DNA from: Asanoa siamensis
GTDB taxonomy: Bacteria > Actinomycetota > Actinomycetes > Mycobacteriales > Micromonosporaceae
Reading direction: 5' to 3'
DNA length: 64,000 nucleotides
Assembly: GCF_016862555.1 (NCBI RefSeq)
Contig: NZ_BONE01000003.1
Location: 1-64,000 of the forward strand
Under the pieces are notes generated by a model that made no database searches, was not told where the DNA came from, and saw only the letters and a program-made list of their open reading frames with translations. Both the position numbers and the translations under genes were made by a program. Below, in pieces: positions 1 through 64,000 of this stretch. Numbering within the stretch: position 1 is the first letter of the stretch; each line of letters begins with the position of its first letter.

Positions 1-80
1 GGCGCGGGGCGGCGCGGGGCGGCGCGGGGCGGCGCGGGGCGGCGCGGGGCGGCGCGGGGCGGCGCGGGGCGGCGCGGGGC
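1..80. repeat. 10-bp tandem repeat, at least 8 copies
   Basis: Eight exact copies of the decamer GGCGCGGGGC run from the first base of the window to position 80, followed by a partial degenerate continuation (GGGGCGGCCC). Because the array begins at the window edge, its true length is unknown. It is intergenic as far as can be seen and has no spacer structure. Confidence 0.95.
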
Positions 81-380
81 GGGGCGGCCCGCAGGGCGGC
101 AAAAGCGAGGCCTCACGCTTCGCCGGCCGTCAGGCAATCAGCGCATCCGGTAGGCGGCAGGCGCGACGTATCGCGCTACAGACAAGCGGCGCCAGGGCCG
201 ACGACGCGGCCAGGCGGTGACCGCCCGCCCGGCGGCTCCGCGCCTGGCCACCACCGCCGCTGAAGGACCCGCGGCCCCGCGAGCCGCGACCAAGATCGCG
301 CCGGTCAGGCAAGGCACATACCGCATTGCCCGCGCTCTGGCGGGGTGCTTTCGCTCGCAGCGAACGGGTTCCAAATTCGG
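81..380. other. Intergenic, no gene recognised
   Basis: About 300 bases between the tandem repeat and the TetR promoter. Short open frames exist on the minus strand (roughly 130-399) but have arginine/alanine-rich translations typical of non-coding GC-rich DNA, no recognisable family and no ribosome binding site. Nothing else is seen here. Confidence 0.6.
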
Positions 381-382
381 TT

Positions 383-399
383 GTGAGTGAGTCACTCAC
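383..399. promoter_or_regulatory. TetR operator (17-bp perfect palindrome)
   Basis: GTGAGTGA-G-TCACTCAC is a perfect dyad of two 8-bp arms around one base. It lies in the spacer of a plausible promoter (-35 TTGTGA at 381-386, -10 TAGCCT at 405-410) directly upstream of the tetR gene at 418. This position suits autorepression of the tetR-ABC operon. Confidence 0.8.
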
Positions 400-404
400 T
401 CAGT

Positions 405-410
405 TAGCCT
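405..410 (+). promoter_or_regulatory. -10 box TAGCCT of the tetR-ABC operon
   Basis: TAGCCT ends 7 nt before the GTG at 418 and no Shine-Dalgarno lies between, which points to a leaderless transcript and decides for GTG 418 over ATG 421. Confidence 0.5.
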
Positions 411-417
411 TCCCTCC

Positions 418-1032
418 GTGATGACGTCGACCGCCGCCGGTGGGGGGCGGGCTCGGCCTCTGCCGCCTGAAGAGCGGCGGGCCGCGCTCGTGGCCGCTAC
501 CTTGCCTCTGGTTGTCCAGCACGGCACCAAGGTCACTACCAAGCAGATCGCCGAGGCCGCTGGGGTTGCTGAAGGCACGATTTTTCGTGTTTTTCCGGAT
601 AAGGAGACCCTGGTCAAGGAGGCCATCGCCACCGTTCTGGATCCGTTGCCTACCGTCGCCGCACTCAACAGTATCGATCTTGAACTGCCCGTTCGGGATC
701 GGCTGGCCCAGGCCGTCGACATTCTGCGCAAGCGGTTGGAGACCGCGTTCGCTGTGATGTCTGCCCTGCGGATGGACGGGCCGCAGCATCACAAGGCCGA
801 AGAGCGGCCCAGCCACCAGCCCATGCTCGACGCCATCGAGCGGGTCGTGGCGCCCGACGCCGGGGAATTTCGGTTGCCCGCGGCCGAGGTCGCGCGAATG
901 CTCCGGCTGATCACTTTCGCCGGTACGCACCGGATCATCACCGACAACCACCCGCTCACCACCGACGAGGTCGTCGCCGTCCTGCTCGACGGTGTCCTGC
1001 GCCGCCCAGAAAACCCGGGGGAACGTTGCTGA
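418..1032 (+). CDS. TetR family transcriptional regulator
   Basis: A 204-residue TetR-type repressor. The N-terminal helix-turn-helix spans about residues 39-60 (TTKQIAEAAGVAEGTIFRVF), the part that binds the operator; the rest is an all-helical ligand and dimer domain of unknown specificity. GTG 418 is chosen because a TAGCCT -10 box ends 7 nt upstream; ATG 421 is the alternative. The 3' end overlaps the first ABC gene by 7 nt, so the regulator and the exporter form one operon, and the palindrome at 383-399 should make it self-regulating. The inducer is probably an exported compound, but the sequence does not show which. Confidence 0.93.
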   Translation: MMTSTAAGGGRARPLPPEERRAALVAATLPLVVQHGTKVTTKQIAEAAGVAEGTIFRVFPDKETLVKEAIATVLDPLPTVAALNSIDLELPVRDRLAQAVDILRKRLETAFAVMSALRMDGPQHHKAEERPSHQPMLDAIERVVAPDAGEFRLPAAEVARMLRLITFAGTHRIITDNHPLTTDEVVAVLLDGVLRRPENPGERC

Positions 1033-2759
1033 TCAGACTTCTGCGGCGCTTTCTGCGTCCGTACTCGAAACCGCTCCTGGCCGTTGTCGCCTTCCAGTTC
1101 GTCGGCACGATGGCCTCGCTCTACCTGCCCAGCCTCAACGCCGACATCATCGACAACGGCATCGCGCGCGGCGACACCGGCTACATCGTCCGCATCGGCG
1201 GCTGGATGCTGGCCGTGACCGTCGTGCAGATGGGCTGCTCGATCTGGGCCGTCTACTTCGGCGCGCGCACCGCGATGAGCTTCGGCCGCGACGTCCGGGG
1301 CGCGATCTTCCACCGGGTCGGCATGTTCTCCGCCCGCGAGGTCAACCACTTCGGCGCGCCATCGCTGATCACCCGCACCACCAACGACACGCAACAGGTG
1401 CAGATGCTCGTCGTGATGAGCGCGACGCTGCTCGTCACCGCCCCGATCACCGCGGTCGGCGGCGTCATCCTGGCCCTGCGCGAGGACGTCGGCCTGTCCT
1501 GGCTGATGCTCGTCTGCGTGCCGGTGCTGGCGATCGCCATCGGCCTGATCATCCGCCGGATGGTCCCCACGTTCCGCCGGATGCAGACCCGGATCGACGT
1601 GGTCAACCGGGTGCTGCGCGAGCAGATCACCGGCGTACGCGTGGTCCGCGCGTTCGTCCGCGAGCCCTTCGAGACCGACCGGTTCGACGACGCCAACGGC
1701 CAGTTGACCGGGACCGCGCTGCGCGCCGGCCGGCTGATGGCGCTGATCTTCCCCACCGTGATGCTCGTGCTGAACGTGTCGAGCGTCGGCGTGCTCTGGT
1801 TCGGCGCCAGCCGGGTCGACTCGGGCCAGATCGAGATCGGCGCGCTGACCGCGTTCCTCAACTACCTGGTGCTGATCCTGATGTCGGTCATGATGGCGAC
1901 CTTCATGCTGATCATGGTGCCGCGCGCCGCGGTGGCCGCCGAGCGGATCACCGAGGTGCTCGAGACCGACAGCACCGTCGTGCCCGCGGCCGACCCGGTC
2001 AAGGAGGTCAGCCAGCGCGCCAGCCTGGAGTTCCGCGGCGTAACCTTCCAGTACCCGGGTGCCGCCGCGCCTGTCCTGCGCGACATCGACCTGACCGCGT
2101 CGGCCGGGCGGACAACGGCGATCATCGGGAGTACGGGCGCCGGCAAGACGACGCTGATCTCGATGGCGCCGCGGCTGTTCGACGCGACGGCCGGTGCCGT
2201 GCTGGTCGACGGGGTCGACGTCCGCGACCTCGACGCCGACCTGCTGTGGAGCAGGATCGGGCTGGTGCCGCAACGGCCCTACCTGTTCACCGGCACCGTG
2301 GCCAGCAACCTGCGCTACGGCAACCCGGACGCCACCGACGAGGAACTCTGGGCCGCGCTCGAGATCGCGCAGGCCAGGGACTTCGTCGAGGAGATGCCCG
2401 AGCGGCTCGACGCGCCGATCGCGCAGGGCGGCACCAACGTCTCGGGTGGCCAGCGGCAACGGCTGGCGATCGCCCGGGCGCTGGTCCGCCAACCCGAGAT
2501 CTACCTGTTCGACGACTCGTTCTCCGCGCTCGACCTCGGCACCGACGCCCGGCTGCGGGCCGCGCTGCGGCCGGTGACGGCCGACGCCGCCGTCGTCGTG
2601 GTGGCCCAGCGGGTCTCCACGATCATCGACGCCGACGAGATCATCGTGCTCGAGGACGGCGCCGTCGTGGGCCGTGGGCGGCACGCCGAACTCCTGGAAA
2701 CCTGCCCGACGTACGCGGAGATCGTCGAGTCCCAGCTCACCGTGGGAGCCGCAGCATGA
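1026..2759 (+). CDS. ABC exporter subunit A (TMD-NBD), degenerate ATP-site half
   Basis: A 577-residue half-transporter: six membrane helices in about residues 1-310, then the nucleotide-binding domain with Walker A GSTGAGKT (about 368), signature VSGGQ (about 471) and Walker B YLFDD (about 492). The residue after the Walker B Asp is Asp instead of the catalytic Glu, and the switch His is Gln (VVAQRVSTI, about 527). Both changes are known from the non-hydrolytic site of heterodimeric exporters such as TM287/288 and TAP. Starts at TTG 1026 inside tetR and ends in an ATGA overlap with subunit B, so the three genes are translationally coupled. Probably exports a hydrophobic or toxic compound; the substrate is unknown. 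Confidence 0.93.
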   Translation: MLIRLLRRFLRPYSKPLLAVVAFQFVGTMASLYLPSLNADIIDNGIARGDTGYIVRIGGWMLAVTVVQMGCSIWAVYFGARTAMSFGRDVRGAIFHRVGMFSAREVNHFGAPSLITRTTNDTQQVQMLVVMSATLLVTAPITAVGGVILALREDVGLSWLMLVCVPVLAIAIGLIIRRMVPTFRRMQTRIDVVNRVLREQITGVRVVRAFVREPFETDRFDDANGQLTGTALRAGRLMALIFPTVMLVLNVSSVGVLWFGASRVDSGQIEIGALTAFLNYLVLILMSVMMATFMLIMVPRAAVAAERITEVLETDSTVVPAADPVKEVSQRASLEFRGVTFQYPGAAAPVLRDIDLTASAGRTTAIIGSTGAGKTTLISMAPRLFDATAGAVLVDGVDVRDLDADLLWSRIGLVPQRPYLFTGTVASNLRYGNPDATDEELWAALEIAQARDFVEEMPERLDAPIAQGGTNVSGGQRQRLAIARALVRQPEIYLFDDSFSALDLGTDARLRAALRPVTADAAVVVVAQRVSTIIDADEIIVLEDGAVVGRGRHAELLETCPTYAEIVESQLTVGAAA

Positions 2760-4795
2760 CCGCACCCGAGAAGCCCGCGAAGGCGACCCCCGGCCGGCTG
2801 CCCGCCGCCGGACGCCGGCCCGCCGGTGGTGGTCCACCGTGGATGTCGGCCGGCATGCCGACCGAGAAGTCCATGACGTTCGTACCGTCGGCGAAGCGCC
2901 TGTTGCGCCGGCTCTCCCCGTACCGTGCCCAGTTGTCCCTGGTCATCCTGCTCGCGGTGGCGAGCGTGGCGCTGTCGGTGATCGGCCCGAAGATCCTCGG
3001 TCACGCGACCGACGTGATCTTCCGCGGCGTGCTGGGTCGGCGGCTGCCGGCCGGCACCACGCTCGAGCAGGCCGCCGCGGCCGCGCGCGCCTCCGGCCAG
3101 AACAACTTCGCGGAACTGCTGCTCAAGACGCGGCCGATCCCGGGTGTCGGCATCGACTTCCACCAGCTCGGCCGGATCCTGATGCTCGTGCTGGGCATCT
3201 ACGTGGTGGCCAGCGTGCTCGGCTGGCTGCAGGGCTGGGTGCTCAACGGTGTCGTGCAGAGCGCGACCCGCAAGCTGCGCGCCGACGTCGAGGACAAGCT
3301 CAACCGGCTGCCACTGCCCTACTTCGACAAGCAGCCGCGCGGTGAGCTGCTCAGCCGGGTCACCAACGACATCGACAACGTCTCGCAGAGCCTGTCGCAG
3401 ACGCTGTCGCAGCTGCTGACCTCGCTGCTCACCGTGATCGGCGTCGTCACGCTGATGTTCGTGATCTCGCCGCTGCTCGCGGTCGTCGCGCTCGTCGCCG
3501 TACCGCTGTCCGTGGTGGTCACGCAGCAGATCGGCAAGCGGTCGCAGAAGAAGTTCATCGCGCAGTGGACGCACACGGGCCGGCTCAACGCGCACATCGA
3601 GGAGGCGTTCACCGGCCACGAGATCGTCAAGGTCTTCGGCCGGCGGCGCGAGGTGGAAGCCGACTTCGAGACCAAGAACGACGAGCTGTTCAAGGCCGCG
3701 TTCGGCGCCCAGTTCATCTCCGGGATCATCATGCCGGCGATGTTCTTCATCGGGAACCTGAGCTACGTGGTGATCGCCGTGCTCGGCGGCCTGCGGGTGG
3801 CGTCGGGCTCGATGACGCTCGGCGACGTGCAGGCGTTCATCCAGTACTCGCGGCAGTTCACCCAACCGCTGACCCAGGTGGCGTCGATGGCCAACCTGCT
3901 GCAGTCGGGTGTCGCGTCGGCCGAGCGGGTGTTCGACCTGCTGGACGCCGACGAGCAGGTGCCGGACCCGTCGCCCGCCGTCGAGGTGAAGCAGCCGCAC
4001 GGGCGGGTCGAGTTCGAGCACGTCTCGTTCCGCTACACGCCCGACAACCCGCTGATCGACGACCTGTCGCTGGTCGCCGAGCCGGGGCACACCGTGGCGA
4101 TCGTCGGACCGACGGGGGCCGGCAAGACCACGCTGGTCAACCTGGTCATGCGGTTCTACGAGCTGGACGGCGGGCGGATCACGCTCGACGGCGTCGACAT
4201 CACGACGATGAAGCGTTCGACGTTGCGCGGCGAGATCGGCATGGTCCTGCAGGACACGTGGCTGTTCGGGGGGACGATCCGGGACAACATCGCGTACGGG
4301 AATCCTGGCGCTTCGGATCGGGAGATCCAGGCGGCGGCCGAGGCGACGTTCGTGGACCGGTTCGTGCGCAGCCTGCCGGACGGCTACGACACGGTGATCG
4401 ACGAGGAGGGCAGCAACGTCAGCGCGGGTGAGCGGCAGCTCATCACGATCGCGCGGGCGTTCCTGTCGGATCCGTCGCTGCTGATCCTGGACGAGGCGAC
4501 GAGCTCGGTCGACACGCGTACGGAGGCCTTGCTGCAACGGGCCATGGCGGCACTGCGGTCCGACCGCACGAGCTTCGTGATCGCGCACCGGCTCTCCACT
4601 ATCCGCGACGCGCACCTGATCCTGGTGATGGAGAAGGGCAGGATCGTCGAGCAGGGTACGCACGAGGAACTGCTGTTGGCCGGTGGCGCGTACCGGCGGC
4701 TGCATGACGCGCAGTTCACCCAGGCGGCGGTTGACCTTGATTCCGGGTCCGCCGACGGGGGAATCGCGCTCGCGGGGGCACCGGCACAACGCTAG
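2756..4795 (+). CDS. ABC exporter subunit B (TMD-NBD), catalytic ATP-site half
   Basis: A 679-residue partner of the preceding half-transporter. A Pro/Gly-rich N-terminus of about 40 residues precedes the membrane domain, and an inserted extracytoplasmic loop of some 50 residues follows the first helix, as in many actinobacterial exporters. The NBD has Walker A GPTGAGKTT (about 451), canonical Walker B LLILDEATSS with catalytic Glu, and switch His (IAHRLST). Its signature is SAGER rather than SGGQR, which is the expected partner defect for the degenerate site of subunit A. ATG 2756 overlaps the upstream stop (ATGA). Together the two subunits make a heterodimeric pump with one active ATP site. 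Confidence 0.93.
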   Translation: MTAPEKPAKATPGRLPAAGRRPAGGGPPWMSAGMPTEKSMTFVPSAKRLLRRLSPYRAQLSLVILLAVASVALSVIGPKILGHATDVIFRGVLGRRLPAGTTLEQAAAAARASGQNNFAELLLKTRPIPGVGIDFHQLGRILMLVLGIYVVASVLGWLQGWVLNGVVQSATRKLRADVEDKLNRLPLPYFDKQPRGELLSRVTNDIDNVSQSLSQTLSQLLTSLLTVIGVVTLMFVISPLLAVVALVAVPLSVVVTQQIGKRSQKKFIAQWTHTGRLNAHIEEAFTGHEIVKVFGRRREVEADFETKNDELFKAAFGAQFISGIIMPAMFFIGNLSYVVIAVLGGLRVASGSMTLGDVQAFIQYSRQFTQPLTQVASMANLLQSGVASAERVFDLLDADEQVPDPSPAVEVKQPHGRVEFEHVSFRYTPDNPLIDDLSLVAEPGHTVAIVGPTGAGKTTLVNLVMRFYELDGGRITLDGVDITTMKRSTLRGEIGMVLQDTWLFGGTIRDNIAYGNPGASDREIQAAAEATFVDRFVRSLPDGYDTVIDEEGSNVSAGERQLITIARAFLSDPSLLILDEATSSVDTRTEALLQRAMAALRSDRTSFVIAHRLSTIRDAHLILVMEKGRIVEQGTHEELLLAGGAYRRLHDAQFTQAAVDLDSGSADGGIALAGAPAQR

Positions 4796-4798
4796 GGT
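4793..4798 (+). promoter_or_regulatory. -10 box TAGGGT, leaderless start of GNAT gene
   Basis: TAGGGT overlaps the stop of the ABC gene and ends 7 nt before ATG 4806; no Shine-Dalgarno intervenes. Confidence 0.4.
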
Positions 4799-4805
4799 CC
4801 CTCGC

Positions 4806-5366
4806 ATGATTCACGTGGAACAGGCGACGGCGGCTCACCGCCAGCAGGTGGTCGAGACCGTCGTCGCCGCGTTCGACCAGGATCCGGCGTTCCGCTACTT
4901 CTTCCGCGACCCCGTGACCAGGGACGCCGAGGCGGCCGAGTTCGCCGGGCACCTGTTCGACATGCGCGTCGGACCGGGGACGACCTGGGTCGTCGAGGGC
5001 GGGCTGTCGCTCGCGATGTGGGACTCGCCCGCGGGGTGGTCCGACAACCCTGAGCCCAAGTTGACTGTCTCCGACGACGCGCTGGCTCGGCTCGACGACT
5101 ATCACCGGGCAGTCCAGGGGTTGTTCCCGCGGCGGCCCGAACCGTTCTGGTACCTCGGTGTGCTCGCGACCCACCCGTCACAGGCGGGTCGCCGGTTTGG
5201 CCGCTCGGTGATGAAGCCGGGCCTGGCGGCGGCCGCCGCGGCCGGGTTGCCCGCCTACCTGGAGACGACCAACCCGGCGAACGTCGCGCTTTACGAGCGG
5301 GCCGGCTGGCGGGTGAGCGGCAGCACACACCTGGATGATCTTCCGATCTGGGTGCTCACCCAGTAA
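4806..5366 (+). CDS. GNAT family N-acetyltransferase
   Basis: A 186-residue protein of the GNAT superfamily, which moves an acyl group from acyl-CoA to an amine. The C-terminal half carries the acetyl-CoA-binding pattern: the strand WYLGVLATHPSQAGRRFG with a Q/R-x-x-G-x-G/A-like turn, then AYLETTNPANVALYERAGW, the typical last strand and Tyr loop. ATG 4806 follows the ABC gene by 10 nt but has its own -10-like TAGGGT. It could be co-transcribed with the exporter and modify its substrate, but this is inference; the acceptor is unknown. Confidence 0.88.
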   Translation: MIHVEQATAAHRQQVVETVVAAFDQDPAFRYFFRDPVTRDAEAAEFAGHLFDMRVGPGTTWVVEGGLSLAMWDSPAGWSDNPEPKLTVSDDALARLDDYHRAVQGLFPRRPEPFWYLGVLATHPSQAGRRFGRSVMKPGLAAAAAAGLPAYLETTNPANVALYERAGWRVSGSTHLDDLPIWVLTQ

Positions 5367-5374
5367 CGTAGGCC

Positions 5375-5513
5375 TCTGCGAAGGGGAGTAGCTCCCAACG
5401 CGGTGGTCGACACACTGGCATCTCCGGACGCCCGGCCACCCGACCTCAGGCTTCCTGGGGTGAGCGAGACCTTCGACTACGGCAGTTGATCAATTGCCGG
5501 GTCGAAGTCTCGC
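5375..5513 (+). promoter_or_regulatory. yybP-ykoY (Mn2+) riboswitch with switching hairpin
   Basis: The segment AAGGGGAGTAGC (5381-5392) and the distal GAGCGAGACCTTCG (5462-5475) match the two conserved loops of the yybP-ykoY manganese aptamer, with P1 formed by CGAAGG (5379-5384) and CCTTCG (5470-5475). The same distal strand can instead fold into a long hairpin, GCGAGACCTTCGAC (5464-5477) with GTCGAAGTCTCGC (5501-5513), enclosing a second stem CGGCA/TGCCG. The two folds exclude each other. The gene downstream is a UPF0016 Mn exporter, the usual client of this riboswitch. Confidence 0.85.
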
Positions 5514-5555
5514 GCTGTCCTCGACCCGGTGACCGCACCCGGGGAGGGTCTTTCC

Positions 5556-6143
5556 GTGTCAGGCTTCATGGCCGCACTCGCCATCAGTTTCGGCGTCATC
5601 TTCGTGGCCGAGTTGGGCGACAAGTCCCAGCTGATGGCGATGACGTTCGCGACGCGCTATCGCGCGCTGACGGTGCTGATCGGCATCACCGCGGCCACCG
5701 CGATCGTCCACCTGGTCTCGGTGGCGGTCGGGTACGGCCTGGGCGCCACGCTGCCCACCGACTGGATCAGCCTGGCGGCGGGCGTGGCGTTCCTGGCCTT
5801 CGCGGCGTGGACCCTACGGGGTGACTCGCTGACGGAGGAGGAGAAGTCGAAGGCGCAGCGGTCCGGCCGGTCGGCCGTGTTCGCCGTCGGTGGCGCCTTC
5901 TTCCTGGCGGAACTCGGTGACAAGACGATGCTGGCGACGATCACGCTGGCGACGCAGCACGGCTGGTTCGGGGTGTGGATCGGCTCGACGGTGGGCATGG
6001 TCGCGGCGGACGCGCTGGCGATCGTGGTCGGCCGCATGCTCGGGAAGCGGCTTCCGGAGAAGGCCATCAAGTGGGGTGCGGCCGCCCTGTTCGTCATCTT
6101 CGGCATCTGGCTGATCGCGGAGGCGCTGGTCGAGCTGGTCTGA
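5556..6143 (+). CDS. UPF0016/Gdt1 family manganese exporter
   Basis: A 195-residue polytopic membrane protein with two internal repeats, each bearing the family motif E-x-G-D-(K/R)-(T/S): ELGDKS near residue 18 and ELGDKT near residue 119. These acidic motifs form the cation path in the UPF0016/TMEM165 family, whose bacterial members (MntX, Mnx) export Mn2+. The length of about 190 residues is typical. GTG 5556 is chosen because GGGGAGG sits 8 nt upstream; a GTG at 5529 would add nine residues but has no ribosome binding site. The Mn2+ riboswitch in the leader supports the function. It ends at a strong bidirectional terminator. Confidence 0.92.
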   Translation: MSGFMAALAISFGVIFVAELGDKSQLMAMTFATRYRALTVLIGITAATAIVHLVSVAVGYGLGATLPTDWISLAAGVAFLAFAAWTLRGDSLTEEEKSKAQRSGRSAVFAVGGAFFLAELGDKTMLATITLATQHGWFGVWIGSTVGMVAADALAIVVGRMLGKRLPEKAIKWGAAALFVIFGIWLIAEALVELV

Positions 6144-6144
6144 T

Positions 6145-6173
6145 GCCAAACGGGCGGAATCCGCCCGTTTGGC
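6145..6173. terminator. Bidirectional hairpin terminator
   Basis: GCCAAACGGGCGG-AAT-CCGCCCGTTTGGC, a perfect 13-bp stem between two convergent genes (stops at 6143 and 6176). Confidence 0.85.
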
Positions 6174-6175
6174 GT

Positions 6176-7180
6176 TTAGTTCCCGACGCCGAGGGTGGAC
6201 ATCCACGCCGACGGGTAGCGGTCGCCGCGGGCGGCGCCCGCCGGCACCGCCGCTTCGATCTCCGCGCGGTCGTCCGCGGTCAGCTTCAGCTCGATCGCGG
6301 GCAGGGCTTCGGTCAGGCGCTCACGGGTACGCGGGCCGACCAGCGGCACGATGTCGTCGCCTTGGGCGGCGACCCAGGCGATGGCCAACTGGGCCACGGT
6401 GCAGCCCTTGGCCTCGGCGACCCGGCGCAGCGCGTCGACCAGGGCCAGGTTGTGTTCGACGTTCCCGGCCGCGAAACGCGGGCTCAGGACGCGGTAGTCG
6501 CCCGGGCCGGCCGTGTGGCCGGCGGTCCAGTGGCCCGAGAGGAGGCCGCGGCCGAGGATCCCGTACGCGGTCAGCCCGATGCCCAGCTCCCGCAGCGTGG
6601 GCAGCACCTCCGCCTCGACCGCGCGGGACAGCAGCGAGTACTCGATCTGCAGGTCGGCGATCGGGTGCACGGCGTGGGCGCGTCGGATCGTCCGGGCGTC
6701 GACCTCGGAGAGGCCGATGTGTCGCACGTACCCGGCGTCGATCATCTCTTTGATCGCCCCGATCGTGTCCTCGATCGGGACCGTCGGGTCGAGCCGGGCC
6801 GGCCGGTAGATGTCGATGTGGTCGGTGCCGAGCCTGGTCAGGGAGTACGCGAGGAAGTTCCGGACGGCTTCGGGACGGCTGTCCTGCCCGGCGGCCTCGT
6901 GACCGGGCCCGCGCTGCTGGCCGAACTTGACGCTGAGCTGGTAGCTGTCCCGCGGGCTGCCGCGGAGGGCCTCGGCGAGGAGCAACTCGTTGTGGCCCAT
7001 GCCGTAGAAGTCGCCGGTGTCGACCAGTGTGACGCCGGCGTCCAGGGCGGCGTGCACGGTCGCGATGGCTTCGGTGCGGTCGGCGGCCCCGTACGCGCCG
7101 GACATGCTCATCGCGCCGAGCCCGAGCGCGGAGACGGCCGGTCCGGTGGTGCCCAAGGTTCGTGTCTGCATGTGCTCCAC
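6176..7180 (-). CDS. Aldo/keto reductase
   Basis: A 334-residue NADPH-dependent (alpha/beta)8-barrel oxidoreductase. Family marks are the N-terminal LGLGAMSMSGAYG strand, the catalytic Tyr in DFYGMGHNE, and the C-terminal NADPH-binding segment VPLVGPRTRERLTEAL. It resembles the AKR13/YakC group that reduces aldehydes and ketones. GTG 7180 is taken as the start because GGAGGAG lies exactly 7 nt before it; ATG 7171 is alternative. It is divergent from an XRE regulator at 7274, a pairing that suggests control by that regulator. Confidence 0.92.
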   Translation of the reverse strand: MEHMQTRTLGTTGPAVSALGLGAMSMSGAYGAADRTEAIATVHAALDAGVTLVDTGDFYGMGHNELLLAEALRGSPRDSYQLSVKFGQQRGPGHEAAGQDSRPEAVRNFLAYSLTRLGTDHIDIYRPARLDPTVPIEDTIGAIKEMIDAGYVRHIGLSEVDARTIRRAHAVHPIADLQIEYSLLSRAVEAEVLPTLRELGIGLTAYGILGRGLLSGHWTAGHTAGPGDYRVLSPRFAAGNVEHNLALVDALRRVAEAKGCTVAQLAIAWVAAQGDDIVPLVGPRTRERLTEALPAIELKLTADDRAEIEAAVPAGAARGDRYPSAWMSTLGVGN

Positions 7181-7273
7181 GCTGCTTCTCCTCCGTGCGG
7201 CTGGGAAGGGAGCGTTCATCGTGGGAGTGCCGCTCCCTGGATCGGCGCGCGGGCCGCGAGGCAGCATGGGTTG

Positions 7274-8128
7274 ATGCAGCGTGACCAGCTCGCCGACTTC
7301 CTGCGCCGGCGCCGCGAGGCGATCCGCCCGGCCGAGGTGGGGATCGCGGACGGCCCGCGCCGGCGCACCACCGGCCTGCGGCGCGAGGAGGTGGCGATGC
7401 TGGCGGGCATGTCGGTGGACTACGTCGTACGCCTCGAACAGGGCCGCAGCAGCCAGCCGTCGACCCAGTTGCTGGGCGCGCTGGCCCGGGCGCTGCGCCT
7501 GTCGGAGGACGAGCGCGACCACCTGTTCCGCCTGGCCGGACATCAGCCCGCGCCGGCGGACGGGGTGGCCCGCCTGGCCCGCGCCGGCTTGATTCGCCTG
7601 CTGGACCTGCTGGGCGATACGCCGGCGCTGGTCTTCTCCGATCTCGGCGAGGTGCTCGCCCAGAACCGGACCGCCGTCTTGTTGGGGGGCGACCTGACGG
7701 GGTTCTCGGGGGACCGGCGTTTTATCGCCTACCGGTGGTTTACTGATCCGGCCGCGCGGGCCGCTCACGATCCTGCGGACCAGTCGCGGCATGCCCGCGA
7801 GATCGTCGCGGACCTGCGCGCGGCCGCGGGCCGCCGATCGGGCGACCCGGTGGTGGAGGGCCTCGTCGCGCGGTTGCGGGCGGCGAGCCCGGAGTTCCGT
7901 GTTCTGTGGGCGGAGCACGAGGTGGCGGTGCGGCGCGCGGACCGCAAGACGTTCCTGCACCCACGAGTGGGCCGCCTGACGATGGACTGCGAAACGCTCG
8001 TGACGCCCGACCTGGGCCAACAACTCCTGGTCCTCACCCCGGCGGACACGGAGGCCCGGGAGCGCCTGGACCTGCTCCGCGTGCTGGGCACGGAAGACTT
8101 CCCGGCGGGCGATGCGCCCCTGCGGTGA
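7274..8128 (+). CDS. XRE-family regulator with MmyB-like ligand domain
   Basis: A 284-residue regulator. Residues 1-75 form an XRE helix-turn-helix (TTGLRREEVAMLAGMSVDYV, then LEQGRSSQPS). The rest matches the MmyB-like domain common in actinomycetes (FSDLGEVLAQNRTAVLLGG, YRWFTDPAAR, HPRVGRLTMDCE, and a C-terminal LLVLTPADTEARERLDLLRVLG). These proteins usually sit divergent to a short-chain or aldo/keto reductase and are thought to regulate it; the same layout is seen here. The ligand is unknown (fatty-acyl ligands were proposed for MmyB relatives). Confidence 0.92.
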   Translation: MQRDQLADFLRRRREAIRPAEVGIADGPRRRTTGLRREEVAMLAGMSVDYVVRLEQGRSSQPSTQLLGALARALRLSEDERDHLFRLAGHQPAPADGVARLARAGLIRLLDLLGDTPALVFSDLGEVLAQNRTAVLLGGDLTGFSGDRRFIAYRWFTDPAARAAHDPADQSRHAREIVADLRAAAGRRSGDPVVEGLVARLRAASPEFRVLWAEHEVAVRRADRKTFLHPRVGRLTMDCETLVTPDLGQQLLVLTPADTEARERLDLLRVLGTEDFPAGDAPLR

Positions 8129-8138
8129 GCGACGGCCT

Positions 8139-8834
8139 TCAGTCGGCGCTTTCGGTGTGGCGGCGGTAGCGGGCGTGGGTCGTGGTCAGGAGTGGGGCCG
8201 TGGCCGCCGCCAGGATGCCGCCGACCAGCGGCGCGACGATGAAAACCCAGAGTTGGCGTAAGGGTTCGCCGCCTTCGAAGATTGCCGGGCCCAGTGAGCG
8301 GGCCGGGTTGATCGAGGCGCCGTCCAAGGTGATCGCGGCCAGGTTGGTCGCCGCCAGGGCCAGGCCTATTGCCAAGCCGGCGAAGCCTGCTTGTTCCGAG
8401 CGGCTCGTCACCACCAGGACGACCAGGACCAGCAGGTAGGTCAGGACGATCTCCAGCAGGAACGTGACGCCCAGGTTGATGTGGGGGCCGTAGCTGTTCG
8501 TGGCCAGCGAGCCCGTCTGGTCCGTTACGCCTCCGTGGCGGGTGAGGATCCACAAGCCCAGGCCCGCCAACGTCGCGGCGCCGAACTGGGCCGTCCAGTA
8601 GCCCGCGGCGCCCAGCAGGGAGATCCGGCCGGCCAGCAGGGCGCCGATCGTCACCGCCGGGTTCACGTGGCAGCCCGAGATCGGGCCTATCGCGTAGACG
8701 AGGACCAGCAGGGTGAAGCCGAAGGTGAGGGCCACCGCGACCACGCCGCCGTCGGTGCGGGCGGCTACCGCGGAGCCGCGCCGAGGAAGACAAGCAACGA
8801 CGAACTCCGCCGCGTGTCGCCTCAGCCCCGCCAT
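8139..8834 (-). CDS. MIP/aquaporin family channel with disrupted first helix
   Basis: A 231-residue member of the major intrinsic protein family. Both pore signatures are present: HVNPAVTIG and the second INPARSLGP with its selectivity Arg. The N-terminal helix is abnormal: after HAAEF the frame reads VVACLPRRGSAVAA, whereas one base over (about 8778-8796) it reads LVFLGA, exactly the residues expected there in the family. This looks like two nearby compensating indels that leave the frame open but scramble helix 1. ATG 8834 is supported by a TAGGTT -10 box 7 nt upstream. Water or glycerol transport may be impaired. Confidence 0.82.
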   Translation of the reverse strand: MAGLRRHAAEFVVACLPRRGSAVAARTDGGVVAVALTFGFTLLVLVYAIGPISGCHVNPAVTIGALLAGRISLLGAAGYWTAQFGAATLAGLGLWILTRHGGVTDQTGSLATNSYGPHINLGVTFLLEIVLTYLLVLVVLVVTSRSEQAGFAGLAIGLALAATNLAAITLDGASINPARSLGPAIFEGGEPLRQLWVFIVAPLVGGILAAATAPLLTTTHARYRRHTESAD

Positions 8835-8841
8835 GGGCCGA

Positions 8842-8847
8842 AACCTA
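8842..8847 (-). promoter_or_regulatory. -10 box TAGGTT, leaderless start of MIP gene
   Basis: On the minus strand TAGGTT ends 7 nt before ATG 8834, with no Shine-Dalgarno. Confidence 0.45.
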
Positions 8848-8900
8848 GCGTCGAATACCGGCGGAACGCAGCAAAACGGACGATAGGGCGTCCTTGACCA

Positions 8901-8974
8901 CCGCGGACGTGGCAGCGAAGCGGAGCGAGCGGTGTCTGGCGGGAGCGACGGTCGCGCCCACGGCGGACCCGAGC
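8901..8974 (-). repeat. Dispersed 3'-flanking repeat, copy A
   Basis: Read on the minus strand this contains CGACCGTCGCTCCCGCCAGA followed by CACCGCTCGC and CGCTTCGCTGCCA, matching copies at 24438-24515 and 55455-55530. It lies downstream of the surface-protein gene ending at 9037 and in the same orientation as that gene, beyond its terminator. Confidence 0.9.
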
Positions 8975-8980
8975 AAGAAA

Positions 8981-9018
8981 GATTGAAAGGGGCCCGCGCC
9001 GGCAACCGACGCGAGCCC
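8981..9018 (-). terminator. Intrinsic terminator of the LPxTG gene
   Basis: On the minus strand GGGCTCGCG pairs with CGCGGGCCC across an 11-nt loop and is followed by CTTTCAATC, a T-rich tail. It lies about 20 nt after the stop at 9037. Confidence 0.75.
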
Positions 9019-9036
9019 TCCTCTCGAAACAAACAG

Positions 9037-11433
9037 CTATGCGGTGAAGCGGAGCTTCGCGCGTCGGGCGCGCAGGAAGAGCGCCGCACCCGCCGCGACC
9101 ACGACCGCGCCGGTGCCCGCGATCAGCAGGGCCGGAGCGCCGGTCAGCGGCAGGCTGCCACCGTCGGAGCCCGTGCCGCCGCCCGTGCCGCCGCCGTTGT
9201 CGTTGCCGCCCGGCTTGAAGACCTTCTTCGCCTGGCCCAGGCGCATGAAGACCGTCTCGCCCGTCGCGTCCTCGACCCCGTCGTTGTCCGTGACCGCGAA
9301 GACCTCGCCGTTGCCCGCGATCGTCAGGCCCTCGACCTTGTCCTGCACCCAGCCGTTGTCCGCCTCGAGCAGCGGCAGCAGGTCGACCGCGAGCTTCTTC
9401 GAAACCGTCGGCAGGGGCGCAACACCGAGATCAGCCGGTACGTCGAACGTGTAGACCTTCTTGACCGTCGCCTTCAGGCCGCGCTGGTTGTCGCGCTCGA
9501 TCACCGCGAAGGTGTCGTTGTCGACGGGTACGAGCTCGGACAGGCCGATCCAGGCACCCGCCGGCGCGGCGTCGAGCTGGTAGCCCAGCCACGCCCACTT
9601 CTTGTCGGCCACCGAGTAGCGGCCGATCCGGACCGTGCCCTTCGCGTCGCCCTTGAGCTCGCGCTGCACGGCGACCCAGACCTGCTCGCTGTTGCCGGCG
9701 CCGGTGATCGCCACGCCCTCGAGGCCGTTGCTCGTCACGTTCGCCGCGACGTCGGCCGGCAGCGGGATCTCCTCCTGCACCGCACCCTTCGCGTCGAGCC
9801 GGACGATCATGTTGGGCTTCGCGGCGGTGCCGTCGCCCTCGATCGCGATCCAGTAGCCGCCCGTGGCGCGGGCCGCGACACCCTCGGCGTCGTACCCGAT
9901 CGGCTGGCCGCCCTTGGTGACCGTCAGCTCCGACTTGACCAGCGCCGGCTGCTGCGCCGTGTCGATCGTGAGCAGGCGGGTGGGGGTGTAGACGTTGTCG
10001 GTGATCGACACGACCTGGGCCGGCTGGCCCGGGACCGCGGACAGGCCGCTGAGCGCGCCCCAGGAGATAGGAGCCTTTTTCTGACCAGGCTCGTACGCCG
10101 AGCGGATGGTCGGGAACGCGCCCTTGTCCTTGCCGAACTTGAAGATCGTCACCGACGCGCGGATGCCGTCGTCGGGGAGGTCCTCCTCGCTGGAGACCAC
10201 GAGCAGGTCGCGCGACGGCACGGTGGTGACGCCTTCGGGGCCGTTCGTGGTCGGCATGATCTGCAGGAACTCGGGGCTCTTCGGCTTGCTGACGTCGTAC
10301 GCGGCGACGAAATTGCCACGCTCGGAGTTGACGAACAGCACCGGCTTGCCGCCGAACCTGCCGAACGCGACGCCCTCGGGCTCGGTGCCCTTCGCGTCCG
10401 AGCGGCCCTCGGGGTAGAGGCCGTGCGCGGCGGCGAGCCGGTCGAACGAGTTGCCGGCGTCGAAGATGACCTCGCCGTTGCGCTTCCAGATCGTGAAGCC
10501 GCGGGAGCCGCCCTCGTAGTCACCCTCGTTGGCGGTCGCGAACGTGTCGTCGTCGATCCAGGTGACGCCGTCGGGCTCGCGCTTGACGGTGACGCTGTCG
10601 TCCTGCGCGATCGTGCCGTCTTCCTCGGTGTCCACACCGGACAGCTTGACCTGGCCGGCGCTGAAGTCCTTGACGACCTTCTTCTTGGCCAGGTCGACGA
10701 TCGCGATGTGGTTGTTCTCCTGGAGCGTGACGACCGCCTCGTCGCGGCTGTTGATCGACACGTACTCGGGCTCCGGGTCGCTCGGGGCGACCTTGGCGAG
10801 GCCCTTGAGGTCGACGCGGTTCAGCGTCCAGTTGGTGGGGTTCTTCTTGAGGTCGACGATCTGCAGGAAACCGGCGGGCTTCTGCGGGAGCTGGCCGTCG
10901 TTGAGGTCCTCGTCGCGCTCGTTCTCGATCGCGATGGCCGCGAACTTGCCGCTCGGCGCGACGGAGACGGAGTCGGGCTGGCCGCCGAGCGCGATCGTGC
11001 GTACCTCCTTGCGGGTGTTCAGGTCGATGACCACGAGCACGCCGGAGGTGTTGACGAAGTCCTCGCTGGTGTTGACGACCGCGAGCACGTAGTTCTGGTG
11101 GACCGCCACGGAGGTGGGCTCGCCGGGCAGCGCGAACGTGCCGAGCGGCTTCGGCTTGGCCGGGTCCGAGATGTCGGTGAAGCCGAGGCGCTTTCCGGGG
11201 CTGTCGGTGGAGATCACGGTCTTGCCGTCGGCGCTGACCGCGCTGATCTCGGCGACGGTCTCCTGGTCCTCGGCGCTGTTCAGATAGACCGGAAAGGTCG
11301 CGAGCCGGGCGAAGCCGGGGTCCTTGTCGGCCGGCGCGGCGAACGCGGCCTGCCCGACCATTGCCGGGACGGTTATGAGGCCGGCGACCATTGCGGTCCG
11401 GACGAACCGGCCGGTCGCGCGTGGAACGGGCAT
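9037..11433 (-). CDS. LPxTG-anchored protein with choice-of-anchor-I and phytase-like domains
   Basis: A 798-residue exported protein. It has a Sec signal peptide ending near AAFAAPA, then a beta-propeller-like half with family phrases EPEGVAFGRFGG, YDVSKPKSPEF and NGPEGVTTVPS that recall the choice-of-anchor I domain. The second half (PIGYDAEGVAARATGGYWIA, NGLEGVAITG, WIGLSELVPVDNDTFAVIERD) resembles the esterase-like domain of the phytase family. A Gly/Ser linker leads to LPLTG (about 761), a hydrophobic helix and RARRAK, a complete cell-wall sorting signal. It should be displayed on the cell wall by a sortase; phosphate-ester hydrolysis is only a family suggestion. ATG 11433 has AGGGAG 7 nt upstream. 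Confidence 0.87.
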   Translation of the reverse strand: MPVPRATGRFVRTAMVAGLITVPAMVGQAAFAAPADKDPGFARLATFPVYLNSAEDQETVAEISAVSADGKTVISTDSPGKRLGFTDISDPAKPKPLGTFALPGEPTSVAVHQNYVLAVVNTSEDFVNTSGVLVVIDLNTRKEVRTIALGGQPDSVSVAPSGKFAAIAIENERDEDLNDGQLPQKPAGFLQIVDLKKNPTNWTLNRVDLKGLAKVAPSDPEPEYVSINSRDEAVVTLQENNHIAIVDLAKKKVVKDFSAGQVKLSGVDTEEDGTIAQDDSVTVKREPDGVTWIDDDTFATANEGDYEGGSRGFTIWKRNGEVIFDAGNSFDRLAAAHGLYPEGRSDAKGTEPEGVAFGRFGGKPVLFVNSERGNFVAAYDVSKPKSPEFLQIMPTTNGPEGVTTVPSRDLLVVSSEEDLPDDGIRASVTIFKFGKDKGAFPTIRSAYEPGQKKAPISWGALSGLSAVPGQPAQVVSITDNVYTPTRLLTIDTAQQPALVKSELTVTKGGQPIGYDAEGVAARATGGYWIAIEGDGTAAKPNMIVRLDAKGAVQEEIPLPADVAANVTSNGLEGVAITGAGNSEQVWVAVQRELKGDAKGTVRIGRYSVADKKWAWLGYQLDAAPAGAWIGLSELVPVDNDTFAVIERDNQRGLKATVKKVYTFDVPADLGVAPLPTVSKKLAVDLLPLLEADNGWVQDKVEGLTIAGNGEVFAVTDNDGVEDATGETVFMRLGQAKKVFKPGGNDNGGGTGGGTGSDGGSLPLTGAPALLIAGTGAVVVAAGAALFLRARRAKLRFTA

Positions 11434-11579
11434 GCTGAAACTCCCTGGTTTAGCGGACGTGATCTGCTTAGTCGCCTGCTCTGGCTTTTACTCGTCCGGA
11501 AAACCAACGGGCGGTGTCGTACGGGATGCGGAATCGTTTGCCGGGTCGCTTTATGCCCGGCCTGGCGGTGGTCTGTCCG

Positions 11580-12197
11580 TCAAACGTGGAGTGCGTTTCT
11601 CAACCGGGCCCGGTCGAGGTCGGTGAGGTACACGGCGGTACCCGGCTGTTGACGCCAACTCGCGTCGAGCGTGCCGGCATCGACGGGATCGAAGCCGAGT
11701 TCGTCGACCAGTCCCTCGACGACGCGCTTGGCGGCGGTGTCGTCGCCGGCGACCGGGAGCGCGATTCGTTTCTCGCCGGCGGGCCTGCCGTTGCGGTCGA
11801 GGCGGGGTGCGCTGATGTTGTTGAACGCCTTGACGACGTGCACGTCCGCGGGGAGTTGCTCGGCGAGCCAGCGGCTCGAGGTGACCGCCCGGTCGATGAG
11901 CGGCTCGATCTCGCCGTCGCGTTCCGGGTAGTAGTTGATGGCGTCGACGACGATTTTCCCGCGAAAGGCGTCTTTCGGAAGATCGGCGACGGCGTACGTC
12001 GGAATGGCGAGGACGACCACATCGGCGCCTTCGGCCGCATCGGTCACGGTGGCGGCGACGGCACCGGTCTGATCCGCGAGGGGCCGCAGCGACTGTGGCC
12101 CACGCGAGTTCGCGACGGTGACGTCATGTCCGAGTTCGCGGAAACGCCGCGTGAGCGCACCGCCGACCTTGCCTGAGCCGACAATCCCGATCCTCAT
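11580..12197 (-). CDS. NADP-binding oxidoreductase, F420-dependent NADP reductase-like
   Basis: A 205-residue Rossmann protein of the YqeC/Fno-like family: N-terminal RIGIVGSGKVGGALTRRF with GxGxxG, the NADP loop ANSRGPQSL, then VVVLAIPTYAVADL, VVDAINYYPERDG and VKAFNNISAPRL, the last typical of coenzyme F420H2:NADP+ oxidoreductase relatives. These transfer hydride between a flavin-like cofactor and NADP, although many actinobacterial paralogues are uncharacterised. ATG 12197 places the nucleotide-binding strand at residue 2, as usual for the family. Confidence 0.85.
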   Translation of the reverse strand: MRIGIVGSGKVGGALTRRFRELGHDVTVANSRGPQSLRPLADQTGAVAATVTDAAEGADVVVLAIPTYAVADLPKDAFRGKIVVDAINYYPERDGEIEPLIDRAVTSSRWLAEQLPADVHVVKAFNNISAPRLDRNGRPAGEKRIALPVAGDDTAAKRVVEGLVDELGFDPVDAGTLDASWRQQPGTAVYLTDLDRARLRNALHV

Positions 12198-12377
12198 GCT
12201 GTTGCCTGCTTCCCGTTTCTGCCGCACTCACCCCTGTCGGATTTCGGCGTTTTCACTCCGCGTGATTAAGCCGGTCCGACGCCGGGTGATGGGACGTGTT
12301 CCCGATAGGTCCGTACGCCCCGATCTGGGAACGTTGTACCTGTCTTTCGAGGGTGTCGTTTCTCGCTGGGGGTAGGT

Positions 12378-12419
12378 GGCCGGCCTCCGCAGCTCGTCCC
12401 GGAGCTGCGGAGGCCGGCC
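12378..12419. terminator. 18-bp perfect hairpin upstream of DUF488 gene
   Basis: GGCCGGCCTCCGCAGCTC pairs perfectly with GAGCTGCGGAGGCCGGCC across a 6-nt loop. The 3' flank (CTCTTTCTC) is moderately T-rich. It ends 17 nt before ATG 12437, so it could be a terminator, an attenuator or a stable 5' leader structure. Confidence 0.6.
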
Positions 12420-12436
12420 GTGGCACTCTTTCTCAG

Positions 12437-12745
12437 ATGAACATCGTCGGCATCGGGTACGAGGGACTGACCCTCCCTGATTTCCTTTCGCGGCTCCGTT
12501 CGCTGGACGCTTCGGCTGGTCTTGGCTATACGCACGTGCCCGCGTTGGGTAACCCGCCGTGGAACCAGGCGGGTTTCCGAAGTCCGGACGCGGCGTCGGC
12601 CCGCGCGGCGTACGCGGACCTGATGCCGATGTCGGCACTCACCGAGGTGGCTTTGCTCGCCTCGCACGAACGGATAGCGCTGCTCTGCTTCGAAGCGGAC
12701 CAGTCCCACTGCCACCGCGACGTCATCCTGTCGGCACTGACGTGA
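12437..12745 (+). CDS. DUF488 domain protein, internally shortened
   Basis: A 102-residue DUF488-family protein. It begins MNIVGIGYEGLTLPDFLSRL, the normal family N-terminus, and ends IALLCFEADQSHCHRDVI, the normal conserved C-terminus with the Cys and HCHR motif. The core segment usually between them, with the DVR motif and an S-R/K-x-GF stretch of about 25-30 residues, is missing: FLSRLRSLDASAGLGYTHVPALGNP joins directly. DUF488 has no settled biochemical function. It is translationally coupled (GTGA overlap) to a DUF429 gene. Whether the short form is folded or a decayed version is not clear. Confidence 0.78.
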   Translation: MNIVGIGYEGLTLPDFLSRLRSLDASAGLGYTHVPALGNPPWNQAGFRSPDAASARAAYADLMPMSALTEVALLASHERIALLCFEADQSHCHRDVILSALT

Positions 12746-13503
12746 TCACCGTCGGAGTCGATCTGGCGGCTGCGGACGAGCGCTCGGGCTTGGCGGTCGT
12801 GACGTGGTCGGCAGGTCGCGCGGTGGTTTCGTCGCTGTCGGTCGGCGTCACCGACGCATCGATCGTGGCGGCTGTTCGTGGATCGGACAAGGCGGGTATC
12901 GACAGCCCATTGGGTTGGCCGTCGGCGTTCGTGTCGTTCGTGACCACACATCAGTCCGGCTCGGTGACGCCGCCATCATCTGGCGACGGTGCCGCGTGGC
13001 GGCGGCGGTTGGCGTACCGGATGACCGATGAGGTGGTCCGGTCGACGACGGGCTTGATCCCGATGAGCGTCTCCGCGGACCGCATCGGCCACGCCGCCTT
13101 CCGCGCAGCTGGGTTGCTGGCTCTGCTCTCTCCTTCTGGTGCACCTCTGTCCCGAGCCGGTGACGATGTGGTGGTGGAGGTCTATCCGGCGGCGTCGCTG
13201 TTCTGCTGGGGGTTGACCCATCGCGGCTACAAGCGTGCTGGCCTGGCGTCGGACCTGGTTTCCGCACTGTTGGAGTCGGCGCCCTGGCTCTCGCTCGGCC
13301 CGTTCGAGACGTTGTGCCGCCGCAGCCACGACGCGCTGGATGCGGTGGTGGCGGCCCTGGCCGCACGGGCGGCGGCGATCGGCCAAGCCAGCCGCCCGTC
13401 GCCGGCGCAACTGGCCGCCGCGACCACTGAAGGCTGGATCGCGTTGCCCACCGGACCGCTCGCCGACCTAATTCGGCAGACGCGGGTCGAAGATCGTTCC
13501 TAG
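12742..13503 (+). CDS. DUF429 domain protein (predicted RNase H-fold nuclease)
   Basis: A 253-residue protein starting ITVGVDLAAADERSGLAVV, an RNase H-like first strand with an acidic residue; further family marks are KAGIDSPLGWPSAFV, YRMTDEVVR, VEVYPAASLFCWGL with KRAG, and a C-terminal SHDALDAVVAALAARA helix with the conserved DALDA-like acidic pair, ending EGWIALP. DUF429 is predicted to be a nuclease from its fold, without biochemical proof known to me. GTG 12742 overlaps the DUF488 stop. The next gene, a PARG, starts 10 nt downstream, so these three probably act together. Confidence 0.85.
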   Translation: MITVGVDLAAADERSGLAVVTWSAGRAVVSSLSVGVTDASIVAAVRGSDKAGIDSPLGWPSAFVSFVTTHQSGSVTPPSSGDGAAWRRRLAYRMTDEVVRSTTGLIPMSVSADRIGHAAFRAAGLLALLSPSGAPLSRAGDDVVVEVYPAASLFCWGLTHRGYKRAGLASDLVSALLESAPWLSLGPFETLCRRSHDALDAVVAALAARAAAIGQASRPSPAQLAAATTEGWIALPTGPLADLIRQTRVEDRS

Positions 13504-13506
13504 CAT
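13501..13506 (+). promoter_or_regulatory. -10 box TAGCAT, internal leaderless start of PARG gene
   Basis: TAGCAT overlaps the DUF429 stop codon and ends 7 nt before GTG 13514; no Shine-Dalgarno is visible, so the PARG gene may also be transcribed on its own. Confidence 0.4.
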
Positions 13507-13513
13507 CGTCAGC

Positions 13514-14329
13514 GTGAACCGAGCCGAACGGATCGCGGTCGCTCAGCAGACGCTCGAGGTGATCGCCGCGGGTGGGTATGCCCGCGACGACGGGTCCTGG
13601 GTGGACATCGCGGCTGCGACCGCCGCGGCGGTAAGCGGCACGACGTCATACCCGCCGCAGGCACCGCCACCGTCAGTGAGTGCTTCGCTGGGCAGCACGA
13701 CCGAGATCACGGTGACCGACGAAACGACGATCACGGCCGCGCGGAGGCTGTCCGCGTCCGGGCTACGAACCGGCGCTCTGAACTTCGCGTCCGCCCGCCA
13801 CCCCGGTGGGGGCTTCCGCACCGGAGCCCAGGCCCAGGAGGAGTCCCTGGCCCGCTCGTCAGCGCTGGTCGCCTGCCTCGAAGGCAACCCGATGTACGCC
13901 CACCACAACCGCGTCCGCGACCCGTTCTACAGCGACCACATGATCTTCAGCCCCGACGTCCCGTTCTTCCGCGACGACCCGGGCGCGCTGCTCAACGAGC
14001 CTTTCACCTGCTCGATCGTGACCAGCCCAGCAGTCAACGCGGCGGTGGTCCGCCGCCAGCACGCCGCTCGTGTCGCGGACATCGAGCCCACCATGCGCCA
14101 CCGCGCGGCCCGCATCTTCGACGTGGCCGCCTACCACGGGTTAGAAGCACTCGTCCTCGGCGCCTGGGGATGCGGCGTCTTCGCCAACGATCCAACCCTG
14201 ATCGCCGACATCTTTGCCCATGCCTTACGCACCGACTACCGCGGCTTGTTCCGCACGGTCACCTTCGCGGTGTACGACACGACCGCTGGCAAGCAAGTCG
14301 CTACGGCCTTCCGCGATTCGCTGACCTGA
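13514..14329 (+). CDS. Bacterial-type poly(ADP-ribose) glycohydrolase (TIGR02452 family)
   Basis: A 271-residue macrodomain enzyme. The PARG signature GGG-x(n)-QEE is intact: HPGGGFRTGAQAQEESLARS at about residues 95-114, where the tandem Glu residues catalyse removal of ADP-ribose. Supporting segments are LNFASARHPGGG, YSDHMIFSPDVPFF, TSPAVNA, MRHRAARIFDVAAYHG, LVLGAWGCGVFANDP and the C-terminal FRTVTFAVYD. The family reverses ADP-ribosylation. It closes the DUF488-DUF429-PARG operon and overlaps convergently by 29 bp with the restriction endonuclease gene. A role in undoing toxin- or phage-derived ADP-ribosylation is possible but inferred. Confidence 0.92.
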   Translation: MNRAERIAVAQQTLEVIAAGGYARDDGSWVDIAAATAAAVSGTTSYPPQAPPPSVSASLGSTTEITVTDETTITAARRLSASGLRTGALNFASARHPGGGFRTGAQAQEESLARSSALVACLEGNPMYAHHNRVRDPFYSDHMIFSPDVPFFRDDPGALLNEPFTCSIVTSPAVNAAVVRRQHAARVADIEPTMRHRAARIFDVAAYHGLEALVLGAWGCGVFANDPTLIADIFAHALRTDYRGLFRTVTFAVYDTTAGKQVATAFRDSLT

Positions 14330-15581
14330 TCGCGGCCTGGGCCTCCCCCTTGTCATCGGCGAAGTTCGTGGACAGCCACGTGTGCACGGCCTCTGGAGTG
14401 CCGTGGCCGTGACGGCGCAGGATATCGACGATGTCGCCACCACATATCAGCGCGATCGGGTGCTGGTCAGCACGGATTTCGCCATACGCCTGGTGGTGAA
14501 AGTACGAGGTCGTCACGAAGACACCAAAATTCCGGTGCCGGAGCCTAGAGATCAATCGCGAAATATCGGTGACCCCTACCGAGTTGGTCCGCGCGTAGCA
14601 CTTAGCTTCCAGGGCAAAGTCGATGGCGATACGGTCGGCGGCCGGCCCAAGGTGATACACGCCAACTGCATCGCGACCGCCGTCGCGGCTGGCCCGAGTG
14701 ACGTCGACCGCGCCGGTGGCCGGCGACATCATCCGCCAAAGCTCTACCGCGCACCGCTCGAACCCATGCGGGTTGGGCGCGAAGAACCGATGAATGGTCT
14801 CCAGCATTCGCTGGCCCGGCCCGTCGGAGGGCAGTTGCTCGTCGCGCGTGCGCACAACCTTGGTCGACGGTGCCACCAGCGGGTGGTAGGAGCGGCCATT
14901 CACCCACTCACGCCACGGTTTGGGGCACGCCTCGCCAAGCGGACTGCCACGGAGAACCTCGTCGAGCCAGCTACGGCGGATCACCGCCTGGTCCAGCACG
15001 GTGAACCGTGCCTGATAGTTCTGGAAACGCTTGCCTGCGGTGCTACGCCAGATCGCTTGTAGATCGTCGTTCGCAGTCAGCGTTGCCGCTCCAGGCGCGA
15101 GCAGACCGCGGAAGCGCACGTCCCGGCCGCCGCTACCCGCCTTCGCGAACAGCAGGATAGGCGGGACCTTCGCCCGGTCCGCGGCGCTCGCGTGGCAAGC
15201 AGCGAAGACATCCCGAAGCAGCATGTTGCCGCGCCGCCGGGTTACGTGCAGCTCTTGACCAGGACGGCGATTGTCGCCGTAGTAGGTGAACACCCCGGTC
15301 TGCTCGTCGAGTTCGTCGGGCCAGTCCGGCTCGAAGCCGGAGGTGTAAAGCACCGCCAGCCGTACGGTCTTGTCCAGGACCGAGCCCTTGTACCGGAACC
15401 CACCTTGGTTGCCGACCGGCAGCAGCCGGCCAAGGGGATCATCGGCCACCGAACCCGCGGACCCTCCACGATAGATGGCGTCCACCATGAGGTCGGCGTC
15501 GCTCAGCGCGTCGAAGGGCACATATAGCTCGGGGTCGTCCACAGCGGCACTATATGGCCAGCCGTCCTCGGACAAGATCAC
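14301..15581 (-). CDS. Modification-dependent-type restriction endonuclease (AspBHI/Mrr-like)
   Basis: A 426-residue protein with an N-terminal domain (VPFDALSDADLMVDAIYRGG, LLPVGNQGGFRY, VLYTSG, VFTYYGDNRRPG) that resembles the SRA-like recognition domain of AspBHI-type enzymes, which cut near 5-methylcytosine. The C-terminal domain has the Mrr-type PD-(D/E)xK catalytic pattern: FERCAVELWRMM, RASRDGGRDAVG, then FALEAKCY. No methyltransferase gene is nearby, as expected for a modification-dependent (type IV-like) enzyme. GTG 15581 has GGACGAG 7 nt upstream; TTG 15584 is the alternative. The gene lies next to a tRNA cluster, a common place for defence genes. Confidence 0.8.
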   Translation of the reverse strand: MILSEDGWPYSAAVDDPELYVPFDALSDADLMVDAIYRGGSAGSVADDPLGRLLPVGNQGGFRYKGSVLDKTVRLAVLYTSGFEPDWPDELDEQTGVFTYYGDNRRPGQELHVTRRRGNMLLRDVFAACHASAADRAKVPPILLFAKAGSGGRDVRFRGLLAPGAATLTANDDLQAIWRSTAGKRFQNYQARFTVLDQAVIRRSWLDEVLRGSPLGEACPKPWREWVNGRSYHPLVAPSTKVVRTRDEQLPSDGPGQRMLETIHRFFAPNPHGFERCAVELWRMMSPATGAVDVTRASRDGGRDAVGVYHLGPAADRIAIDFALEAKCYARTNSVGVTDISRLISRLRHRNFGVFVTTSYFHHQAYGEIRADQHPIALICGGDIVDILRRHGHGTPEAVHTWLSTNFADDKGEAQAAIRSANRGRP

Positions 15582-15613
15582 CAAGAGGCTCGTCCGCGAC
15601 CAGCGAGAGATGC

Positions 15614-15645
15614 AGAAAAGCTCCCGAGCAGCAGCTCAGGAGCTT
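15614..15645 (-). terminator. Terminator of tRNA-Arg
   Basis: On the minus strand AAGCTCCTGAGC-TGCT-GCTCGGGAGCTT followed by TTC forms a 12-bp stem (one G-T pair) with a T-run, 6 nt after the tRNA end. Confidence 0.85.
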
Positions 15646-15650
15646 CATTG

Positions 15651-15723
15651 CGCGCCCGAAGGGACTCGAACCCCTAACCTTCTGATCCGTAGTCAGATGC
15701 TCTATCCGTTGAGCTACGGGCGC
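15651..15723 (-). tRNA. tRNA-Arg (anticodon ACG)
   Basis: The minus strand folds as a cloverleaf: acceptor GCGCCCG/CGGGCGC, D-loop AGCTCAACGGATAGAGC, anticodon arm TCTGA-CTACGGA-TCAGA with anticodon ACG, T-arm GGGGTTCGAATCCCT. The anticodon A34 would be edited to inosine and read CGN codons. CCA is not encoded. A terminator follows. Confidence 0.96.
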
Positions 15724-15757
15724 AGGTGCCACGCCAGCATACACGCTGGGTTTGGCG

Positions 15758-15847
15758 CGGAGACTCCGGGATTCGAACCCGGGAGGGGCGGTAAACCCCA
15801 ACCGCATTAGCAGTGCGGCGCCATAGACCAGACTAGGCGAAGTCTCC
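15758..15847 (-). tRNA. tRNA-Ser (anticodon GCT)
   Basis: The minus strand gives acceptor GGAGACT/AGTCTCC, anticodon arm CCGCA-CTGCTAA-TGCGG with anticodon GCT, a long class II variable arm, and T-arm CCGGGTTCGAATCCCGG. It reads AGC/AGU serine codons. CCA is not encoded. Confidence 0.96.
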
Positions 15848-15977
15848 TCGGTGGTCCGCCTGCAGACCACCGCCGGTCGAGGATACAGGGCTCTTGGTGG
15901 ACCGGGCAAAGCGGCCTCTGGAGCGCGATCGAGGAGACTTGCGGCTCTGGCAACCTGTGAACCCCCAGTCGCGGGAC

Positions 15978-15983
15978 TAGGCT
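15978..15983 (+). promoter_or_regulatory. -10 box TAGGCT, leaderless start at 15992
   Basis: TAGGCT ends 8 nt before ATG 15992 with no Shine-Dalgarno between. Confidence 0.45.
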
Positions 15984-15991
15984 GGCAAACC

Positions 15992-17734
15992 ATGGGAACC
16001 GGTGCTACGGAGCCGGAGCCGCCGGCTGAACAGCGGCGGCCGCGGTCGCGGCCTGCGAAGGCCAACTTTGCCGCGCCGACCGAGCAGGACAAGCCTCGTA
16101 CGCCGCCGCAGCCTCGGGTCGCCAAGCAACCCCCCGCGATGCTCTTTCAGGCGCCCGCTGATGTCCCGCCGACCCCGCCTGCGCCGCGGCCGGCTCGGGC
16201 GGCCGCATCCTCGCCGTCGAAGGATGGCGACAGTCCGTCTATAGGCGAGCCGGCCGAGGGTGGAGCCGCTCCGGTGACGGACGCCACAAATACGAAGACG
16301 CCTCGGCCGCGGAAGAAGTCCGCCCAGAAGTCGTCAGACACAGACGCGCCAGCTGGCGCGACGCCGGCTACGGCCTCGCCGCCGGCCAAGGCCGCAGCCC
16401 CCGCTACGAGGAAGCCGGCCGCCACCGAGGCGCCTCTCGCTGCCGACGCTCCGCCCGCCACCGCGAAGCCGGCTACGGCCACGCCGCCGGCCAAGGCCGC
16501 TGCGCCCGCCGCTAGGAAGCCGGAGGCCAAGGACGCGGCGACGCCCGCTGCGACCGGCACCGCGAAGCCGGCAGGTGAGTCCGCGGCGCCGACCGACGGC
16601 ACAGCGACCGCCAGCGCGAGGCCAACAGCCCCGGATTCGCCGTCGCCCAAGCCCGCATCCCCAGGCAACCCGGGATCGCCTGCCGCGGTGTCTTCGGGTA
16701 CGGACGCGAAGCCCACCGACTCGGCGTCGCCAACGACGCCGCGGCAGGCTGGGCGGACCGCCAGCTCCGAGGAGCCGGTCAAGGCAGCCGCGGCCCCGGA
16801 CAAGAAGGCCGCTCCGGCGAAGCGGGCTCCCGCTGCACGGAAGAGCAGCGACGAGCCGGACGCCGTGAAGGATCCGGCGCCTGGCGACGCCGCACCCCCG
16901 ACCAAGGCGCCTCGGCCGCGCAAGAAGGCGATCTCCGCCGAAGCCGAAGCCGAAGCTGGAACCGCGACAACGACTCCGCGAGCCAGGAAGGCCGCGGCCA
17001 AGAAGGCGGCGCCCGCCCCGAAGAAAGACCCGGAGGAAGCGGTGTCGACCACCGATCAGAGCCCTGACACCGCCGCCGTGGCCCAGCTCGACACGGCGAG
17101 CCCGGCCACAAGCGCGCCAGCCGCGACGCCCACCACGCACGAGCCCAGGACGGCGCCGGTCACCAGCGCCCCCGCCGCCGGCGGCGCGGAGGTCGCCCGC
17201 TCCCTCACCCGCCTCCCAGAACAAGCAGCCATCGCCGCCGTCAAGCGGTTCGCCCCGCAAGCCGAGGTCTGGGCCCAGGAGATCCGCGCCACCTACCCCA
17301 CCGCCACCCCCGACGCCCTCGCCCGGCTCGCTCAGCGCCGCTTCACCCGCAAGGCCACCCTCGCCGGCGCGATGGTCAGCTTCGCCAACGGCTGGTCCGC
17401 CCCCGCCGACCTCGCCGCCACCGGGTGGGCCAACGCCGAGCTCGTCGCCCACATCGCCGCCGCCTACGGCAAGCAGGCCACGCCCGAGGACATTCTGGTC
17501 CTGACCGGTATCCACCAGGACCACGAGTCCGCCGCGGCCGCGATCAACCAGGAGCCCGGTCACAGCGCCAGCCGCGCGCCCATCACGGCCGCGAGCAGGA
17601 CCGCCACCTGGGCCGCGCTGAAACTCCTCGCCCGGGCCTGGCCGGGCATCGCCCTCGCCGGTGGCGCCGCGGCCGCGAGCCTCAACTCGGAGCGGGTCGC
17701 CGCCCGCGCGATCCAGCGGTTCAGAGCCAGCTGA
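15992..17734 (+). CDS. Ala/Pro/Lys-rich disordered protein with conserved helical C-terminus
   Basis: A 580-residue protein. Residues 1 to about 400 are low-complexity, dominated by Ala, Pro, Thr and Lys, with repeated blocks such as PPAKAAAPA(T/A)RKP (twice) and PRPRKK (twice) that recall histone-H1-like basic tails. The last 160 residues are different: VARSLTRLPEQAAIAAVKRF, YPTATPDALARLAQRRFTRK, and a hydrophobic Gly/Ala-rich segment, predicted helical with one possible membrane-associated stretch. It has no export signal. Function unknown; the basic tail could bind nucleic acid or polyphosphate. It overlaps the convergent CPBP gene by 14 bp. The strong amino-acid bias makes the N-terminus evolve by slippage-like repeats. 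Confidence 0.82.
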   Translation: MGTGATEPEPPAEQRRPRSRPAKANFAAPTEQDKPRTPPQPRVAKQPPAMLFQAPADVPPTPPAPRPARAAASSPSKDGDSPSIGEPAEGGAAPVTDATNTKTPRPRKKSAQKSSDTDAPAGATPATASPPAKAAAPATRKPAATEAPLAADAPPATAKPATATPPAKAAAPAARKPEAKDAATPAATGTAKPAGESAAPTDGTATASARPTAPDSPSPKPASPGNPGSPAAVSSGTDAKPTDSASPTTPRQAGRTASSEEPVKAAAAPDKKAAPAKRAPAARKSSDEPDAVKDPAPGDAAPPTKAPRPRKKAISAEAEAEAGTATTTPRARKAAAKKAAPAPKKDPEEAVSTTDQSPDTAAVAQLDTASPATSAPAATPTTHEPRTAPVTSAPAAGGAEVARSLTRLPEQAAIAAVKRFAPQAEVWAQEIRATYPTATPDALARLAQRRFTRKATLAGAMVSFANGWSAPADLAATGWANAELVAHIAAAYGKQATPEDILVLTGIHQDHESAAAAINQEPGHSASRAPITAASRTATWAALKLLARAWPGIALAGGAAAASLNSERVAARAIQRFRAS

Positions 17735-18494
17735 ACCACTCGCGCGGCAGCAGCGCGTACCCGACAAAAGCCACCACATCCAGCAGCGTGTGCGCCACCA
17801 CCAGCGGCAGCACGCGCTTCGTCCGGATGAAGAACAGCGCGAAGACGACCCCCATCACGGCGTTGCCGATGAAGCCGCCGAAACCCTGATAAAGGTGGTA
17901 CGAGCCGCGCAGCACCGCGGACGCCGCGATCACCCACGGCAGCCGCCAGCCGAGTTCGCGCAGCCGCGTGACCAGGTAACCGACGACGATGATCTCTTCC
18001 AGAATGGCGTTCTGCAGCGCTGACAGGATCAAGACCGGGACGGCCCACCACACCGGCGGCAGCGCGGCCGGGACCAGGTTGGCGTTGATGCCCAGAGCGG
18101 ACGCCGCCCAGACCAGGCCCAGGCCCGGCAGCCCGATCGCCGCCCCCAGCGCCACCCCCCAGCCAAGATCGAACCAGGGCCGCCGAACATCCAGACCCAG
18201 CAGCGACCGCGGCGACCGCAGCAGATACAGCGCCAGGGCCACGGGTACGAGGGCGAACAGGATCCCGAGCAACTGGTACGTCAGATCCAGGTACGGCCGC
18301 ACCGACTGCGACGGGTTCAGCGTGGCCGTCTGCTGCGACAGCGGCTGTGACGCCGTCAGTCGGGCCACGATCGTGACCAGCGAGTAGACAGCCGACTGGC
18401 CCAGCGAGAGACCCAGGACGATCAAGATCTCCGGGCGCAGGCGCCTGTCGTCCCGAACCACCGGGTCCTGCGAAGGCGAGAGATCGACTGCCAC
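17721..18494 (-). CDS. CPBP family intramembrane metalloprotease
   Basis: A 257-residue polytopic membrane protein with about eight helices. The CPBP (Abi) motifs are in order: motif 1 EEIIVVGYL (catalytic Glu pair; the usual Arg after it is Val here), motif 2 HLYQG, and motif 3 HTLLD near the C-terminus. Members cleave CAAX-like peptides or bacteriocin-related substrates, often with unknown targets. The missing Arg is seen in other divergent members but leaves activity uncertain. GTG 18494 is the start; the flavin split-barrel gene ends 35 nt upstream on the same strand, so they may be co-transcribed. Confidence 0.88.
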   Translation of the reverse strand: MAVDLSPSQDPVVRDDRRLRPEILIVLGLSLGQSAVYSLVTIVARLTASQPLSQQTATLNPSQSVRPYLDLTYQLLGILFALVPVALALYLLRSPRSLLGLDVRRPWFDLGWGVALGAAIGLPGLGLVWAASALGINANLVPAALPPVWWAVPVLILSALQNAILEEIIVVGYLVTRLRELGWRLPWVIAASAVLRGSYHLYQGFGGFIGNAVMGVVFALFFIRTKRVLPLVVAHTLLDVVAFVGYALLPREWFSWL

Positions 18495-18529
18495 GCGCTA
18501 ACTGTGCCGGATGAACCTGGGCGCGCGCA

Positions 18530-19000
18530 TCAAGCCAGCGGACCTTGGTCGGCGAACCACGCCTGATCAACGCGTACCCGCACCCAGCAGGCAGCGTCAG
18601 GCGACGCCTGAGCCGGCGCGCCGGCCGGGGAAGCCAGGTGCGGCGGCGCGAACGCCACCACAGACGCCGTGCCCGACACGTGCAGACCCGTACGTTCCCG
18701 CAGGAGGTCGAGGAACAGCAGCCGTACCGGCCCGGAGATCGGCGAGACCCGCGGCTCCGGCCAGGTGATCAAACGCCGCGACGGCGCCTGGACGAACCCG
18801 GGGACACCCCGACACGCCGTGCGCCCGCCGCGCGCCGCGGTGACGAAGACCATCTCCTGCGCCGAGATGAACCCGACCATGCGGTCGTCGAGCCGCGCAC
18901 GTGGCGGGTCCACCGTTGCGGGCGCACTCGATCGCCGACCGGCGGCCCGCCGGCTACGAGCGAACGACCCTGATGGGGCCGGGATGACGGTGCGCTCCAT
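18530..19000 (-). CDS. Pyridoxamine 5'-phosphate oxidase-like flavin split-barrel protein, shortened
   Basis: A 156-residue protein related to the actinobacterial PNPOx-like family: LDDRMVGFISAQEMVFVTAA, GVPGFVQAPSRRLITWPE, VRLLFLDLLRERTGLHVSGTASVV and CWVRVRVDQAWF match its conserved strands in order. The stretch normally between the ITWPE-like strand and LLFLD, with an N-G-x-x-x-S-L-G-N-like loop that contacts flavin phosphate, is replaced by a short SPISGPV, so flavin binding is doubtful. ATG 19000 has GGAG five bases upstream. It is divergent from the flavohemoprotein gene, sharing a 250-nt regulatory region, and is followed by the CPBP gene. Confidence 0.62.
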   Translation of the reverse strand: MERTVIPAPSGSFARSRRAAGRRSSAPATVDPPRARLDDRMVGFISAQEMVFVTAARGGRTACRGVPGFVQAPSRRLITWPEPRVSPISGPVRLLFLDLLRERTGLHVSGTASVVAFAPPHLASPAGAPAQASPDAACWVRVRVDQAWFADQGPLA

Positions 19001-19106
19001 GCGAACTCCAGAACCGATTGCGACCAGCCGGAACGCGCAGCGCCTTACCACACGCGGTTCAGAGTTCCACAACGAGTGATCCATAGACAGGGTGGGATCG
19101 CGTTCG

Positions 19107-19123
19107 TCGCACATTCTGTGCGA
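19107..19123. promoter_or_regulatory. Operator-like palindrome between PNPOx-like and flavohemoprotein genes
   Basis: TCGCACA-TTC-TGTGCGA is a perfect 7-bp inverted repeat with a 3-bp spacer in the 250-nt divergent intergenic region (19001-19250). No regulator gene lies beside it. A nitric-oxide or redox sensor would be a fitting protein, but the site does not identify one. The rest of the intergenic region shows nothing clear. Confidence 0.5.
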
Positions 19124-19250
19124 TGGACCTCGACGCAGAGTGCTCACGCTGGTCAGACGTGCACAGCGCGACCACACACACCCTGATCAACCAGAGGCAC
19201 GGCGGGCCGGGTGGAGGCCAAGGCGCGTCAGACAAGCGAAAAGGGCGTCA

Positions 19251-20366
19251 ATGGGGAACCTTTCACGGCTACTGAAGGAAAGCTGGACCCTCGTCGAGGA
19301 GCAGCAGGACAAGGTCGCCGGTTACTTCTACGCACGCATTTTCCTGTCCAACCCGCACTTGCGGAACCTGTTCCCGGTGACCATGGACGTGCAGCGGGCG
19401 CGTCTGCTCGGCGCCATCGTCACGGCCGTGCAGTCGCTCGACGACCCCGACCGGTTCGAGGAATACCTGCGGCAGCTCGGAAAGGACCACCGCAAGTTCC
19501 ACGTGGAACCGGAGCACTACGACGTGGTCGGCGGTGCCCTGCTGGAGGCCCTGCGCACCTTCGCCGGCGAGGCCTGGAGCATCGAGTACGACCAGGCCTG
19601 GGGCGACGCGTACAACGTGATCGCCAAGAAGATGATCGCCGGCGCCGAGGCCGACACGAACCCGGCGTACTGGCACGCCGAGGTGCTCACCCACGAGCGC
19701 CGCGCCAAGGACATCGCGGTGATCACGTGCCGGCCGCTGCAATATCCGCTCGAGTTCCGCGCCGGCCAGTACGTCAGCGTCGAGGCACCGCGCTACCAGC
19801 CCCGCCTTTGGCGCACGTACTCGATGGCCAACGCCCCCAACAAGGAGGGCACGATCGAGTTCCACGTGCGCGCGCTGGGCGCCGGCTGGGTGTCGAGCGC
19901 CCTGGTCCGCCGCGTCCAGGTCGGCGACCTGCTCCGGGTCGCGGCGCCGATGGGCACGATGTCCCTCGACCGCAAGTCGACCCGCGACATCGTCTGCGTC
20001 GCCGGCGGCACCGGCCTCGCTCCGATCAAGGCGCTGATCGAGGAGCTGACCCGCTACAACCGCACGCGCTGGGTGCACGTGTTCTTCGGCGCCAAGGACC
20101 GCGACGACCTGTACGACCTACCGGAGCTCAACAAGCTGGCGGCCCGCTACCCGTGGCTGTCGGTGGTGCCGGCCTGCAGCGACGACAAGAACTTCGTCGG
20201 CGAACAGGGCAACGTCGGCGACGTGGTGGCCCGCTACGGCCCCTGGGGCGACCACGACTTCTTCGTCTCGGGCTCGTCCTCAATGGTCAAGAACACCCTG
20301 CGTACGCTGGCCGAGCTCAAGGTCCCCGCGGTCCGCATCAAGTACGACACCTTCGGCGACATCTAG
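19251..20366 (+). CDS. Flavohemoprotein (nitric oxide dioxygenase-like)
   Basis: A 371-residue two-part enzyme. Residues 1-135 are a globin; H80 in LGKDHRKF is in the position of the proximal heme ligand. Residues 145-371 are a ferredoxin-NADP reductase module with FAD motif RTYSMAN, NAD-binding GGTGLAPIKALIEEL and a C-terminal KYDTFGDI. Flavohemoproteins convert NO and O2 to nitrate using NAD(P)H in the cytosol. ATG 19251 is chosen because AAAGGG lies 7 nt upstream and the globin starts directly. The upstream palindrome may regulate it. It belongs to the actinobacterial branch that is shorter than E. coli Hmp (396). Confidence 0.92.
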   Translation: MGNLSRLLKESWTLVEEQQDKVAGYFYARIFLSNPHLRNLFPVTMDVQRARLLGAIVTAVQSLDDPDRFEEYLRQLGKDHRKFHVEPEHYDVVGGALLEALRTFAGEAWSIEYDQAWGDAYNVIAKKMIAGAEADTNPAYWHAEVLTHERRAKDIAVITCRPLQYPLEFRAGQYVSVEAPRYQPRLWRTYSMANAPNKEGTIEFHVRALGAGWVSSALVRRVQVGDLLRVAAPMGTMSLDRKSTRDIVCVAGGTGLAPIKALIEELTRYNRTRWVHVFFGAKDRDDLYDLPELNKLAARYPWLSVVPACSDDKNFVGEQGNVGDVVARYGPWGDHDFFVSGSSSMVKNTLRTLAELKVPAVRIKYDTFGDI

Positions 20367-20452
20367 CCGCAGAAGGCACATCGCAGCTCCGCGAATGGAA
20401 CGCCGACACGCCGCAAATCGAAAGTTTGCTCGTCGCAGATCGAAAAACGGCC

Positions 20453-20458
20453 TAGCCT
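20453..20458 (+). promoter_or_regulatory. -10 box TAGCCT, leaderless start at 20465
   Basis: TAGCCT ends 6 nt before GTG 20465; no Shine-Dalgarno is present. Confidence 0.45.
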
Positions 20459-20464
20459 GATCGG

Positions 20465-21712
20465 GTGCCCACGACCCGGCTCGTGCCACGGCGGGCAGCG
20501 GCCCAGGTGAGCGCCGCGCTCGCCGACACCCGCGTGGTCCTGATCAGCGGGGCACGCCAGGTCGGCAAGAGCACGCTCGTCCGGCTGGTCGCCCAGGACC
20601 GCCTCGCCGAGCGCCGAGATCTGGACAGGGCGCAGGACCGGGCGGCGGCCCTCGCTGATCCGGTCGGCTTCGTCGACACGACCGAGCTGATGGCGATCGA
20701 CGAGATCCAGCGCGCGCCGGAACTGCTGCTGGCCATCAAGGCATCCGTCGACGAAGATCCACGTCCCGGCCGCTACCTCCTCACCGGCTCCTCCCGGCTG
20801 TTCGGGATGGTCGCCGCCCCGGACGCGCTGCCGGGCCGCATGGAAACCGTCGAACTCTGGCCGTTCTCGCAGGGGGAGTTGGACGGCACGCCGGACGGCT
20901 TCGTGGACGCCGTCTTCGCGTCCGGCCCCGACGTCGCGCACGAGTCGACGGTCACCCGTGCCGACTACGCCGCCCGGATCGTCCGCGGCGGGCTCCCGGA
21001 AGCCACCGGACGCGATGACCCCCAGCGCCGCGCACGTTTCTTCGACGGATACGTCCAGGCCCTGATCGACCGCGACGTCCGCCAGCTCTCCGACATCCAC
21101 CGCAAGGCCGAACTGCGCACGCTCGTACGCCTGCTCGCCGCGAGGTCGGCAACCACGATCGCGGCCAACTCGCTGGAGCGGGAACTCGGGCTGAGCCGGC
21201 CCACGGTCGCCCGCTACCTGCGCGCCCTCGAGGAGATCTTCCTCGTCAAGCGCGTCCCGGGCTGGTCGCGCAACCTCGGCACCCGGGCCACGGCGGCCCC
21301 GAAGCTCGTCTTCGTCGACTCAGGCATTGCCGCCAACGAACTCGCGATCGAGGCGCGGTCGCTGCTCCGCCCCGGTGCGCCCTTCGGGCCGCTGCTCGAG
21401 TCCTTCGTCCTCTCCGAGATAGCGCGGCAGCTGACCTGGTCCAGCCAACCGGTCGAGCTCTCGCACTACCGCGACCACAGCAAGTTCGAGGTCGACGCGG
21501 TGCTCGAGAACCGGTCCGGCCGGGTCGTCGGCGTCGAGGTGAAGGCGGCGTCGACCGTCGGACCGGACGACTTCCGGGGCCTGCGCCGGCTGGCCGAACG
21601 GCTGGGTGACGACTTCGTCACCGGCGTCGTCCTCTACACGGGCACCTCGACCCTGCCGTTCGGGGACAAGCTCCGCGCGATCCCCATCAGCGCGCTCTGG
21701 CAGGTTCAGTAG
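20465..21712 (+). CDS. ATP-binding protein, AAA_14/DUF4143 family
   Basis: A 415-residue P-loop ATPase: Walker A GARQVGKST (about residue 29), Walker B LMAIDEIQRAPELL, sensor YLLTGSSRLF, the PF13173 (AAA_14) set. The C-terminal DUF4143 part has a winged-helix-like segment (NSLERELGLSRPTVARYLRALEE is its core) and a restriction-endonuclease-like fold ending FEVDAVLE...VGVEVKA, the usual D-x-(n)-E-x-K pattern. Such proteins are widespread in accessory DNA and their role is unsettled. GTG 20465 is leaderless. It overlaps the convergent XRE-deformylase gene by 7 bp. Confidence 0.9.
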   Translation: MPTTRLVPRRAAAQVSAALADTRVVLISGARQVGKSTLVRLVAQDRLAERRDLDRAQDRAAALADPVGFVDTTELMAIDEIQRAPELLLAIKASVDEDPRPGRYLLTGSSRLFGMVAAPDALPGRMETVELWPFSQGELDGTPDGFVDAVFASGPDVAHESTVTRADYAARIVRGGLPEATGRDDPQRRARFFDGYVQALIDRDVRQLSDIHRKAELRTLVRLLAARSATTIAANSLERELGLSRPTVARYLRALEEIFLVKRVPGWSRNLGTRATAAPKLVFVDSGIAANELAIEARSLLRPGAPFGPLLESFVLSEIARQLTWSSQPVELSHYRDHSKFEVDAVLENRSGRVVGVEVKAASTVGPDDFRGLRRLAERLGDDFVTGVVLYTGTSTLPFGDKLRAIPISALWQVQ

Positions 21713-23301
21713 CTCCAGGGCACCCCGGACTCGCGGTATTCGGTGATCGGGACCAGCGGCGCTCCCGGTGGCATGCGCGAGTCGTAGAGGCGGCCCTCCA
21801 GATGGTCGATCTCGTGTGCCACCAGCCGGGCCAGGCCGCGCTCGAAGGTCGTCAGGCGGCGCGACCCGTTCCAGTCGGCGTGCTCGACCACTAGGCGCAG
21901 CGCCCGGGGCACCAGGCCGCGGACGTCGAAGAAGGACAGGCAGCCCTCGTAGCGCTCGTCCGACTCCGGTGACGCGTCGACCACCCGCGGGTTGACCAGC
22001 ACCAGCGGCTCGGCGGCCGGGTCGGGTGGGCGGACCACCGCGATCGCGACCGAGAGGCCTACCTGCGGCGCCGCCAGGCCCACGCCCTTGCTGAAGATGT
22101 GCATCTCCTCGATGCGTTCGAGGGCCGCGAACAGCCGGTCGACGACGTCCCGGCCCGCGGCCGCGTCCGACGGCAGGCGCAGCGGGACCGCCGGGTGCGC
22201 GAGCAGGGCACTGCCCCGCTGCACGACGCCGACCGACCGCATCCGCTCGCTCGGTGCCCGCGGCGCCTGCCGCTGCGCCGGCACGATCGCCGGGCGGGCC
22301 GGCTCCCACAGCTTCCGGCCGTTGGTGCCCAGCGACCCGGACACGGCCCGGAAGCGCCATTCCAGCCGGTACCGGGCGTTCAGCGTCGGCGCGTCCGTCG
22401 TCCACTCGAACAGCGTGCGGTCGCCCTCCGCGCGCCGGGCCACGGGCGTACGCAGCGGTGCCTCCTCCGCCGACAGCGACGTCTCCACGCCCCAGACCTG
22501 CGCGTCCAGCGCGGTCGGGAAGTCGAGGCGCACCGTCAGGCGCCGGGTGGGCAGGCGGACGGCCCGCTGGAACCAACGACCCCACTTCTCCGGGCTCACC
22601 GTGTACGCGTACTCGATGGTGACCCTCTCCCCGGGATAGAGCGGGAACCGGCCGTTCTCGTTCTCGAAGAGCAGCCACACCTCTTTGAACGCGTCCCGGT
22701 CGTGCTTCTTGCGCCACTCCATCGGCTCGCGCGCCGGCGGGTCGTCGCACCAGGCCCGCAGGTCGAGCTCCTCGAACGTCAGCGGGTGGTCGCGGTGGTG
22801 CTTGTTGGACAGCTCCGGGTCCTCGGGGTAGCGGTCGACGGCGACCCGCACCAGGTAGCGGGTGACCGGCTCCTTGCCCGCGTTGTAGAGCGAGCGGCGG
22901 ACGACCGTCCGGTAGGCGTCGTCGACGAACTCGAGCGTGGCGACCTCGTGCTCGACGATCAACCCGGTGCCGGGCGGCATCCACTGCTCGGGCACCGGCG
23001 GGTCGCGCTGCGGCTGGCCGGCGCCGCGGGCGTGCCGCAGCTCGTCGTAGTCCTGGAAGCGCAGCCAGATCGCGCCGCCGGCGCTGAGCACGGCCTCGGC
23101 GCGGCGGGCGAAATCTTCGGTGGGGCGGTGGCGGCGGCCCTCGACGTGGCTGACGTACGACGGGTCGAAGCCCATCTGCGTGGCCAGCTGCTTCTTCGTC
23201 AGGCCGCGTTCTACCCGCCAGCGCGACAGCTCGGCCGCGAACGACTCGGCGGCGCGTTCTATCGGCGAGATTGGTGAAGTCGGCGGCGGTGGGCTCGGCA
23301 T
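21706..23301 (-). CDS. XRE helix-turn-helix protein fused to a complete peptide deformylase
   Basis: A 531-residue fusion. Residues about 24-62 are an XRE helix-turn-helix (TKKQLATQMGFDPSYVSHVE, then GRRHRP). Residues about 90-330 form a beta-rich middle region (ATLEFVDDAYRTVVRRSLYN, YLVRVAVDRYP, GERVTIEYAYTVSPEKWGRW) of no family I can name. Residues about 385-520 are a peptide deformylase with all three motifs: GVGLAAPQVG, EGCLS with the metal Cys, and HEIDH with both metal His and the catalytic Glu. Deformylase removes formyl from nascent N-termini; joined to a DNA-binding domain it might sense formyl-peptides or regulate its own supply. ATG 23301 and GTG 23304 are both near AAAAGGGA. Not a frameshift artefact: the frame is open throughout. 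Confidence 0.87.
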   Translation of the reverse strand: MPSPPPPTSPISPIERAAESFAAELSRWRVERGLTKKQLATQMGFDPSYVSHVEGRRHRPTEDFARRAEAVLSAGGAIWLRFQDYDELRHARGAGQPQRDPPVPEQWMPPGTGLIVEHEVATLEFVDDAYRTVVRRSLYNAGKEPVTRYLVRVAVDRYPEDPELSNKHHRDHPLTFEELDLRAWCDDPPAREPMEWRKKHDRDAFKEVWLLFENENGRFPLYPGERVTIEYAYTVSPEKWGRWFQRAVRLPTRRLTVRLDFPTALDAQVWGVETSLSAEEAPLRTPVARRAEGDRTLFEWTTDAPTLNARYRLEWRFRAVSGSLGTNGRKLWEPARPAIVPAQRQAPRAPSERMRSVGVVQRGSALLAHPAVPLRLPSDAAAGRDVVDRLFAALERIEEMHIFSKGVGLAAPQVGLSVAIAVVRPPDPAAEPLVLVNPRVVDASPESDERYEGCLSFFDVRGLVPRALRLVVEHADWNGSRRLTTFERGLARLVAHEIDHLEGRLYDSRMPPGAPLVPITEYRESGVPWSY

Positions 23302-23498
23302 CACGCATCCCTTTTGGGGCCGGAACTCCCCTAGAAGGCCCGGAAATCCAGTCTGCTGCGCCGATCGGAAACCCGACCAGAAGTGCCGCGTTACCGACAA
23401 ATGCCTTGACAATCGTCGCGCAGTGCGACCTAGTCGATACGCCGCGAATTGTGGGGGTCACCCCAGATGAGTACTTGCCCACCCGGGCTCGAGTTTCT
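23302..23498. promoter_or_regulatory. Divergent intergenic region of XRE-deformylase and siderophore reductase
   Basis: Part of a 330-nt gap. On the plus strand TTGACA occurs at 23406-23411 with a weak CCTAGT-like -10 17 nt on. GTCGC/GCGAC flank GCAGT at 23414-23428, a short dyad that could bind the XRE protein. No gene or RNA is seen. Confidence 0.35.
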
Positions 23499-23519
23499 CT
23501 GGTTAGGCTAGCCTTAGCA
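23499..23519. promoter_or_regulatory. Iron box (DtxR/IdeR/DmdR-type operator)
   Basis: GGTTAGGCTAGCCTTAGC closely follows the iron-box consensus (TTAGGTTAGSCTAACCTAA family) and is near-palindromic around CTAG. It sits about 110-130 nt before the siderophore-reductase start, so an iron-loaded DtxR-family repressor should silence that gene when iron is plentiful. Confidence 0.85.
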
Positions 23520-23630
23520 CGCTATGGTGTTTCGGCTGGCGAGCCAGAGGTAACCGGCTAGCCATGGGCGATTCCGCGACGATGGGTGGGACTCCGTGAC
23601 GGCACGAACGAAGTTGGCGGTGTGGTCAAC

Positions 23631-24425
23631 GTGACCGCGACCATCGACTTCCGCGCGATGGCCGGCGCACCCTTCGACCCGATCAGCTCCACGCTGCGGT
23701 CGATGTTCGGCACAGACGATCTCCCCGGGCTCACCCGCGGGCTGCTGGTGCACGACCCGGCCGGCTGGATCCCGGCCTCGTCGCTCTCCGACGGCACCCA
23801 CCTGCCCCAACTGCTCGACGCGGCCGCCCGCCGCTGGCGCGGTTCACCGCACGCCGCCGCGGCGCTGGCCTGGAAGTCCTACAGCTACTGGCTGGCCCTG
23901 CCGGCCGTGCTGGGCTGGGCGTCGGCCCGCCGGGTGCCGCTGCTGCGCGCCGACGACGTGCTCGTGCACTTCGAGGACCACCGGCCCCTGCTGACGCTCG
24001 GTTACCGCCGCACGATCGACGTCGCGGTGCTGCCGTCGGACCCGCTGGCGATCTCTGGCCTGCCGGAGGTCGTGGTGGTCCCCGACGAGGCGGCGCTGCT
24101 GGAGACGTTCCGCGCGACGCTGCTCGACGAGCACGTCAACCCGCTGCTGGACGCGATCCACGGCCAGGTCCGGGTGGGCACCCGTACGCTGCTGGGCTCG
24201 GTCGCCTCGGGCGTCGCCTACGGCCTGCTCCGCGCGGCCGACTGGCTGCCGGGCTCGACCCGCGACAACATCGCGACGCTCCTGACCGCGCTGGAACTCG
24301 ACGATCTGATCGAACTCGTCGACGGGCCGGGCGGGCAACTCAACGTGCAGCGCAAGACGTGCTGCCTCGCCTTCACGCTCCCGCAGCCGAAGCTCTGCTC
24401 GGGCTGCGTCATCAAGCCTTCTTAA
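23631..24425 (+). CDS. (2Fe-2S) ferric siderophore reductase, FhuF-like
   Basis: A protein of about 264 residues with the FhuF-type C-terminus: KTCCLAFTLPQPKLCSGC, the CC-x(10)-C-x2-C pattern that binds a [2Fe-2S] cluster. The body (AALAWKSYSYWLALPAVLGW, ADDVLVHFEDHRPLLTLG) matches the family. These cytosolic proteins reduce ferric siderophores to release iron. The start is uncertain: GTG 23586, 23622 and 23631 are in frame and none has a strong ribosome binding site. The iron box upstream supports the role. Its 3' end is followed by repeat copy B. Confidence 0.88.
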   Translation: MTATIDFRAMAGAPFDPISSTLRSMFGTDDLPGLTRGLLVHDPAGWIPASSLSDGTHLPQLLDAAARRWRGSPHAAAALAWKSYSYWLALPAVLGWASARRVPLLRADDVLVHFEDHRPLLTLGYRRTIDVAVLPSDPLAISGLPEVVVVPDEAALLETFRATLLDEHVNPLLDAIHGQVRVGTRTLLGSVASGVAYGLLRAADWLPGSTRDNIATLLTALELDDLIELVDGPGGQLNVQRKTCCLAFTLPQPKLCSGCVIKPS

Positions 24426-24437
24426 GGCAGCATCCGG

Positions 24438-24515
24438 GCTCGGGCCCGCGGTGGTCACGACCGTCGCTCCCGCCAGACAACGCTCCGCTTCGCTGCGCTG
24501 CCAGGTCCGCCTGGG
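24438..24515 (+). repeat. Dispersed 3'-flanking repeat, copy B
   Basis: Begins GCTCGGGCCCGCGGTGGTCA and continues with CGACCGTCGCTCCCGCCAGA, then CGCTTCGCTGC and CCAGGTCCGCC. It matches copies A (8901-8974, minus) and C (55455-55530) at most positions, with a small indel in the CTC/CGCTTCGC part. It starts 13 nt after the stop at 24425 and has the same orientation as that gene. Confidence 0.9.
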
Positions 24516-24534
24516 CTCGCGGTCAGGGCGTCGG

Positions 24535-24762
24535 TCATGACCGGCGGTCCAGATAGGCCGCCCAGCCCCGGTTCGCGACCTCGGCCGCCGTCGCCGGCCG
24601 GGTCGGTTCGCGAAGATCCTCGACGCGGAACGACGCCGTCAGGTCGGCGGGATCGCGATAGCCGGTCAGGCACTCGACGCACTCCAGGAACAGGCCCGAG
24701 CCGACCGTGAACACGATCAGGCCGTTCGCGCAGACCCGGCAACCGACGGTCGCGACCAGCAT
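24535..24762 (-). CDS. Small hypothetical zinc-ribbon-like protein
   Basis: A 75-residue protein with two CxxC pairs, CRVC (residues 8-11) and CVEC (about 28-31), that could hold one zinc ion, and a C-terminal helix EVANRGWAAYLDRRS. No function is known to me. ATG 24762 lies 36 nt upstream in transcription order of nothing coding; the SDR gene on the same strand ends at 24799, so the two may share a transcript. It is short, but composition and the spaced Cys pairs support a real gene. Confidence 0.6.
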   Translation of the reverse strand: MLVATVGCRVCANGLIVFTVGSGLFLECVECLTGYRDPADLTASFRVEDLREPTRPATAAEVANRGWAAYLDRRS

Positions 24763-24798
24763 CCGGTCGCTTTACCCATGCCGCCGGAAGCGCACCCG

Positions 24799-25485
24799 TC
24801 AGTTCGCGAGGACGCCGCCCTCGATGTAGAGCTCCTGGGCGTTGACGCCGCCGTTGCGGAGGAGGAACTCCGTCGCGTCGACGATCTCCTCGGTGGTGAC
24901 CAGGCGGCCCAGCGGGGTGCGGGGCAGGTGCGGGTGGTTCGGGGTGTCGCGCCACTTCGGGCTGTCGCCGACGATGCCCGGGTGCAGCACGTTGACCCGG
25001 TGCGGGGCGACCTGCACGGCCAGCGTCCGGGCCAGGCCACCCAGGCCGGCGTTGTGGGTGGTGACGGCGGTCGAGCCCGGGTACGGCCGGTCCTTCGCCA
25101 CACCGCCGAAGAGCACCACCGACGCGCCGGCGCGGAACCGGTCGCGGAGCACGCGGACCACCTCGGCGTACCCGACGAGCTTGATCGTGTGCGCCGTGAT
25201 CGCGGCGGCCAGGTCGAAGTTGTCCAGCGTGTTCGGCACCTGGCTGGTCGCGGTGACCACCAGGTGGTCGACCTCGGTGATCTCGGCGAGGGACTGCGCG
25301 ATCGTCTCCGGCTCGGCCAGGTCGACACCGAGGCCGCGTACGCCGGGCCCGATCTCCGCGGCCGTGGCCACGGCCCGTTCCACTTCGCGGCTGGTCACGA
25401 CGACCTCGTCGCCGCGCGCGACGAGCCGGGTCGCGACGGCGAGCCCGAGCCCACCCGTCCCACCGATGACGATTGCCGTGCCCAT
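24799..25485 (-). CDS. Short-chain dehydrogenase/reductase lacking the YxxxK pair
   Basis: A 228-residue Rossmann protein with the SDR nucleotide motif IGGTGGLGLAVATRL and later DHLVVTATSQ in place of NNAG. The catalytic Tyr-x-x-x-Lys is replaced: the active-site helix reads STAVTTHNAGLGGLARTLAVQ without Tyr or Lys. The C-terminal VNVLHPGIV and ELYIEGG are standard. It may bind NAD(P) without classical SDR chemistry, like NmrA-type sensors, or use other residues. It is divergent from a TetR gene 115 nt away, which probably represses it. Confidence 0.85.
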   Translation of the reverse strand: MGTAIVIGGTGGLGLAVATRLVARGDEVVVTSREVERAVATAAEIGPGVRGLGVDLAEPETIAQSLAEITEVDHLVVTATSQVPNTLDNFDLAAAITAHTIKLVGYAEVVRVLRDRFRAGASVVLFGGVAKDRPYPGSTAVTTHNAGLGGLARTLAVQVAPHRVNVLHPGIVGDSPKWRDTPNHPHLPRTPLGRLVTTEEIVDATEFLLRNGGVNAQELYIEGGVLAN

Positions 25486-25600
25486 ATGTCGTGCCACCCT
25501 TCGAAGATCCAATGGAACTGTGCCATGGCGGACCGCCGATCCGCCCGGATCGTGAGCCGGGTCATCGGCTAACAGGAGCACGAAGTTCCGCTTCGGTAGC

Positions 25601-26251
25601 ATGGCACGCGTGGCAACGCGGCTCCGGGCAGACGCCGAACGCAACCGGCAGCGCATCATCGACGCCGCCCGCCGGGTGTTCGCCGCCCAGGGTGTGCACG
25701 CCCCGGTCGAGGAGATCGCCAAGGAGGCCGGGGTCGGGATCGGCACGCTCTACCGGCGTTTTCCGGACCGCATCGAACTGGTCGAGGCCGTCTTCCTGGA
25801 CCGGGTCGAGGGCTACCTGGCCGCTGCCGAGGAGGCCCGGAAGATCGACGACCCGTGGCTGGCGTTCCGCACGTACCTCGAGCAGCTCGGCGCCATGCAG
25901 GCACAGGACGTCACCGTCACCGACGTGCTCACCCTGACCATGCCGGCACCGGGCGCGCTGGAGCAGGTGCGCAACCGCCTGTACGCGACCCAGAACCGGC
26001 TGATCCGCGCGGCGCAACGCCAGGGCACGCTCCGGGCGGACTTCACACCGGAGGACATCGTCCTGCTCCTGATCGCCAACGGAGCCATCGTCCGCCAACT
26101 CGGCGCCGACCTGCCGGGCAGCGCACCCCGGTTCCTCGCGCTCGCCCTCGACGCGCTGCACACGCGCAACCCGAGCCCACTACCCGACCCACCACCAGCA
26201 GCGGAGGTGGTCCGCGCGATGCAACGGCCACCGGTCAACAAGCGGGGGTAG
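25601..26251 (+). CDS. TetR family transcriptional regulator
   Basis: A 216-residue TetR regulator with helix-turn-helix at about residues 33-55 (APVEEIAKEAGVGIGTLYRR, then FPDRIELV) and a C-terminal ligand domain typical of the TetR_C_33/SACE_7040-like group. It is divergent from the atypical SDR gene; such pairs are usual for TetR autoregulation. A small dyad CGAAG-TTCCG-CTTCG at 25581-25595 just before ATG 25601 is a possible but weak operator. Confidence 0.9.
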   Translation: MARVATRLRADAERNRQRIIDAARRVFAAQGVHAPVEEIAKEAGVGIGTLYRRFPDRIELVEAVFLDRVEGYLAAAEEARKIDDPWLAFRTYLEQLGAMQAQDVTVTDVLTLTMPAPGALEQVRNRLYATQNRLIRAAQRQGTLRADFTPEDIVLLLIANGAIVRQLGADLPGSAPRFLALALDALHTRNPSPLPDPPPAAEVVRAMQRPPVNKRG

Positions 26252-26291
26252 GGGCGGGGCGGCACTCCCGCCGGGCCAGGCAGCAGCGCCG

Positions 26292-27033
26292 TTAGACGGC
26301 GATTCGGCCGCCGTCGACCGGTAGGAGGGCGCCGTGTACGAAGCTCGACCTGCCCGTCGCCAGGAACGCGATCGCCTCCGCCACCTCCTCGGCCAGCCCG
26401 ACCCGGCCGGCCGGCGCGCCGGAGGCCAACTCGTCGAGGTCGTCGCCCATCGGTTGGGTGCCGGCGGTGCGTACCGGGCCCGGGCTGACCACGTTCACCC
26501 GCACCCCGCGCGGGCCGAACTCCGCGGCCCAGGCCTTGGTCAGCAGGACCAGCGCCGCCTTGCTCGAACCGTAGAGGCCCATGCCCGGCAGGCCGAACTC
26601 GGCGACCATCGTGGAGACGTTGACGATCGCCCCGTCCCCACGCTGGGCCATCTCGGGCGCCAGTTCGGCGACCAGGAAGTACGGCGCCTTGACGTTGATC
26701 GCGTAGACCGCGTCGAAGTCCTCCTCGCTGGTCGCGTCGGTGGCCACCGCGGGGTAGATCCCGGCGTTGTTGACCAGCACGTCCACCCGCCGGTCAGGTC
26801 ACGCGCCTGCCTGGCCAGCGACCGGGCGGTCGCCTCGTCGCGCAGGTCGCTCGCGAGGAAGTCGGCCTTGCCGCCGCGGGCCCGGATGTCGGCCACCACG
26901 GCGGCGCCCCGCACCGGGTCCCGGCCCGAGACCAGGACGTACGCGCCGAGGTCGGCCAGGGCGAGCGCCGCCGCCCGGCCGATGCCGCTCGTGCACCGGT
27001 CACCAACGCGGATTTACCTGTCAGATCGTTCAT
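26292..27033 (-). pseudogene. Short-chain dehydrogenase/reductase with two frameshifts
   Basis: Reading on the minus strand from ATG 27033, the protein starts MNDLTGKSALVTG and then loses frame near 26998, where one base is missing relative to a GATSGIGRA motif. The second frame carries IGRAAALALADLGAYVLVSG and ARQARDLTGG, and near 26792 another base is missing before VDVLVNNAGIYPAV. The last frame has the catalytic YGSSK, VNVVSPGPV and ends VDGGRIAV at 26292. The two shifts do not cancel, so no full-length enzyme is made. Either a decayed gene or two sequencing indels; all SDR motifs are otherwise intact, which suggests recent damage. Confidence 0.85.
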
Positions 27034-27102
27034 CAGTTCACCCATCTCATGCGCCCGGCGGGGACGTCCCGGCCGGTCGACGGGTTCAAGCCCGGAGCCC
27101 GC

Positions 27103-27933
27103 TCAGCCTTTCCCACCAGGCTCTTCGCCGTCGTTATGGCCGCCATAAGCGTCTTCCAGCGCGGCGACCAGGGCGCCGAGGTCACGCCGGCGGGACTCGG
27201 CCGGCCAGACCGCCCAGGTGCGCCGGACCAGCGGCCGTTCGAGCAGCGGCAGCCAGGTGACGCCCGGGGGAAGCGGCGCCGACCAGTGCGGTGGGGCCAG
27301 CGCGAACGCGCGCCCGGAGAGCACCGCGGTGAACTTGACCTCCGGGATCAGCTCCTGCCCTTCGGGCGCGGGCGGGCCGAGGTCGAGACCGTGGCTGCGC
27401 AGGATCGCGGTGACCTCGTCGTACCAGGCCGGGCTCGCCGTCCGTGGGAAGCCGACCCAGTGCACCCCGACGAGTCTCTCGAGACGCACGCCGGCCGGGC
27501 CCGCCACCCGCCCGGCCATCTCGTCGGTGACCAGCACCCCGAGGGGCTCCGCCACGATCAGGCTCGCGTCCAGTCCGCCACCGATCGGGTGTTCCCGGAC
27601 CAGCGCGACGTCGAGGTCACCGGTCCGCAACGCGGCGAACTGGGCCGCGGTCGACAGGTGCCGAGCCCGCACCCGCGTCTCGGGAAACCGCTCGCCGACC
27701 CGGGCCAACGGACCAACCAGGAGGTCCTCGGGCAGCTCGAGCGGGATGCCCAGGCGGAGCAGGCTGCCACCGGGCTCGGTGTGCCGGGACAGCGCCGAGA
27801 CCGCCCGCTCGTAGCGGGCCAGCACGGCGCGGGCCTCGACGAGCAGGGTCCGGCCGGCCTCGGTCGGGCGTACGCCGGTGCTGCTGCGGATCAGCAGGTC
27901 GACGCCGAGTTCGCGCTCGAGCGCGGAGGTCAC
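27103..27933 (-). pseudogene. LysR family regulator, 5'-truncated
   Basis: The open frame from GTG 27933 starts VTSALERELGVDLLIRSSTG, which corresponds to the last part of a LysR helix-turn-helix and the following RPTEAGRTLL wing; the first 25-30 residues, including most of the recognition helix, are absent. The whole ligand domain (LRLGIPLELPEDLLVGPL, FAALRTGDLDVALVREHP, LGVLVTDEMAGR, GFPRTASPAWYDE) is present. The truncated start overlaps the stop of the upstream membrane-protein gene (GTGA), so a deletion seems to have fused the two. Without the DNA-binding helices it is probably non-functional. Confidence 0.7.
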
Positions 27934-29726
27934 CCGCGCAGTTTGGTCGCGTCCCAGAGCCAGACGTCGCCGACCTTTTCCGGCGGTACGCCGTACAACT
28001 CGGTCATGGTCTTGATCCACAGTTCGGAGTCGCGGCGTTTCGGGACGACGACCGCGCCCGCGTTCCAGTAGGCGAGGTCGGCGCGCGCGTTCGCGCGGGT
28101 GGCCGGGGACGCCGGTGGGATCTTGCCCGTGCGGCTCACGTACCGCAGGTAGTAGTTGGTCGGACGGAACTCGGACGTGAAGCTGGCGATCCGCTCCGGC
28201 CCGACCGGCGCGAGGAAATAGCCGCCTGCGAGCGGCATCCGCGTCAGCGTCTTGGCCGACCAGCGGATCGGGTCGTTGACGCCCGAGGTCGGCATCGGCA
28301 CGAAGACGAGGCTCCGGCCGCCCGCCGCATAACGCTGCCACTCGCCCGACGAGACGAACGTCGGGGTGTTCGACAGCTTGGTCGCCGGCAGCGCGGTCGG
28401 TGCGATCGGCACCAGCGCCACCACCAGCGCGGCCGCCCCCACCGCCCGCCACGCGGGCGCCGTGAACGTCTTCTGGCCGACCGCGACGCCGCACGCCAGC
28501 AACAACCCCACGATCGGCGTCACGGCGAGCGCCCAGCGGGTCGGCACCGCCGAGCTGAGCACGGGCACGTCGTGCAGTGACGCCCACAGTGACGGCAGCC
28601 CCGTCGGCTCGCCGTGCAGCCGCACCACCGGGCCGAGGGAGAGGTAGGCGAAGACCACGCCGACCGCGAACAGGCCCAGCACCGCCGCGCTGCGGCGCAG
28701 TGCGACCACCACGACCAGGACCAGCGCGACCATCGGCCAGCCGAAGAACGAGTTCTCCTCGGCGGCGTTCTGCGCCAGCCCGCGGGCGGTCTCCATGCTG
28801 CCGAGCAGCGACTCGCGGGACAGGGCCACGTACGCGGCGAGATCCGCGCCGTAGCCACGGACCTCGTACGGGAGGCCGCTGTAGGACTGTGGCCCGGTGA
28901 GCAGCAGGCCGATCGGATACCAGAGGGCCGCGAGCGCCACGCCGACCGCGACCAGGCCGCCGCGCAGGAACAGCCGCCACGTCGCCCGGGTCTCCCGCCA
29001 GCGCAGCGCGCCCGCGACGATCAGGAAGATCACCAGGCCCACGGCGGTCATGAACAGGATCTCCAGGTTGATGAACGCCTGCCAGATCACCACCAGGCCG
29101 AGCAGGACGCCGTTGCGCAGCCAGCGCGGGTCGCGCCGCAACTCCAGCGTCCGCCAGATCAGCACCGGCACGAGGAACTGGGCGACCAGGTTGGGGTGGG
29201 CGTTGGCCTGGGAGATCATGCCGGGCGCGAAGGCGCAGAAGCCGGCGCCGACCCAGGCGGCGAACCGACGGTGCACCAGGTAGCGGCAGAGCACCAGGTA
29301 CCAGCTCACCGCCGTCAGGATCAGCGCGCCGGTGAGGAAGACGTTGAAGGCGACCTGCGGCCCGAGCAGCAGGGTCACGGGGGCCATCGGGATCGAGATG
29401 CCGAGGACCGAGGTGTTCGCCATCAGGTTGATGCCCAGCGGCACGTTCATCTGGTCGGAGAAGAACGGTGCGGCCTGGCCGGTGGCGACCAGCGCGCCGT
29501 GGCCGAGCATCCACTCGAAGAAGGCCTGGTCGGCGCGGTTCGCCTCCAGGCCCCAGGTGGGGTGCAGCCAGATCCGGTAGGTGACCCAGCCGGCCAGCAG
29601 GACATAGCTGGCGGTCGCCGCGAGGTCGCGTATCCACAGCCGGTTCGGCGCGGTCGTCACTTCCGGCGCACGGGTCACCCGCGGCAGATCCGACGTGTCG
29701 GTCTCCCCTTTCCCACCCACCGCCAT
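27930..29726 (-). CDS. Polytopic membrane protein, GT-C glycosyltransferase-like
   Basis: A 598-residue membrane protein with about 11-12 helices in residues 30-430 and a C-terminal extracytoplasmic domain (VPMPTSGVNDPIRWSAKTLTRM and GKIPPASPATRANAR are parts). The first loop after helix 1 has an acidic DQAFFEWMLGHG and later NSFFGWP, an arrangement seen in GT-C glycosyltransferases and DUF2079-like proteins, which use lipid-linked sugars outside the membrane. Donor and acceptor are unknown. ATG 29726 has GGAGGAG close by. Divergent from a methyltransferase gene. Its C-terminus may have been altered by the deletion that truncated the adjoining LysR gene. Confidence 0.75.
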   Translation of the reverse strand: MAVGGKGETDTSDLPRVTRAPEVTTAPNRLWIRDLAATASYVLLAGWVTYRIWLHPTWGLEANRADQAFFEWMLGHGALVATGQAAPFFSDQMNVPLGINLMANTSVLGISIPMAPVTLLLGPQVAFNVFLTGALILTAVSWYLVLCRYLVHRRFAAWVGAGFCAFAPGMISQANAHPNLVAQFLVPVLIWRTLELRRDPRWLRNGVLLGLVVIWQAFINLEILFMTAVGLVIFLIVAGALRWRETRATWRLFLRGGLVAVGVALAALWYPIGLLLTGPQSYSGLPYEVRGYGADLAAYVALSRESLLGSMETARGLAQNAAEENSFFGWPMVALVLVVVVALRRSAAVLGLFAVGVVFAYLSLGPVVRLHGEPTGLPSLWASLHDVPVLSSAVPTRWALAVTPIVGLLLACGVAVGQKTFTAPAWRAVGAAALVVALVPIAPTALPATKLSNTPTFVSSGEWQRYAAGGRSLVFVPMPTSGVNDPIRWSAKTLTRMPLAGGYFLAPVGPERIASFTSEFRPTNYYLRYVSRTGKIPPASPATRANARADLAYWNAGAVVVPKRRDSELWIKTMTELYGVPPEKVGDVWLWDATKLRG

Positions 29727-29879
29727 CGGCTCCTCCAAGGGCCTGTCAAGGGGATCCACAGAAGACCGGCAATTCACTGGATCTCCGGAACATCCGACCT
29801 GGGCTCTCATACCGTAACCAATAGGGAAGGTCTCTCACGTTCCATCGAGGTAACTGTCCCTACCGGGGGGAGGCGGCAG

Positions 29880-30590
29880 ATGGCCGAGATCACCGGGGAT
29901 CAACAGGTTCAGTCCGAGGTGCTCGAAGGCTTGGCGACCGCGGTCAACCACCGGCGTTGGTTCGCCGAACTGGCCCAGCCCTACCTGGGCATGTTTCCGA
30001 TCGAGATCGGCAGCGGCCTGGGCGACTACGCGCTCGAGTGGGCACCGCACACGGCCCGGTTCACCGCCACGGAGGCCGACCCCGACCGCTTGATCGCCTT
30101 GAAGGAACGGCTCGCGGGGCACACCGACATCGAGGTACGGCAGATGCTGCTGCCGAGCCAGGACGAGGGCGCCTACACGGCGGCGGTCTCGTACAACGTG
30201 CTCGAGCACATCGAGGACGACCGCCGCGCGCTGCAGAGCATGGGCGCGCTCGTCCGCCCCGGCGGAGCGGTGATCATCATCGTGCCGGCGTTCCCGTTCG
30301 CCATGAGCCCGGTCGACATCGCGACGGGCCACGTGCGGCGCTACACGGTCCGCTCGCTCGGCCGCGTGATGTCCCGGGCGGGCCTGCGGGTGGAGCGGAT
30401 CAACTACACCAACGCGCTGGGCCTGATCGGCTACTACATGGCCACGAGCGTCTTCCGCCTGACACCGAAGGAAGGCGCGATGGTCAAGTTCTACGACAAG
30501 CTGGTGCTCCCGGCGACCAAGGCGGTCGAGACCCGGGTCCGGCCGCCGTTCGGCCAGTCGGTCTTCGCGGTGGCCCGCCGACCGAAGTAG
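29880..30590 (+). CDS. Class I SAM-dependent methyltransferase
   Basis: A 236-residue methyltransferase: motif I EIGSGLGDYALEWAP, the post-I acidic ATEADPDR, motif IV AVSYNVLEHIEDDRRAL and motif VI LVRPGGAVIIIVPAFPFAM. The C-terminal part (GHVRRYTVRSLGRVMSRAGL and YYMATSVFRL) resembles the methyltransferases that accompany glycosyltransferases for polyprenyl-linked sugars. GGGGAGG six bases before ATG 29880 fixes the start. It is followed directly by tRNA-Ser on the other strand and sits near a family 2 glycosyltransferase, so lipid or glycan modification is likely but not proven. Confidence 0.88.
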   Translation: MAEITGDQQVQSEVLEGLATAVNHRRWFAELAQPYLGMFPIEIGSGLGDYALEWAPHTARFTATEADPDRLIALKERLAGHTDIEVRQMLLPSQDEGAYTAAVSYNVLEHIEDDRRALQSMGALVRPGGAVIIIVPAFPFAMSPVDIATGHVRRYTVRSLGRVMSRAGLRVERINYTNALGLIGYYMATSVFRLTPKEGAMVKFYDKLVLPATKAVETRVRPPFGQSVFAVARRPK

Positions 30591-30594
30591 AAAG

Positions 30595-30681
30595 CGGAGG
30601 GTGTGGGATTCGAACCCACGAAGAGGTTGCCCTCTTACCGGTTTTCAAGACCAGCGCCATCGGCCACTAGGCGAACCCTCC
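30595..30681 (-). tRNA. tRNA-Ser (anticodon TGA)
   Basis: The minus strand gives acceptor GGAGGGT/ACCCTCC, anticodon arm CTGGT-CTTGAAA-ACCGG with anticodon TGA, a long variable arm (GTAAGAGGGCAACCTCTTC) and T-arm GTGGGTTCGAATCCCAC. It reads UCN codons. CCA is not encoded. Confidence 0.96.
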
Positions 30682-30732
30682 TGGACGCGGGGTCAAGTCT
30701 GCCATGTTGGCGGGCACGGGGTAAGAAAGGGC

Positions 30733-31671
30733 ATGCGTGCCATCACCATCCCCGAGGCCGGCGGACCCGACGTGCTCACCTGGGCGGAGGTGCCCGATCC
30801 CGTGCCCGGGCCCGGCGAGGTCCTGATCGACGTCGTCGCGTCCGCGGTCAATCGGGCTGACCTGCTGCAACGCCAGGGGCACTACGCGCCGCCGGCGGGG
30901 TCGTCGCCCTATCCCGGGCTCGAGTGCGCCGGGCTCCTCGACGGGCGGCCCGTGTGCGCGCTGCTCTCCGGCGGTGGCTACGCGCAGCGGGTCGCCGTGC
31001 CCGCCGACCACGTGCTGCCCGTGCCGGCCGGCATCGCGCTCGACGAAGCCGGTGGGCTCCCCGAGGTCGCCTGCACTGTCTGGTCCAATGTGGTGCGTGG
31101 TGCCCGGCTGAGCGCCGGCGAGACCTTTCTCGTCCACGGTGGATCCAGCGGCATCGGCACGTTCGCCATCCAACTCGGCAAGGCCCTCGGGGCACGGGTC
31201 GTCACCACGGCCCGCAAGGTGAAGCACGAGGCGTTGCTCGCCCTCGGCGCGGACCACGTCATCGACTACTCCACCGAGGACTTCGCGGCGATCACCGAAC
31301 AGCTCGGCGGCGCCGACGTGATCCTCGACATCATGGGTGCGTCCTATTTGGACCGCAACATCGCCGCGCTGGCCAAGAACGGTCGCCTGGCCATCATCGG
31401 CACCCAGGGCGGCCGGCGCACCGAGCTCAACTTCGGCAGCCTGATGGCCAAGCGGGGCACCATCTCCGCGACCACCCTGCGGGCCCGTCCGGAGGCGGAG
31501 AAGACCGAGATCATCGAGGGCGTACGCGCGGAGGTCTGGCCGTTGATCGAAGCGGGTCACATCCGTCCGGTGATCGACCGGCGGATGCCGATGGCCGAGG
31601 CGGCCGCGGCGCACCGGCTGGTCGAGGAGAACGCCCACATCGGCAAGGTGCTGCTGATCAATCAGCCGTGA
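30733..31671 (+). CDS. NAD(P)H-quinone oxidoreductase (zeta-crystallin type)
   Basis: A 312-residue zinc-free medium-chain dehydrogenase of the QOR/PIG3 group: GEVLIDVVASAVNRADLLQR with the family signature, the NADP loop VHGGSSGIGTFAIQLGKALG, and the C-terminal HRLVEENAHIGKVLL. It reduces quinones or reactive carbonyls with NADPH. AAGAAAGGG precedes ATG 30733. The convergent neighbour is a SoxR regulator, whose known targets in actinomycetes include quinone reductases, so it may belong to a redox-active-compound response. Confidence 0.93.
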   Translation: MRAITIPEAGGPDVLTWAEVPDPVPGPGEVLIDVVASAVNRADLLQRQGHYAPPAGSSPYPGLECAGLLDGRPVCALLSGGGYAQRVAVPADHVLPVPAGIALDEAGGLPEVACTVWSNVVRGARLSAGETFLVHGGSSGIGTFAIQLGKALGARVVTTARKVKHEALLALGADHVIDYSTEDFAAITEQLGGADVILDIMGASYLDRNIAALAKNGRLAIIGTQGGRRTELNFGSLMAKRGTISATTLRARPEAEKTEIIEGVRAEVWPLIEAGHIRPVIDRRMPMAEAAAAHRLVEENAHIGKVLLINQP

Positions 31672-32158
31672 CCCGGCGGCCGGCCCGGCGCAGCAACAGG
31701 TGCGGGCCGGCACCGTCGGCGGCCAACCGGTCGCCCGCGTTGTAGAGGTGGCAGCGCTGCATCGACAGGCAACCGCAGCCGATGCACTCGGCGAGGTCGT
31801 CGCGCAGCTCTTCGAGCAGCGCGATGCGCTCGTCGAGCCGGGTGCGCCAGAGCGCCGACAACCGGCTCCAGTCGGCCCGGGTCGGCGTCCGGTTGTCGGG
31901 CAACGAGGCCAGCGCCGCGGCGATCTCGTCGAGGGCGACGCCGACCTGCTGGGCGATCCGGATGAAGGCGACCCGGCGCAGCTCGGCCCGGTCGTACCGG
32001 CGCTGGTTGCCGCTGGTACGACCGGCGCGGATCAGACCGAGGCGCTCGTAGTAGCGCAGCGCCGAAGGCGCTACGCCGGATCGCGCGGAAAGCTCACCGA
32101 TGGTGAGCGAGTCGGTGCTCAGCGCTGCTTGCGGGCGCGCTCGCGGGTGAGGATCCAC
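31658..32158 (-). CDS. soxR: SoxR-type MerR regulator with [2Fe-2S] centre
   Basis: A MerR-family regulator whose helix-turn-helix (TIGELSARSGVAPSALRYYE) and C-terminal cluster motif CIGCGCLSMQRCHLYN (C-x2-C-x-C-x5-C) are exactly those of SoxR, the sensor of redox-cycling compounds. The start is uncertain: GTG 32158 gives 166 residues and runs into the preceding glycosyltransferase gene by 40 nt; a later non-standard CTG at about 32122 would begin right at STDSLTIGEL. The 3' end overlaps the quinone reductase by 14 bp. Actinobacterial SoxR usually regulates a small set of oxidoreductases and transporters. Confidence 0.92.
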   Translation of the reverse strand: MDPHPRARPQAALSTDSLTIGELSARSGVAPSALRYYERLGLIRAGRTSGNQRRYDRAELRRVAFIRIAQQVGVALDEIAAALASLPDNRTPTRADWSRLSALWRTRLDERIALLEELRDDLAECIGCGCLSMQRCHLYNAGDRLAADGAGPHLLLRRAGRRVTAD

Positions 32159-32808
32159 AGCGCCTCGACGCCGTCTTTCCACGTGATCTTCTTGCCCTCT
32201 TCGCGGCCACGGGCCCGGTAGCTGATCGGCACCTCGTAGGGCCGGATCTTCTGGCGCAGCAGCTTGCCGGTGACCTCGGCCTCCATGCCGAAGCCGCGCG
32301 ACTTGACCTCGAGCGACCGGTAGAGCGAGACCGGCAGCAGCTTGAAGCAGGTCTCGAGGTCGCCGATGTAGGAGTTGTAGAGCACGTTGGCGGCGGTGGT
32401 GACGGCCTTGTTGCCCATCACGTACCAGAAGCTGTAGGCGCTGTGGCTGCCGAAGGTGCGATTGCCGTAGACCACCGTGGCCCGGCCGTCGAGCACCGGA
32501 ACGAGCAGCCGCGGGATGTCCATCGGGTCGTATTCGAGGTCGGCGTCGAGGATAACCATGTAGTCGCCCTCGGCGCTGTCGACCGCGGTCTTGATGGCCG
32601 CGCCCTTGCCGGCGTTCTTCGGGTGGGTGATGACCCGCAGTCGCGCGTCGTCCGCGGCGTCAAGGATGGCGCCGGTGCCGTCCTTGCTGCCGTCGTTGAC
32701 CACGACGAGCTCGATCTCGCACGGGTATTCGACCGCGAGCGCCTGCTTGAGCGCTTCCGCGATGCGTTCTTCCTCGTTGTAGACCGGCATGAGGATCGAG
32801 AGCTTCAC
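32119..32808 (-). CDS. Family 2 glycosyltransferase (polyprenyl-phosphate sugar synthase-like)
   Basis: A 229-residue GT-A enzyme: KLSILMPVYNEEERIAEAL, the DGSKDGT loop, and the metal-binding DADLEYDP. The later GDLETCFKLL and KSRGFGMEAEVTGKLL match the DPM/polyprenyl-phosphate group. It transfers a sugar from NDP-sugar to a polyprenyl phosphate at the inner membrane face, which a GT-C enzyme could use; a GT-C-like protein lies at 27930-29726. GTG 32808 has AGGAG seven bases upstream. No membrane anchor is present, so it is the soluble DPM1-type. Confidence 0.92.
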   Translation of the reverse strand: MKLSILMPVYNEEERIAEALKQALAVEYPCEIELVVVNDGSKDGTGAILDAADDARLRVITHPKNAGKGAAIKTAVDSAEGDYMVILDADLEYDPMDIPRLLVPVLDGRATVVYGNRTFGSHSAYSFWYVMGNKAVTTAANVLYNSYIGDLETCFKLLPVSLYRSLEVKSRGFGMEAEVTGKLLRQKIRPYEVPISYRARGREEGKKITWKDGVEALWILTRERARKQR

Positions 32809-32925
32809 GGGGGATCTCCTGGGCAGGCGACAAATCGGCATCAGCGTACTCGGTCCGTCCGAAGATCGTGTTCCACCATCCGGTGGATGGCTCGCGGCTG
32901 CCCGCGCGATCACCTGAGGACTATT

Positions 32926-32983
32926 CACATATGTGCTCGGAGCAGGTTACCCTCCAGTAACTCGATCGATATATTCCGATCGA
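32926..32983 (+). promoter_or_regulatory. AT-rich palindromes upstream of secreted SGNH hydrolase
   Basis: Within the 192-nt gap 32809-33000, CACATATGTG (32926-32935) is a 10-bp palindrome and TCGATC/GATCGA (32962-32967, 32978-32983) flank GATATATTCC. These are unusual AT-rich features in this genome, placed where operator and promoter would lie, but no regulator can be named. Confidence 0.35.
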
Positions 32984-33000
32984 TTGGAAGGAGTGCGTCG

Positions 33001-34602
33001 ATGCCCCATTCCTCATCGGCCGTGCTCCGGGCGCCGAAGCGGCGTACCCTCGCCGCCGCGGCGCTCGTCGCGGGCCTCGTCCTCCCGTTCCTCGTCGCGA
33101 CCGGAACCCCCGCCGGCGCGGCCGACCGCCCCCCCGTCCAGCCGCTGCCGGCCAACCTCGAGGCGATCCGCGCCGCCGAGGCGACCGCGCTCTACGGCTC
33201 CCCCGGCATCCGACCCCTCGAAGAACGGCGGACCGCGCTGGTCACCATGGGTGACAGCGAGATCTCCGGCGAGGGCGTCGGCAACTACGTCCCCGGTACG
33301 CACCAGGACGGCAACTGGTGCGACCGCTCCTACGACCAGGCGGTGTTCCGCACCGGCATCGCGTCCGACACGCAGTACAACATCGCCTGCTCGGGCGCGA
33401 CCCCGTGGAACCTGATCGCCGGTGGCCCGACCCAGTGGAACGACCTCAACCAGGGCGACCACCTCTCGATCAAGGCCCGGAACACGCGCATCAAGCTGAT
33501 CTGGGTGGTGGTGGGCGCCAACGGCGACGGCACGATCCAGTTCGGCCCGGTGGCGACCGACTGCGCGATCCGCCGGGTGTTCTTCCAGGGCGCCTGCTGG
33601 CCCACGTACACCGATGTCTGGACGACCCGGGTCGAAGGCTCCCGGGTGGCGGTCGAGGACGCGCTGCGCAGCATCAGGGCGACGATGACCGCGGCCGGCT
33701 ACCTGGCCGCGGACTACGAGCTCGTGCTGCAGTCCTACCCGAGCCCGGCCAGTCCCGACGTCGAGGACAACCCGGACTTCCCGGGCTGGTACTCCGGCGG
33801 CTGCCTGCTCTACCTGGCCGACCAGGCGTTCGCCCGCAACAAGGCCGTGCCGCTGTTCGAACGCGCCCTGCGCCAGGCGGCGGCCAACACCGGCACCCGC
33901 TATCTCGACGCCAGCCGGCTGTTCCACGGTCACGAGGTGTGCACCGACAGCACCAGCGTGCGCGGCCTCTACATCGAGGTCGGGATCTGGAACGAGAACG
34001 GCGCCCGCCAGTCGTTCCACCCCAACGCCCGCGGCCACGGCATGTTCGCCTCGTGCATGACCGATTTCTACGCGTCAGGTCTGCCGCAGGCGACGTGCGT
34101 CGACCAGGCGAGCACGGGCCGGGGCACGCTGATCGGCGGGCTGCTGGAGTTCAAGCAGTTGCGCAACGCGGGCACGGGCAAATGCGTGGACGGCAAGGGG
34201 TACGACTCGCGTAACGGCACGGTGCAGCAGTCGTACGCCTGCCACGGGGGCCGCAACCAGGGCTTCTGGTACGACCCGGCGCGGCAGTCGCTGCACAGCG
34301 AGTTGTCGCACGACCGCTGCCTGGACGTCTCGGGCGGCTCGCTGACCGTGAACACGACGGTCAACATCTACAACTGCACGGGCGGCACCAACCAGAAGTG
34401 GGTCTTCGCCGGCACACAGCTCAAGGCCGCCGGCAACCAGGCGCTCTGCCTGGCGTTCGACAACCCGCTCCTGGGCACGCCGCGGTTGCGGCTGGCGACC
34501 TGCGGGTCGAGCAGCCGGCAGCAGTGGTCGTTCGAGTCCCGTACCTTCCCGAACCCGGTCGGCTACGGCCACGACGACTTCATCGGCAGCCGGGTGTACT
34601 GA
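33001..34602 (+). CDS. Secreted SGNH hydrolase with C-terminal ricin B-type lectin
   Basis: A 533-residue exported enzyme. It has an Arg-rich signal peptide with cleavage near GAAD (about 41). The SGNH hydrolase begins at ALVTMGDSEISGEGV (nucleophile Ser 86 in a GDS motif) and ends with SFHPN (catalytic His about 341); several Cys suggest disulfides. Residues about 375-533 are a ricin-type beta-trefoil with three repeats marked NQGFWYD, NQKWVF and RQQWSF (QxW). The family hydrolyses esters of lipids or polysaccharides; the lectin would bind sugar polymers. GGAAGGAG seven bases before ATG 33001. It ends at a strong terminator. Confidence 0.93.
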   Translation: MPHSSSAVLRAPKRRTLAAAALVAGLVLPFLVATGTPAGAADRPPVQPLPANLEAIRAAEATALYGSPGIRPLEERRTALVTMGDSEISGEGVGNYVPGTHQDGNWCDRSYDQAVFRTGIASDTQYNIACSGATPWNLIAGGPTQWNDLNQGDHLSIKARNTRIKLIWVVVGANGDGTIQFGPVATDCAIRRVFFQGACWPTYTDVWTTRVEGSRVAVEDALRSIRATMTAAGYLAADYELVLQSYPSPASPDVEDNPDFPGWYSGGCLLYLADQAFARNKAVPLFERALRQAAANTGTRYLDASRLFHGHEVCTDSTSVRGLYIEVGIWNENGARQSFHPNARGHGMFASCMTDFYASGLPQATCVDQASTGRGTLIGGLLEFKQLRNAGTGKCVDGKGYDSRNGTVQQSYACHGGRNQGFWYDPARQSLHSELSHDRCLDVSGGSLTVNTTVNIYNCTGGTNQKWVFAGTQLKAAGNQALCLAFDNPLLGTPRLRLATCGSSSRQQWSFESRTFPNPVGYGHDDFIGSRVY

Positions 34603-34610
34603 CCGTTCTG

Positions 34611-34639
34611 GTGGGGCCCCGCGCTGTCCGGGGCCCCAC
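34611..34639. terminator. Bidirectional hairpin terminator
   Basis: GTGGGGCCCCG-CGCTGTC-CGGGGCCCCAC, an 11-bp perfect stem between convergent genes ending at 34602 and 34646. Confidence 0.85.
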
Positions 34640-34645
34640 CGCTCC

Positions 34646-35227
34646 TCACTTCGCTCGCGGAACGACCACGAGCCGGGCCTCGCCACGATCGCCGTCCTTG
34701 GTGCCGGCCACCCCGACCTGGTCGCCGACCTCGAGCTGATCCGCCTGGATCGAGTCACGCCGCTCGACGACCCGCAGATCGTCGGCGAACCCCCAGCTGA
34801 TGGTGAACCCGTCGCTGCTCTTGACGGTGATCGAGTCCCCGTCGACAGCGGTCACCTGCCCGCGCTGCACGAGCACGGTCTGCGTGGCACCGTCCTTGTT
34901 CTTGACGACGGCCTCACCGTGCAACGTGTTCTTCCGCAGCAGCACCCGCGCCTTACGCAGCTTCCCGCGCTCACGGTCCTTCTCCTTGGGCGCGGGCGAC
35001 GCACTTGGAGCACCCTTCGCGATCGCCATCTGCGCGAACTCAGCGGGCGTGATCTCGTTGGGATCGAACCCCATGGCGGCCAACGCCTGCCCCTCGACCC
35101 CCATGCCGGCCGACACCTCGACACCCGCCTGGTCGCTGCCGGTCACATCGCCGCCGACGGCGCCGCACCCCGTCAGGCCGATTCCGACGACCGCGGCCAA
35201 CCCGACTCCCACAAGCCAACGCCTCAT
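34646..35227 (-). CDS. Lipoprotein with DUF5666-like domain
   Basis: A 193-residue lipoprotein: MRRWLVGVG...GIGLTGCGAV gives a lipobox LTGC (Cys 21), so it is membrane-anchored outside the cell. A charged, flexible region (about 75-95) is followed by a beta-strand domain (VTAVDGDSITVKSSDGFTIS, LEVGDQVGVAGTKDGD) like DUF5666. Function unknown. It lies downstream of the HK/RR operon on the same strand, and a copy of the motif found upstream of the response regulator (35292-35312) lies 65-85 nt before its start, so it is a likely target of that system. GAGAGGG before ATG 35227. Confidence 0.85.
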   Translation of the reverse strand: MRRWLVGVGLAAVVGIGLTGCGAVGGDVTGSDQAGVEVSAGMGVEGQALAAMGFDPNEITPAEFAQMAIAKGAPSASPAPKEKDRERGKLRKARVLLRKNTLHGEAVVKNKDGATQTVLVQRGQVTAVDGDSITVKSSDGFTISWGFADDLRVVERRDSIQADQLEVGDQVGVAGTKDGDRGEARLVVVPRAK

Positions 35228-35286
35228 GGTCACCCTCTCCTCGCTGGAACTGGAGACCACGATCGGCCATGACCACGTGGGATCGA

Positions 35287-36687
35287 TCAGGCGAACGTAA
35301 GAGGTTGGTAAGGCTCTCGGGGCAGGGCGATCGTGAAGCGGGCCCCGCCTTCCGGGGCGTGGCCCGCCTCGATGTGGCCGCCGAGGCGGCGGACCAGGCC
35401 GTGGACCAGGGCCAGGCCCAGGCCGCTGCCGCCTTGGCGGATGCCCTCGTAGCGTTGCCGTAGGGCGCCGCGTTCGAAGACCACCCGTAGGTCGTCGTCC
35501 GTGAAGCCCGGGCCGCCGTCGCGAATCTCGAGCAGCGGGCCCGGGCCGGCCGCCAGGACGATCGGCGCGCCAGCAGGGACCACCCGCAGCGCGTTCTCCA
35601 GCAGCCCGTCGATGATCTGCCGGGTGCGGCCCGGGTCCGTGAAGGCCCGCACCGGGCCGCCCGGCAGTTCCACCACCAGGCGGACGCCGGCCGCCTCGCA
35701 GCGGGGGCGCCAGGTCTGGGCCGCCTCCTCGACCAGCGCCGCCAGGTCCACCTCCAGCGGCGTCAACGGAAAGTCGACCGCGTCCAGGCGGGCCAGGGCC
35801 AGCAGGTCCGTGACCAGGCGGTCCAGGCGGGACGCCTCCTCCAGCATCGTGCGGCCCGCCCGGGTCGTGCCGTCGCCCTCGATCACGCCGTCGGCCAGGG
35901 CCTCCGCGTAACCACGGATCGCGGTCAGGGGCGTACGCAGCTCGTGCGACACCGACAGCAGGAAGTCCCGCTGCCGGCCCTCGCTGGTCGACAGCGCCTC
36001 CGCCAGGCCGTTGATGGCGTGTGCCAGGTCCGCCGCCTCCTGCGGCTGCTCCACCGGCACCCGTACGCCCCGGTCGCCGCCCCGCAGGCGCAGCGCGGCC
36101 GTCGCCGCGTTGCGGATCGGGCGGGCCAACCGGCGGCCCAGCAGCGCGCCGGCCAGCACGCCGGCCGCCAGACCCGCCAGCAGCGCGAGCCACAGGTTGG
36201 CGCCCACCTCGCGCCAGATCCCGGTGGCCACCGGGTGGGTCAGCACCACGCCGTTGCCGTTGTTCAGCGCCCGTCCCTCCACAAGGGACGAAACGCCGGC
36301 CACCCGGCCGCGGCCCGAGAACGAGCCGCCCGCGGCGACCTGGTCGACCACCGCTCCGGGGAGGCCGATGCGGTCGGGCACGCCCCGGCGCAGCACGTAG
36401 AGCTCGATGTCGCGCTTGCGCAGGGCGTCGATGACCTTCTGGTCGCCCGCCGGCCGCGGGGTCGCGCGCAGCGCGGCCGCGACCACCGTCGCCTCCGTGG
36501 CCAGCGACTCCCGGGTGCGCTCCTCGACCGCCCGCGCCGCGAGCGGGATCGCCACCAGCGCCGTCACCAGCACCGACACCAGGGCCACCACGCAGCCGAC
36601 GACGACGGCCCGGAACGTCAACGTCCGACCCTCGCGCGGCGGCGGGGGCTGCCGGAGGACCCGCAGCGGGACGGTCAGGTCAACCAT
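35287..36687 (-). CDS. Sensor histidine kinase, HisKA-type
   Basis: A 466-residue membrane kinase: first helix near residues 25-50 (VVVGCVVALVSVLVTALVAI), an extracytoplasmic sensor of about 110 residues, second helix LWLALLAGLAAGVLAGALL, HAMP, then HisKA with phospho-accepting His in LLSVSHELRTPLTAIRGYAE and the ATPase domain (LLENALR, EIRDGGPGF, GSGLGLALVHGL). It autophosphorylates and passes phosphate to the regulator encoded just upstream; the genes overlap by 8 nt. The signal is unknown. The last codons contain a repeat of the putative regulator box. Confidence 0.95.
   Translation of the reverse strand: MVDLTVPLRVLRQPPPPREGRTLTFRAVVVGCVVALVSVLVTALVAIPLAARAVEERTRESLATEATVVAAALRATPRPAGDQKVIDALRKRDIELYVLRRGVPDRIGLPGAVVDQVAAGGSFSGRGRVAGVSSLVEGRALNNGNGVVLTHPVATGIWREVGANLWLALLAGLAAGVLAGALLGRRLARPIRNAATAALRLRGGDRGVRVPVEQPQEAADLAHAINGLAEALSTSEGRQRDFLLSVSHELRTPLTAIRGYAEALADGVIEGDGTTRAGRTMLEEASRLDRLVTDLLALARLDAVDFPLTPLEVDLAALVEEAAQTWRPRCEAAGVRLVVELPGGPVRAFTDPGRTRQIIDGLLENALRVVPAGAPIVLAAGPGPLLEIRDGGPGFTDDDLRVVFERGALRQRYEGIRQGGSGLGLALVHGLVRRLGGHIEAGHAPEGGARFTIALPREPYQPLTFA
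35292..35312 (-). promoter_or_regulatory. Candidate response-regulator box, copy 2 (lipoprotein promoter)
   Basis: On the minus strand CTTACCAACCTCTTACG followed by TTCG; it shares the 13-mer CCTCTTACGTTCG and most of its upstream part with 37393-37413 before the response-regulator gene. It contains CTTAC repeated at 11-bp spacing, usual for OmpR-family sites. It lies inside the last codons of the histidine kinase and 65-85 nt before the lipoprotein start. Confidence 0.6.
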
Positions 36688-37363
36688 CGATCGCGTACCC
36701 GACGCCGCGATGGGTCCGGATGAGCCCGCCGGCCGCGCCCAGCTTCCCGCGCACCTGGGCGATGTGCACGTCGACCGTACGGGTGCCCGAATGCGACGCG
36801 TACCCCCAGACCGCGGCGAGCAACTCCTCGCGGGTGAACACCCGTCCGGGCCGCCCGACGAGGTGGGCCAGCAGGTCGAACTCCGTGGAGGTCAACTGCA
36901 CGGGCGCGCCGGAGACGGCGACGCTGCGCCGGCCAGGATCCAGGGTCAGCGGGCCGAGGGTGCGGGGCCGCTCGGCCGCCGCCGCCACACCGCCCGCCGC
37001 GCGGCGGAGCACCGCGCGCAGCCGGGCGACCAACTCGCGCGGCGAGAACGGCTTGGTGACGTAGTCGTCGGCGCCCAACTCCAGGCCGACGATCCGGTCG
37101 ACCTCGTCGTCGCGGGCGGTCAGGAAGATGACCGGCGTCCAGTCGCCGTCCTCGCGGAGCCGACGGCAGATCTCGGTGCCCGACATGCCCGGCAGGGCGA
37201 TGTCGAGCACGCTGGCCACCGGGCGCAGGCGCCGGGCGGCGGCCAGGCCGGCCACGCCGTCGTGTTCGACGTGCACGCCGAAGCCGTCCCGGCTCAGGTA
37301 GAGCCGGACCAGGTCCGCGATCGCACGCTCGTCCTCGACGACGAGCACCAGGCCGTCCGCCAC
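36680..37363 (-). CDS. OmpR/PhoB-family response regulator
   Basis: A 227-residue regulator: receiver with LVVEDE, phospho-acceptor Asp in SVLDIALPGM, Thr in FLTARDD and Lys in VTKPFSPREL; winged helix with LTSTEFDLLAHLVGRPGRVF and TVDVHIAQVRGKLG. It activates or represses target promoters after phosphorylation by the kinase downstream. GTG 37363 is chosen because it gives the standard receiver start VLVVEDE at residue 7. The repeat at 37393-37413 upstream of the gene is a likely own binding site. Confidence 0.95.
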   Translation of the reverse strand: MADGLVLVVEDERAIADLVRLYLSRDGFGVHVEHDGVAGLAAARRLRPVASVLDIALPGMSGTEICRRLREDGDWTPVIFLTARDDEVDRIVGLELGADDYVTKPFSPRELVARLRAVLRRAAGGVAAAAERPRTLGPLTLDPGRRSVAVSGAPVQLTSTEFDLLAHLVGRPGRVFTREELLAAVWGYASHSGTRTVDVHIAQVRGKLGAAGGLIRTHRGVGYAIDG

Positions 37364-37392
37364 GCAGCCATCATGGCCGACCGGCGTGGCGC

Positions 37393-37413
37393 CGAACGTA
37401 AGAGGACTGTCAG
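37393..37413 (-). promoter_or_regulatory. Candidate response-regulator box, copy 1 (own promoter)
   Basis: On the minus strand CTGACAGTCCTCTTACG followed by TTCG, 30-50 nt before GTG 37363. Shares CCTCTTACGTTCG and most other positions with the copy at 35292-35312, and overlaps the end of the neighbouring upstream gene. Confidence 0.6.
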
Positions 37414-37970
37414 AAAGCCACCGCGAGGTCCCGGCGGGAGCGCCCGAGCGACTCCCAGGCCCCGGTCTCGCGGCGCAGAGCGTCCCGGGTGGCGGCCGGG
37501 GCGCCAACCCCGGCCGCCTTCCCGGCTCCCGCGCGGGTCGTGCGCGGGCGGAAGACGTGGCTGAGCAGCGCGTCCAGGTGCCACACCTGCTTGGGGTGCC
37601 CGACCCGGATCCAGAATCGCTCCCGCACCCCGTCGACGGCCGTGGCCGCCAACTCAACCGCGGACAGCCGCGGATCGGGGTTCCACGTCACGTTGCCCAG
37701 GTGACCCAGTTCGGTGTTGAGATGCAGCCGGAGGCGGTGCAGCATCCGCGACTCGTGGGTCACGACCAGGCGGCGGTACGTCAACAGCAACAGGTATTCG
37801 CCCTGCCCGGGCCGGTCGGCGCGGGTGCACCGGGCCACCAGGGCGGCAGCGTCGTCGGCGGCGACACAACGCCGGAACACCGGCATGTGGCGGCTGACGG
37901 TGGGGATGGCCACGCCGGCTTCGGCAGCGGCGGGCAGGAACGTACGGGAGAAGACGTCCATGTCGTTCAC
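37410..37970 (-). CDS. Conserved hypothetical protein
   Basis: A 186-residue soluble protein with the start VNDMDVFSRTFLPAAAEAGV and a beta-rich core (YLLLLTYRRLVVTHESRM, LHLNTELGHLGNVTWNPD) that looks like a PH-like or lipid/peptide-binding barrel. No enzymatic motif is visible and I do not recognise a characterised family. GTG 37970 is in the loop of a perfect hairpin (GTCGTT-GTG-AACGAC), the first of three adjoining hairpins; ATG 37961 is an alternative start. It is co-directional with and 47 nt upstream of the response regulator, overlapping its putative box. Confidence 0.7.
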   Translation of the reverse strand: MNDMDVFSRTFLPAAAEAGVAIPTVSRHMPVFRRCVAADDAAALVARCTRADRPGQGEYLLLLTYRRLVVTHESRMLHRLRLHLNTELGHLGNVTWNPDPRLSAVELAATAVDGVRERFWIRVGHPKQVWHLDALLSHVFRPRTTRAGAGKAAGVGAPAATRDALRRETGAWESLGRSRRDLAVAF

Positions 37971-38009
37971 AACGACACGTCTCGTTGAAGAGACGTGGGT
38001 TACCCCACG
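37962..38009 (-). promoter_or_regulatory. Three contiguous perfect hairpins at the start of the 37410-37970 gene
   Basis: In 48 bp there are three inverted repeats in series: GTCGTT/AACGAC (37962-37976, start codon in the loop), ACGTCTC/GAGACGT (37977-37996) and CGTGGG/CCCACG (37994-38009). A further dyad TACCCC-AATA-GGGGTA lies at 38040-38055. In RNA they would hide the start codon; in DNA they could be an operator array. No Shine-Dalgarno is free close to the start. Confidence 0.7.
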
Positions 38010-38063
38010 CCTACTTCCTTAAACCTCCATTAGGATCATTACCCCAATAGGGGTACGGATGCC

Positions 38064-39236
38064 CTACAGCGCCTCGACGATCGTCGCGTTGGCCATGCCG
38101 CCGCCCTCGCACATCGTCTGCAGGCCGTAGCGGATTCCGTTGTCGCGCATGTGATGCAGCAGCGTCGTCATGATCCGCGCACCGGAGCCACCGAGCGGGT
38201 GACCGAGCGCGATCGCTCCACCGCGCGGGTTGAGTCGCGCCGGGTCGGCCTCGGTCTCCGCCAGCCAGGCCAGCGGCACGGGGGCGAACGCCTCGTTCAC
38301 CTCGTACGCGCCGATCTCCTCGATGCCCAGGCCCGCGCGGCGCAATGCCTTGGCGGTGGCCGGGATCGGCGCGGTCAGCATGATCACCGGATCGTCGGCC
38401 GCGACCACCGCGGTGTGGATCCGGGCCAGCGGGCGCAGGCCGTGCGCGGCCGCCCACTCGCTCGTGGTCACCGCCAGTGCCGCGGCGCCGTCGGAGATCT
38501 GCGACGCGGAGCCCGCCGTCACGACCCCGTCGGCCTTGAACGGCGTCTTCAACTCGCCGAGCTTGGCCAGCGACGTGTCGCGCCGGACGCCCTCGTCGGA
38601 GGTGACCTTGCCGCCGTCGGCCGTGGCCACCGGGGCGATCTCGGCGTCGATCAGCCCCGCGTCCTGCGCGGCCGCCGCCTTCTCGTGACTGGCCAGCGCG
38701 TACTCGTCGAGCCTCGTGCGGTCGAAGCCCCACCGCGTCGCCATCATCTCGGCGCCAACACCTTGGCTGAACGGCACCGGGTCGTCGGCGGCGAAGCCCT
38801 CGTGGTCGCGGTAGCGGGCGCGGACCTGGTCGCCGAACGCGTTGCCGTCGCCGATGCTCGAACCCATCGGCACCCGGCTCATCGACTCGACGCCGCCGGC
38901 CACCACCAGGTCGCTCTGGCCCGAGATGACAGCGGCGGCAGCGAAGTGGATCGCCTGCTGGCTCGAACCGCACTGCCGGTCGAGGGTGGTGCCGGGCACC
39001 GACTCGGGCCAGCCGGCGGCGAGCACCGCGCCGCGCGCGACGTTCCACGACTGGTCGCCGACCTGCGAGACGCAACCCCAGACCACGTCGTCGACGTCGC
39101 GCGGGTCGAGCGCGAGCCGCTCGGCCAGCGCCCGCAGGGCGTGCGCCGAAAGATCAACCGGGTGTACGCCGACCAGGCCGCCGTTGCGCCGCCCGACCGG
39201 AGTTCTGACCGCACCGACAATGACCGCGTCCCGCAT
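38064..39236 (-). CDS. Acetyl-CoA acetyltransferase / thiolase
   Basis: A 390-residue thiolase with the three catalytic parts: nucleophile Cys in DRQCGSSQQAIHFAA (about 90), the GHPLGGSGARI His, and the C-terminal CEGGGMANATIVE Cys. NEAFAPVPLAWL is another family mark. It makes or cleaves 3-ketoacyl-CoA; the NEAFA and QQA features fit the degradative/steroid-type FadA group rather than PhaA, though not decisively. ATG 39236 is preceded by GGGGAG. No other beta-oxidation genes are close. Confidence 0.95.
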   Translation of the reverse strand: MRDAVIVGAVRTPVGRRNGGLVGVHPVDLSAHALRALAERLALDPRDVDDVVWGCVSQVGDQSWNVARGAVLAAGWPESVPGTTLDRQCGSSQQAIHFAAAAVISGQSDLVVAGGVESMSRVPMGSSIGDGNAFGDQVRARYRDHEGFAADDPVPFSQGVGAEMMATRWGFDRTRLDEYALASHEKAAAAQDAGLIDAEIAPVATADGGKVTSDEGVRRDTSLAKLGELKTPFKADGVVTAGSASQISDGAAALAVTTSEWAAAHGLRPLARIHTAVVAADDPVIMLTAPIPATAKALRRAGLGIEEIGAYEVNEAFAPVPLAWLAETEADPARLNPRGGAIALGHPLGGSGARIMTTLLHHMRDNGIRYGLQTMCEGGGMANATIVEAL

Positions 39237-39313
39237 GATTACTCCCCGGTAACGTGAGCCTTGCCCGAATCCTACGTCGTGCCACGGCCCCAACCGGCTG
39301 GGATGCTTGTCCG

Positions 39314-39733
39314 GTGACCACACGCTGGCGGGTCCGGCCCGCGCTGCCGACGCTCAAGCTGACCGGTGCGGTGCTGTTGCTGCTGATCGCCGCGTTGTTC
39401 GCGACCGACAGCGTGGCGATCGCCGTCGCCTCGGTGGCCGCCGCGGGCCTCGTCGTCTGGGGGTTCCGCGATCTGCTCGCACCGGAGCGGCTGGCCGTCG
39501 ACGAGACGGGGCTGACGGTCCGCACGGGGTTCGCCGGCCGCCGGCACGTCCCGTGGTCGGCGGTGGAGCGGATCGCGGTCGACCGGCGGTCGCACAACGG
39601 CGTACGCAGCGAGACGCTGGAGATCGACACCGGCGACGCGGTGCACATCTTCAGCAGGCACGACCTGGGCGCGCCGCCCGAGGAGGTCGCCGCCGCCCTG
39701 AACGCGGCGGCGGGCGGCGAGATCAGGCGGTGA
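39314..39733 (+). CDS. PH domain-containing membrane protein
   Basis: A 139-residue protein with two N-terminal membrane helices (TGAVLLLLIAALFA, AIAVASVAAAGLVVWGF) and a cytoplasmic bacterial PH (bPH_6) domain: LAVDETGLTVRTGFAGRR, VPWSAVERIAVDRR, LEIDTGDAVHIFSRHDLG. Family PF10756 has no defined biochemical role and is common in actinobacteria. GTG 39314 is the start; the 3' end overlaps the convergent rhomboid gene by 11 bp. Confidence 0.85.
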   Translation: MTTRWRVRPALPTLKLTGAVLLLLIAALFATDSVAIAVASVAAAGLVVWGFRDLLAPERLAVDETGLTVRTGFAGRRHVPWSAVERIAVDRRSHNGVRSETLEIDTGDAVHIFSRHDLGAPPEEVAAALNAAAGGEIRR

Positions 39734-40637
39734 CGCTGGCCACCTTCGCCAGTGTGAGGCCGATCAACGCGACCAGCACGATGCCCAGCCCGACCGCCTG
39801 CACGAGGGTGCGCCGGTCGCGTGGTGCGTAGGCGAGCACGGCGCCCACCAGCGCGCCCGTGACCAGGCCGCCGACGTGGCCGGCCCAGGAGACGCCGGGC
39901 AGCGTGAACGTGATGACGAGGTTGATCACGAGCACGACGAGGATCTGCCGCGTGTCTCCGCCGAGCCGGCGGGCGATCACGAAGAACGCCGCGAACAGGC
40001 CGAAGATCGCGGTCGAGGCGCCGGCCGTCGGCGCGTTGGGGTCGATGATGAACGCCGCGACGTTGCCGCCGATGCCGGCCAGCAGATAGAGCGCGGCGAA
40101 CCGGAAGCGGCCGAGCACGGCCTCGAGGCTGCGGCCCACCGCCCACAGGGCCCACATGTTGAACAGCAGGTGGATGATCCCGTAGTGGATGAACATCGCC
40201 GTGATCAGGCGGTAGTAGGCACCGTCGTAGATGCCGGTGTAGACGACCTGGCCCTGGTCGGTGTTGACGAGCACTGACGGGCCGAGCACCCCGCCCGCGA
40301 TCTGCCACTCCGTGATGCGGCCGAACAGGCCGCCCTGGGGGATGAGCGTGTCGATGCCGTAGAGGGCGAGACCGATCACGGCCGCGATCAGGTTGAGCCC
40401 GATCAGCGTCTTGGTCACCAACCCGTCGCGGCCGGCGACACTGCCTCCGAAGGCAGTGCGCGCCGACCGCTGGGTCTTGCGTCCTTCGGCCACACACTCC
40501 GGGCACTGGTGCCCGACGGAGGCCTCACGCATACAGTCCGGGCATATCGGGCGGTCGCAGCGCGTGCAACGCACCCACGTCTCCCGCGACGGGTGGCGAT
40601 AGCAGACAGGCGCCGCCGTCGGGGGCGATTCATTCAT
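39723..40637 (-). CDS. Rhomboid family intramembrane serine protease with N-terminal zinc finger
   Basis: A 304-residue protein. Residues 10-55 hold a B-box-like zinc finger (CYRHPSRETWVRCTRC, CPDCMREASVGHQCPEC). The six-helix rhomboid core has the first-loop YYRLITAMFIHYGIIHLLFNMW with its HLLFN, the catalytic Ser in TAGASTAIFGL and His in WAGHVGGLVTG. It cleaves membrane proteins within the bilayer; actinobacterial substrates are mostly unknown. A TACCTT -10 box ends 7 nt before ATG 40637, suggesting a leaderless mRNA. Confidence 0.95.
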   Translation of the reverse strand: MNESPPTAAPVCYRHPSRETWVRCTRCDRPICPDCMREASVGHQCPECVAEGRKTQRSARTAFGGSVAGRDGLVTKTLIGLNLIAAVIGLALYGIDTLIPQGGLFGRITEWQIAGGVLGPSVLVNTDQGQVVYTGIYDGAYYRLITAMFIHYGIIHLLFNMWALWAVGRSLEAVLGRFRFAALYLLAGIGGNVAAFIIDPNAPTAGASTAIFGLFAAFFVIARRLGGDTRQILVVLVINLVITFTLPGVSWAGHVGGLVTGALVGAVLAYAPRDRRTLVQAVGLGIVLVALIGLTLAKVASVTA

Positions 40638-40644
40638 GCCAAGA

Positions 40645-40650
40645 AAGGTA
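40645..40650 (-). promoter_or_regulatory. -10 box TACCTT, leaderless start of rhomboid gene
   Basis: On the minus strand TACCTT ends 7 nt before ATG 40637; no Shine-Dalgarno. Confidence 0.45.
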
Positions 40651-40664
40651 CCTGGCTTCAGCTA

Positions 40665-41195
40665 TCAGCTGTTGACCCGCTGGATCTCGACCCGCTCGAT
40701 GACCACGTCCTCCAGCGGCCGGTCGCCGTGGTTGGTCGGGGTGTTCGCGATGGCGTCGACAACCTTGGCCGAGTCCTGGTCAGCGACCTGACCGAAGATC
40801 GTGTGCCGGTTGTTCAGGTGCGGCGTCGGGCCGACCGTGATGAAGAACTGCGAGCCGTTGGTGCCCGGGCCGGCGTTGGCCATGGCCAGCAGGTACGGGC
40901 GGTCGAACCGGAGCTCCGGGTGGAACTCGTCGGCGAACTCGTAGCCCGGGCCACCGCGGCCGGTGCCGGTCGGGTCACCCATCTGGATCATGAAGCCAGA
41001 GATCACCCGGTGCGAGATGGTGCCGTCGTAGTAGGGCCCGCTGCCCTTCTGCCCGGTCGTCGGGTCGACGTAGTCGCGGGTGCCCTCGGCCAGCTCCACG
41101 AAGTTCTGCACCGTCTTGGGCGCGTGGTTCGGGAACAGCTCGAGGCGGATCGGGCCGCGGTTGGTATGCAGAGTGGCGTAAAGGGTCTCGGCCAC
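40665..41195 (-). CDS. Peptidyl-prolyl cis-trans isomerase, cyclophilin type
   Basis: A 176-residue cytosolic cyclophilin with no signal peptide: FVELAEGTRDY, ISHRVISGFMIQMGDPTGTG with the catalytic Arg, and MANAGPGTNGSQFFIT. It speeds proline isomerisation during protein folding. GTG 41195 is chosen because GGAGGAG lies 5 nt upstream; upstream extension is not supported. Upstream, the divergent gene at 41317 encodes a membrane protein of unknown function. Confidence 0.95.
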   Translation of the reverse strand: MAETLYATLHTNRGPIRLELFPNHAPKTVQNFVELAEGTRDYVDPTTGQKGSGPYYDGTISHRVISGFMIQMGDPTGTGRGGPGYEFADEFHPELRFDRPYLLAMANAGPGTNGSQFFITVGPTPHLNNRHTIFGQVADQDSAKVVDAIANTPTNHGDRPLEDVVIERVEIQRVNS

Positions 41196-41316
41196 GGGTA
41201 CTCCTCCGTCGTCGGTGAGTTTCAGTTCGATCCTCCCATGTGCCCGTTCCGGCAATGCGGACACGTCCAAAGGTGGAGGATGCAGGAGGAACTACGCCCA
41301 GGAAGGTGGGGGTCTG

Positions 41317-42051
41317 GTGTTTGGTATCCGACGGAGAACTCATGCCGAGTTGATCCGATCCGAGCTCGGCGACAGCCTGGAGCATCTGAGGGCGGCCGCG
41401 GGCCACGCGGTGGGCGGGGTCAACACGGCGGTCCGGCCGCGGGTCGGGACGGCCCGCGACTTCGTCGCTCCGTCGGCGGTCCGGGTCCGCGACCTCGCCG
41501 GGAGTGGCTGGCAGTCCACCCGTGGCGGCTGGGAGTCCTCGATCCGCCCGCTCGCGTCGGCCGCGGGTCACCGGACCCGGGACGCCGCGCGGGCCGTACG
41601 CCGGTCCAACGGCAATGGATCGAAGGGCGGCGGAGCCAAGGGCGGCGGCCGGCGGTTCGGGCGCTCGATCGAGACGAGCGTGACCAGCCGGCGCTGGCCG
41701 ATCGTCGCGGCGATCGTGGTCGCGGGTGCCGCGTTCGGCGCCGCCGCGATCATGCGCCGGCGGCGCCAGCAGCAGTGGGACGAGTACGACCCGAGCCGTT
41801 CGCTGGACGCCGCCCGCTCCGGCGGCGGTGGTGCCGGCGGAGGTGGCCGCGGGCACAGCCACGGCCGGATCGGCGACGCGGCCGACGCGGCCCGCCACTC
41901 GGTGAAGAACGCCGCCGCCACCGCCCGCGGCGCGGCGTCGTCGGCGCGGAGCAAGGCCGGCGAGCGCTTCTCGTCGACCGGGCAGCCGCCGCAGACCACC
42001 GACCCGACGGCGAGCCGCGACCACATGAGCTCACCCGACGGCCGCAGCTGA
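41317..42051 (+). CDS. Hypothetical membrane protein, DUF5324-like
   Basis: A 244-residue protein with an amphipathic N-terminal half (LGDSLEHLRAAAGHAVGGVN, repeated Ala/Val-Arg stretches), one membrane helix IVAAIVVAGAAFGAAAIM followed by an Arg cluster RRRRQQQ, and a Gly/Ala-rich C-terminus. The layout resembles the Streptomyces DUF5324 family of uncharacterised proteins. GTG 41317 follows GGAAGG at a good distance. The 3' end borders the R1 repeat cluster. Confidence 0.72.
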   Translation: MFGIRRRTHAELIRSELGDSLEHLRAAAGHAVGGVNTAVRPRVGTARDFVAPSAVRVRDLAGSGWQSTRGGWESSIRPLASAAGHRTRDAARAVRRSNGNGSKGGGAKGGGRRFGRSIETSVTSRRWPIVAAIVVAGAAFGAAAIMRRRRQQQWDEYDPSRSLDAARSGGGGAGGGGRGHSHGRIGDAADAARHSVKNAAATARGAASSARSKAGERFSSTGQPPQTTDPTASRDHMSSPDGRS

Positions 42052-42060
42052 CGGTCCGAA

Positions 42061-42136
42061 GGAACGGCCCGTTATTAACGCTCGTGTTAATAAGGGGCCG
42101 TTCCTATGCGAAAAGCGTTAGTAACGGACCGTTCCT
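42061..42136. repeat. GGAACGG-type inverted repeat cluster R1
   Basis: Contains a forward unit GGAACGGCCCGTTATTAACG, its near-complement GTGTTAATAAGGGGCCGTTCC (20 bp stem with the first), and a further inverted unit ending AACGGACCGTTCC. The same units recur at 51454-51573. It fills the gap between two convergent genes, stopping one base from the CorA stop codon. Confidence 0.9.
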
Positions 42137-43270
42137 TCATAGCCAGCCGGAGCGGCGGAACCAGCGGTAGAGGACGATCGCGGCGAGCAGCATCAGGGTG
42201 AGCACGCCGGGGTAGCCGTACTGCCAGTTGAGTTCCGGCATGTTCGTGAAGTTCATGCCGTAGATGCCCGCGATGAACGTCTCGACGGCGAAGATGGCCG
42301 CCCAGGACGCGATCTTGCGCATGTCGTTGTTCTGCTCGACCGTGACCTGGGCCAGCCGCGCCTGCAGGATCGAGTTGAGCAGGTCGTCGTAGCCGTTGAC
42401 CTGCTCGGCGACCCGGATCAGGTGGTCCTGCACGTCACGGAAGAAGCGCCGGATCTCCTTGGGTACGTGCCGGTTGGTCGACTCGGTGAGCTGCATGATC
42501 GGCCGTAGCAGCGGGACCACGGCCCGCTTGAACTCGACCAGCTCCCGCTTCATCTGGTAGATCCGCTGGATCCGGCCGTGCACCTGGCGGGCGAAGACCT
42601 GGTTCTCCAGGTCGTCGAGGTCGGTCTCGACCTGGTCGGAGACGTCGATGTAGAGGTCGACCACGTGGTCGGCGATCGCGTACGCCACCGACCAGGGACC
42701 CTGGGCCAGCAGTTCCTTGCGCTGCTCCAGCCCGGCCCGCACCGGCGCGAGCTTGCAGGCGTCGCCGTGACGCACCGTGATCACGAACTCCGGGCCGATG
42801 AAGAGCATGACCTGCCCGGTCTCGACGACCTCGGTGTTCTCGGTCAGCTCGGCGTGCCGCATGTAGCGGGCGGTCCGCAGCACCAGCGAGTTGATCTCGC
42901 CGAACTGCTCCAGCTTGGGCCGCTGCTCGGCGTGCACCGCGTCCTCGACGGCGAGTTCGTGCAGCTCGAAGGTCTCGGCGATGCCGGCCATCGTGGTCAG
43001 GCTCGGCTCGTGCAGCCCGACCCAGACGAACGCGTTGCCGGTCTCCGCACGGGCGGCGTGCAGCGCGTCCTCGGGGGTCCACTCGCCGGGCTGGCGCACG
43101 CCGTCGACGTAGAGCGCACAGTCGACGATCATGTCGCGCCCCGTGAAACCCGGCGGGGGCGCCGGTTTCGGCTCGGTCGGACCGAGTATGCGGGTCATCG
43201 CCCGCACGGGGTCGCTCCACGATCTGGTCTTCGGACGCATGTGTCCGGTCTTGTCGGCGTCAGTAGCCAT
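42137..43270 (-). CDS. corA: CorA family Mg2+/Co2+ channel
   Basis: A 377-residue CorA: an acidic cytoplasmic domain (residues 1-310, with HELAVEDAVHAEQRPKLEQF and a long helix up to QARLAQVTVEQNNDMRKIASW), then two C-terminal helices with the selectivity motif YGMNF between them. It is a pentameric gated Mg2+ channel. ATG 43270. The 3' end abuts repeat cluster R1 by design: the stop is immediately followed by the repeat. Confidence 0.95.
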   Translation of the reverse strand: MATDADKTGHMRPKTRSWSDPVRAMTRILGPTEPKPAPPPGFTGRDMIVDCALYVDGVRQPGEWTPEDALHAARAETGNAFVWVGLHEPSLTTMAGIAETFELHELAVEDAVHAEQRPKLEQFGEINSLVLRTARYMRHAELTENTEVVETGQVMLFIGPEFVITVRHGDACKLAPVRAGLEQRKELLAQGPWSVAYAIADHVVDLYIDVSDQVETDLDDLENQVFARQVHGRIQRIYQMKRELVEFKRAVVPLLRPIMQLTESTNRHVPKEIRRFFRDVQDHLIRVAEQVNGYDDLLNSILQARLAQVTVEQNNDMRKIASWAAIFAVETFIAGIYGMNFTNMPELNWQYGYPGVLTLMLLAAIVLYRWFRRSGWL

Positions 43271-43384
43271 CGACAGCCTCCCTCCGAACCCGGCAACCCG
43301 GATGGGCCGTAGAGGAGGCTACGCCGAAGAGATGGCCAGAGCCCGTCAGGATCTCGTCAGTAATCGAGGCAGACCGACGATGCG

Positions 43385-43574
43385 GCACCACCGACGCCCG
43401 GATTCCCGATGCCCACGCAGCCGCACCACCGACGCCCGAATCCCCCACGCCCACGGAGCCGCACCACCGACGCCCGGACTCCCCATACCGACGAACCGGC
43501 ACCACCGACGCCCGGAATCCCCATACCGACGAACCGGCACCACCGACGCCCGGATTCTCCATGCCGACTGACAG
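43385..43574. repeat. 38-bp minisatellite, 5 copies
   Basis: Five head-to-tail units of 38 bp, each starting GCACCACCGACGCCCG (43385, 43423, 43461, 43499, 43537). Units 3 and 4 differ by about one base; units 1, 2 and 5 are more divergent. It lies in the 546-nt gap between corA and the aminotransferase. No spacers exist, so it is not CRISPR. The translation on the minus strand has repeats but no start signal. Confidence 0.95.
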
Positions 43575-43772
43575 TCCAGGCATCGGCAGCAGTAGAGCCC
43601 TGCGGCGCCGGGTGGACCGGCCGCGTCGGGGGGTGGGGTGCGAGCGGCCCACCCGGCGCCATCGGGGGCGGGGTAGTGCTTGAGGGGTCGGCTCGGCTGT
43701 GCACCGGCCGACCGGTGGCTCGCATTGTTCACCGTCGACCAGTGCCCGGGCAGCCCCGCATGACACGGACGA
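43575..43772. other. Intergenic, nothing recognised
   Basis: The remainder of the corA-aminotransferase gap between the minisatellite and the terminator hairpin. No gene, RNA or operator is evident. Confidence 0.5.
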
Positions 43773-43802
43773 GGCACTCTGTCGGAAATCCGACAGAGTG
43801 CC
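43773..43802 (-). terminator. Hairpin downstream of aminotransferase
   Basis: GGCACTCTGTCGGA pairs with TCCGACAGAGTGCC across two bases, 15 nt after the stop at 43817 on the minus strand. It lacks a T-run, so it may stop polymerase only partly. Confidence 0.65.
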
Positions 43803-43816
43803 GTTGGTCGCCCTGT

Positions 43817-44911
43817 TTACCCGCGGATATCCTCGATGGCCGCCGCCAGCCGGCGCACACCCTCGTCGATCTCGTCGACCGTCACCGCCGAGTAGGCCAG
43901 CCGCAGCGCGTGCTTGCCACCCTCGAGCAGGAAGTCGCTGCCCTTGACCACGGCCACGCCGCGCGCGGTCGCCGCGGGCAGCAGCTTGTCGACGTCGACG
44001 TCCTCCGGGAAGTCGACCCAGAGGAAGTAGCCGCCCTCGGGCTCGGTGAACGAGACGCCCGGGATGTGCTCGCGCAGCGCCGCGGCCAGCACCCGGACCC
44101 GCTCGGCCAGCGCGGTGCACACGGTCTCGATAGACCGCTCGAGGTCACCGGCCACGCAGAACTGGTAGACGATGGCCTGCGCCACCATGCCGGGCGAGAT
44201 GTAGAGGTTCGTGGCCTTCTTGGCGATCTCCGCGATCAGCGGCGCCGGACCGACGAGGTAGCCCACCCGCACGCCGGGGCAGACCGTCTTGGTGAAGCTC
44301 GACGCGTGCACGACGACGCCGCGGTCGTCCATCGACAGCATCGACGGCAGCGCGTCGCCGCGGAACCGGATGTCCGCGTACGGGTCGTCCTCGAAGATCG
44401 TGAAGCCGTACTCGGCGGCCAGGTCGAGCAGCGCGTGCCGCTTGGCCTCGGACAGTGTCACGCCGGCCGGGTTCTGGAAGTTCGGGATGATGTGGGCGAT
44501 CGTGGGCCGCACGCCCGACTCCAGCAGCTTGCGCAGCTCGTCGACGTCGATGCCGTCGGCGGCGGTGGTCACGGCGTGCACCTCGCCGCCCTTGCCGCGC
44601 AGGTTGAGCAGGGTGCGGTCGTACGTCGGCCGCTCCACCACGACCGCATCGCCGGGGCCGACCAGATGGTCGAAGAGGAACGCGTCGGCCTGCAGCGAGC
44701 CGTTGGTGACCAGCACCTGCTCCGGGGCGACCCCGTGCTTCTCGGCGATCCACTTGCGCAGCGGCAGGTAGCCGACGGACGTGCCGTAGGCGGTGACCCC
44801 ACCCGGGTCGGCGTCGAAGGCGCGGACGGCGGCGGCCTTGAGCCCCTCGACGTCGACGATGTCGAGCGAGGGAGCCCCACGGGCGAACGAGATGAGCTGC
44901 GCGGCGGTCAT
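43817..44911 (-). CDS. PLP-dependent aminotransferase, class I/II (MocR-less AAT type)
   Basis: A 364-residue fold-type I enzyme without DNA-binding domain: TNGSLQADAFLFDHLV, HIIPNFQNPAGVTLS, FEDDPYADIRF (PLP-contacting Asp/Tyr), and the Schiff-base Lys in ASSFTKTVCPGVRVGYLV. Related to 2-aminoadipate/aromatic aminotransferases. The amino acid is not predictable. ATG 44911 is supported by TACGCT ending 8 nt upstream. The phosphotransferase gene ends 25 nt upstream on the same strand. Confidence 0.92.
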   Translation of the reverse strand: MTAAQLISFARGAPSLDIVDVEGLKAAAVRAFDADPGGVTAYGTSVGYLPLRKWIAEKHGVAPEQVLVTNGSLQADAFLFDHLVGPGDAVVVERPTYDRTLLNLRGKGGEVHAVTTAADGIDVDELRKLLESGVRPTIAHIIPNFQNPAGVTLSEAKRHALLDLAAEYGFTIFEDDPYADIRFRGDALPSMLSMDDRGVVVHASSFTKTVCPGVRVGYLVGPAPLIAEIAKKATNLYISPGMVAQAIVYQFCVAGDLERSIETVCTALAERVRVLAAALREHIPGVSFTEPEGGYFLWVDFPEDVDVDKLLPAATARGVAVVKGSDFLLEGGKHALRLAYSAVTVDEIDEGVRRLAAAIEDIRG

Positions 44912-44919
44912 GAGCACCA

Positions 44920-44925
44920 AGCGTA
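44920..44925 (-). promoter_or_regulatory. -10 box TACGCT, leaderless start of aminotransferase
   Basis: TACGCT ends 8 nt before ATG 44911 on the minus strand; no Shine-Dalgarno. Confidence 0.4.
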
Positions 44926-44935
44926 GGCGGGCAGA

Positions 44936-45931
44936 CTAATCGGGCAACGTGCGGGCGGTCGGCAGCACCCGATCGATCCACCAGGCCAACTCGGTCGGGT
45001 CGGTGGTCTTCGACCAGCCGAACTGTACGAACGCGCCGAGCAGCGCCAGCTCGAGTTGCCGGTCCCACCAGCCGGCCGTATCGATCTTGTGGCGCTCCAG
45101 CGCGGCGCGGAACGCGTCGATCGTCGCGTTCTTGCTCTCGGGCAGCTTGCCGGCGTTGAGCGCCAGGTAGCCCGCCAGGTCGACGGCGCTGCCCGCCGCC
45201 CCCGCCCAACCCCAGCCGAGCAGGGCGGTGCGGCCGTCGGCCAGCGGGCGCAGGTTGCCCACCCGCCAGTCGCCGTTGACCAGGGTCGTCGGCAGCCCGT
45301 CGAACGCGGCCAGCAGCGGCGCCGGGTCCACCGCCAGGGCCAGCGCGGCCTCGTGGGCGGCGGGCTGGTCGGCGGCGAGCGCGGCCCACCCGACGACCAG
45401 GCCGTCGGCGCCGGAGCCGGCCTCGCGGATGCCGGTCGACGGGGCGAGCGCGGTGTAGCGGGCGCCCGGCGGCCCGAGCCCGACCGGGTCGGTGAAGTGC
45501 CAGAACCGGGCGTGCATCGCGGCCATGTGGTCGAGCAGCCGGTGGTGGGTCTCCAGGTCGATGTCCCAGGGCACGCTGGACCGCGGTTCGTCGAGGACGA
45601 GCAGGTCGGCGATCTGCGTGGTCGGGTCCCAGCTCACCCCGGCGATCGTGTGGTCGACGGTGCGGGGCAGCCGGTCGAGCAGGCCGCCCTGCCACAGGAG
45701 CACCGTCCAGGGGGCACGGCCGTCGGCGCCGTCGCCCAGGGCGCGCATCACCCAGTCGAGGGGGCGCCCGAGCCGCTCGATGCGGAACCGCTCGTCACCG
45801 ATCAGCAGCGTCTCCGGCGCCGGGTCGGGGTCGCCGGGCGGGTCGAGGGGCTCGTCGCGGCGCACGGGACGGCCGGCCGCGACCGCCTGGATCATTTCCG
45901 TGGTCGAGCCGTGGACCGTACGTCCCGTCAT
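44936..45931 (-). CDS. Aminoglycoside phosphotransferase-like protein with altered catalytic residues
   Basis: A 331-residue protein of the APH/choline-kinase-like fold. The Brenner-type motif reads LVNGDWRVGNL: the usual His of H-G-D is Asn but the catalytic Asp is kept. The following metal-binding D of the IDW-like motif is lost (ALLGWGWAGAAGSAVDLAGY). The N-lobe Lys is not clear. It may bind ATP weakly or act as a pseudokinase; substrate unknown. GGGAGG 1-2 bases before the start codon region supports ATG 45931. Confidence 0.78.
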   Translation of the reverse strand: MTGRTVHGSTTEMIQAVAAGRPVRRDEPLDPPGDPDPAPETLLIGDERFRIERLGRPLDWVMRALGDGADGRAPWTVLLWQGGLLDRLPRTVDHTIAGVSWDPTTQIADLLVLDEPRSSVPWDIDLETHHRLLDHMAAMHARFWHFTDPVGLGPPGARYTALAPSTGIREAGSGADGLVVGWAALAADQPAAHEAALALAVDPAPLLAAFDGLPTTLVNGDWRVGNLRPLADGRTALLGWGWAGAAGSAVDLAGYLALNAGKLPESKNATIDAFRAALERHKIDTAGWWDRQLELALLGAFVQFGWSKTTDPTELAWWIDRVLPTARTLPD

Positions 45932-45955
45932 GCCTCCCAGTCTGCCGCGAAGATC

Positions 45956-46342
45956 TCAGACGCGCTCGCGGTCGGCCGCCCAGACCCGCATGATGTCGCG
46001 GACCGAGACCACCCCGATCACCTCGGTGCCCTCGAGCACCACCAGGTGGCGGAAGCCGCCGCGGGACATCGCCAGCGCCGCCTCCTCGAGCGTCCAGTCA
46101 GGACCGGCGTAGACCACGTCCCAGGTGATGTGGCCGCCCACCGTCTCGACGTCGGGGTCGAGGTTGCCGCCGATGGCGTAGAGCACGTCGCGTTCGGTCA
46201 TGATGCCGATCCCCTGTGCGTCGGGATCGATGACGACGGCTGACCCGACCCGGCGGGTGGCCATCATGCTGGCGGCCTGCCGGAGCGTGTGCTCGGGGCC
46301 CACCACGAGAACCTGTTTGGACATGGCATCGCGCACCTGCAT
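45956..46342 (-). CDS. CBS domain pair protein
   Basis: A 128-residue protein made only of two CBS motifs: VRDAMSKQVLVVGPEHTLRQ to GIMTERDVLYAI, and ITWDVVYAGPDWTLEEAALA to GVVSVRDIMRVW. Such pairs bind adenosyl ligands (AMP, ATP, SAM) and regulate partners or act alone. The partner here is unknown. AAGGGGGATG region before ATG 46342 gives a ribosome binding site. The oxidoreductase gene ends 73 nt upstream. Confidence 0.92.
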   Translation of the reverse strand: MQVRDAMSKQVLVVGPEHTLRQAASMMATRRVGSAVVIDPDAQGIGIMTERDVLYAIGGNLDPDVETVGGHITWDVVYAGPDWTLEEAALAMSRGGFRHLVVLEGTEVIGVVSVRDIMRVWAADRERV

Positions 46343-46414
46343 GACACATCCCCCTTGAAGGTCACGGTACGGACATAGTGGTCCTGCCGGGACAGAACTA
46401 CAAGACTTGCGCGC

Positions 46415-47260
46415 TCAGGCCGCCTGTCGTACGCCCGGTAGCACCTCGGTCGCGAGCCACTCGACCCGCTCGTCCCGATCGGCTCCCGCGAGGCGGAAGT
46501 TGAAGGCGGTGAAGCCCAGCCGCCGGTAGCCCAGCAGCGTCTCGACGACCTCGTCGGCGCCGCCGGGCGGCACGTCGAGGAAGTAGCACCGGGTGATCTC
46601 GTCGAGGGAGCGCCCGGCCGCGTCGGCCGCCCGGGCGATCCGGTCGCGCATCGCCGGGATCGTCTCCGGCGGCGCGTGGCCGAGCGAGGGGATCCACCCG
46701 TCGGCCCGCCGCCCGGTCACCGCGAGCGCCCGGGGCCCGAACGTGCCGACCCAGATCGGGATCGGCCGGGCGGCGCGCGGCGTGATGGTCGCCGCCTCGG
46801 TGCGGTGGACGCGGCCCTCGAACGTCACGGCCGGCTCCGTCCACAGGCGCCGGATCAGCTGGATCGCCTCGTCCAGGCCGTCGACCTTGTCGCGCGGCGC
46901 CGGGACGCCCAGGCCGAACGCGCGGAACTCGTGGTCGGCCGAGCCGCCGCCGAGGCCGAGCAGCAGCCGGCCGCCGGAGAGCCGGTCCAGCGTCTCGGCC
47001 ATCTTGGCCAGCAGCGCGGGGTTGCGGTAGGGCACCCCGAGCACCCGCGGCAGCACCCGCAGCCGGCTCGTGCCGGCCAGCAGCCAGGTCAGCATCGTCC
47101 AGTTCTCGAAGCTCGGGTCGGTGCCGCAGGGGTGGTCGGAGGCCGAGACGAAGTCGAAGCCGGCGGCCTCGGCGGCGCGGGCCGCGGCGACCGGGTCGAT
47201 CGCGGGCTCGCCGGCCGCGGTGGTGGCCGGGACGTCGAGGCCGAACAGGATCGTGCTCAT
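46415..47260 (-). CDS. LLM class F420-dependent oxidoreductase
   Basis: A 281-residue luciferase-like monooxygenase-fold enzyme: FDFVSASDHP, LPRVLGVPYRNPALLAKMA, GLGGGSADHEFRAFG, PIPIWVGTFGPRALAVTGRRADGWIPSLGH split over the strands of the barrel, all typical of actinobacterial F420-dependent enzymes. It would use reduced F420 to reduce an unknown substrate. ATG 47260 overlaps the YczE stop (ATGA), so they are translationally coupled. Confidence 0.9.
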   Translation of the reverse strand: MSTILFGLDVPATTAAGEPAIDPVAAARAAEAAGFDFVSASDHPCGTDPSFENWTMLTWLLAGTSRLRVLPRVLGVPYRNPALLAKMAETLDRLSGGRLLLGLGGGSADHEFRAFGLGVPAPRDKVDGLDEAIQLIRRLWTEPAVTFEGRVHRTEAATITPRAARPIPIWVGTFGPRALAVTGRRADGWIPSLGHAPPETIPAMRDRIARAADAAGRSLDEITRCYFLDVPPGGADEVVETLLGYRRLGFTAFNFRLAGADRDERVEWLATEVLPGVRQAA

Positions 47261-47841
47261 GCGGGTTGTCCTTTCGGGACGGTCAGCCGGGGCAGGAAGA
47301 CTCCGACCAGGGGCCCAATGGCCAGGGCGTACGCGATGGTGCCGACGCCGACCGAGCCGCCCAGCACGAAGCCGATGGCGAGCACGACGAGTTCGATGCC
47401 GGTGCGGACCAGCCGGATGGAGTGGCCGCGGGCGGCCAGCCCGGTCATCAGCCCGTCGCGTGGGCCCGGGCCGAGGCCCGCGCCGACGTAGAGGCCGGTC
47501 GCGACCGCGTTGGCGAGGATGCCGGCGACCAGCAGCGCGATCCGCGGCGCCAGCGCGTGCACCTCGGGCAGCAGCCAGAGCGTGCCGTCGGTGACGAGCC
47601 CGACCACGAGCACGTTGGCGACGGTGCCGACACCGGGACGCTGGCGTAGCGGGATCCAGAGCAACAACACCGCGACGGCGGTGAGGTTGACGACCAGCCC
47701 GATGGAGAGCCCGATCCGCTCCGCGACGCCCTGGTGGAACACGTCCCACGGGCCGAGGCCGAGGTCGGCCCGGACCATCAGCCCGAGGCTGATCCCGAAC
47801 AGCACCAGACCGGCGAAGAGCCGCAACAACCTGCTTGACAT
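47257..47841 (-). CDS. YczE/YyaS/YitT family membrane protein
   Basis: A 194-residue protein with five membrane helices (RLFAGLVLFGISLGLMVRA, the glycine-rich LGLGPWDVFHQGVAERIG, GLVVNLTAVAVLLLW and others). The family is uncharacterised; in Bacillus YczE influences surfactin production. ATG 47841 lies inside the first operator box (47835-47846) and 7 nt after a TAGTCT -10 box, suggesting a leaderless transcript controlled by the divergent MarR gene. It heads an operon with the LLM oxidoreductase. Confidence 0.9.
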   Translation of the reverse strand: MSSRLLRLFAGLVLFGISLGLMVRADLGLGPWDVFHQGVAERIGLSIGLVVNLTAVAVLLLWIPLRQRPGVGTVANVLVVGLVTDGTLWLLPEVHALAPRIALLVAGILANAVATGLYVGAGLGPGPRDGLMTGLAARGHSIRLVRTGIELVVLAIGFVLGGSVGVGTIAYALAIGPLVGVFLPRLTVPKGQPA

Positions 47842-47878
47842 GTCAAACAGACTAGGCGGCGCTTGTTTGACATGTCAA
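47835..47878. promoter_or_regulatory. Double MarR operator between divergent leaderless promoters
   Basis: TTGACATGTCAA occurs twice (47835-47846 and 47867-47878). Each copy ends with flanking AC/GC that make the whole region an imperfect inverted repeat. On the plus strand TTGACA (47867) then TACGCT (47889-47894) form the MarR promoter; on the minus strand TTGACA (47878-47873) and TAGTCT (47854-47849) form the YczE promoter. Box 2 covers both -35 elements; box 1 covers the YczE start. Confidence 0.88.
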
Positions 47879-47888
47879 GCACGAGGTT

Positions 47889-47894
47889 TACGCT
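47889..47894 (+). promoter_or_regulatory. -10 box TACGCT, leaderless start of marR
   Basis: TACGCT, 16 nt after TTGACA and 6 nt before ATG 47901. Confidence 0.6.
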
Positions 47895-47900
47895 GGTGAC

Positions 47901-48413
47901 ATGACCCGCTGGCTGACCGACGACGAGATGCGCGCCTGGCTCGGCTACCGGCGCCTGCGTACGCTGCTCGACCTGCAGATCACCCGCGACCTGGCCGCCG
48001 ACTCGGGCCTCTCCGACGCCGACTACGACGTGCTCTCCACGCTCGGCGACGCGCCCGCCCACCGGATGCGGCTCGGTGAGCTCGCCGCGTCCATCCGCTG
48101 GTCGGTCAGCCGGCTCTCGCACCACGTCAGCCGGATGCACCAGCGCGGCCTGGTCACCCGGGACGACTGCGAGACCGACGGCCGCGGCGCCACCGTGGTG
48201 CTCACCGACGCGGGCTGGGCGACGATCCAGGCGGCCGCCACGCGGCACGTGGCCTCGGTGCGGCGGCACTTCATCGACCTGCTGGACCCCGCCGACCTGG
48301 CGGCCCTGACCACGATCGCCGGCAAGGTGCTCACCCACCTCGACGAGGTCACGCCCCCCGACCCACGCCGTGGCGGCGCCCGCACCCAGCGCGACGGCAC
48401 CACCGCGCCCTAG
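47901..48413 (+). CDS. MarR family transcriptional regulator
   Basis: A 170-residue winged-helix protein: LSDADYDVLSTLGDAPAHRM, HTH MRLGELAASIRWSVSRLSHH, wing VTRDDCETDGRGATVVLTDAG. MarR dimers bind palindromes and release them on ligand binding. The two TTGACATGTCAA boxes in the divergent region are the obvious target, so it should repress itself and the YczE-LLM operon. The ligand is unknown. It begins at ATG 47901 with no Shine-Dalgarno. Confidence 0.94.
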   Translation: MTRWLTDDEMRAWLGYRRLRTLLDLQITRDLAADSGLSDADYDVLSTLGDAPAHRMRLGELAASIRWSVSRLSHHVSRMHQRGLVTRDDCETDGRGATVVLTDAGWATIQAAATRHVASVRRHFIDLLDPADLAALTTIAGKVLTHLDEVTPPDPRRGGARTQRDGTTAP

Positions 48414-48433
48414 CCGCGATCGATGGCGCTGGC

Positions 48434-48439
48434 TAAATT
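48434..48439 (+). promoter_or_regulatory. -10 box TAAATT, leaderless start of Nudix gene
   Basis: TAAATT ends 6 nt before GTG 48446. Confidence 0.5.
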
Positions 48440-48445
48440 CGGTGC

Positions 48446-48895
48446 GTGTCGGACGAACCGTTGCTCTGCGCCGCAGGTGTGATCGTCGATGACGACGGGC
48501 GCGTGTTCATCCAGCGCCGATCGGCGACCCGCAAGCTCTTCCCGGACACCTGGGACATCGTCGGCGGCCACGTGGAGCCCGGCGAGAGCCTCGAGGAGAC
48601 GCTGCGCCGCGAGGTCACCGAGGAGACCGGCTGGCAGGTCTCGATCGTGCTCGGCACCATCGGCGAGCACCGCTACCGGGGCGACGACGGGCTCGAGCGG
48701 CTGGAGACCGACTACCTGATCCGGGTCGACGGCGACCTGTCCCGGCCCCGCCTCGAGGAGGGCAAGCACACCGCCTTCCGCTGGATCGGCCCCGACGAGG
48801 TCGACGTGCTCGACGAGAACCGCGGCATCGACGACGGTCTGGTCCGGCAGATCATCGAGGGCGGTTTCGCCCTTTTGCGCCAGATCGGCTTGTAG
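48446..48895 (+). CDS. Nudix hydrolase
   Basis: A 149-residue Nudix enzyme with the complete box GHVEPGESLEETLRREVTEE plus TGW (G-x5-E-x7-R-E-U-x-E-E-x-G-U) at about residues 41-63. It hydrolyses a nucleoside diphosphate linked to another group; substrate unknown. N-terminal CAAGVIVDDDGRVFIQRRSA is standard. GTG 48446 is leaderless. It is 76 nt upstream of the nucleotidyltransferase operon and may be separate. Confidence 0.94.
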   Translation: MSDEPLLCAAGVIVDDDGRVFIQRRSATRKLFPDTWDIVGGHVEPGESLEETLRREVTEETGWQVSIVLGTIGEHRYRGDDGLERLETDYLIRVDGDLSRPRLEEGKHTAFRWIGPDEVDVLDENRGIDDGLVRQIIEGGFALLRQIGL

Positions 48896-48971
48896 GCCAC
48901 CACACCGCTATCCTCCTGACGGGAAGAGTTTTCTTTCCGTACACCTGCAACACCCTGGAGGAAGCGCCGGA

Positions 48972-49703
48972 ATGATCGGCCTCGTGCTCGCAGCCGGCGC
49001 TGGCCGGCGGTTGCGCCCCTACACCGACACCCTGCCCAAGGCCCTGGTGCCGGTCGACGGTGCGACCACCATCCTCGACATCGCCCTGCGCAACCTCGCC
49101 GCCGTCGGGCTGACCGACGTCGCCGTCGTGGTGGGCTACGCGGCCGAGGCCGTCGAGAAGCGCCGGCCGGACCTGGAGTCCCGCTACGGGGTCTCGCTCG
49201 ACCTGGTGCACAACGAGCGCGCCGAGGAGTGGAACAACGCGTACTCCCTCTGGCTCGCCCGGGACCGGTTCGCGGGTGGGGCGCTGCTGGTCAACGGCGA
49301 CACCGTGCACCCGGTCTCGGTCGAGCAGACGCTGCTCAGCAACCGCGGGCCGGGCGTGCTGCTCGCCGTCGACGACGTCAAGACGCTCGCCGACGAGGAG
49401 ATGAAGACGACCTTCGACGCCGCCGGCCAGCTCACCCGGATCACCAAGCTGATGGACCCGGCGGCGGCGTTCGGTGAGTACATCGGCGCGACGCTGATCG
49501 AGGCGTCGGCCGCCGGCGGGCTCGCCGAGGCGCTCGAGGCCACCTGGCGGCGCGACCCGGGCCTCTACTACGAGGACGGCTACCAGGAGTACGCCGACCG
49601 CGGCGGCGAGGTGCGCGCGGCGACCATCGGCGACATCCCCTGGGTCGAGGTCGACAACCACGCCGACCTCGCCCGCGCCCGGGAGATCGCGTGCCACTAC
49701 TAG
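48972..49703 (+). CDS. Nucleotidyltransferase (polyol-phosphate cytidylyltransferase-like)
   Basis: A 243-residue GT-A-fold NTP transferase: IGLVLAAGAGRRLRPYTDTL with the G-x-G-x-R-L NTP loop, KALVPVDG, LLVNGDTVHP in place of the usual xxDGD metal Asp, and GEYIGATLI. It activates a phosphate sugar or polyol with a nucleotide. GTG/ATG start ATG 48972 has GGAGGAAG upstream. The next gene overlaps by 13 nt and the third overlaps again, so this is a tight operon. Together with a CDP-alcohol phosphotransferase this suggests formation of a CDP-activated polyol or inositol-like head group. Similar to CTP:phosphocholine and myo-inositol-1-phosphate cytidylyltransferases. Confidence 0.88.
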   Translation: MIGLVLAAGAGRRLRPYTDTLPKALVPVDGATTILDIALRNLAAVGLTDVAVVVGYAAEAVEKRRPDLESRYGVSLDLVHNERAEEWNNAYSLWLARDRFAGGALLVNGDTVHPVSVEQTLLSNRGPGVLLAVDDVKTLADEEMKTTFDAAGQLTRITKLMDPAAAFGEYIGATLIEASAAGGLAEALEATWRRDPGLYYEDGYQEYADRGGEVRAATIGDIPWVEVDNHADLARAREIACHY

Positions 49704-50758
49704 CCCGCACGATCACCACCCCGCTCGCCATCGAGGTGCGCCGCGGCGCCGTTGCCGAGCTCGGCAGCCTGCTGCACGACCGGCGGATCTCGGGCGGCGG
49801 CGACGTCGCGATCGTGGTCGGCCCGGGTCAGGGCGACCGGATCGCCGAGATGGTCCGACCGGGGCTCGGCAACGCCGACGTCTTCCCCGTGACCGGCGGC
49901 AGCCTGGACGCGGCCGCCGAGCTGGGCGACCGGCTGCGCGAGCGGTCGTACGACGCGGTGGTGGGCATCGGCGGCGGCCGGACCATCGACACCACCAAGT
50001 ACGCGGCGACCCGGTTCGGCATCCCGATGGTCACCGTGGCGACCAGCCTGGCCAACGACGGCATCGCCTCGCCGACCGCGTCGCTGACGCACGGCGGCCG
50101 GCACAACTCCTACGGCGTGCAGATCCCGATCGCCGTGATCGTCGACCTGGACTTCGTCGAGAACGGCCCGGACCGGCAGACCCAGGCCGGCATCGGCGAC
50201 GCGCTCTCGAACCTCAACGCGGTCGCCGACTGGGAGCTGGCCCACCGCGAGCGCGGCGAGCCGATCGACGGGCTGGCCGTGACGCTCTCGCGGTCCAGCG
50301 CCGAGGCACTGGTCAACCACCCGGGCAAGATCACTGACGACGCGTTCCTGACCACGCTCGCCGAGGCGTTGATCATGGGCGGCCTGGCCAGCGCGGTGCA
50401 CGGCACCACCCGGCCGGTCAGCGGCGGCTGCCACGAGATCTCGCACGCCATCGACGCGCTCTTCCCGGACGTGTCGTCGCACGGCGAGCAGTGCGGCCTC
50501 GGCGCGCTGTTCTGCACCTACCTGCGGGGCGAGCGGGAACGGCTGGCGCAGTTGGTGACCGCGATGCGCCGGCACGGCCTGTCGGTCACCCCGGCCGAGC
50601 TCGGGCTCACCGACGCGCAGTTCGTCCAGGCGGTCGCGCACGCGCCGTCGACCCGGCCGGACCGCTACACGATCCTCGAGCACCTCGCCCTGACGCCCGC
50701 CGACATCGAGACCCGGTTGGAGGGGTACGCCGATGCGCTCCGCGACCTTGGCGCCTGA
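49691..50758 (+). CDS. sn-glycerol-1-phosphate dehydrogenase-like (iron-containing ADH family)
   Basis: A 355-residue member of the glycerol-1-phosphate dehydrogenase/AraM family: VGIGGGRTIDTTKYAATRFG, VTVATSLANDGIASPTASLT, and metal ligands in QAGIGDALSNL, SGGCHEISHAID and SSHGEQCGLG. The family reduces dihydroxyacetone phosphate to sn-glycerol-1-phosphate. GTG 49691 lies within the end of the previous gene. It would supply the phosphate-polyol that the cytidylyltransferase activates. Archaeal members build ether lipids; here the next gene, a CDP-alcohol phosphotransferase, suggests a lipid of unusual stereochemistry or another polyol head group. Confidence 0.88.
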   Translation: MPLLARTITTPLAIEVRRGAVAELGSLLHDRRISGGGDVAIVVGPGQGDRIAEMVRPGLGNADVFPVTGGSLDAAAELGDRLRERSYDAVVGIGGGRTIDTTKYAATRFGIPMVTVATSLANDGIASPTASLTHGGRHNSYGVQIPIAVIVDLDFVENGPDRQTQAGIGDALSNLNAVADWELAHRERGEPIDGLAVTLSRSSAEALVNHPGKITDDAFLTTLAEALIMGGLASAVHGTTRPVSGGCHEISHAIDALFPDVSSHGEQCGLGALFCTYLRGERERLAQLVTAMRRHGLSVTPAELGLTDAQFVQAVAHAPSTRPDRYTILEHLALTPADIETRLEGYADALRDLGA

Positions 50759-51449
50759 GACCGCGGCACCCGGACCGGCCGAGTTCTACCGCGTCAACCG
50801 GGGTGGCGGCCTGTTCAGCGAGGGCCTGAGCCAGCGGGTGGGAGCGCTGTTCGCCGCGGCCGCCTATCGCGTCGGCGCGCCGCCGACCGCGCTCACCGCC
50901 GGCAGCCTCGTGATCGGCCTGGCCACCTCGGCCGCGGTCATCGCGCTCGCGTCGACCGCCGTGCCGGCCTGGGTCGCGGGTCTGGTCGCACTCGTCGGCT
51001 GGCAGCTCGCCTACGCACTCGACTGCGCCGACGGCCAACTCGCCCGGGTGTCCGGCAAGGCCAGCCCGGCCGGCGCGCGGATCGACGTGCTCTGCGACGT
51101 GGCGGTGCAGATCTCGCTCGTCGCCGCCCTGGCCGCGGTCGCCGTCGACCAGCGCCCGTTAACCGCGTCCTGGCTCGTCGCCCTCTTCGCCGGCACCTGG
51201 ATGGTCAACCTGGTCACCTCGGTCATGCAGGCCGGCCCCAACTCGGGCAGCATGGTCACCTCGACCTCGCTGCCAGTGCGGGTGGTCAAGCTGGTCCGCG
51301 ACTACGGCGCGGTGATCTTCCTGGCCGGCCTGGTGCTCCTGCTCGTTCCACAGTGGACCATCTGGCTGCTGGTCGCCTTCACGATCGTCAACGGCGGCTT
51401 CCTCCTGGCCAGCATCGCCTTCACGGGCCGCACCGCCCTCCGCTCCTGA
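50733..51449 (+). CDS. CDP-alcohol phosphatidyltransferase
   Basis: A 238-residue membrane enzyme with the complete catalytic motif DCADGQLARVSGKASPAGAR, then IDVLCD (D-x2-D-G-x2-A-R-x8-G-x3-D-x3-D; first Asp near residue 97) and about six helices. It transfers an alcohol phosphate between CDP-activated donor and acceptor, with metal bound by the Asp residues. It overlaps the dehydrogenase gene by 26 nt. Probably acts on the product of the two upstream enzymes, but could also be a phosphatidylinositol-phosphate synthase. Repeat cluster R2 follows its stop immediately. Confidence 0.93.
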   Translation: MRSATLAPETAAPGPAEFYRVNRGGGLFSEGLSQRVGALFAAAAYRVGAPPTALTAGSLVIGLATSAAVIALASTAVPAWVAGLVALVGWQLAYALDCADGQLARVSGKASPAGARIDVLCDVAVQISLVAALAAVAVDQRPLTASWLVALFAGTWMVNLVTSVMQAGPNSGSMVTSTSLPVRVVKLVRDYGAVIFLAGLVLLLVPQWTIWLLVAFTIVNGGFLLASIAFTGRTALRS

Positions 51450-51453
51450 CGAA

Positions 51454-51573
51454 GCAACGGTCCGTTGTTAACGCTTTCGCTATAGGAACGGTCCGTTGTT
51501 AACTCCGCGCCGACCACGCTGTTAATAGCGGGCCGTTCCTATGCGGAAACCGTTAGTAACGGACCGTTCCTTT
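51454..51573. repeat. GGAACGG-type inverted repeat cluster R2
   Basis: Two forward units (CAACGGTCCGTTGTTAACGC then GGAACGGTCCGTTGTTAAC) are followed by two inverted ones (GTTAATAGCGGGCCGTTCC and CGTTAGTAACGGACCGTTCC). The same units and even their TTCCTATGCG joint occur in R1. It lies between convergent genes and its last unit encodes the C-terminal residues of the glycosyltransferase on the minus strand. Confidence 0.93.
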
Positions 51574-52722
51574 CGTTACGCGGGCGTAGGTGTCGAGGAG
51601 TTGCTTCGTGACCACGTCGGGATGGAACGTGCGCTCGTAGCGGGCCCGGGCCAACGGCGCCTTCGCCGCCGCCTCGGCGGCCGCCACCGGTAGCGCGGCC
51701 GCCAGCGCCGCCGCCTCCGCGGGGACCGTCCAGCCCGCGTCGCCCACCTCGTAGGGAACCCCGCCCAAGGAGGTGCCCAGCACCGGCCGGCCGGCCGCCA
51801 GGGCCTCCAGCACCACCGTCGGCAGCACGTCGTGCCAGGTCGGGGTGGCCAGGACGACCGCGGTGGCGCGCAGGGCGGCGTCGATCGCCGGGCGGTCCAG
51901 CCGGCCCAGGAACTCGACGTCGCGCCGCTGCGCGGCGGCCTCCTCGACCAAGGGGCGCAGGTCGCCGTCGCCGGCCACCCGCAGCGTGCCGTGCGCACCG
52001 TCCGGATGCCGGCGCCAGGCGTCCAGCAGCAGCCGGATGCCCTTCTCCTCGGAGAGCCGGCCGGAGAAGAACAGAAAGCCGTCACCGAGCGGCGCCGGCT
52101 GCCCCGGGTCGGGGATCGCGTTCGGCTTGACCGTGATCCGGTCCGCCGGAATGCCGTACCCGAGCAGATGGTCCTTGATCGCGTCGGTCAGGGCCAGGTA
52201 GCCGTCGACCGCGCGCCAGGTCGGCCGGTGCAGGGTCAGCGCGGTCGCCATCACCGCGCTCTGCGCCGCCGAGCCCCGGTAGCACCGGTGCTTGATCGCC
52301 GGCAGCGGCAGCGCCCGGCCCCGGCAGTCGTGGCAGATGCCGCCGTCGCGGAAATAGAGCCCCGATGCGCAGACCTGGCGGTAGTTGTGCACCGTCTGCA
52401 GCACCGGCACCCCGAACCGGTGGGCGGTCCGGACGATCCAGGGCGAGATCAGCGGGTACGGGTTGTGCAGGTGCACGACATCAGGCCGGTGCGCCCGGAT
52501 CAGGTCGGCGAGGTCCCGTTGCGCCTTCGGCGCGTAGATCGGCGAGATCGGCAGCAGCGCCTTGGCGGCCGGCGACATCGACGGGATCTCGTCGGAGCTG
52601 CGCAGGAACGGCAGCACCTCGACGCCCGCCGCGGCGAGTTGGTCGATCTCCTGATCGACGATCACGTTCTCGCCCGAGGGCTGGGCCTCGCGATATCTGT
52701 TGTGCGCGACGACGACCTTCAT
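51553..52722 (-). CDS. Family 4 glycosyltransferase
   Basis: A 389-residue GT-B glycosyltransferase: HNRYREAQPSGENVIVDQEI, PDVVHLHNPYPLISPW, TVHNYRQVCASGLYFRDG with a CxxC-containing loop (CHDCRG), and C-terminal LFFSGRLSEEKGIRLLLDAW with the E-x7-E-like ATPTWHDVLPTVVLEALAAG. It transfers a sugar from an NDP donor to a glycan or lipid. Its last codons (TKGTVRY) fall inside repeat R2. Divergent from the Fpg/Nei gene, with -10-like boxes on both strands. May contribute to cell-surface glycan together with the exopolysaccharide gene at 53819. Confidence 0.9.
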   Translation of the reverse strand: MKVVVAHNRYREAQPSGENVIVDQEIDQLAAAGVEVLPFLRSSDEIPSMSPAAKALLPISPIYAPKAQRDLADLIRAHRPDVVHLHNPYPLISPWIVRTAHRFGVPVLQTVHNYRQVCASGLYFRDGGICHDCRGRALPLPAIKHRCYRGSAAQSAVMATALTLHRPTWRAVDGYLALTDAIKDHLLGYGIPADRITVKPNAIPDPGQPAPLGDGFLFFSGRLSEEKGIRLLLDAWRRHPDGAHGTLRVAGDGDLRPLVEEAAAQRRDVEFLGRLDRPAIDAALRATAVVLATPTWHDVLPTVVLEALAAGRPVLGTSLGGVPYEVGDAGWTVPAEAAALAAALPVAAAEAAAKAPLARARYERTFHPDVVTKQLLDTYARVTKGTVRY

Positions 52723-52735
52723 GGTGGCGTCAGGC

Positions 52736-52741
52736 TACCGT
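52736..52741 (+). promoter_or_regulatory. -10 box TACCGT, leaderless start of Fpg/Nei gene
   Basis: TACCGT ends 7 nt before GTG 52749. Confidence 0.45.
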
Positions 52742-52748
52742 TGTCGAC

Positions 52749-53630
52749 GTGCCCGAACTGCCCGAGGTGGAAGCACTCGCCGCATACCTGCGTGACCGTG
52801 CCGTCGGTCACCGGGTCCAGCGGCTCGAGGTCGCCGCGATCAGCGCACTGAAGACCTACGACCCGCCGCCGTCCGCGATCGCCGGCAAGGAGATCGTCGG
52901 AGCCGGTCGGCACGGCAAGTTCCTCGACATCAGCTTCGGTTCAGACCAGCCGAGCGAAGGCGACGTGCACCTGGTCGTACACCTGTCCCGCGCGGGCTGG
53001 CTGCACTACCGCGACGCGTTCCCCAACGCCAACCCGCTCAAGCCCGCCGGCAAGGGCCCGATCGCGGTGCGGGTGCGGCTCGACGACGGGTCCGGTTTCG
53101 ACCTCACCGAGGCCGGCACGCAGAAACGCCTCGCCGCGTACCTGGTGACCGATCCCGCGCTCGTGCCCGGCATCGCCAAGCTCGGCCCCGACCCGCTCAC
53201 CGCCGACGAGGCCACCTTCGCCGCCGCCGTACGCGGGAAGCGGGGTCAGATCAAGGGTGTGCTCAAGGACCAGGCGGTGCTGGCCGGCATCGGCAACGCG
53301 TACTCCGACGAGATCCTGCACGCCGCCAAGCTCTCGCCGTTCGCGATGAGCGACCGGCTGACCGACGCACAGATGACCACTCTCTACGAAACGACCCAGA
53401 CGGTGCTCAACGACGCGGTGGGTCGGTCCGTGGGGCAGAAGGCCGCGGAGCTCAAGGGCGAGAAGCGATCCGGCATGAAGGTGCACGCGCGCACCGGGCT
53501 CCCGTGCCCCGTGTGCGGCGACACCGTCCGGGAGGTCTCGTTCGCCGACTCGAGCCTGCAATACTGCCCGACCTGCCAGACCGGCGGGAAGCCCCTGGCG
53601 GATCGACGGCTGTCCCGGTTGGTGCGCTGA
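52749..53630 (+). CDS. Fpg/Nei family DNA glycosylase
   Basis: A 293-residue base-excision glycosylase/AP lyase: N-terminal VPELPEVEALAAYLR, where Pro/Glu after the start Met form the catalytic dyad once Met is removed, conserved Lys in GRHGKFLDI, the helix-two-turn-helix KDQAVLAGIGNAYSDEILH and C-terminal zinc finger CPVCGDTVRE, CPTC. It removes oxidised bases. The VPELPEVE start fits Fpg/Nei; which of the two subfamilies is not decided here. GTG 52749 gives processing to expose Pro. Leaderless -10 upstream. Confidence 0.94.
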   Translation: MPELPEVEALAAYLRDRAVGHRVQRLEVAAISALKTYDPPPSAIAGKEIVGAGRHGKFLDISFGSDQPSEGDVHLVVHLSRAGWLHYRDAFPNANPLKPAGKGPIAVRVRLDDGSGFDLTEAGTQKRLAAYLVTDPALVPGIAKLGPDPLTADEATFAAAVRGKRGQIKGVLKDQAVLAGIGNAYSDEILHAAKLSPFAMSDRLTDAQMTTLYETTQTVLNDAVGRSVGQKAAELKGEKRSGMKVHARTGLPCPVCGDTVREVSFADSSLQYCPTCQTGGKPLADRRLSRLVR

Positions 53631-53818
53631 GTGAGCGCGCGGAAGCCCAGCGTACGAACCTTTTTCGACGCACATCTCGCTCCTTCCGCCGCGCGCCACA
53701 ATCGGTATAGTGACCCGGTCCCGCACCGACGGCGCGGGGACGTCCGCTCCGGCGGCTCCGGGCGTAATGTCTTCCTTCCGTCCACGGTTCACGACCGTTG
53801 ACATGGGAGACTGATGCG

Positions 53819-55435
53819 GTGGGCGACCGGAGCCCGTACGGCGAGTGGGCGGCACGCGTTACCCGGGAGGACGTGGGTGAGGTGACGACCAGCCTCGAGC
53901 GCCCGCTAACCAGCAATGGCCGCGGGGGCGTCGTGCGCCACGTCGAGAGCTTCGAGATCCAGGTCGCTCCGCCGCCGCCACCCAACGGCGTGCCGCGCTC
54001 GGCCTGGGCCCGGGCCCGACGGCGGGTGTCCCGCTGGCACCGCCCCTTCATCTTGATCCTGCTCGTCCTCGACTTCGCCGCCGCCACACTGGCGAGCTAC
54101 ATCGCGGTCACCGAGTTCGAGAAGGCCCGCGCCGGCTTCCAGGACCGCCCGACGCTGTTCAACCTCATCGCCTACGTCTTCCTGCCGTGCGCCTGGCTGT
54201 TCGTGCTCTGGGCCAACGGCGCCTACGACCGGCGCTATCTGGGGCTCGGCACCGACGAGTTCAAGCGGTGCGTGCGCGCGTCCCTCGTGATCGCGGCCAC
54301 CGTCTCGTTCCTGGTCTTCGCCACCAAGACCGACCTGTCGCGTATGACGGTCGGCGGCGTCCTGCTCGGCGCCCTGCTGCTGATCCTGATCGTCCGCTAC
54401 CTCGCCCGGCAGGCGCTGCACCTGGTCCGTCGCCGGGCCGGCCAGGCCGGGCACCGGATGATCCTGGTCGGCACGCTGCCCGAGGCGCTCGAGGTCTACA
54501 CCGCGGTCACCCGCAACCCCGCCGCCGGCCTGGTGCCGGTCGGCATCCACATCACCGACGGCTACGCGGCCGCCCGCGGCATCGAGACCCCGGTCCCGGT
54601 CTACGCCGGCCGCGACGTCCTCGGCCTGGTCCGCGAGCTCGGCGCCGACACGATCGCGGTCTGCGGCTCCGCCAGCGCCGAGCCCGGTGAGCTGCGCCGG
54701 CTGGCCTGGCAGCTCGAAGGCAGCGGGGTCGACCTGGTCGTCGCGCCGCAGCTCACCGACATCGCCGGCCCCCGGGTGCACATCCGCCCCATCGAAGGGC
54801 TGCCCCTGCTGCACGTCGAAGAGCCGACGCTGTCCGGCCCGGCGCTGCTGGCCAAGAACGTGATCGACCGCCTGGTGGCCGTACTCGGCCTGGTGGTCCT
54901 CTCGCCCCTGCTCCTGATGATCGCGATCGCGATCAAGGTCTCCGACAAGGGCCCGGTCTTCTTCCGGCAGCCGCGCGTCGGCCACGAGGGCCGCACGTTC
55001 CGGGTGTGGAAGTTCCGCACCATGTACGTCGACGCCGAGGACCGCCTGGCCGCCCTGGTCGACCAGAACGAGACCGACGGCATGCTCTTCAAGATCCGCC
55101 AGGACCCGCGCGTCTTCCCGTTCGGCCGGTTCCTGCGGGCGAGCTCGCTGGACGAGCTGCCGCAGTTGATCAACGTGCTCAAGGGCGAGATGTCGCTGGT
55201 CGGGCCGCGCCCCCTGCCGGCCGACGACGGCGACTTCCTCGGCGACGTGCGCCGGCGCCTGCTGGTCCGCCCGGGCATCACGGGTCTGTGGCAGGTCTCG
55301 GGGCGCTCGGACCTGTCCTGGGACGAGGCGGTCCGGCTGGACCTCTACTACGTCGACAACTGGTCGCTCGCCTACGACCTGAGCATCCTCTGGCGCACCA
55401 TCGGCGTCGTCCTGGCCCGCAAGGGAGCCTATTAA
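53819..55435 (+). CDS. Polyprenyl glycosylphosphotransferase (exopolysaccharide initiating sugar transferase)
   Basis: A protein of about 538 residues with the WbaP/CpsE architecture: cytoplasmic N-terminus, five helices including ILILLVLDFAAATLASYIAV, a central Rossmann-like CoA-binding domain (RMILVGTLPEALEVY), then the catalytic domain: FFRQPRVGHEGRTFRVWKFR, SLDELPQLINVLKGEMSLVGP and RPGITGLWQVSGRS. It puts the first sugar-1-phosphate on undecaprenyl phosphate at the inner membrane. GTG 53819 follows GGGAG at 9 bases; TTG 53798 would add seven residues. No Wzx/Wzy genes are near. It is followed by repeat copy C. Confidence 0.92.
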   Translation: MGDRSPYGEWAARVTREDVGEVTTSLERPLTSNGRGGVVRHVESFEIQVAPPPPPNGVPRSAWARARRRVSRWHRPFILILLVLDFAAATLASYIAVTEFEKARAGFQDRPTLFNLIAYVFLPCAWLFVLWANGAYDRRYLGLGTDEFKRCVRASLVIAATVSFLVFATKTDLSRMTVGGVLLGALLLILIVRYLARQALHLVRRRAGQAGHRMILVGTLPEALEVYTAVTRNPAAGLVPVGIHITDGYAAARGIETPVPVYAGRDVLGLVRELGADTIAVCGSASAEPGELRRLAWQLEGSGVDLVVAPQLTDIAGPRVHIRPIEGLPLLHVEEPTLSGPALLAKNVIDRLVAVLGLVVLSPLLLMIAIAIKVSDKGPVFFRQPRVGHEGRTFRVWKFRTMYVDAEDRLAALVDQNETDGMLFKIRQDPRVFPFGRFLRASSLDELPQLINVLKGEMSLVGPRPLPADDGDFLGDVRRRLLVRPGITGLWQVSGRSDLSWDEAVRLDLYYVDNWSLAYDLSILWRTIGVVLARKGAY

Positions 55436-55454
55436 GACGCACGATCATGTCCCG

Positions 55455-55530
55455 GACTCGTCTGGGGCACGACCGTCGCTCCCGCCGGACACCGCTCGCT
55501 TCGCTTCGCTGCCACCTCCGCCGTGCGGCG
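55455..55530 (+). repeat. Dispersed 3'-flanking repeat, copy C
   Basis: CACGACCGTCGCTCCCGCCG, GACACCGCTCGCTTCGCTTC and GCTGCCACCTCCGCC match copies A and B. It begins 20-30 nt after the stop at 55435, in the same orientation as the gene. Confidence 0.9.
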
Positions 55531-55609
55531 CGGTCTCTCTTGATCACGCCGGGGTTGGCGTCCGTGCGAGGGGTTCCGTAAACGTGGTCGGCGGGCGAGG
55601 ATTCCGCGC

Positions 55610-56827
55610 ATGAGTGCGGACCTGTCGACGGCGTTGGCCGTGCTGGCGCTCGTCAGTGCGCTCGCCGGTGCGGTCTATGCCGTCGTGCGGTTGCGGGCCC
55701 GCAGGGGGATCGCGACCGCGACTCAGCGCGCCACCTACGAGGTGTTGCACACCGCCGGGCTCGCCGCCGAGCCGTTGCGGGGTGGGTTGACCGCCGCCAG
55801 TGCCGCGAAGGCCGCCAAGCACCTGCGGGCGCTGGTCGGTGCGCCCGGGCTCGCGCTGGCCGACGACAACGAGTTGCTGGCCCTCGACGGGCGCGGCGCG
55901 CACCACTCGCACCAACTCCAGGCCGCGGCGAAGAAGGCCATCAGCGCCGGGCGGTCGACCGTGCTGCGGCAGGCGGAACTGCCCTGCGACCGGGTCGACT
56001 GCGAGATCCGCGGCGCGGTCGTCGCGCCGATCAGGGCCGCGACCCCGGTCGCCCTCGTCGCCGTCTCCGACGGCCAGCCGGCACCCGGGCTCGTGCAGGC
56101 CACCCTGGAGACCGCCCGCTGGGCCGCCGCCCAGCTCGCCCTGGCCGAGCTCGACTCGTCCCGCGAACGGCTCGCCCGGGCCGAGGTGCGGGCCCTGCGC
56201 GCCCAGATCAGCCCGCACTTCATCTACAACGCGCTGACCGCGATCGCCTCCTTCGTCCGCACCGACCCGGAACGCGCCCGCGAGCTCATCCTCGAGTTCG
56301 CCGAGTTCACCCGCTACTCGTTCCGGGCGCACGGTGAGTTCACGACGCTGGCCGAGGAGCTGCGCTCGATCGACCGCTACCTGACGATCGAGCGGGCCCG
56401 GTTCGGCGAACGGCTGCAGGTGCGCCTGCAGATCGCCCCTGAGGTGCTGCCGGTCAGCCTGCCGTTCCTCTGCCTCCAGCCGCTGGTCGAGAACGCGGTG
56501 CGGCACGGGCTGTCGCGCAAGCCGGGCCTCGGTATGGTGAGCATCGAGGCCCGTGATGCCGGTGCCGAGTGCCACATCACCGTCGAGGACGACGGCGTCG
56601 GCATGGATCCGGCGGCGCTCGTCGCCGGAGTGGCCGAGGCGGGTGTGGCCGGTGTCGACGACGCGGGCGCGCACGTCGGTCTGTCCAATGTCGACGAACG
56701 GCTGCGGTCGGTGTTCGGCGACCAGTTCGGTCTGGTGGTGGAGACCGGGATCGGAGCGGGTACCAGGGTGAGCATGCGGGTGCCGAAGTTCCACCCCGGC
56801 GTGCACGCGGCGGGCGGCGCGGCGTGA
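55610..56827 (+). CDS. LytS-type sensor histidine kinase
   Basis: A 405-residue kinase with one N-terminal membrane helix (LAVLALVSALAGAVYAVV), a GAF-like sensor (HLRALVGAPGLALADDNELL, VAPIRAATPVALVAV), and the His_kinase domain of LytS type: LRAQISPHFIYNALTAIASF with phosphorylated His, LEFAEFTRYSFR, LQPLVENAVRHGL and DDGVGM, GLSNVDERL. The sensor has two Cys (CDRVDCE) that could sense redox state. Overlaps the LytTR regulator by GTGA. Often controls autolysis or cell envelope genes. Confidence 0.94.
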   Translation: MSADLSTALAVLALVSALAGAVYAVVRLRARRGIATATQRATYEVLHTAGLAAEPLRGGLTAASAAKAAKHLRALVGAPGLALADDNELLALDGRGAHHSHQLQAAAKKAISAGRSTVLRQAELPCDRVDCEIRGAVVAPIRAATPVALVAVSDGQPAPGLVQATLETARWAAAQLALAELDSSRERLARAEVRALRAQISPHFIYNALTAIASFVRTDPERARELILEFAEFTRYSFRAHGEFTTLAEELRSIDRYLTIERARFGERLQVRLQIAPEVLPVSLPFLCLQPLVENAVRHGLSRKPGLGMVSIEARDAGAECHITVEDDGVGMDPAALVAGVAEAGVAGVDDAGAHVGLSNVDERLRSVFGDQFGLVVETGIGAGTRVSMRVPKFHPGVHAAGGAA

Positions 56828-57585
56828 CCGACCGCGGTTTCCTGCGCGTGCTCGCGGTCGACGACGAGCCGCCGGCCCTCGACGAGCTGGCCTACCTGCT
56901 GCGCGCCGACCCACGGGTGGCCCGGCTGCACACCGCGGGCGACGCGACCGACGCCCTGCGCGTGCTCCGCGACACCGACGTCGACGTGGTCTTCCTGGAC
57001 ATCCGGATGCCCGGCCTCGACGGCATGGAGCTCGCCCGGTTGCTGCGCCGGTTCGCCCGGCCACCCGCGATCGTCTTCGTCACCGCGTACGACGACGGCG
57101 CCGTCGACGCCTTCGACCTCGGCGTCGCCGACTACGTCCGCAAGCCCGTACAGGCCGAGCGGTTGAGTGAGTCGATCCGGCGCGTGGTCAGCGCGCGGGT
57201 CGTGCCCACCCACCCGGCCGCGCTGGCCCGTGCCGAGGAGGACCCGACGATCCCGGTCGAGCTGGCGGGCACGACCCGGATGCTGCCGCGCTCCGCGGTC
57301 CGCTGGGTCGAGGCGCAGGGCGACTACGCCCGGCTGCACACCTCCGACGGTTCGCACCTGGTGCGGGTGCCGCTGGCCACGCTCGCCGATCGCTGGGCCG
57401 ACGCCGGCTTCGTCCGGATCCACCGCTCCTATCTGGTGCAGCTCCGGTTGATCGCCGAGCTGCGGCTGGCGAACTCGGGCTACGTGGTCATCGTGGACGG
57501 TGCCGAGCTGCCGGTCTCCCGCCGGCACACGCGCGAGCTCAAGGACAAACTCGTCCGCGCGGCGAAGCAGGACTGGAACCGCTGA
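56824..57585 (+). CDS. LytTR family response regulator
   Basis: A 253-residue regulator: receiver VLAVDDEPPALDEL with phospho-Asp in VVFLDIRMPGLDGMEL and Lys in YVRKPVQAERL, then LytTR DNA-binding domain: RSAVRWVEAQGDYARLHTSD, FVRIHRSYLVQLRLIAELR, ELPVSRRHTRELKD. LytTR beta-type domains bind paired imperfect repeats. GTG 56824 overlaps the kinase stop. The downstream gene for a secreted repeat protein starts 102 nt later and may be a target. Confidence 0.95.
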   Translation: MTDRGFLRVLAVDDEPPALDELAYLLRADPRVARLHTAGDATDALRVLRDTDVDVVFLDIRMPGLDGMELARLLRRFARPPAIVFVTAYDDGAVDAFDLGVADYVRKPVQAERLSESIRRVVSARVVPTHPAALARAEEDPTIPVELAGTTRMLPRSAVRWVEAQGDYARLHTSDGSHLVRVPLATLADRWADAGFVRIHRSYLVQLRLIAELRLANSGYVVIVDGAELPVSRRHTRELKDKLVRAAKQDWNR

Positions 57586-57686
57586 CTGTCACACCGCTGG
57601 CATATCCTTCGATGCGCCAGCCGGCGATACGGGGCGCCCGGCGGCGATTTCCCCTCCCCCCGTGACACCTCCGGTGAGGACGTTCC

Positions 57687-59732
57687 ATGGCACATCGCGC
57701 ACTACGCCGCGCGACGATGCTGGCTGCCGTGCTCCTGACGGCAACAGCTTTCGCGGCACCGGCCCACGCGGCCGACGACACCGGCACGATCGCGGGTCGG
57801 TTGACCAGCAGCACCGGCGCGGCGGTCGCGAACGCTGGCGTCGAGGTCTACAACGAGGAAACCAACTACAACGGCTACACCTCGACCGGCGACGACGGTT
57901 CCTACACGCTCGCCAACCTGGCGCCGGGCGACTACTCCGTGGCGTTCAACGCCGAAGGGCACCCGCGACAGTACTTCGACAACAAGTTCGACCTCTGGGA
58001 AGCCGACCTGGTGACCGTCGCCGCCGGCGGCACCACCACCGTCGACGAGGATCTGGCAGCCACCGGCACGCTGACCGGCCGCCTGCTGCGTGCCGACGGC
58101 AGCCCGCTGGCCTTCGAGCCGGTCGTCGCCGAGGCGGAGGACGGCACCGAGAGCAACGCGCTGACCGACGGCGACGGGGCCTTCTCGCTCGCGGTGCTGC
58201 CGGGCAACCACCGCGTCGGGTTCAGCCCGATCGAGGGCTCGGAGCAGCGTCAATGGGTCCCGGGCAGCATCGACCGTGCCGGCGCCCGCCTCTTCACCGT
58301 CGTCGGCGACCAGACCGTCGAGGTGACCGATACCGCGCTGGCGACCGGCAGCGTGACCGGCCGGGTCACGACACCGGCCGGCGAACCGGCGACCAACATG
58401 CGGGTCGCGCTCGACACCGCCACCGGCGACTACACCTGGCTGAGCGCGCGCACCGGCGCCAACGGCCAATACACGATCGCCCCCGCCCTGATCGGCAGCT
58501 ACGTCGTGAGCTTCACCGACAACGAGTTCAGCGCGACTCAATATCACCGACGCACCCTGCGCGCCGACCAAGCCGATCCCGTCGCGGTCACCGCGGGTGC
58601 GGCCACCCGCGTCAACGAGCGCCTGCTCGACACCGGTGGGCTCCGGGTCACCGCGGTCGACGCGGTGACCGGTGCGCCGGTCCTGCGGTTCTGTGTCGAT
58701 CGCTGCACCACGACCGGCACGATCGAGCTGACCGGCCTGACCGCGGACAGCCACGAGTTCGCCGCCAACACGCCGGGCGGCACCCACTTCTCCCGCGCAT
58801 TCACCGCCACGGTCCGGGAGGGCCGGACCACCGAGGTCACGCTGCGGCTCAAGCCCGCCGCGCAGATCACGACCACCGTGGTCGACGCGGCGACGAGCCG
58901 GCCCCTGGCCAACGTCTGCGTGATCGCCTACAAGGCGAAGCAGGTGCGGCTCTGGGACGGCTTCAACGTCTGTTCCAACTCGCAGGGCAAGATCACCATC
59001 GGTGAGCTGACCAACGGCAACTACCGGCTGTTCGCGGCGCCGCAGTCCACGACCTATGGCCGTCAGTGGGTGGGCGCGACCGGCGGCACCGGCGACGAGC
59101 GGCAGGCCGCGGTCGTCCCGGCCACGCTGGGCGCCGTCGCCACCGCGCCGCAGATCCGGATCGACCCCGCCGGGGCGATCGCCGGCACCGTCACCGATGC
59201 CGAGACCGGCGCGCCGATCGAGGGCGCGCGGGTGGCGCTGTTCACGCAGAGCCCTGGCCTCGGGGCATCCGAGGTCGAGACCGACGCGCAGGGTCACTAC
59301 CAGGTCGACGGTCTGGGCCCGTACCCGTGGCCGTTGAAGTTCTCCTCCTTCGGCAGCGCACTCGCCTGGACGGGCGGCGCCGCCAGTCGCTACACGGCGA
59401 CCCCCACCGTGGTCACCGCCGGCAGCACGGCGACGGCCGACATCGCTCTGCGGGACGGCGTCCTGGTCACCGGCACGATCCGGCTGAGTGACGGCGGCGC
59501 TGTCGATGGCGGTTTCGTCGACGTGCGCACCGCCGATTCGGGCGACTTCGCGGGCTCGAACTGGCCGGAGAACGGCCAGTTCTCGATCCGCGTGCTGCCC
59601 GGCCAACGGATCTACTTCTCCTACAGCGTCTACGCGGGCGACCGCGAATATCGGGTCGAGCGGGTGCCGGGTGACCCTGTGCGCGTGCCGGCCGGGGGTC
59701 TGACCACGGAAATCGTGGTGCTGACCGCCTGA
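57687..59732 (+). CDS. Secreted protein with multiple carboxypeptidase-regulatory-like repeats
   Basis: A 681-residue exported protein: signal peptide (MAHRALRRATMLAAVLLTAT, cleaved after AHA near residue 29), then at least five Ig-like repeats of the CarboxypepD_reg/CNA-B type, each with the pattern G-x-(I/V)-x-G-(R/T)-(L/V)-(T/ x)-(D/S) and G-x-Y-x(4)-L-x-P-G-x-Y (for example GTIAGRLTSS, GSYTLANLAPGDYSVAF, GSVTGRVTTPAG, GAIAGTVTDAETG). These act as adhesive or structural folds. No anchor signal is visible at the C-terminus, so it is probably released. ATG 57687. LytTR system upstream. Confidence 0.9.
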   Translation: MAHRALRRATMLAAVLLTATAFAAPAHAADDTGTIAGRLTSSTGAAVANAGVEVYNEETNYNGYTSTGDDGSYTLANLAPGDYSVAFNAEGHPRQYFDNKFDLWEADLVTVAAGGTTTVDEDLAATGTLTGRLLRADGSPLAFEPVVAEAEDGTESNALTDGDGAFSLAVLPGNHRVGFSPIEGSEQRQWVPGSIDRAGARLFTVVGDQTVEVTDTALATGSVTGRVTTPAGEPATNMRVALDTATGDYTWLSARTGANGQYTIAPALIGSYVVSFTDNEFSATQYHRRTLRADQADPVAVTAGAATRVNERLLDTGGLRVTAVDAVTGAPVLRFCVDRCTTTGTIELTGLTADSHEFAANTPGGTHFSRAFTATVREGRTTEVTLRLKPAAQITTTVVDAATSRPLANVCVIAYKAKQVRLWDGFNVCSNSQGKITIGELTNGNYRLFAAPQSTTYGRQWVGATGGTGDERQAAVVPATLGAVATAPQIRIDPAGAIAGTVTDAETGAPIEGARVALFTQSPGLGASEVETDAQGHYQVDGLGPYPWPLKFSSFGSALAWTGGAASRYTATPTVVTAGSTATADIALRDGVLVTGTIRLSDGGAVDGGFVDVRTADSGDFAGSNWPENGQFSIRVLPGQRIYFSYSVYAGDREYRVERVPGDPVRVPAGGLTTEIVVLTA

Positions 59733-59782
59733 TCTGCACAGATCGTTCACATCGCCGGACCGGGATCCGCACAGGCGCTCAC

Positions 59783-59788
59783 TACAGT
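59783..59788 (+). promoter_or_regulatory. -10 box TACAGT, leaderless start of OmpR regulator
   Basis: TACAGT ends 7 nt before ATG 59796. Confidence 0.5.
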
Positions 59789-59795
59789 CGCCGAC

Positions 59796-60473
59796 ATGAG
59801 AGAGCGCCGGATCCTGGTGGTGGAGGACGAGCGGACCATCGCCGACTCGATCGCCGTGCGGCTGCGTGCCGAGGGCTTCATGGTGAGTCTGGCCGGCGAT
59901 GGTCCGTCGGCGGTCGAGACGGCCCGGCGCGAACCGCCCGACCTCGTCGTGCTCGACGTGATGCTGCCCGGGTTCGACGGCCTCGAGGTGTGCCGGCGGA
60001 TCCAGGCCGACCGGCCCGTCCCGGTGCTGATGCTCACCGCCCGCGACGACGAGAACGACATGCTCGTGGGGCTCGCGGTCGGCGCCGACGACTACATCAC
60101 CAAGCCGTTCTCGATGCGTGAGCTGGCCGCCCGGGTGCACGCGCTGCTGCGCCGCGTCGAGCGGGCCCAGTCCGTCGGCCCGACCACGATCCGGCTCGGC
60201 GACCTGGAGATCAACCAGGCCGAACGCCGGGTCAGCCGCGCGGGCGCCGAGGCGCACCTGACCCCGACCGAGTTCGACCTGCTGGTGCACCTCGCCGGCC
60301 GGCCGCGCACGGTGCTGCCCCGTGAGCGGCTGCTGGCCGAGGTCTGGGGCTGGGGCGACGGCGCCGGCACCCGCACGGTCGACAGCCACGTCAAGGCGCT
60401 GCGCCGCAAGCTGGGCGCCGACCTGATCCGCACGGTGCACGGGGTCGGCTACGCCCTCGAGGTGAAACTGTGA
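59796..60473 (+). CDS. OmpR/PhoB-family response regulator
   Basis: A 225-residue regulator: receiver ILVVEDERTIADSI, phospho-Asp in LVVLDVMLPGFDGLEV, Lys in YITKPFSMRELAAR; winged helix LTPTEFDLLVHLAGRPRTVL and TVDSHVKALRRKLG. Phosphorylated by the kinase encoded next (4-nt GTGA overlap). Targets unknown; the translationally coupled DUF4173 gene two genes down suggests an envelope role. Confidence 0.95.
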   Translation: MRERRILVVEDERTIADSIAVRLRAEGFMVSLAGDGPSAVETARREPPDLVVLDVMLPGFDGLEVCRRIQADRPVPVLMLTARDDENDMLVGLAVGADDYITKPFSMRELAARVHALLRRVERAQSVGPTTIRLGDLEINQAERRVSRAGAEAHLTPTEFDLLVHLAGRPRTVLPRERLLAEVWGWGDGAGTRTVDSHVKALRRKLGADLIRTVHGVGYALEVKL

Positions 60474-61522
60474 AAGACCTGCTCAATCGCGGCCTTGACC
60501 TGCTGCCCCGGCCGCTCGATCCGGTCCGGTCGATCAAGCTCAAGCTGGCCCTCCTACTGGTCGCGTCGGCCGCCGCGGGCCTCGCCTACTTCTGGTATGC
60601 GTTGGGTCGAATCCCGTACATCACCTCCGCGACGGCGCTGCTCGTCGGCCTGCTCACGTCGCAGGTCCTGGCGCACGGCATGACGTCACCGCTGCGCGAC
60701 ATGACGGCGGCGGTCCGGGCGATGCGCCGCGGCGACTACACCCGTCGGGTCCGCGCCACCTCCCGCGACGAGGTCGGCGAGCTGGCGGACGCGTTCAACC
60801 AGATGGCCGCCGACCTGGCCGCCGCCGACAGACAACGCCGCGAGCTGATCGCGAACGTCTCGCACGAACTGCGTACGCCGATCACCGCGTTGCAGGGTGT
60901 CCTGGAGAACATCGTCGACGGCGTAGCGGAGCCGGAACCGGCCACCCTCCGCACGGCGCTGCACCAGACGGAGCGGCTGACGCGCCTGGTAGCCGAGCTG
61001 CTCGACCTGTCCCGGTTGGACGCGGGCGTCCAGCCGATGCACCCGGTCCGCTTCGACGTCGCCGACTTCCTGGACGAGGTGGCCGACGAGGCCGCGGTCA
61101 CGGCGATCGGCGCGGGCCACGACATCAAGCTGACGGTGACCCCACCGCCGAGCCCGGTCACGTTGCACGCGGACCCGGCCCGCCTGCACCAGGTGCTGGC
61201 CAACCTGCTCGACAACGCGGCCCGCCACAGCCCACCCGGCGGCACCGTCTCGGTAGCCGGCCGCCTCGACGACGACCGCGTCGTGATCGAGGTGGGCGAC
61301 GAGGGCCCCGGCATCCCCCCGAGCCAACGCGAGACGGTCTTCGACCGCTTCACCCGCGGCGACCGCGCCGCGGGCGGCGGCACGGGTCTGGGCCTGGCGA
61401 TAGCCCAATGGGTGGTCCAACTACACGGCGGCACGATCCACGTCGTCGACCCACCGGCGGGCAAGGGCTGCCTGGTCCGCGTATCCCTACCCCGACTCAC
61501 ATCCCCGGCGGTGCCCGCATGA
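60470..61522 (+). CDS. Sensor histidine kinase, HAMP-HisKA type
   Basis: A 350-residue kinase with two membrane helices (KLALLLVASAAAGLAYFWYA, ITSATALLVGLLTSQVLA) and almost no extracytoplasmic loop between them, HAMP (MTSPLRDMTAAVRAMRRGDY), HisKA with ANVSHELRTPITALQGVLE, and ATPase motifs NLLDNAARHSPPGG, VGDEGPGIP, GGGTGLGLAIAQWVV. The absence of an outer sensor means it likely senses membrane or cytoplasmic state. Overlaps the regulator (GTGA) and the next gene (ATGA). Confidence 0.95.
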   Translation: MKDLLNRGLDLLPRPLDPVRSIKLKLALLLVASAAAGLAYFWYALGRIPYITSATALLVGLLTSQVLAHGMTSPLRDMTAAVRAMRRGDYTRRVRATSRDEVGELADAFNQMAADLAAADRQRRELIANVSHELRTPITALQGVLENIVDGVAEPEPATLRTALHQTERLTRLVAELLDLSRLDAGVQPMHPVRFDVADFLDEVADEAAVTAIGAGHDIKLTVTPPPSPVTLHADPARLHQVLANLLDNAARHSPPGGTVSVAGRLDDDRVVIEVGDEGPGIPPSQRETVFDRFTRGDRAAGGGTGLGLAIAQWVVQLHGGTIHVVDPPAGKGCLVRVSLPRLTSPAVPA

Positions 61523-63153
61523 CAACCCCGAACCCGAACCCAGGCGCGCCCGCTCCCCGAGAGGGCGAGGCGTCCGCTCAGGGTGCGACGCCGGGCCCGG
61601 CGGTGAGGCCGGCCGCGGCTGCGAGCGCCTCCGCGAGTTCGACCTCGGGAGCGGGCCCGATCGTGGCTCCGGCCGCCGCTACCTCAGGCGCCGGCCGCCC
61701 GGCCGGCCCGCCTCAGCCGCCGCAGTGGTCGTGGGCCGGGCCGAATCGGGTGCCGAGGGCGTCGGTTCTGCTCGCGCTCGCCATCGCCGCCGCCGTCACC
61801 GCTGCCGCGCTGCCGATCGAGCGGGCCGGTGTCGGATGGCTCATCGGGGGTGCTGCAAGCATTGTTGCCCTGGCAGTCACAAAAACCAGGGCTTCCTGGC
61901 GGCAGGCCGCCTGGGCGCTGGCCACCATCGCCCTCCTCGGGGTCGGCACCGTCCGCGCCGCCGACTGGCTCTTCGTGCTCTGTGTGTTGGCCGCCGTCGT
62001 CACCGGTGCGTTCAGCCTCGGTGATCCGCGCGAGGTCCGCGCGATGCTGGCCGCCCTCGTCCTGCCACCGGCCGCCGCCCTGCGCGCCCTGCCGTGGGTG
62101 CGGGCCGGGCTGCGCGCCAGGTTCGCCGGTCGCCCCGGCCTGCCCACCCGCGTGCTCGCCGTCACCGCCGTATCGGTCAGCCTGCTGCTCGTCTTCGGCG
62201 CCCTGTTCTCCTCCGCCGACGCCGCCTTCGCCGACCTCGTCGACCGGTTCGTCCCCGTCGTCGACGACGGCGCGATCGCCCGCGTGCTCGTGCTCTTCCC
62301 GATCCTCTTCGCCACCCTCGCCGGCGCGGCGTTCATCCTGATCGCCCCGCCCACCGTCGAGCGGCCGACGGAGACCACCGCACGGTTCGCCTTCCGCCGC
62401 CTCGACTGGGCCATCCCGGTCGCCCTGCTCGACCTGCTCTTCCTCGCCTTCGTCGCGGTGCAGGCCACCGTCCTGTTCGGCGGCAGCCGGCACGTCCTCG
62501 ACCCCGGCGGTCCCACCTTCGCCGACTACGCCCGCGGCGGCTTCTGGCAGCTGCTCGCCGTCACCGCACTGACCCTGGTCGTGCTGGCGGTCGCCGGGCG
62601 GTGGGCACCGAAGGCCGGCCGCGCCGATCGCGCCACGATCCGGCTCCTGCTCGGCGCCCTGGCCGTGCTCGCGCTCGTCGTCGTGGCGAGCGCGACCCAC
62701 CGGATGAACGTCTACGAGCAGGCGTACGGCTACACCCGCCTGCGCGTCTTCGTCACGGCCGTCGAACTCGGCCTCGGCGCGCTCTTCGTCGCCGTGCTCG
62801 TCGCCGGCCTCAAGCTGCGCGGCGCCTGGCTGCCCCGGGCGGCCCTCGCGATCGCCACCGGCGGCCTGCTCGCGCTCGCGATCCTCAACCCCGACCGGTT
62901 CATCGCCGACCGCAACGTCGACCGGTACGAGAGCACGGGCCGGATCGACCTCTCCTACCTCAGCACGCTCTCCGCCGACGCCGTACCCGCGCTCGACCGT
63001 CTCACCGGCGACGACCGCGCGTGCGCCCTGTGGCGCATCGCCCGCAAGCTCGACGCCGCCCCCGACGACTGGCGGTCCGCCAACACCGCCCGCCACGAGG
63101 CCCGTACGCTGCTCGCGCGCGACCCGGCCGGCGACTGCGCGGTGATCAGATGA
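61519..63153 (+). CDS. DUF4153/DUF4173 family membrane protein
   Basis: A 544-residue protein: a Pro/Ala/Ser-rich N-terminus of 70 residues, then about ten membrane helices (ASVLLALAIAAAVTAAALP, SVSLLLVFGALFSSADAAFA and more) with the family phrase LFSSADAAFADL, and DYARGGFWQLLAVTALTLVV, ending with a soluble tail. DUF4153 family proteins are uncharacterised. It is translationally coupled (ATGA) to the kinase, so it probably acts in the same signalling path. Confidence 0.9.
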   Translation: MTTPNPNPGAPAPREGEASAQGATPGPAVRPAAAASASASSTSGAGPIVAPAAATSGAGRPAGPPQPPQWSWAGPNRVPRASVLLALAIAAAVTAAALPIERAGVGWLIGGAASIVALAVTKTRASWRQAAWALATIALLGVGTVRAADWLFVLCVLAAVVTGAFSLGDPREVRAMLAALVLPPAAALRALPWVRAGLRARFAGRPGLPTRVLAVTAVSVSLLLVFGALFSSADAAFADLVDRFVPVVDDGAIARVLVLFPILFATLAGAAFILIAPPTVERPTETTARFAFRRLDWAIPVALLDLLFLAFVAVQATVLFGGSRHVLDPGGPTFADYARGGFWQLLAVTALTLVVLAVAGRWAPKAGRADRATIRLLLGALAVLALVVVASATHRMNVYEQAYGYTRLRVFVTAVELGLGALFVAVLVAGLKLRGAWLPRAALAIATGGLLALAILNPDRFIADRNVDRYESTGRIDLSYLSTLSADAVPALDRLTGDDRACALWRIARKLDAAPDDWRSANTARHEARTLLARDPAGDCAVIR

Positions 63154-63196
63154 GTCCCCACTACCGCGACCGGGTGTGATCGGGGACACTGCCGGC

Positions 63197-63571
63197 ATGA
63201 CGCATGGGCGGCGCACGCGCGTGGTGCTGGCCGACGTGCACCCCATGACGCACGATCCCGACCGCACCCGCGTCGAGCTCGCCGAGCAGACCCAGGTGGG
63301 CCAGGCGCTCGTCCGCGGCCTGGTCCGCGCCCAGCTCGCCCTCGCGCTGCGGCTCTCGCTCGTCGTCGCGATCGGGCTGGGCGGGCTGCCGCTGCTGTTC
63401 GCCGTCGCCCCCGAGATCAGCACCGCCCGGCTGGCCGGCATCGACCTACCCTGGCTGCTGCTCGGGGTCGCCGCGTTCCCGTTCCTGGTCGTCGTCGGCT
63501 GGGCCTACGTGCGCCTCGCCGAGCGCAACGAGCAGGACTTCGTCGCGGTGGTCCGCCGCCCGGAGCGCTGA
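63197..63571 (+). CDS. DUF485 family membrane protein
   Basis: A 124-residue protein with two membrane helices and the DUF485 arrangement, RLSLVVAIGLGGLPLLFAV and LPWLLLGVAAFPFLVVVGW, ending AERNEQDFVAVV. DUF485 proteins (YjcH) precede ActP-type acetate symporters, as here. ATG 63197 is preferred; GTG 63176 would add seven residues. The symporter starts at the next base after its stop (TGAGTG). Confidence 0.9.
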   Translation: MTHGRRTRVVLADVHPMTHDPDRTRVELAEQTQVGQALVRGLVRAQLALALRLSLVVAIGLGGLPLLFAVAPEISTARLAGIDLPWLLLGVAAFPFLVVVGWAYVRLAERNEQDFVAVVRRPER

Positions 63572-64000
63572 GTGGGCAACCCGTACGTCGTCCCGGCCAT
63601 CGTCGTGGTCACGCTGGTCACGGTCGCGATCGGCTTCTACGGCCTCAAGCTGGCCCGCACCACGAGCGACTTCCTGGTCGCGTCCCGCAGCGTCAGCCCG
63701 ACCTGGAACGCGGCCGCGATCGGGGGCGAATACCTCTCCGCCGCGAGCTTCCTCGGCGTGGCCGGCCTGATCCTCAAGTACGGCGTCGACGTGCTCTGGT
63801 ACCCGGTCGGCTTCGCCGCCGGCTACCTGGCCCTGCTGCTCTTCGTGGCCGCCCCGCTGCGCCGGTCGGGCGCGTTCACCCTGCCCGACTTCTGCCAGCT
63901 CCGGCTCGGCTCGCGCGGGCTGCGCAAGCTCGCCACGGCCTTCGTGGTGTTCATCGGCTGGCTCTACCTGGTGCCGCAACTCCAGGGCGCCGGGCTGACG
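63572..64000 (+). CDS. Solute:sodium symporter, ActP-like (truncated by window edge)
   Basis: The first 143 codons of a sodium:solute symporter. GTG 63572 begins VGNPYVVPAIVVVTLVTVAI, then the SSS marks FYGLKLARTTSDFLVASRS and NAAAIGGEYLSAASFLGVAG, GLILKYGVDVLWYPVGF and FTLPDFCQLRLGSRGLRK. The DUF485 pair and these motifs fit acetate/cation symporters. The rest lies outside the window. Confidence 0.9.
   Translation, partial: MGNPYVVPAIVVVTLVTVAIGFYGLKLARTTSDFLVASRSVSPTWNAAAIGGEYLSAASFLGVAGLILKYGVDVLWYPVGFAAGYLALLLFVAAPLRRSGAFTLPDFCQLRLGSRGLRKLATAFVVFIGWLYLVPQLQGAGLT

Follow-up and report, generated by a model that had tools for sequence, protein, structure and literature searches.

Why should a single protein carry both a DNA-binding domain and a peptide deformylase (PDF)? 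The question is raised by a gene in the window analysed here, a 64,000-nt stretch of Asanoa siamensis DNA. Its open reading frame (21709-23301, minus strand; stop codon at 21706-21708) is intact and encodes 531 amino acids, and the original prediction of an N-terminal XRE helix-turn-helix (HTH) and a C-terminal deformylase is borne out. HTH_31 scores 45.3 bits (cut-off 27), which identifies an XRE domain, and the domain search that had been proposed as a check recovers Pep_deformylase (PF01327) with 100.1 bits against a curated cut-off of 22.8. Between these two lies no named Pfam domain in the window protein, and the intervening region, described in advance as unnamed and beta-rich, is indeed beta-rich by structure prediction (mean pLDDT 72.3). 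The full-length AlphaFold model is poor (pLDDT 52) and too weak for use. The features of the locus are collected in Table 1.

Table 1. Positions of the fusion gene, its domains and motifs, and neighbouring features in the window.
Feature	Position	Strand	Remarks
Whole gene, XRE HTH - middle beta domain - PDF	21706..23301 (incl. stop)	-	531 aa
XRE helix-turn-helix (HTH_31), residues 21-77	23071..23241	-	Pfam E=1.1e-11
Middle beta-rich domain, residues 110-320, ~210 aa	22342..22974	-	without Pfam name
Fast-evolving linker, residues 321-352	22246..22341	-	dN/dS 0.67-1.7
PDF domain, residues 387-511	21769..22143	-	Pfam Pep_deformylase E=1.2e-28
PDF motif I GVGLAAPQ, residues 406-413	22063..22086	-	
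PDF motif II EGCLS with metal Cys, residues 452-456	21934..21948	-	
PDF motif III HEIDH, residues 496-500	21802..21816	-	
Conserved promoter block, GTC direct repeat at 12 bp	23391..23412	-	49 Micromonosporaceae upstream regions
IdeR/DmdR-type iron box, shared divergent intergenic region	23498..23516	+	4 mismatches to 19-bp consensus
Divergent FhuF-like (2Fe-2S) protein	23622..24425	+	Pfam FhuF E=1.1e-5, FhuF_C E=1.8e-4, above cut-offs
Flavohaemoglobin-like gene	19251..20366	+	Globin + FAD_binding_6 + NAD_binding_1

The fusion is not an assembly artefact, because it is carried by 46 of the 54 listed genomes of the same family, that of A. siamensis included; together with conserved motifs and purifying selection, this also rules out a chance fusion. 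The suggested search for the architecture in other genomes was successful more widely, with matches at E<=1e-20 in 63 of 298 genomes of the order. The carriers are soil-dwelling actinobacteria. In comparisons with six orthologues, the HTH (residues 15-80) has a dN/dS of 0.02-0.23, the middle domain of 0.11-0.36 and the PDF of 0.10-0.53, which points to purifying selection acting on all three domains. In some lineages HTH-middle and PDF are encoded by separate genes that adjoin or overlap (a 4-bp overlap, or 4 bp apart in L050); our own gene calls come from an unvalidated script. A phage origin was set aside: 154 of 50,697 phage records match, none of them covering more than 80% of the protein, and the 15 of these 154 matches that were listed fall within query residues 306-524, mainly the PDF.

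Is the PDF domain still an enzyme? It matches PDB peptide deformylases with E as low as 2.6e-18, and all its matches to NCBIfam peptide deformylase models fall below their cut-offs (best 94.7 versus 125). The three deformylase motifs, including the metal Cys and HEIDH, are intact as had been claimed, and across the window protein and ten Micromonosporaceae orthologues they vary only at Leu/Met in EGC[L/M]S and Ile/Val in HE[I/V]DH. In E. coli numbering without Met1, Cys90, His132, His136, Glu133, Glu88 and Arg97 are kept in 95/95 distinct PDFs of the fusion-type kind, some of which are closely related to each other, and Gln50 in 94/95, the remaining one having a gap; the roles so retained are those of the Cys/His/His metal ligands, the catalytic Glu and the substrate-site Gln and Arg. 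With its catalytic residues intact, the domain is apparently active. This retention counts against the unlikely possibility that the PDF is a retired enzyme which serves purely to bind a ligand, in the manner of BzdR, since some of these residues should then have been lost. A resemblance to the BzdR domain plan (PMC3602430) speaks for retirement, as do two distinct members that carry EGCLA for EGCLS (3/127 PDF-bearing gene calls, two being the same gene).

In a phylogenetic tree the canonical PDFs (31 rows) are separated from a single clade that holds the PDFs of fusion type (56 rows; support 100/99), whether part of a fusion or encoded on their own; the 'fused' and 'split' labels of that tree derive from script-called starts and a sequence signature, with errors in some rows (for example L115, L122), and therefore we use only the separation from canonical PDFs. 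A housekeeping role for the fusion is unlikely, since its own genome encodes four other PDFs, one directly before an fmt-like gene (L014). Ten other genomes have 3-7 PDFs each, the fusion-type kind included.

By prediction, the middle domain may adopt a fold like that of M1-aminopeptidase/Ost1/DUF3857-type beta domains. A Foldseek search with its model (pLDDT 72) returned a top 50 with E of 1e-6 to 2.5e-5 and TM scores by query of 0.38-0.48, target ranges not being displayed. No Pfam match of the window's middle domain exceeds its cut-off (DUF3857, 16.4 bits versus 24.6), and DUF3857 is matched by 4 of 18 middle-domain rows (best E=0.0094). When the PDB was searched with a profile of the domain, the matches were three designed proteins, aligned along roughly 50 residues (E 4e-5 to 0.23), and were set aside.

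In other proteins the middle domain is combined with STAND-like ATPase, trypsin-like or inositol-phosphatase domains, and HTH-middle proteins lacking a PDF exist (L057-L061). Could it then be an adaptor of an immunity or conflict system, joining sensors (HTH, STAND-like ATPase, trypsin-like protease) to effectors (PDF, inositol phosphatase)? Such a system finds some backing in the ATPase-middle proteins of L054, one with Inositol_P (nSTAND3 is below cut-off in one, the other ATPase was judged by eye), in the Trypsin_2-middle-PDF protein of L062 with its weak PADLOC match to RT-Protease_XI (E=5e-4), and in the XRE-middle genes of L057, two genes away from a large TPR protein with a weak NB-ARC match. 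An NTPase or protease partner was, however, seen only for these other carriers and not within the window protein; the AAA_14/DUF4143 ATPase gene that adjoins the fusion in the window and in L001 was rejected as a partner, being not called in L003, L004 and L010. Moreover, throughout one family the main form has been retained next to an unchanging neighbour, none of the three window neighbours run against Pfam is a known defence gene, PADLOC returned only weak HTH matches for the window protein, and the accessible part of a large survey of such conflict systems mentions deformylase 0 times (PMC7159879). We regard a conflict system as quite unlikely.

The genomic setting supports a regulatory role. 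The upstream neighbour is divergent at 79 of 81 loci with a called start, the Frankia-like loci being outside this count. All 51 called genes in Micromonosporaceae loci have this layout, which represents one inherited arrangement with at least two loci counted twice. Beyond the Micromonosporaceae it is found at 20/21 loci, compared with 42/177 for the other genes of the same loci; this control overstates what divergence by itself can show, since 244 of 472 other genes in a wider locus set also have a divergent upstream neighbour. The 13 Frankia-like loci include 8 with a divergent neighbour, 4 with one on the same strand and 1 where its orientation is unknown; the gaps span 530-2090 bp. In the window's family the FhuF-like gene is the conserved neighbour (gene cluster c1, 52 loci, repeats included), and the flavohaemoglobin-like gene, one gene away in the window, is a conserved near neighbour (cluster c2, 51 loci, repeats included).

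Of the plasmid records opened, 14/17 have a divergent neighbour, which on actinomycete plasmids is usually the first gene of a biosynthetic-type operon; these operons encode glycosyltransferases, QueD/QueE/FolE, NRPS, radical SAM or graspetide-type functions. In two families (L144, L185) the gene faces similar oxidoreductase-, DegT- and NUDIX-like genes. In the plasmid records opened, such proteins go by 'peptide deformylase' or 'helix-turn-helix/XRE regulator' alone, names that hide the coupling of the two. It is very unlikely that the PDF acts by deformylating what the neighbouring cluster makes, or by giving protection from a PDF inhibitor, with the HTH controlling its own gene only: plasmid copies do mostly stand opposite biosynthetic-type operons, and a PDF gene, lydA, lies within the lydiamycin cluster (PMC12130866), but the operons are chemically unrelated and the Micromonosporaceae neighbour is the FhuF-like gene.

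The promoters carry direct repeats whose sequence differs between two lineages; a single operator common to the whole family is thus not supported. In the window, the block at 23391-23412 is a candidate autoregulatory operator, or may be part of the promoter itself; it is the only such site in the genome at <=3 mismatches, a search in which a backwards control also matched once. Among the 49 Micromonosporaceae upstream regions, GTCAAG/GTCG pairs are spaced by 12 bp in 41 and by 11 bp in 4, and YTCAC words are absent from 48. Conversely, at least two YTCAC words, a word chosen after the repeats had been seen, are present in 20 of all 33 non-Micromonosporaceae upstream regions with a called start (16/23 without near-copies), compared with 12/286 controls. 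The word is missing or single at 11 HTH-middle loci with a separate PDF or none (L046-L050, L055, L057-L061). Repeat spacings (n=31) are 10-12 bp in 15 cases and 4 bp in 11, in a set of 19 regions that were picked after repeats had been seen and from which L046, L050 and L058, which have no repeats, were omitted. A 28-bp repeat pattern occurs once per genome, at the fusion-type gene, in 5/7 genomes and is lacking in 2/7, the pattern having been derived from the same promoters that it finds.

The intergenic region shared with the FhuF-like gene also holds the iron box. Scored against the 19-bp IdeR/DmdR consensus, a box with <=5 mismatches is present at 48/48 loci of the window's family, while 240 shuffles never gave fewer than 6. 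The FhuF-like neighbour and the iron box lend some support to metal or redox sensing in this family.

Taken together, we favour a transcription factor that acts locally, regulates its own gene and uses as its effector part a PDF with an intact active site, a reading to which we assign a probability of roughly 55%. At the level of sequence, the evidence comprises the architecture, the catalytic residues, selection, divergence, promoter repeats, two-gene versions and the presence of other PDFs. The regulator proposed originally has thus gained ground from the divergent neighbour, the direct repeats, the overlapping or adjoining two-gene versions and the retention of all checked catalytic residues; its companion, a deformylase acting only when released, found no support, and in some lineages HTH-middle and PDF are separate genes. 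The HTH would recognise the direct repeats in the promoter of its gene, located between that gene and the divergent gene or operon, and would control both sides. The middle domain may couple HTH to PDF and help to hold a peptide or metabolite, and the occupancy or chemistry of the PDF site would alter DNA binding. We infer three candidate signals: formyl-peptides, Fe/redox status through loss or oxidation of the active-site metal, and PDF-binding metabolites such as metal chelators.

A bolder version is possible, though we hold it only tentatively: a class of transcription factors that read the state of N-terminal protein processing, with an active deformylase measuring formyl-peptides or its own metal state and switching neighbouring genes. 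The metal state might then report on iron or redox stress or on PDF-inhibiting antibiotics, the middle domain, with its predicted aminopeptidase-type beta fold, would hold the peptide, and the switched neighbours would include small biosynthetic clusters on actinomycete plasmids. As anticipated, none of the titles or abstract openings listed in our full-text literature searches deals with an HTH-PDF protein; new here are the divergent placement, the lineage-differing promoter repeats, the two-gene HTH-middle/PDF forms and the variety of middle-domain partners. If the regulatory reading is true, an enzyme that strips formyl groups from new proteins has been turned into a bacterial gene switch, one through which translation or iron/redox status would bear on gene control. 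PDF-directed antibiotics may then also alter gene expression in carriers, and a switch that stands opposite several kinds of silent actinomycete gene cluster would offer a handle on them.

How does the protein compare with known systems? BzdR-type regulators likewise combine an N-terminal DNA-binding domain, a linker and an enzyme-derived C-terminal domain; in BzdR, the shikimate-kinase-like domain binds the effector and has lost its enzyme activity, a loss called essential (PMC3602430). The C-terminus of the window protein is not shikimate-kinase-like but a PDF, with an extra beta domain in between and all catalytic residues kept. Canonical peptide deformylase (def) shares Pep_deformylase, all three motifs and the metal ligands with the window PDF, whereas fusion-type PDFs form their separate clade below the NCBIfam cut-offs, are joined to HTH/middle partners and mostly read YEGCLSFFDxRG-like around motif II. 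Pairs of an XRE repressor and an IrrE (ImmA) metalloprotease, such as DdrO/IrrE, also couple an XRE regulator to a metal hydrolase; they have an HExxH-type motif and also occur as fusions, yet IrrE and PDF belong to different families. IrrE cleaves DdrO, whereas PDF removes a formyl group and protease activity is not expected of it. Trigger enzymes such as PutA, BirA and NadR unite an enzyme and a DNA-binding part in one protein, the state of the enzyme setting DNA binding; none of them is known to use a PDF, and their enzyme serves the regulated pathway, whereas the PDF has no evident link to its neighbours. For IrrE, a redox or zinc signal is reported (PMC7907104).

The HTH-middle-PDF fusion is real and conserved. 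The original prediction of an XRE helix-turn-helix (HTH) joined to a peptide deformylase (PDF) in one 531-residue protein is confirmed by the open reading frame and its Pfam domains: HTH_31 (E=1.1e-11) spans residues 21-77 and Pep_deformylase (E=1.2e-28) residues 387-511, with no named Pfam domain between them. Sequence comparison with solved PDFs (residues 376-511, E down to 2.6e-18) likewise upholds the deformylase-like nature of the C-terminal part. Since all NCBIfam peptide-deformylase matches fall under their own cut-offs (best 94.7 vs 125 bits), the window PDF is a divergent one; by profile and residues the protein is a Pep_deformylase member, and by domain an XRE regulator.

Coordinates and features of the genes discussed
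Feature	Position	Strand	Remarks
HTH-middle-PDF ORF	window 21709-23301	-	531 residues
AAA_14/DUF4143 ATPase gene	window 20507-21712	+	overlaps fusion gene end tail to tail
ATPase-like protein with middle domain	L054:9477-11828	-	ATPase part read by eye
ATPase-like protein with middle domain	L054:4444-7200	-	continues into inositol-monophosphatase domain; nSTAND3 match weak, under cut-off
Trypsin_2-middle-PDF protein, without HTH	L062:5811-7967	-	Trypsin_2 E=7.2e-8, above cut-off
Facing plasmid copies: glycosyltransferases			four records
Facing plasmid copies: QueD/QueE/FolE-type			three records: L115, L118, L119
Facing plasmid copies: methyltransferase with AMP-binding and ketosynthase genes			two records
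Facing plasmid copies: radical SAM/SPASM			one record
Facing plasmid copies: D-Ala-D-Ala ligase			one record
Facing plasmid copies: dTDP-glucose dehydratase with ATP-grasp			one record; regulator gene runs into transposase
Facing plasmid copies: NRPS and racemase			one record

The architecture recurs in other genomes. A genome-contig scan found 11 loci: three each in Asanoa and Plantactinospora, two each in Phytohabitans and Micromonospora, and one in Spirilliplanes. Their best segments are 66-88% identical to the window protein, and one locus (L011) has a frameshift between middle domain and PDF. At E<=1e-20, 63 of 298 genomes of the order match, including 46 of the 54 same-family genomes among those listed (own genome included); the eight without a match belong to two genera. 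The other 17 matching genomes come from other families, and some carry split genes or fragments only (e.g. G004, G156, G204). The middle-domain profile (E<=1e-6) finds 23/394 genomes in a class sample and 3/396 in a phylum sample, both including the own genome. Frankia-like loci (L129-L140, L146) hold a variant whose middle-PDF core is the same and whose N-terminal HTH has diverged further (HTH_31 E=3.4e-6 in L139, under cut-off in L129). The fusion gene is under selection: across six orthologues dN/dS is low in HTH, middle domain and PDF, and 0.67-1.7 in the linker.

HTH-middle and PDF also occur as separate genes, which overlap by 4 bp on S. cellulosae plasmids, lie 4 bp apart in L050 and have an opposite-strand gene between them in L047-L049; on plasmids L116 and L124, fragments of HTH and middle domain precede a PDF gene that overlaps with them. 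Fusion and adjacency of this kind commonly indicate that two parts are functionally coupled.

The PDF domain looks active, judging from its residues. Across 95 distinct PDFs of the fusion kind, a set that mixes fused with separate ones and contains many close relatives, C90, H132, H136, E133, E88 and R97 (E. coli numbering without Met1) are kept throughout, and Q50 in 94, the remaining one having a gap. The strict motif pattern is failed by 8 of 127 PDF-bearing gene calls (repeats are among the 127, as are canonical PDFs of the window's genome): three calls, with one gene counted twice, read EGCLA in place of EGCLS, and five deviate in motif I, of which two are canonical PDFs and two short fragments. 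The fusion PDF is unlikely to be the housekeeping PDF. The window's genome holds five PDFs, fusion included, one of which (L014) lies directly 5' of a gene read by eye as fmt-like, and ten other genomes hold 3-7 each, fusion kind included. A tree of 87 PDFs separates 56 fused or signature-bearing from 31 canonical sequences with support 100/99; the program cautions that this split joins long branches and that the placement of L062 is unsure.

The middle domain aligns across ~210 residues in 18 diverse copies. The window copy reaches no Pfam family at its cut-off; among the 18, no match is better than E=0.0088 (AraC_binding_2, in one copy), and DUF3857 matches four copies (best E=0.0094). The region had been called beta-rich, and an AlphaFold model from 11 sequences is indeed mainly beta (pLDDT 72.3, pTM 0.72). 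The 50 Foldseek matches listed are M1-type aminopeptidases, Ost1/OST subunits, inter-alpha-inhibitor heavy chain and 3kd4, with E from 1e-6 to 2.5e-5 and query-based TM of 0.38-0.48 (target ranges not given); we infer that the matched part of the aminopeptidases is their N-terminal beta domain. The middle domain is mobile among partner domains, being joined in L054 to an ATPase part in one protein and to an ATPase part and Inositol_P in another, in L062 to Trypsin_2 and PDF, and standing in HTH-middle proteins without PDF in L055 and L057-L061. Around the HTH-middle gene, L057-L061 (five genomes) are conserved, with a nucleotidyltransferase-like gene nearby and an alpha/beta-hydrolase-like gene downstream (both by eye); a 1300-aa TPR protein with a weak NB-ARC match, two genes away, is kept in all five.

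Gene context speaks for a local regulator. A divergent upstream neighbour accompanies 51/51 long called family genes of Micromonosporaceae loci, one inherited arrangement that we count as a single case, and 20/21 loci of other lineages, some at >1 kb. The latter set comprises 23 loci without near-copies, less L067 and L185 (no family gene in the table); L125 was counted as divergent since the gene caller missed genes annotated in the record. The baseline for other genes of the compared loci is 42/177, and 244/472 in a wider locus set. With lineage repeats included, 79/81 start-called loci are divergent (exceptions L055 and L056); of 13 Frankia-like loci, eight have a divergent neighbour, which lies far off. 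The AAA_14/DUF4143 gene is called in the window and L001 and is not called at the same place in L003.

Twenty plasmid records match, and in 14 of the 17 examined (near-copies included) the gene is divergent across 134-443 bp. Thirteen face biosynthetic-type genes by incomplete record annotation (see table), and one a PemK-like operon; the other three copies are broken, split or remnants. The L115, L118 and L119 clusters perhaps make 7-deazaguanine natural products. In L069 a graspetide-type operon faces the gene (Actino_peptide, MvdD-type pre-ATP-grasp, PCMT). L144, whose regulator frame looks broken, and L185 are of different families, and both have oxidoreductase-, DegT- and NUDIX-like genes (by eye) opposite the regulator. 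In L115, L118 and L119, thymidylate-kinase and radical-SAM or NRPS genes adjoin the QueD-, QueE- and FolE-type genes opposite the regulator.

The promoters carry direct repeats. Among 33 non-Micromonosporaceae upstream regions of 110 bp, 20 hold at least two YTCAC words (12/286 controls) and 10 at least three (3/286 controls), the word having been picked after it was noticed in these promoters; with near-copies removed, 16/23 hold at least two. These are confined to loci with fused or overlapping PDF (16/18 representatives, the others being L056 and L125, with a possibly late annotated start), and the 11 HTH-middle loci in which PDF is separate or absent show zero or one word each. Spacings in 19 regions are 10-12 bp in 15/31 and 4 bp in 11/31. 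A 28-bp pattern, built from the promoters where it matches, has one site per genome in 5/7 genomes, always at the family gene, and zero matches in a backwards control. YTCAC words are absent from 48/49 Micromonosporaceae regions. These regions have a conserved upstream block with GTC direct repeats (49 regions; 41 pairs at 12 bp, four at 11 bp), the sole site in the window's genome at <=3 mismatches, with one match in the backwards control too; it may serve as promoter and not as operator. Both lineages thus have promoter direct repeats, often about one helical turn apart, of different sequence.

There is only a hint that the protein could be iron- or redox-responsive in the window's family. 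FhuF-like and flavohaemoglobin genes lie near the fusion gene in Micromonosporaceae, the former (Pfam; a cluster of 52 loci, repeats included) divergent from it. An IdeR/DmdR-like box in the 420 bp upstream, scored against the 19-bp consensus, has four mismatches in 38/48 loci and five in 10/48, compared with 6-10 in 240 base shuffles. Metal or redox sensing would suit a PDF, because native PDF carries oxygen-sensitive Fe(II).

Taken from sequence, HTH-middle-PDF is most likely a transcription factor in which the PDF domain would serve as the enzyme-type sensor, an unexpected sensor type within a familiar kind of protein. Consistent with the earlier statement that no characterised protein has this architecture, we found no description of HTH-PDF in the open-licence full texts searched. 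BzdR links a DNA-binding domain to a shikimate-kinase-like domain (PMC3602430), and so shares with the fusion the pairing of a DNA-binding with an enzyme-derived domain; in the fusion, however, the enzyme residues are intact. DdrO/IrrE, as described in PMC7907104, is a repressor controlled by a metal hydrolase and to that extent comparable with the fusion, but a PDF is not a protease.
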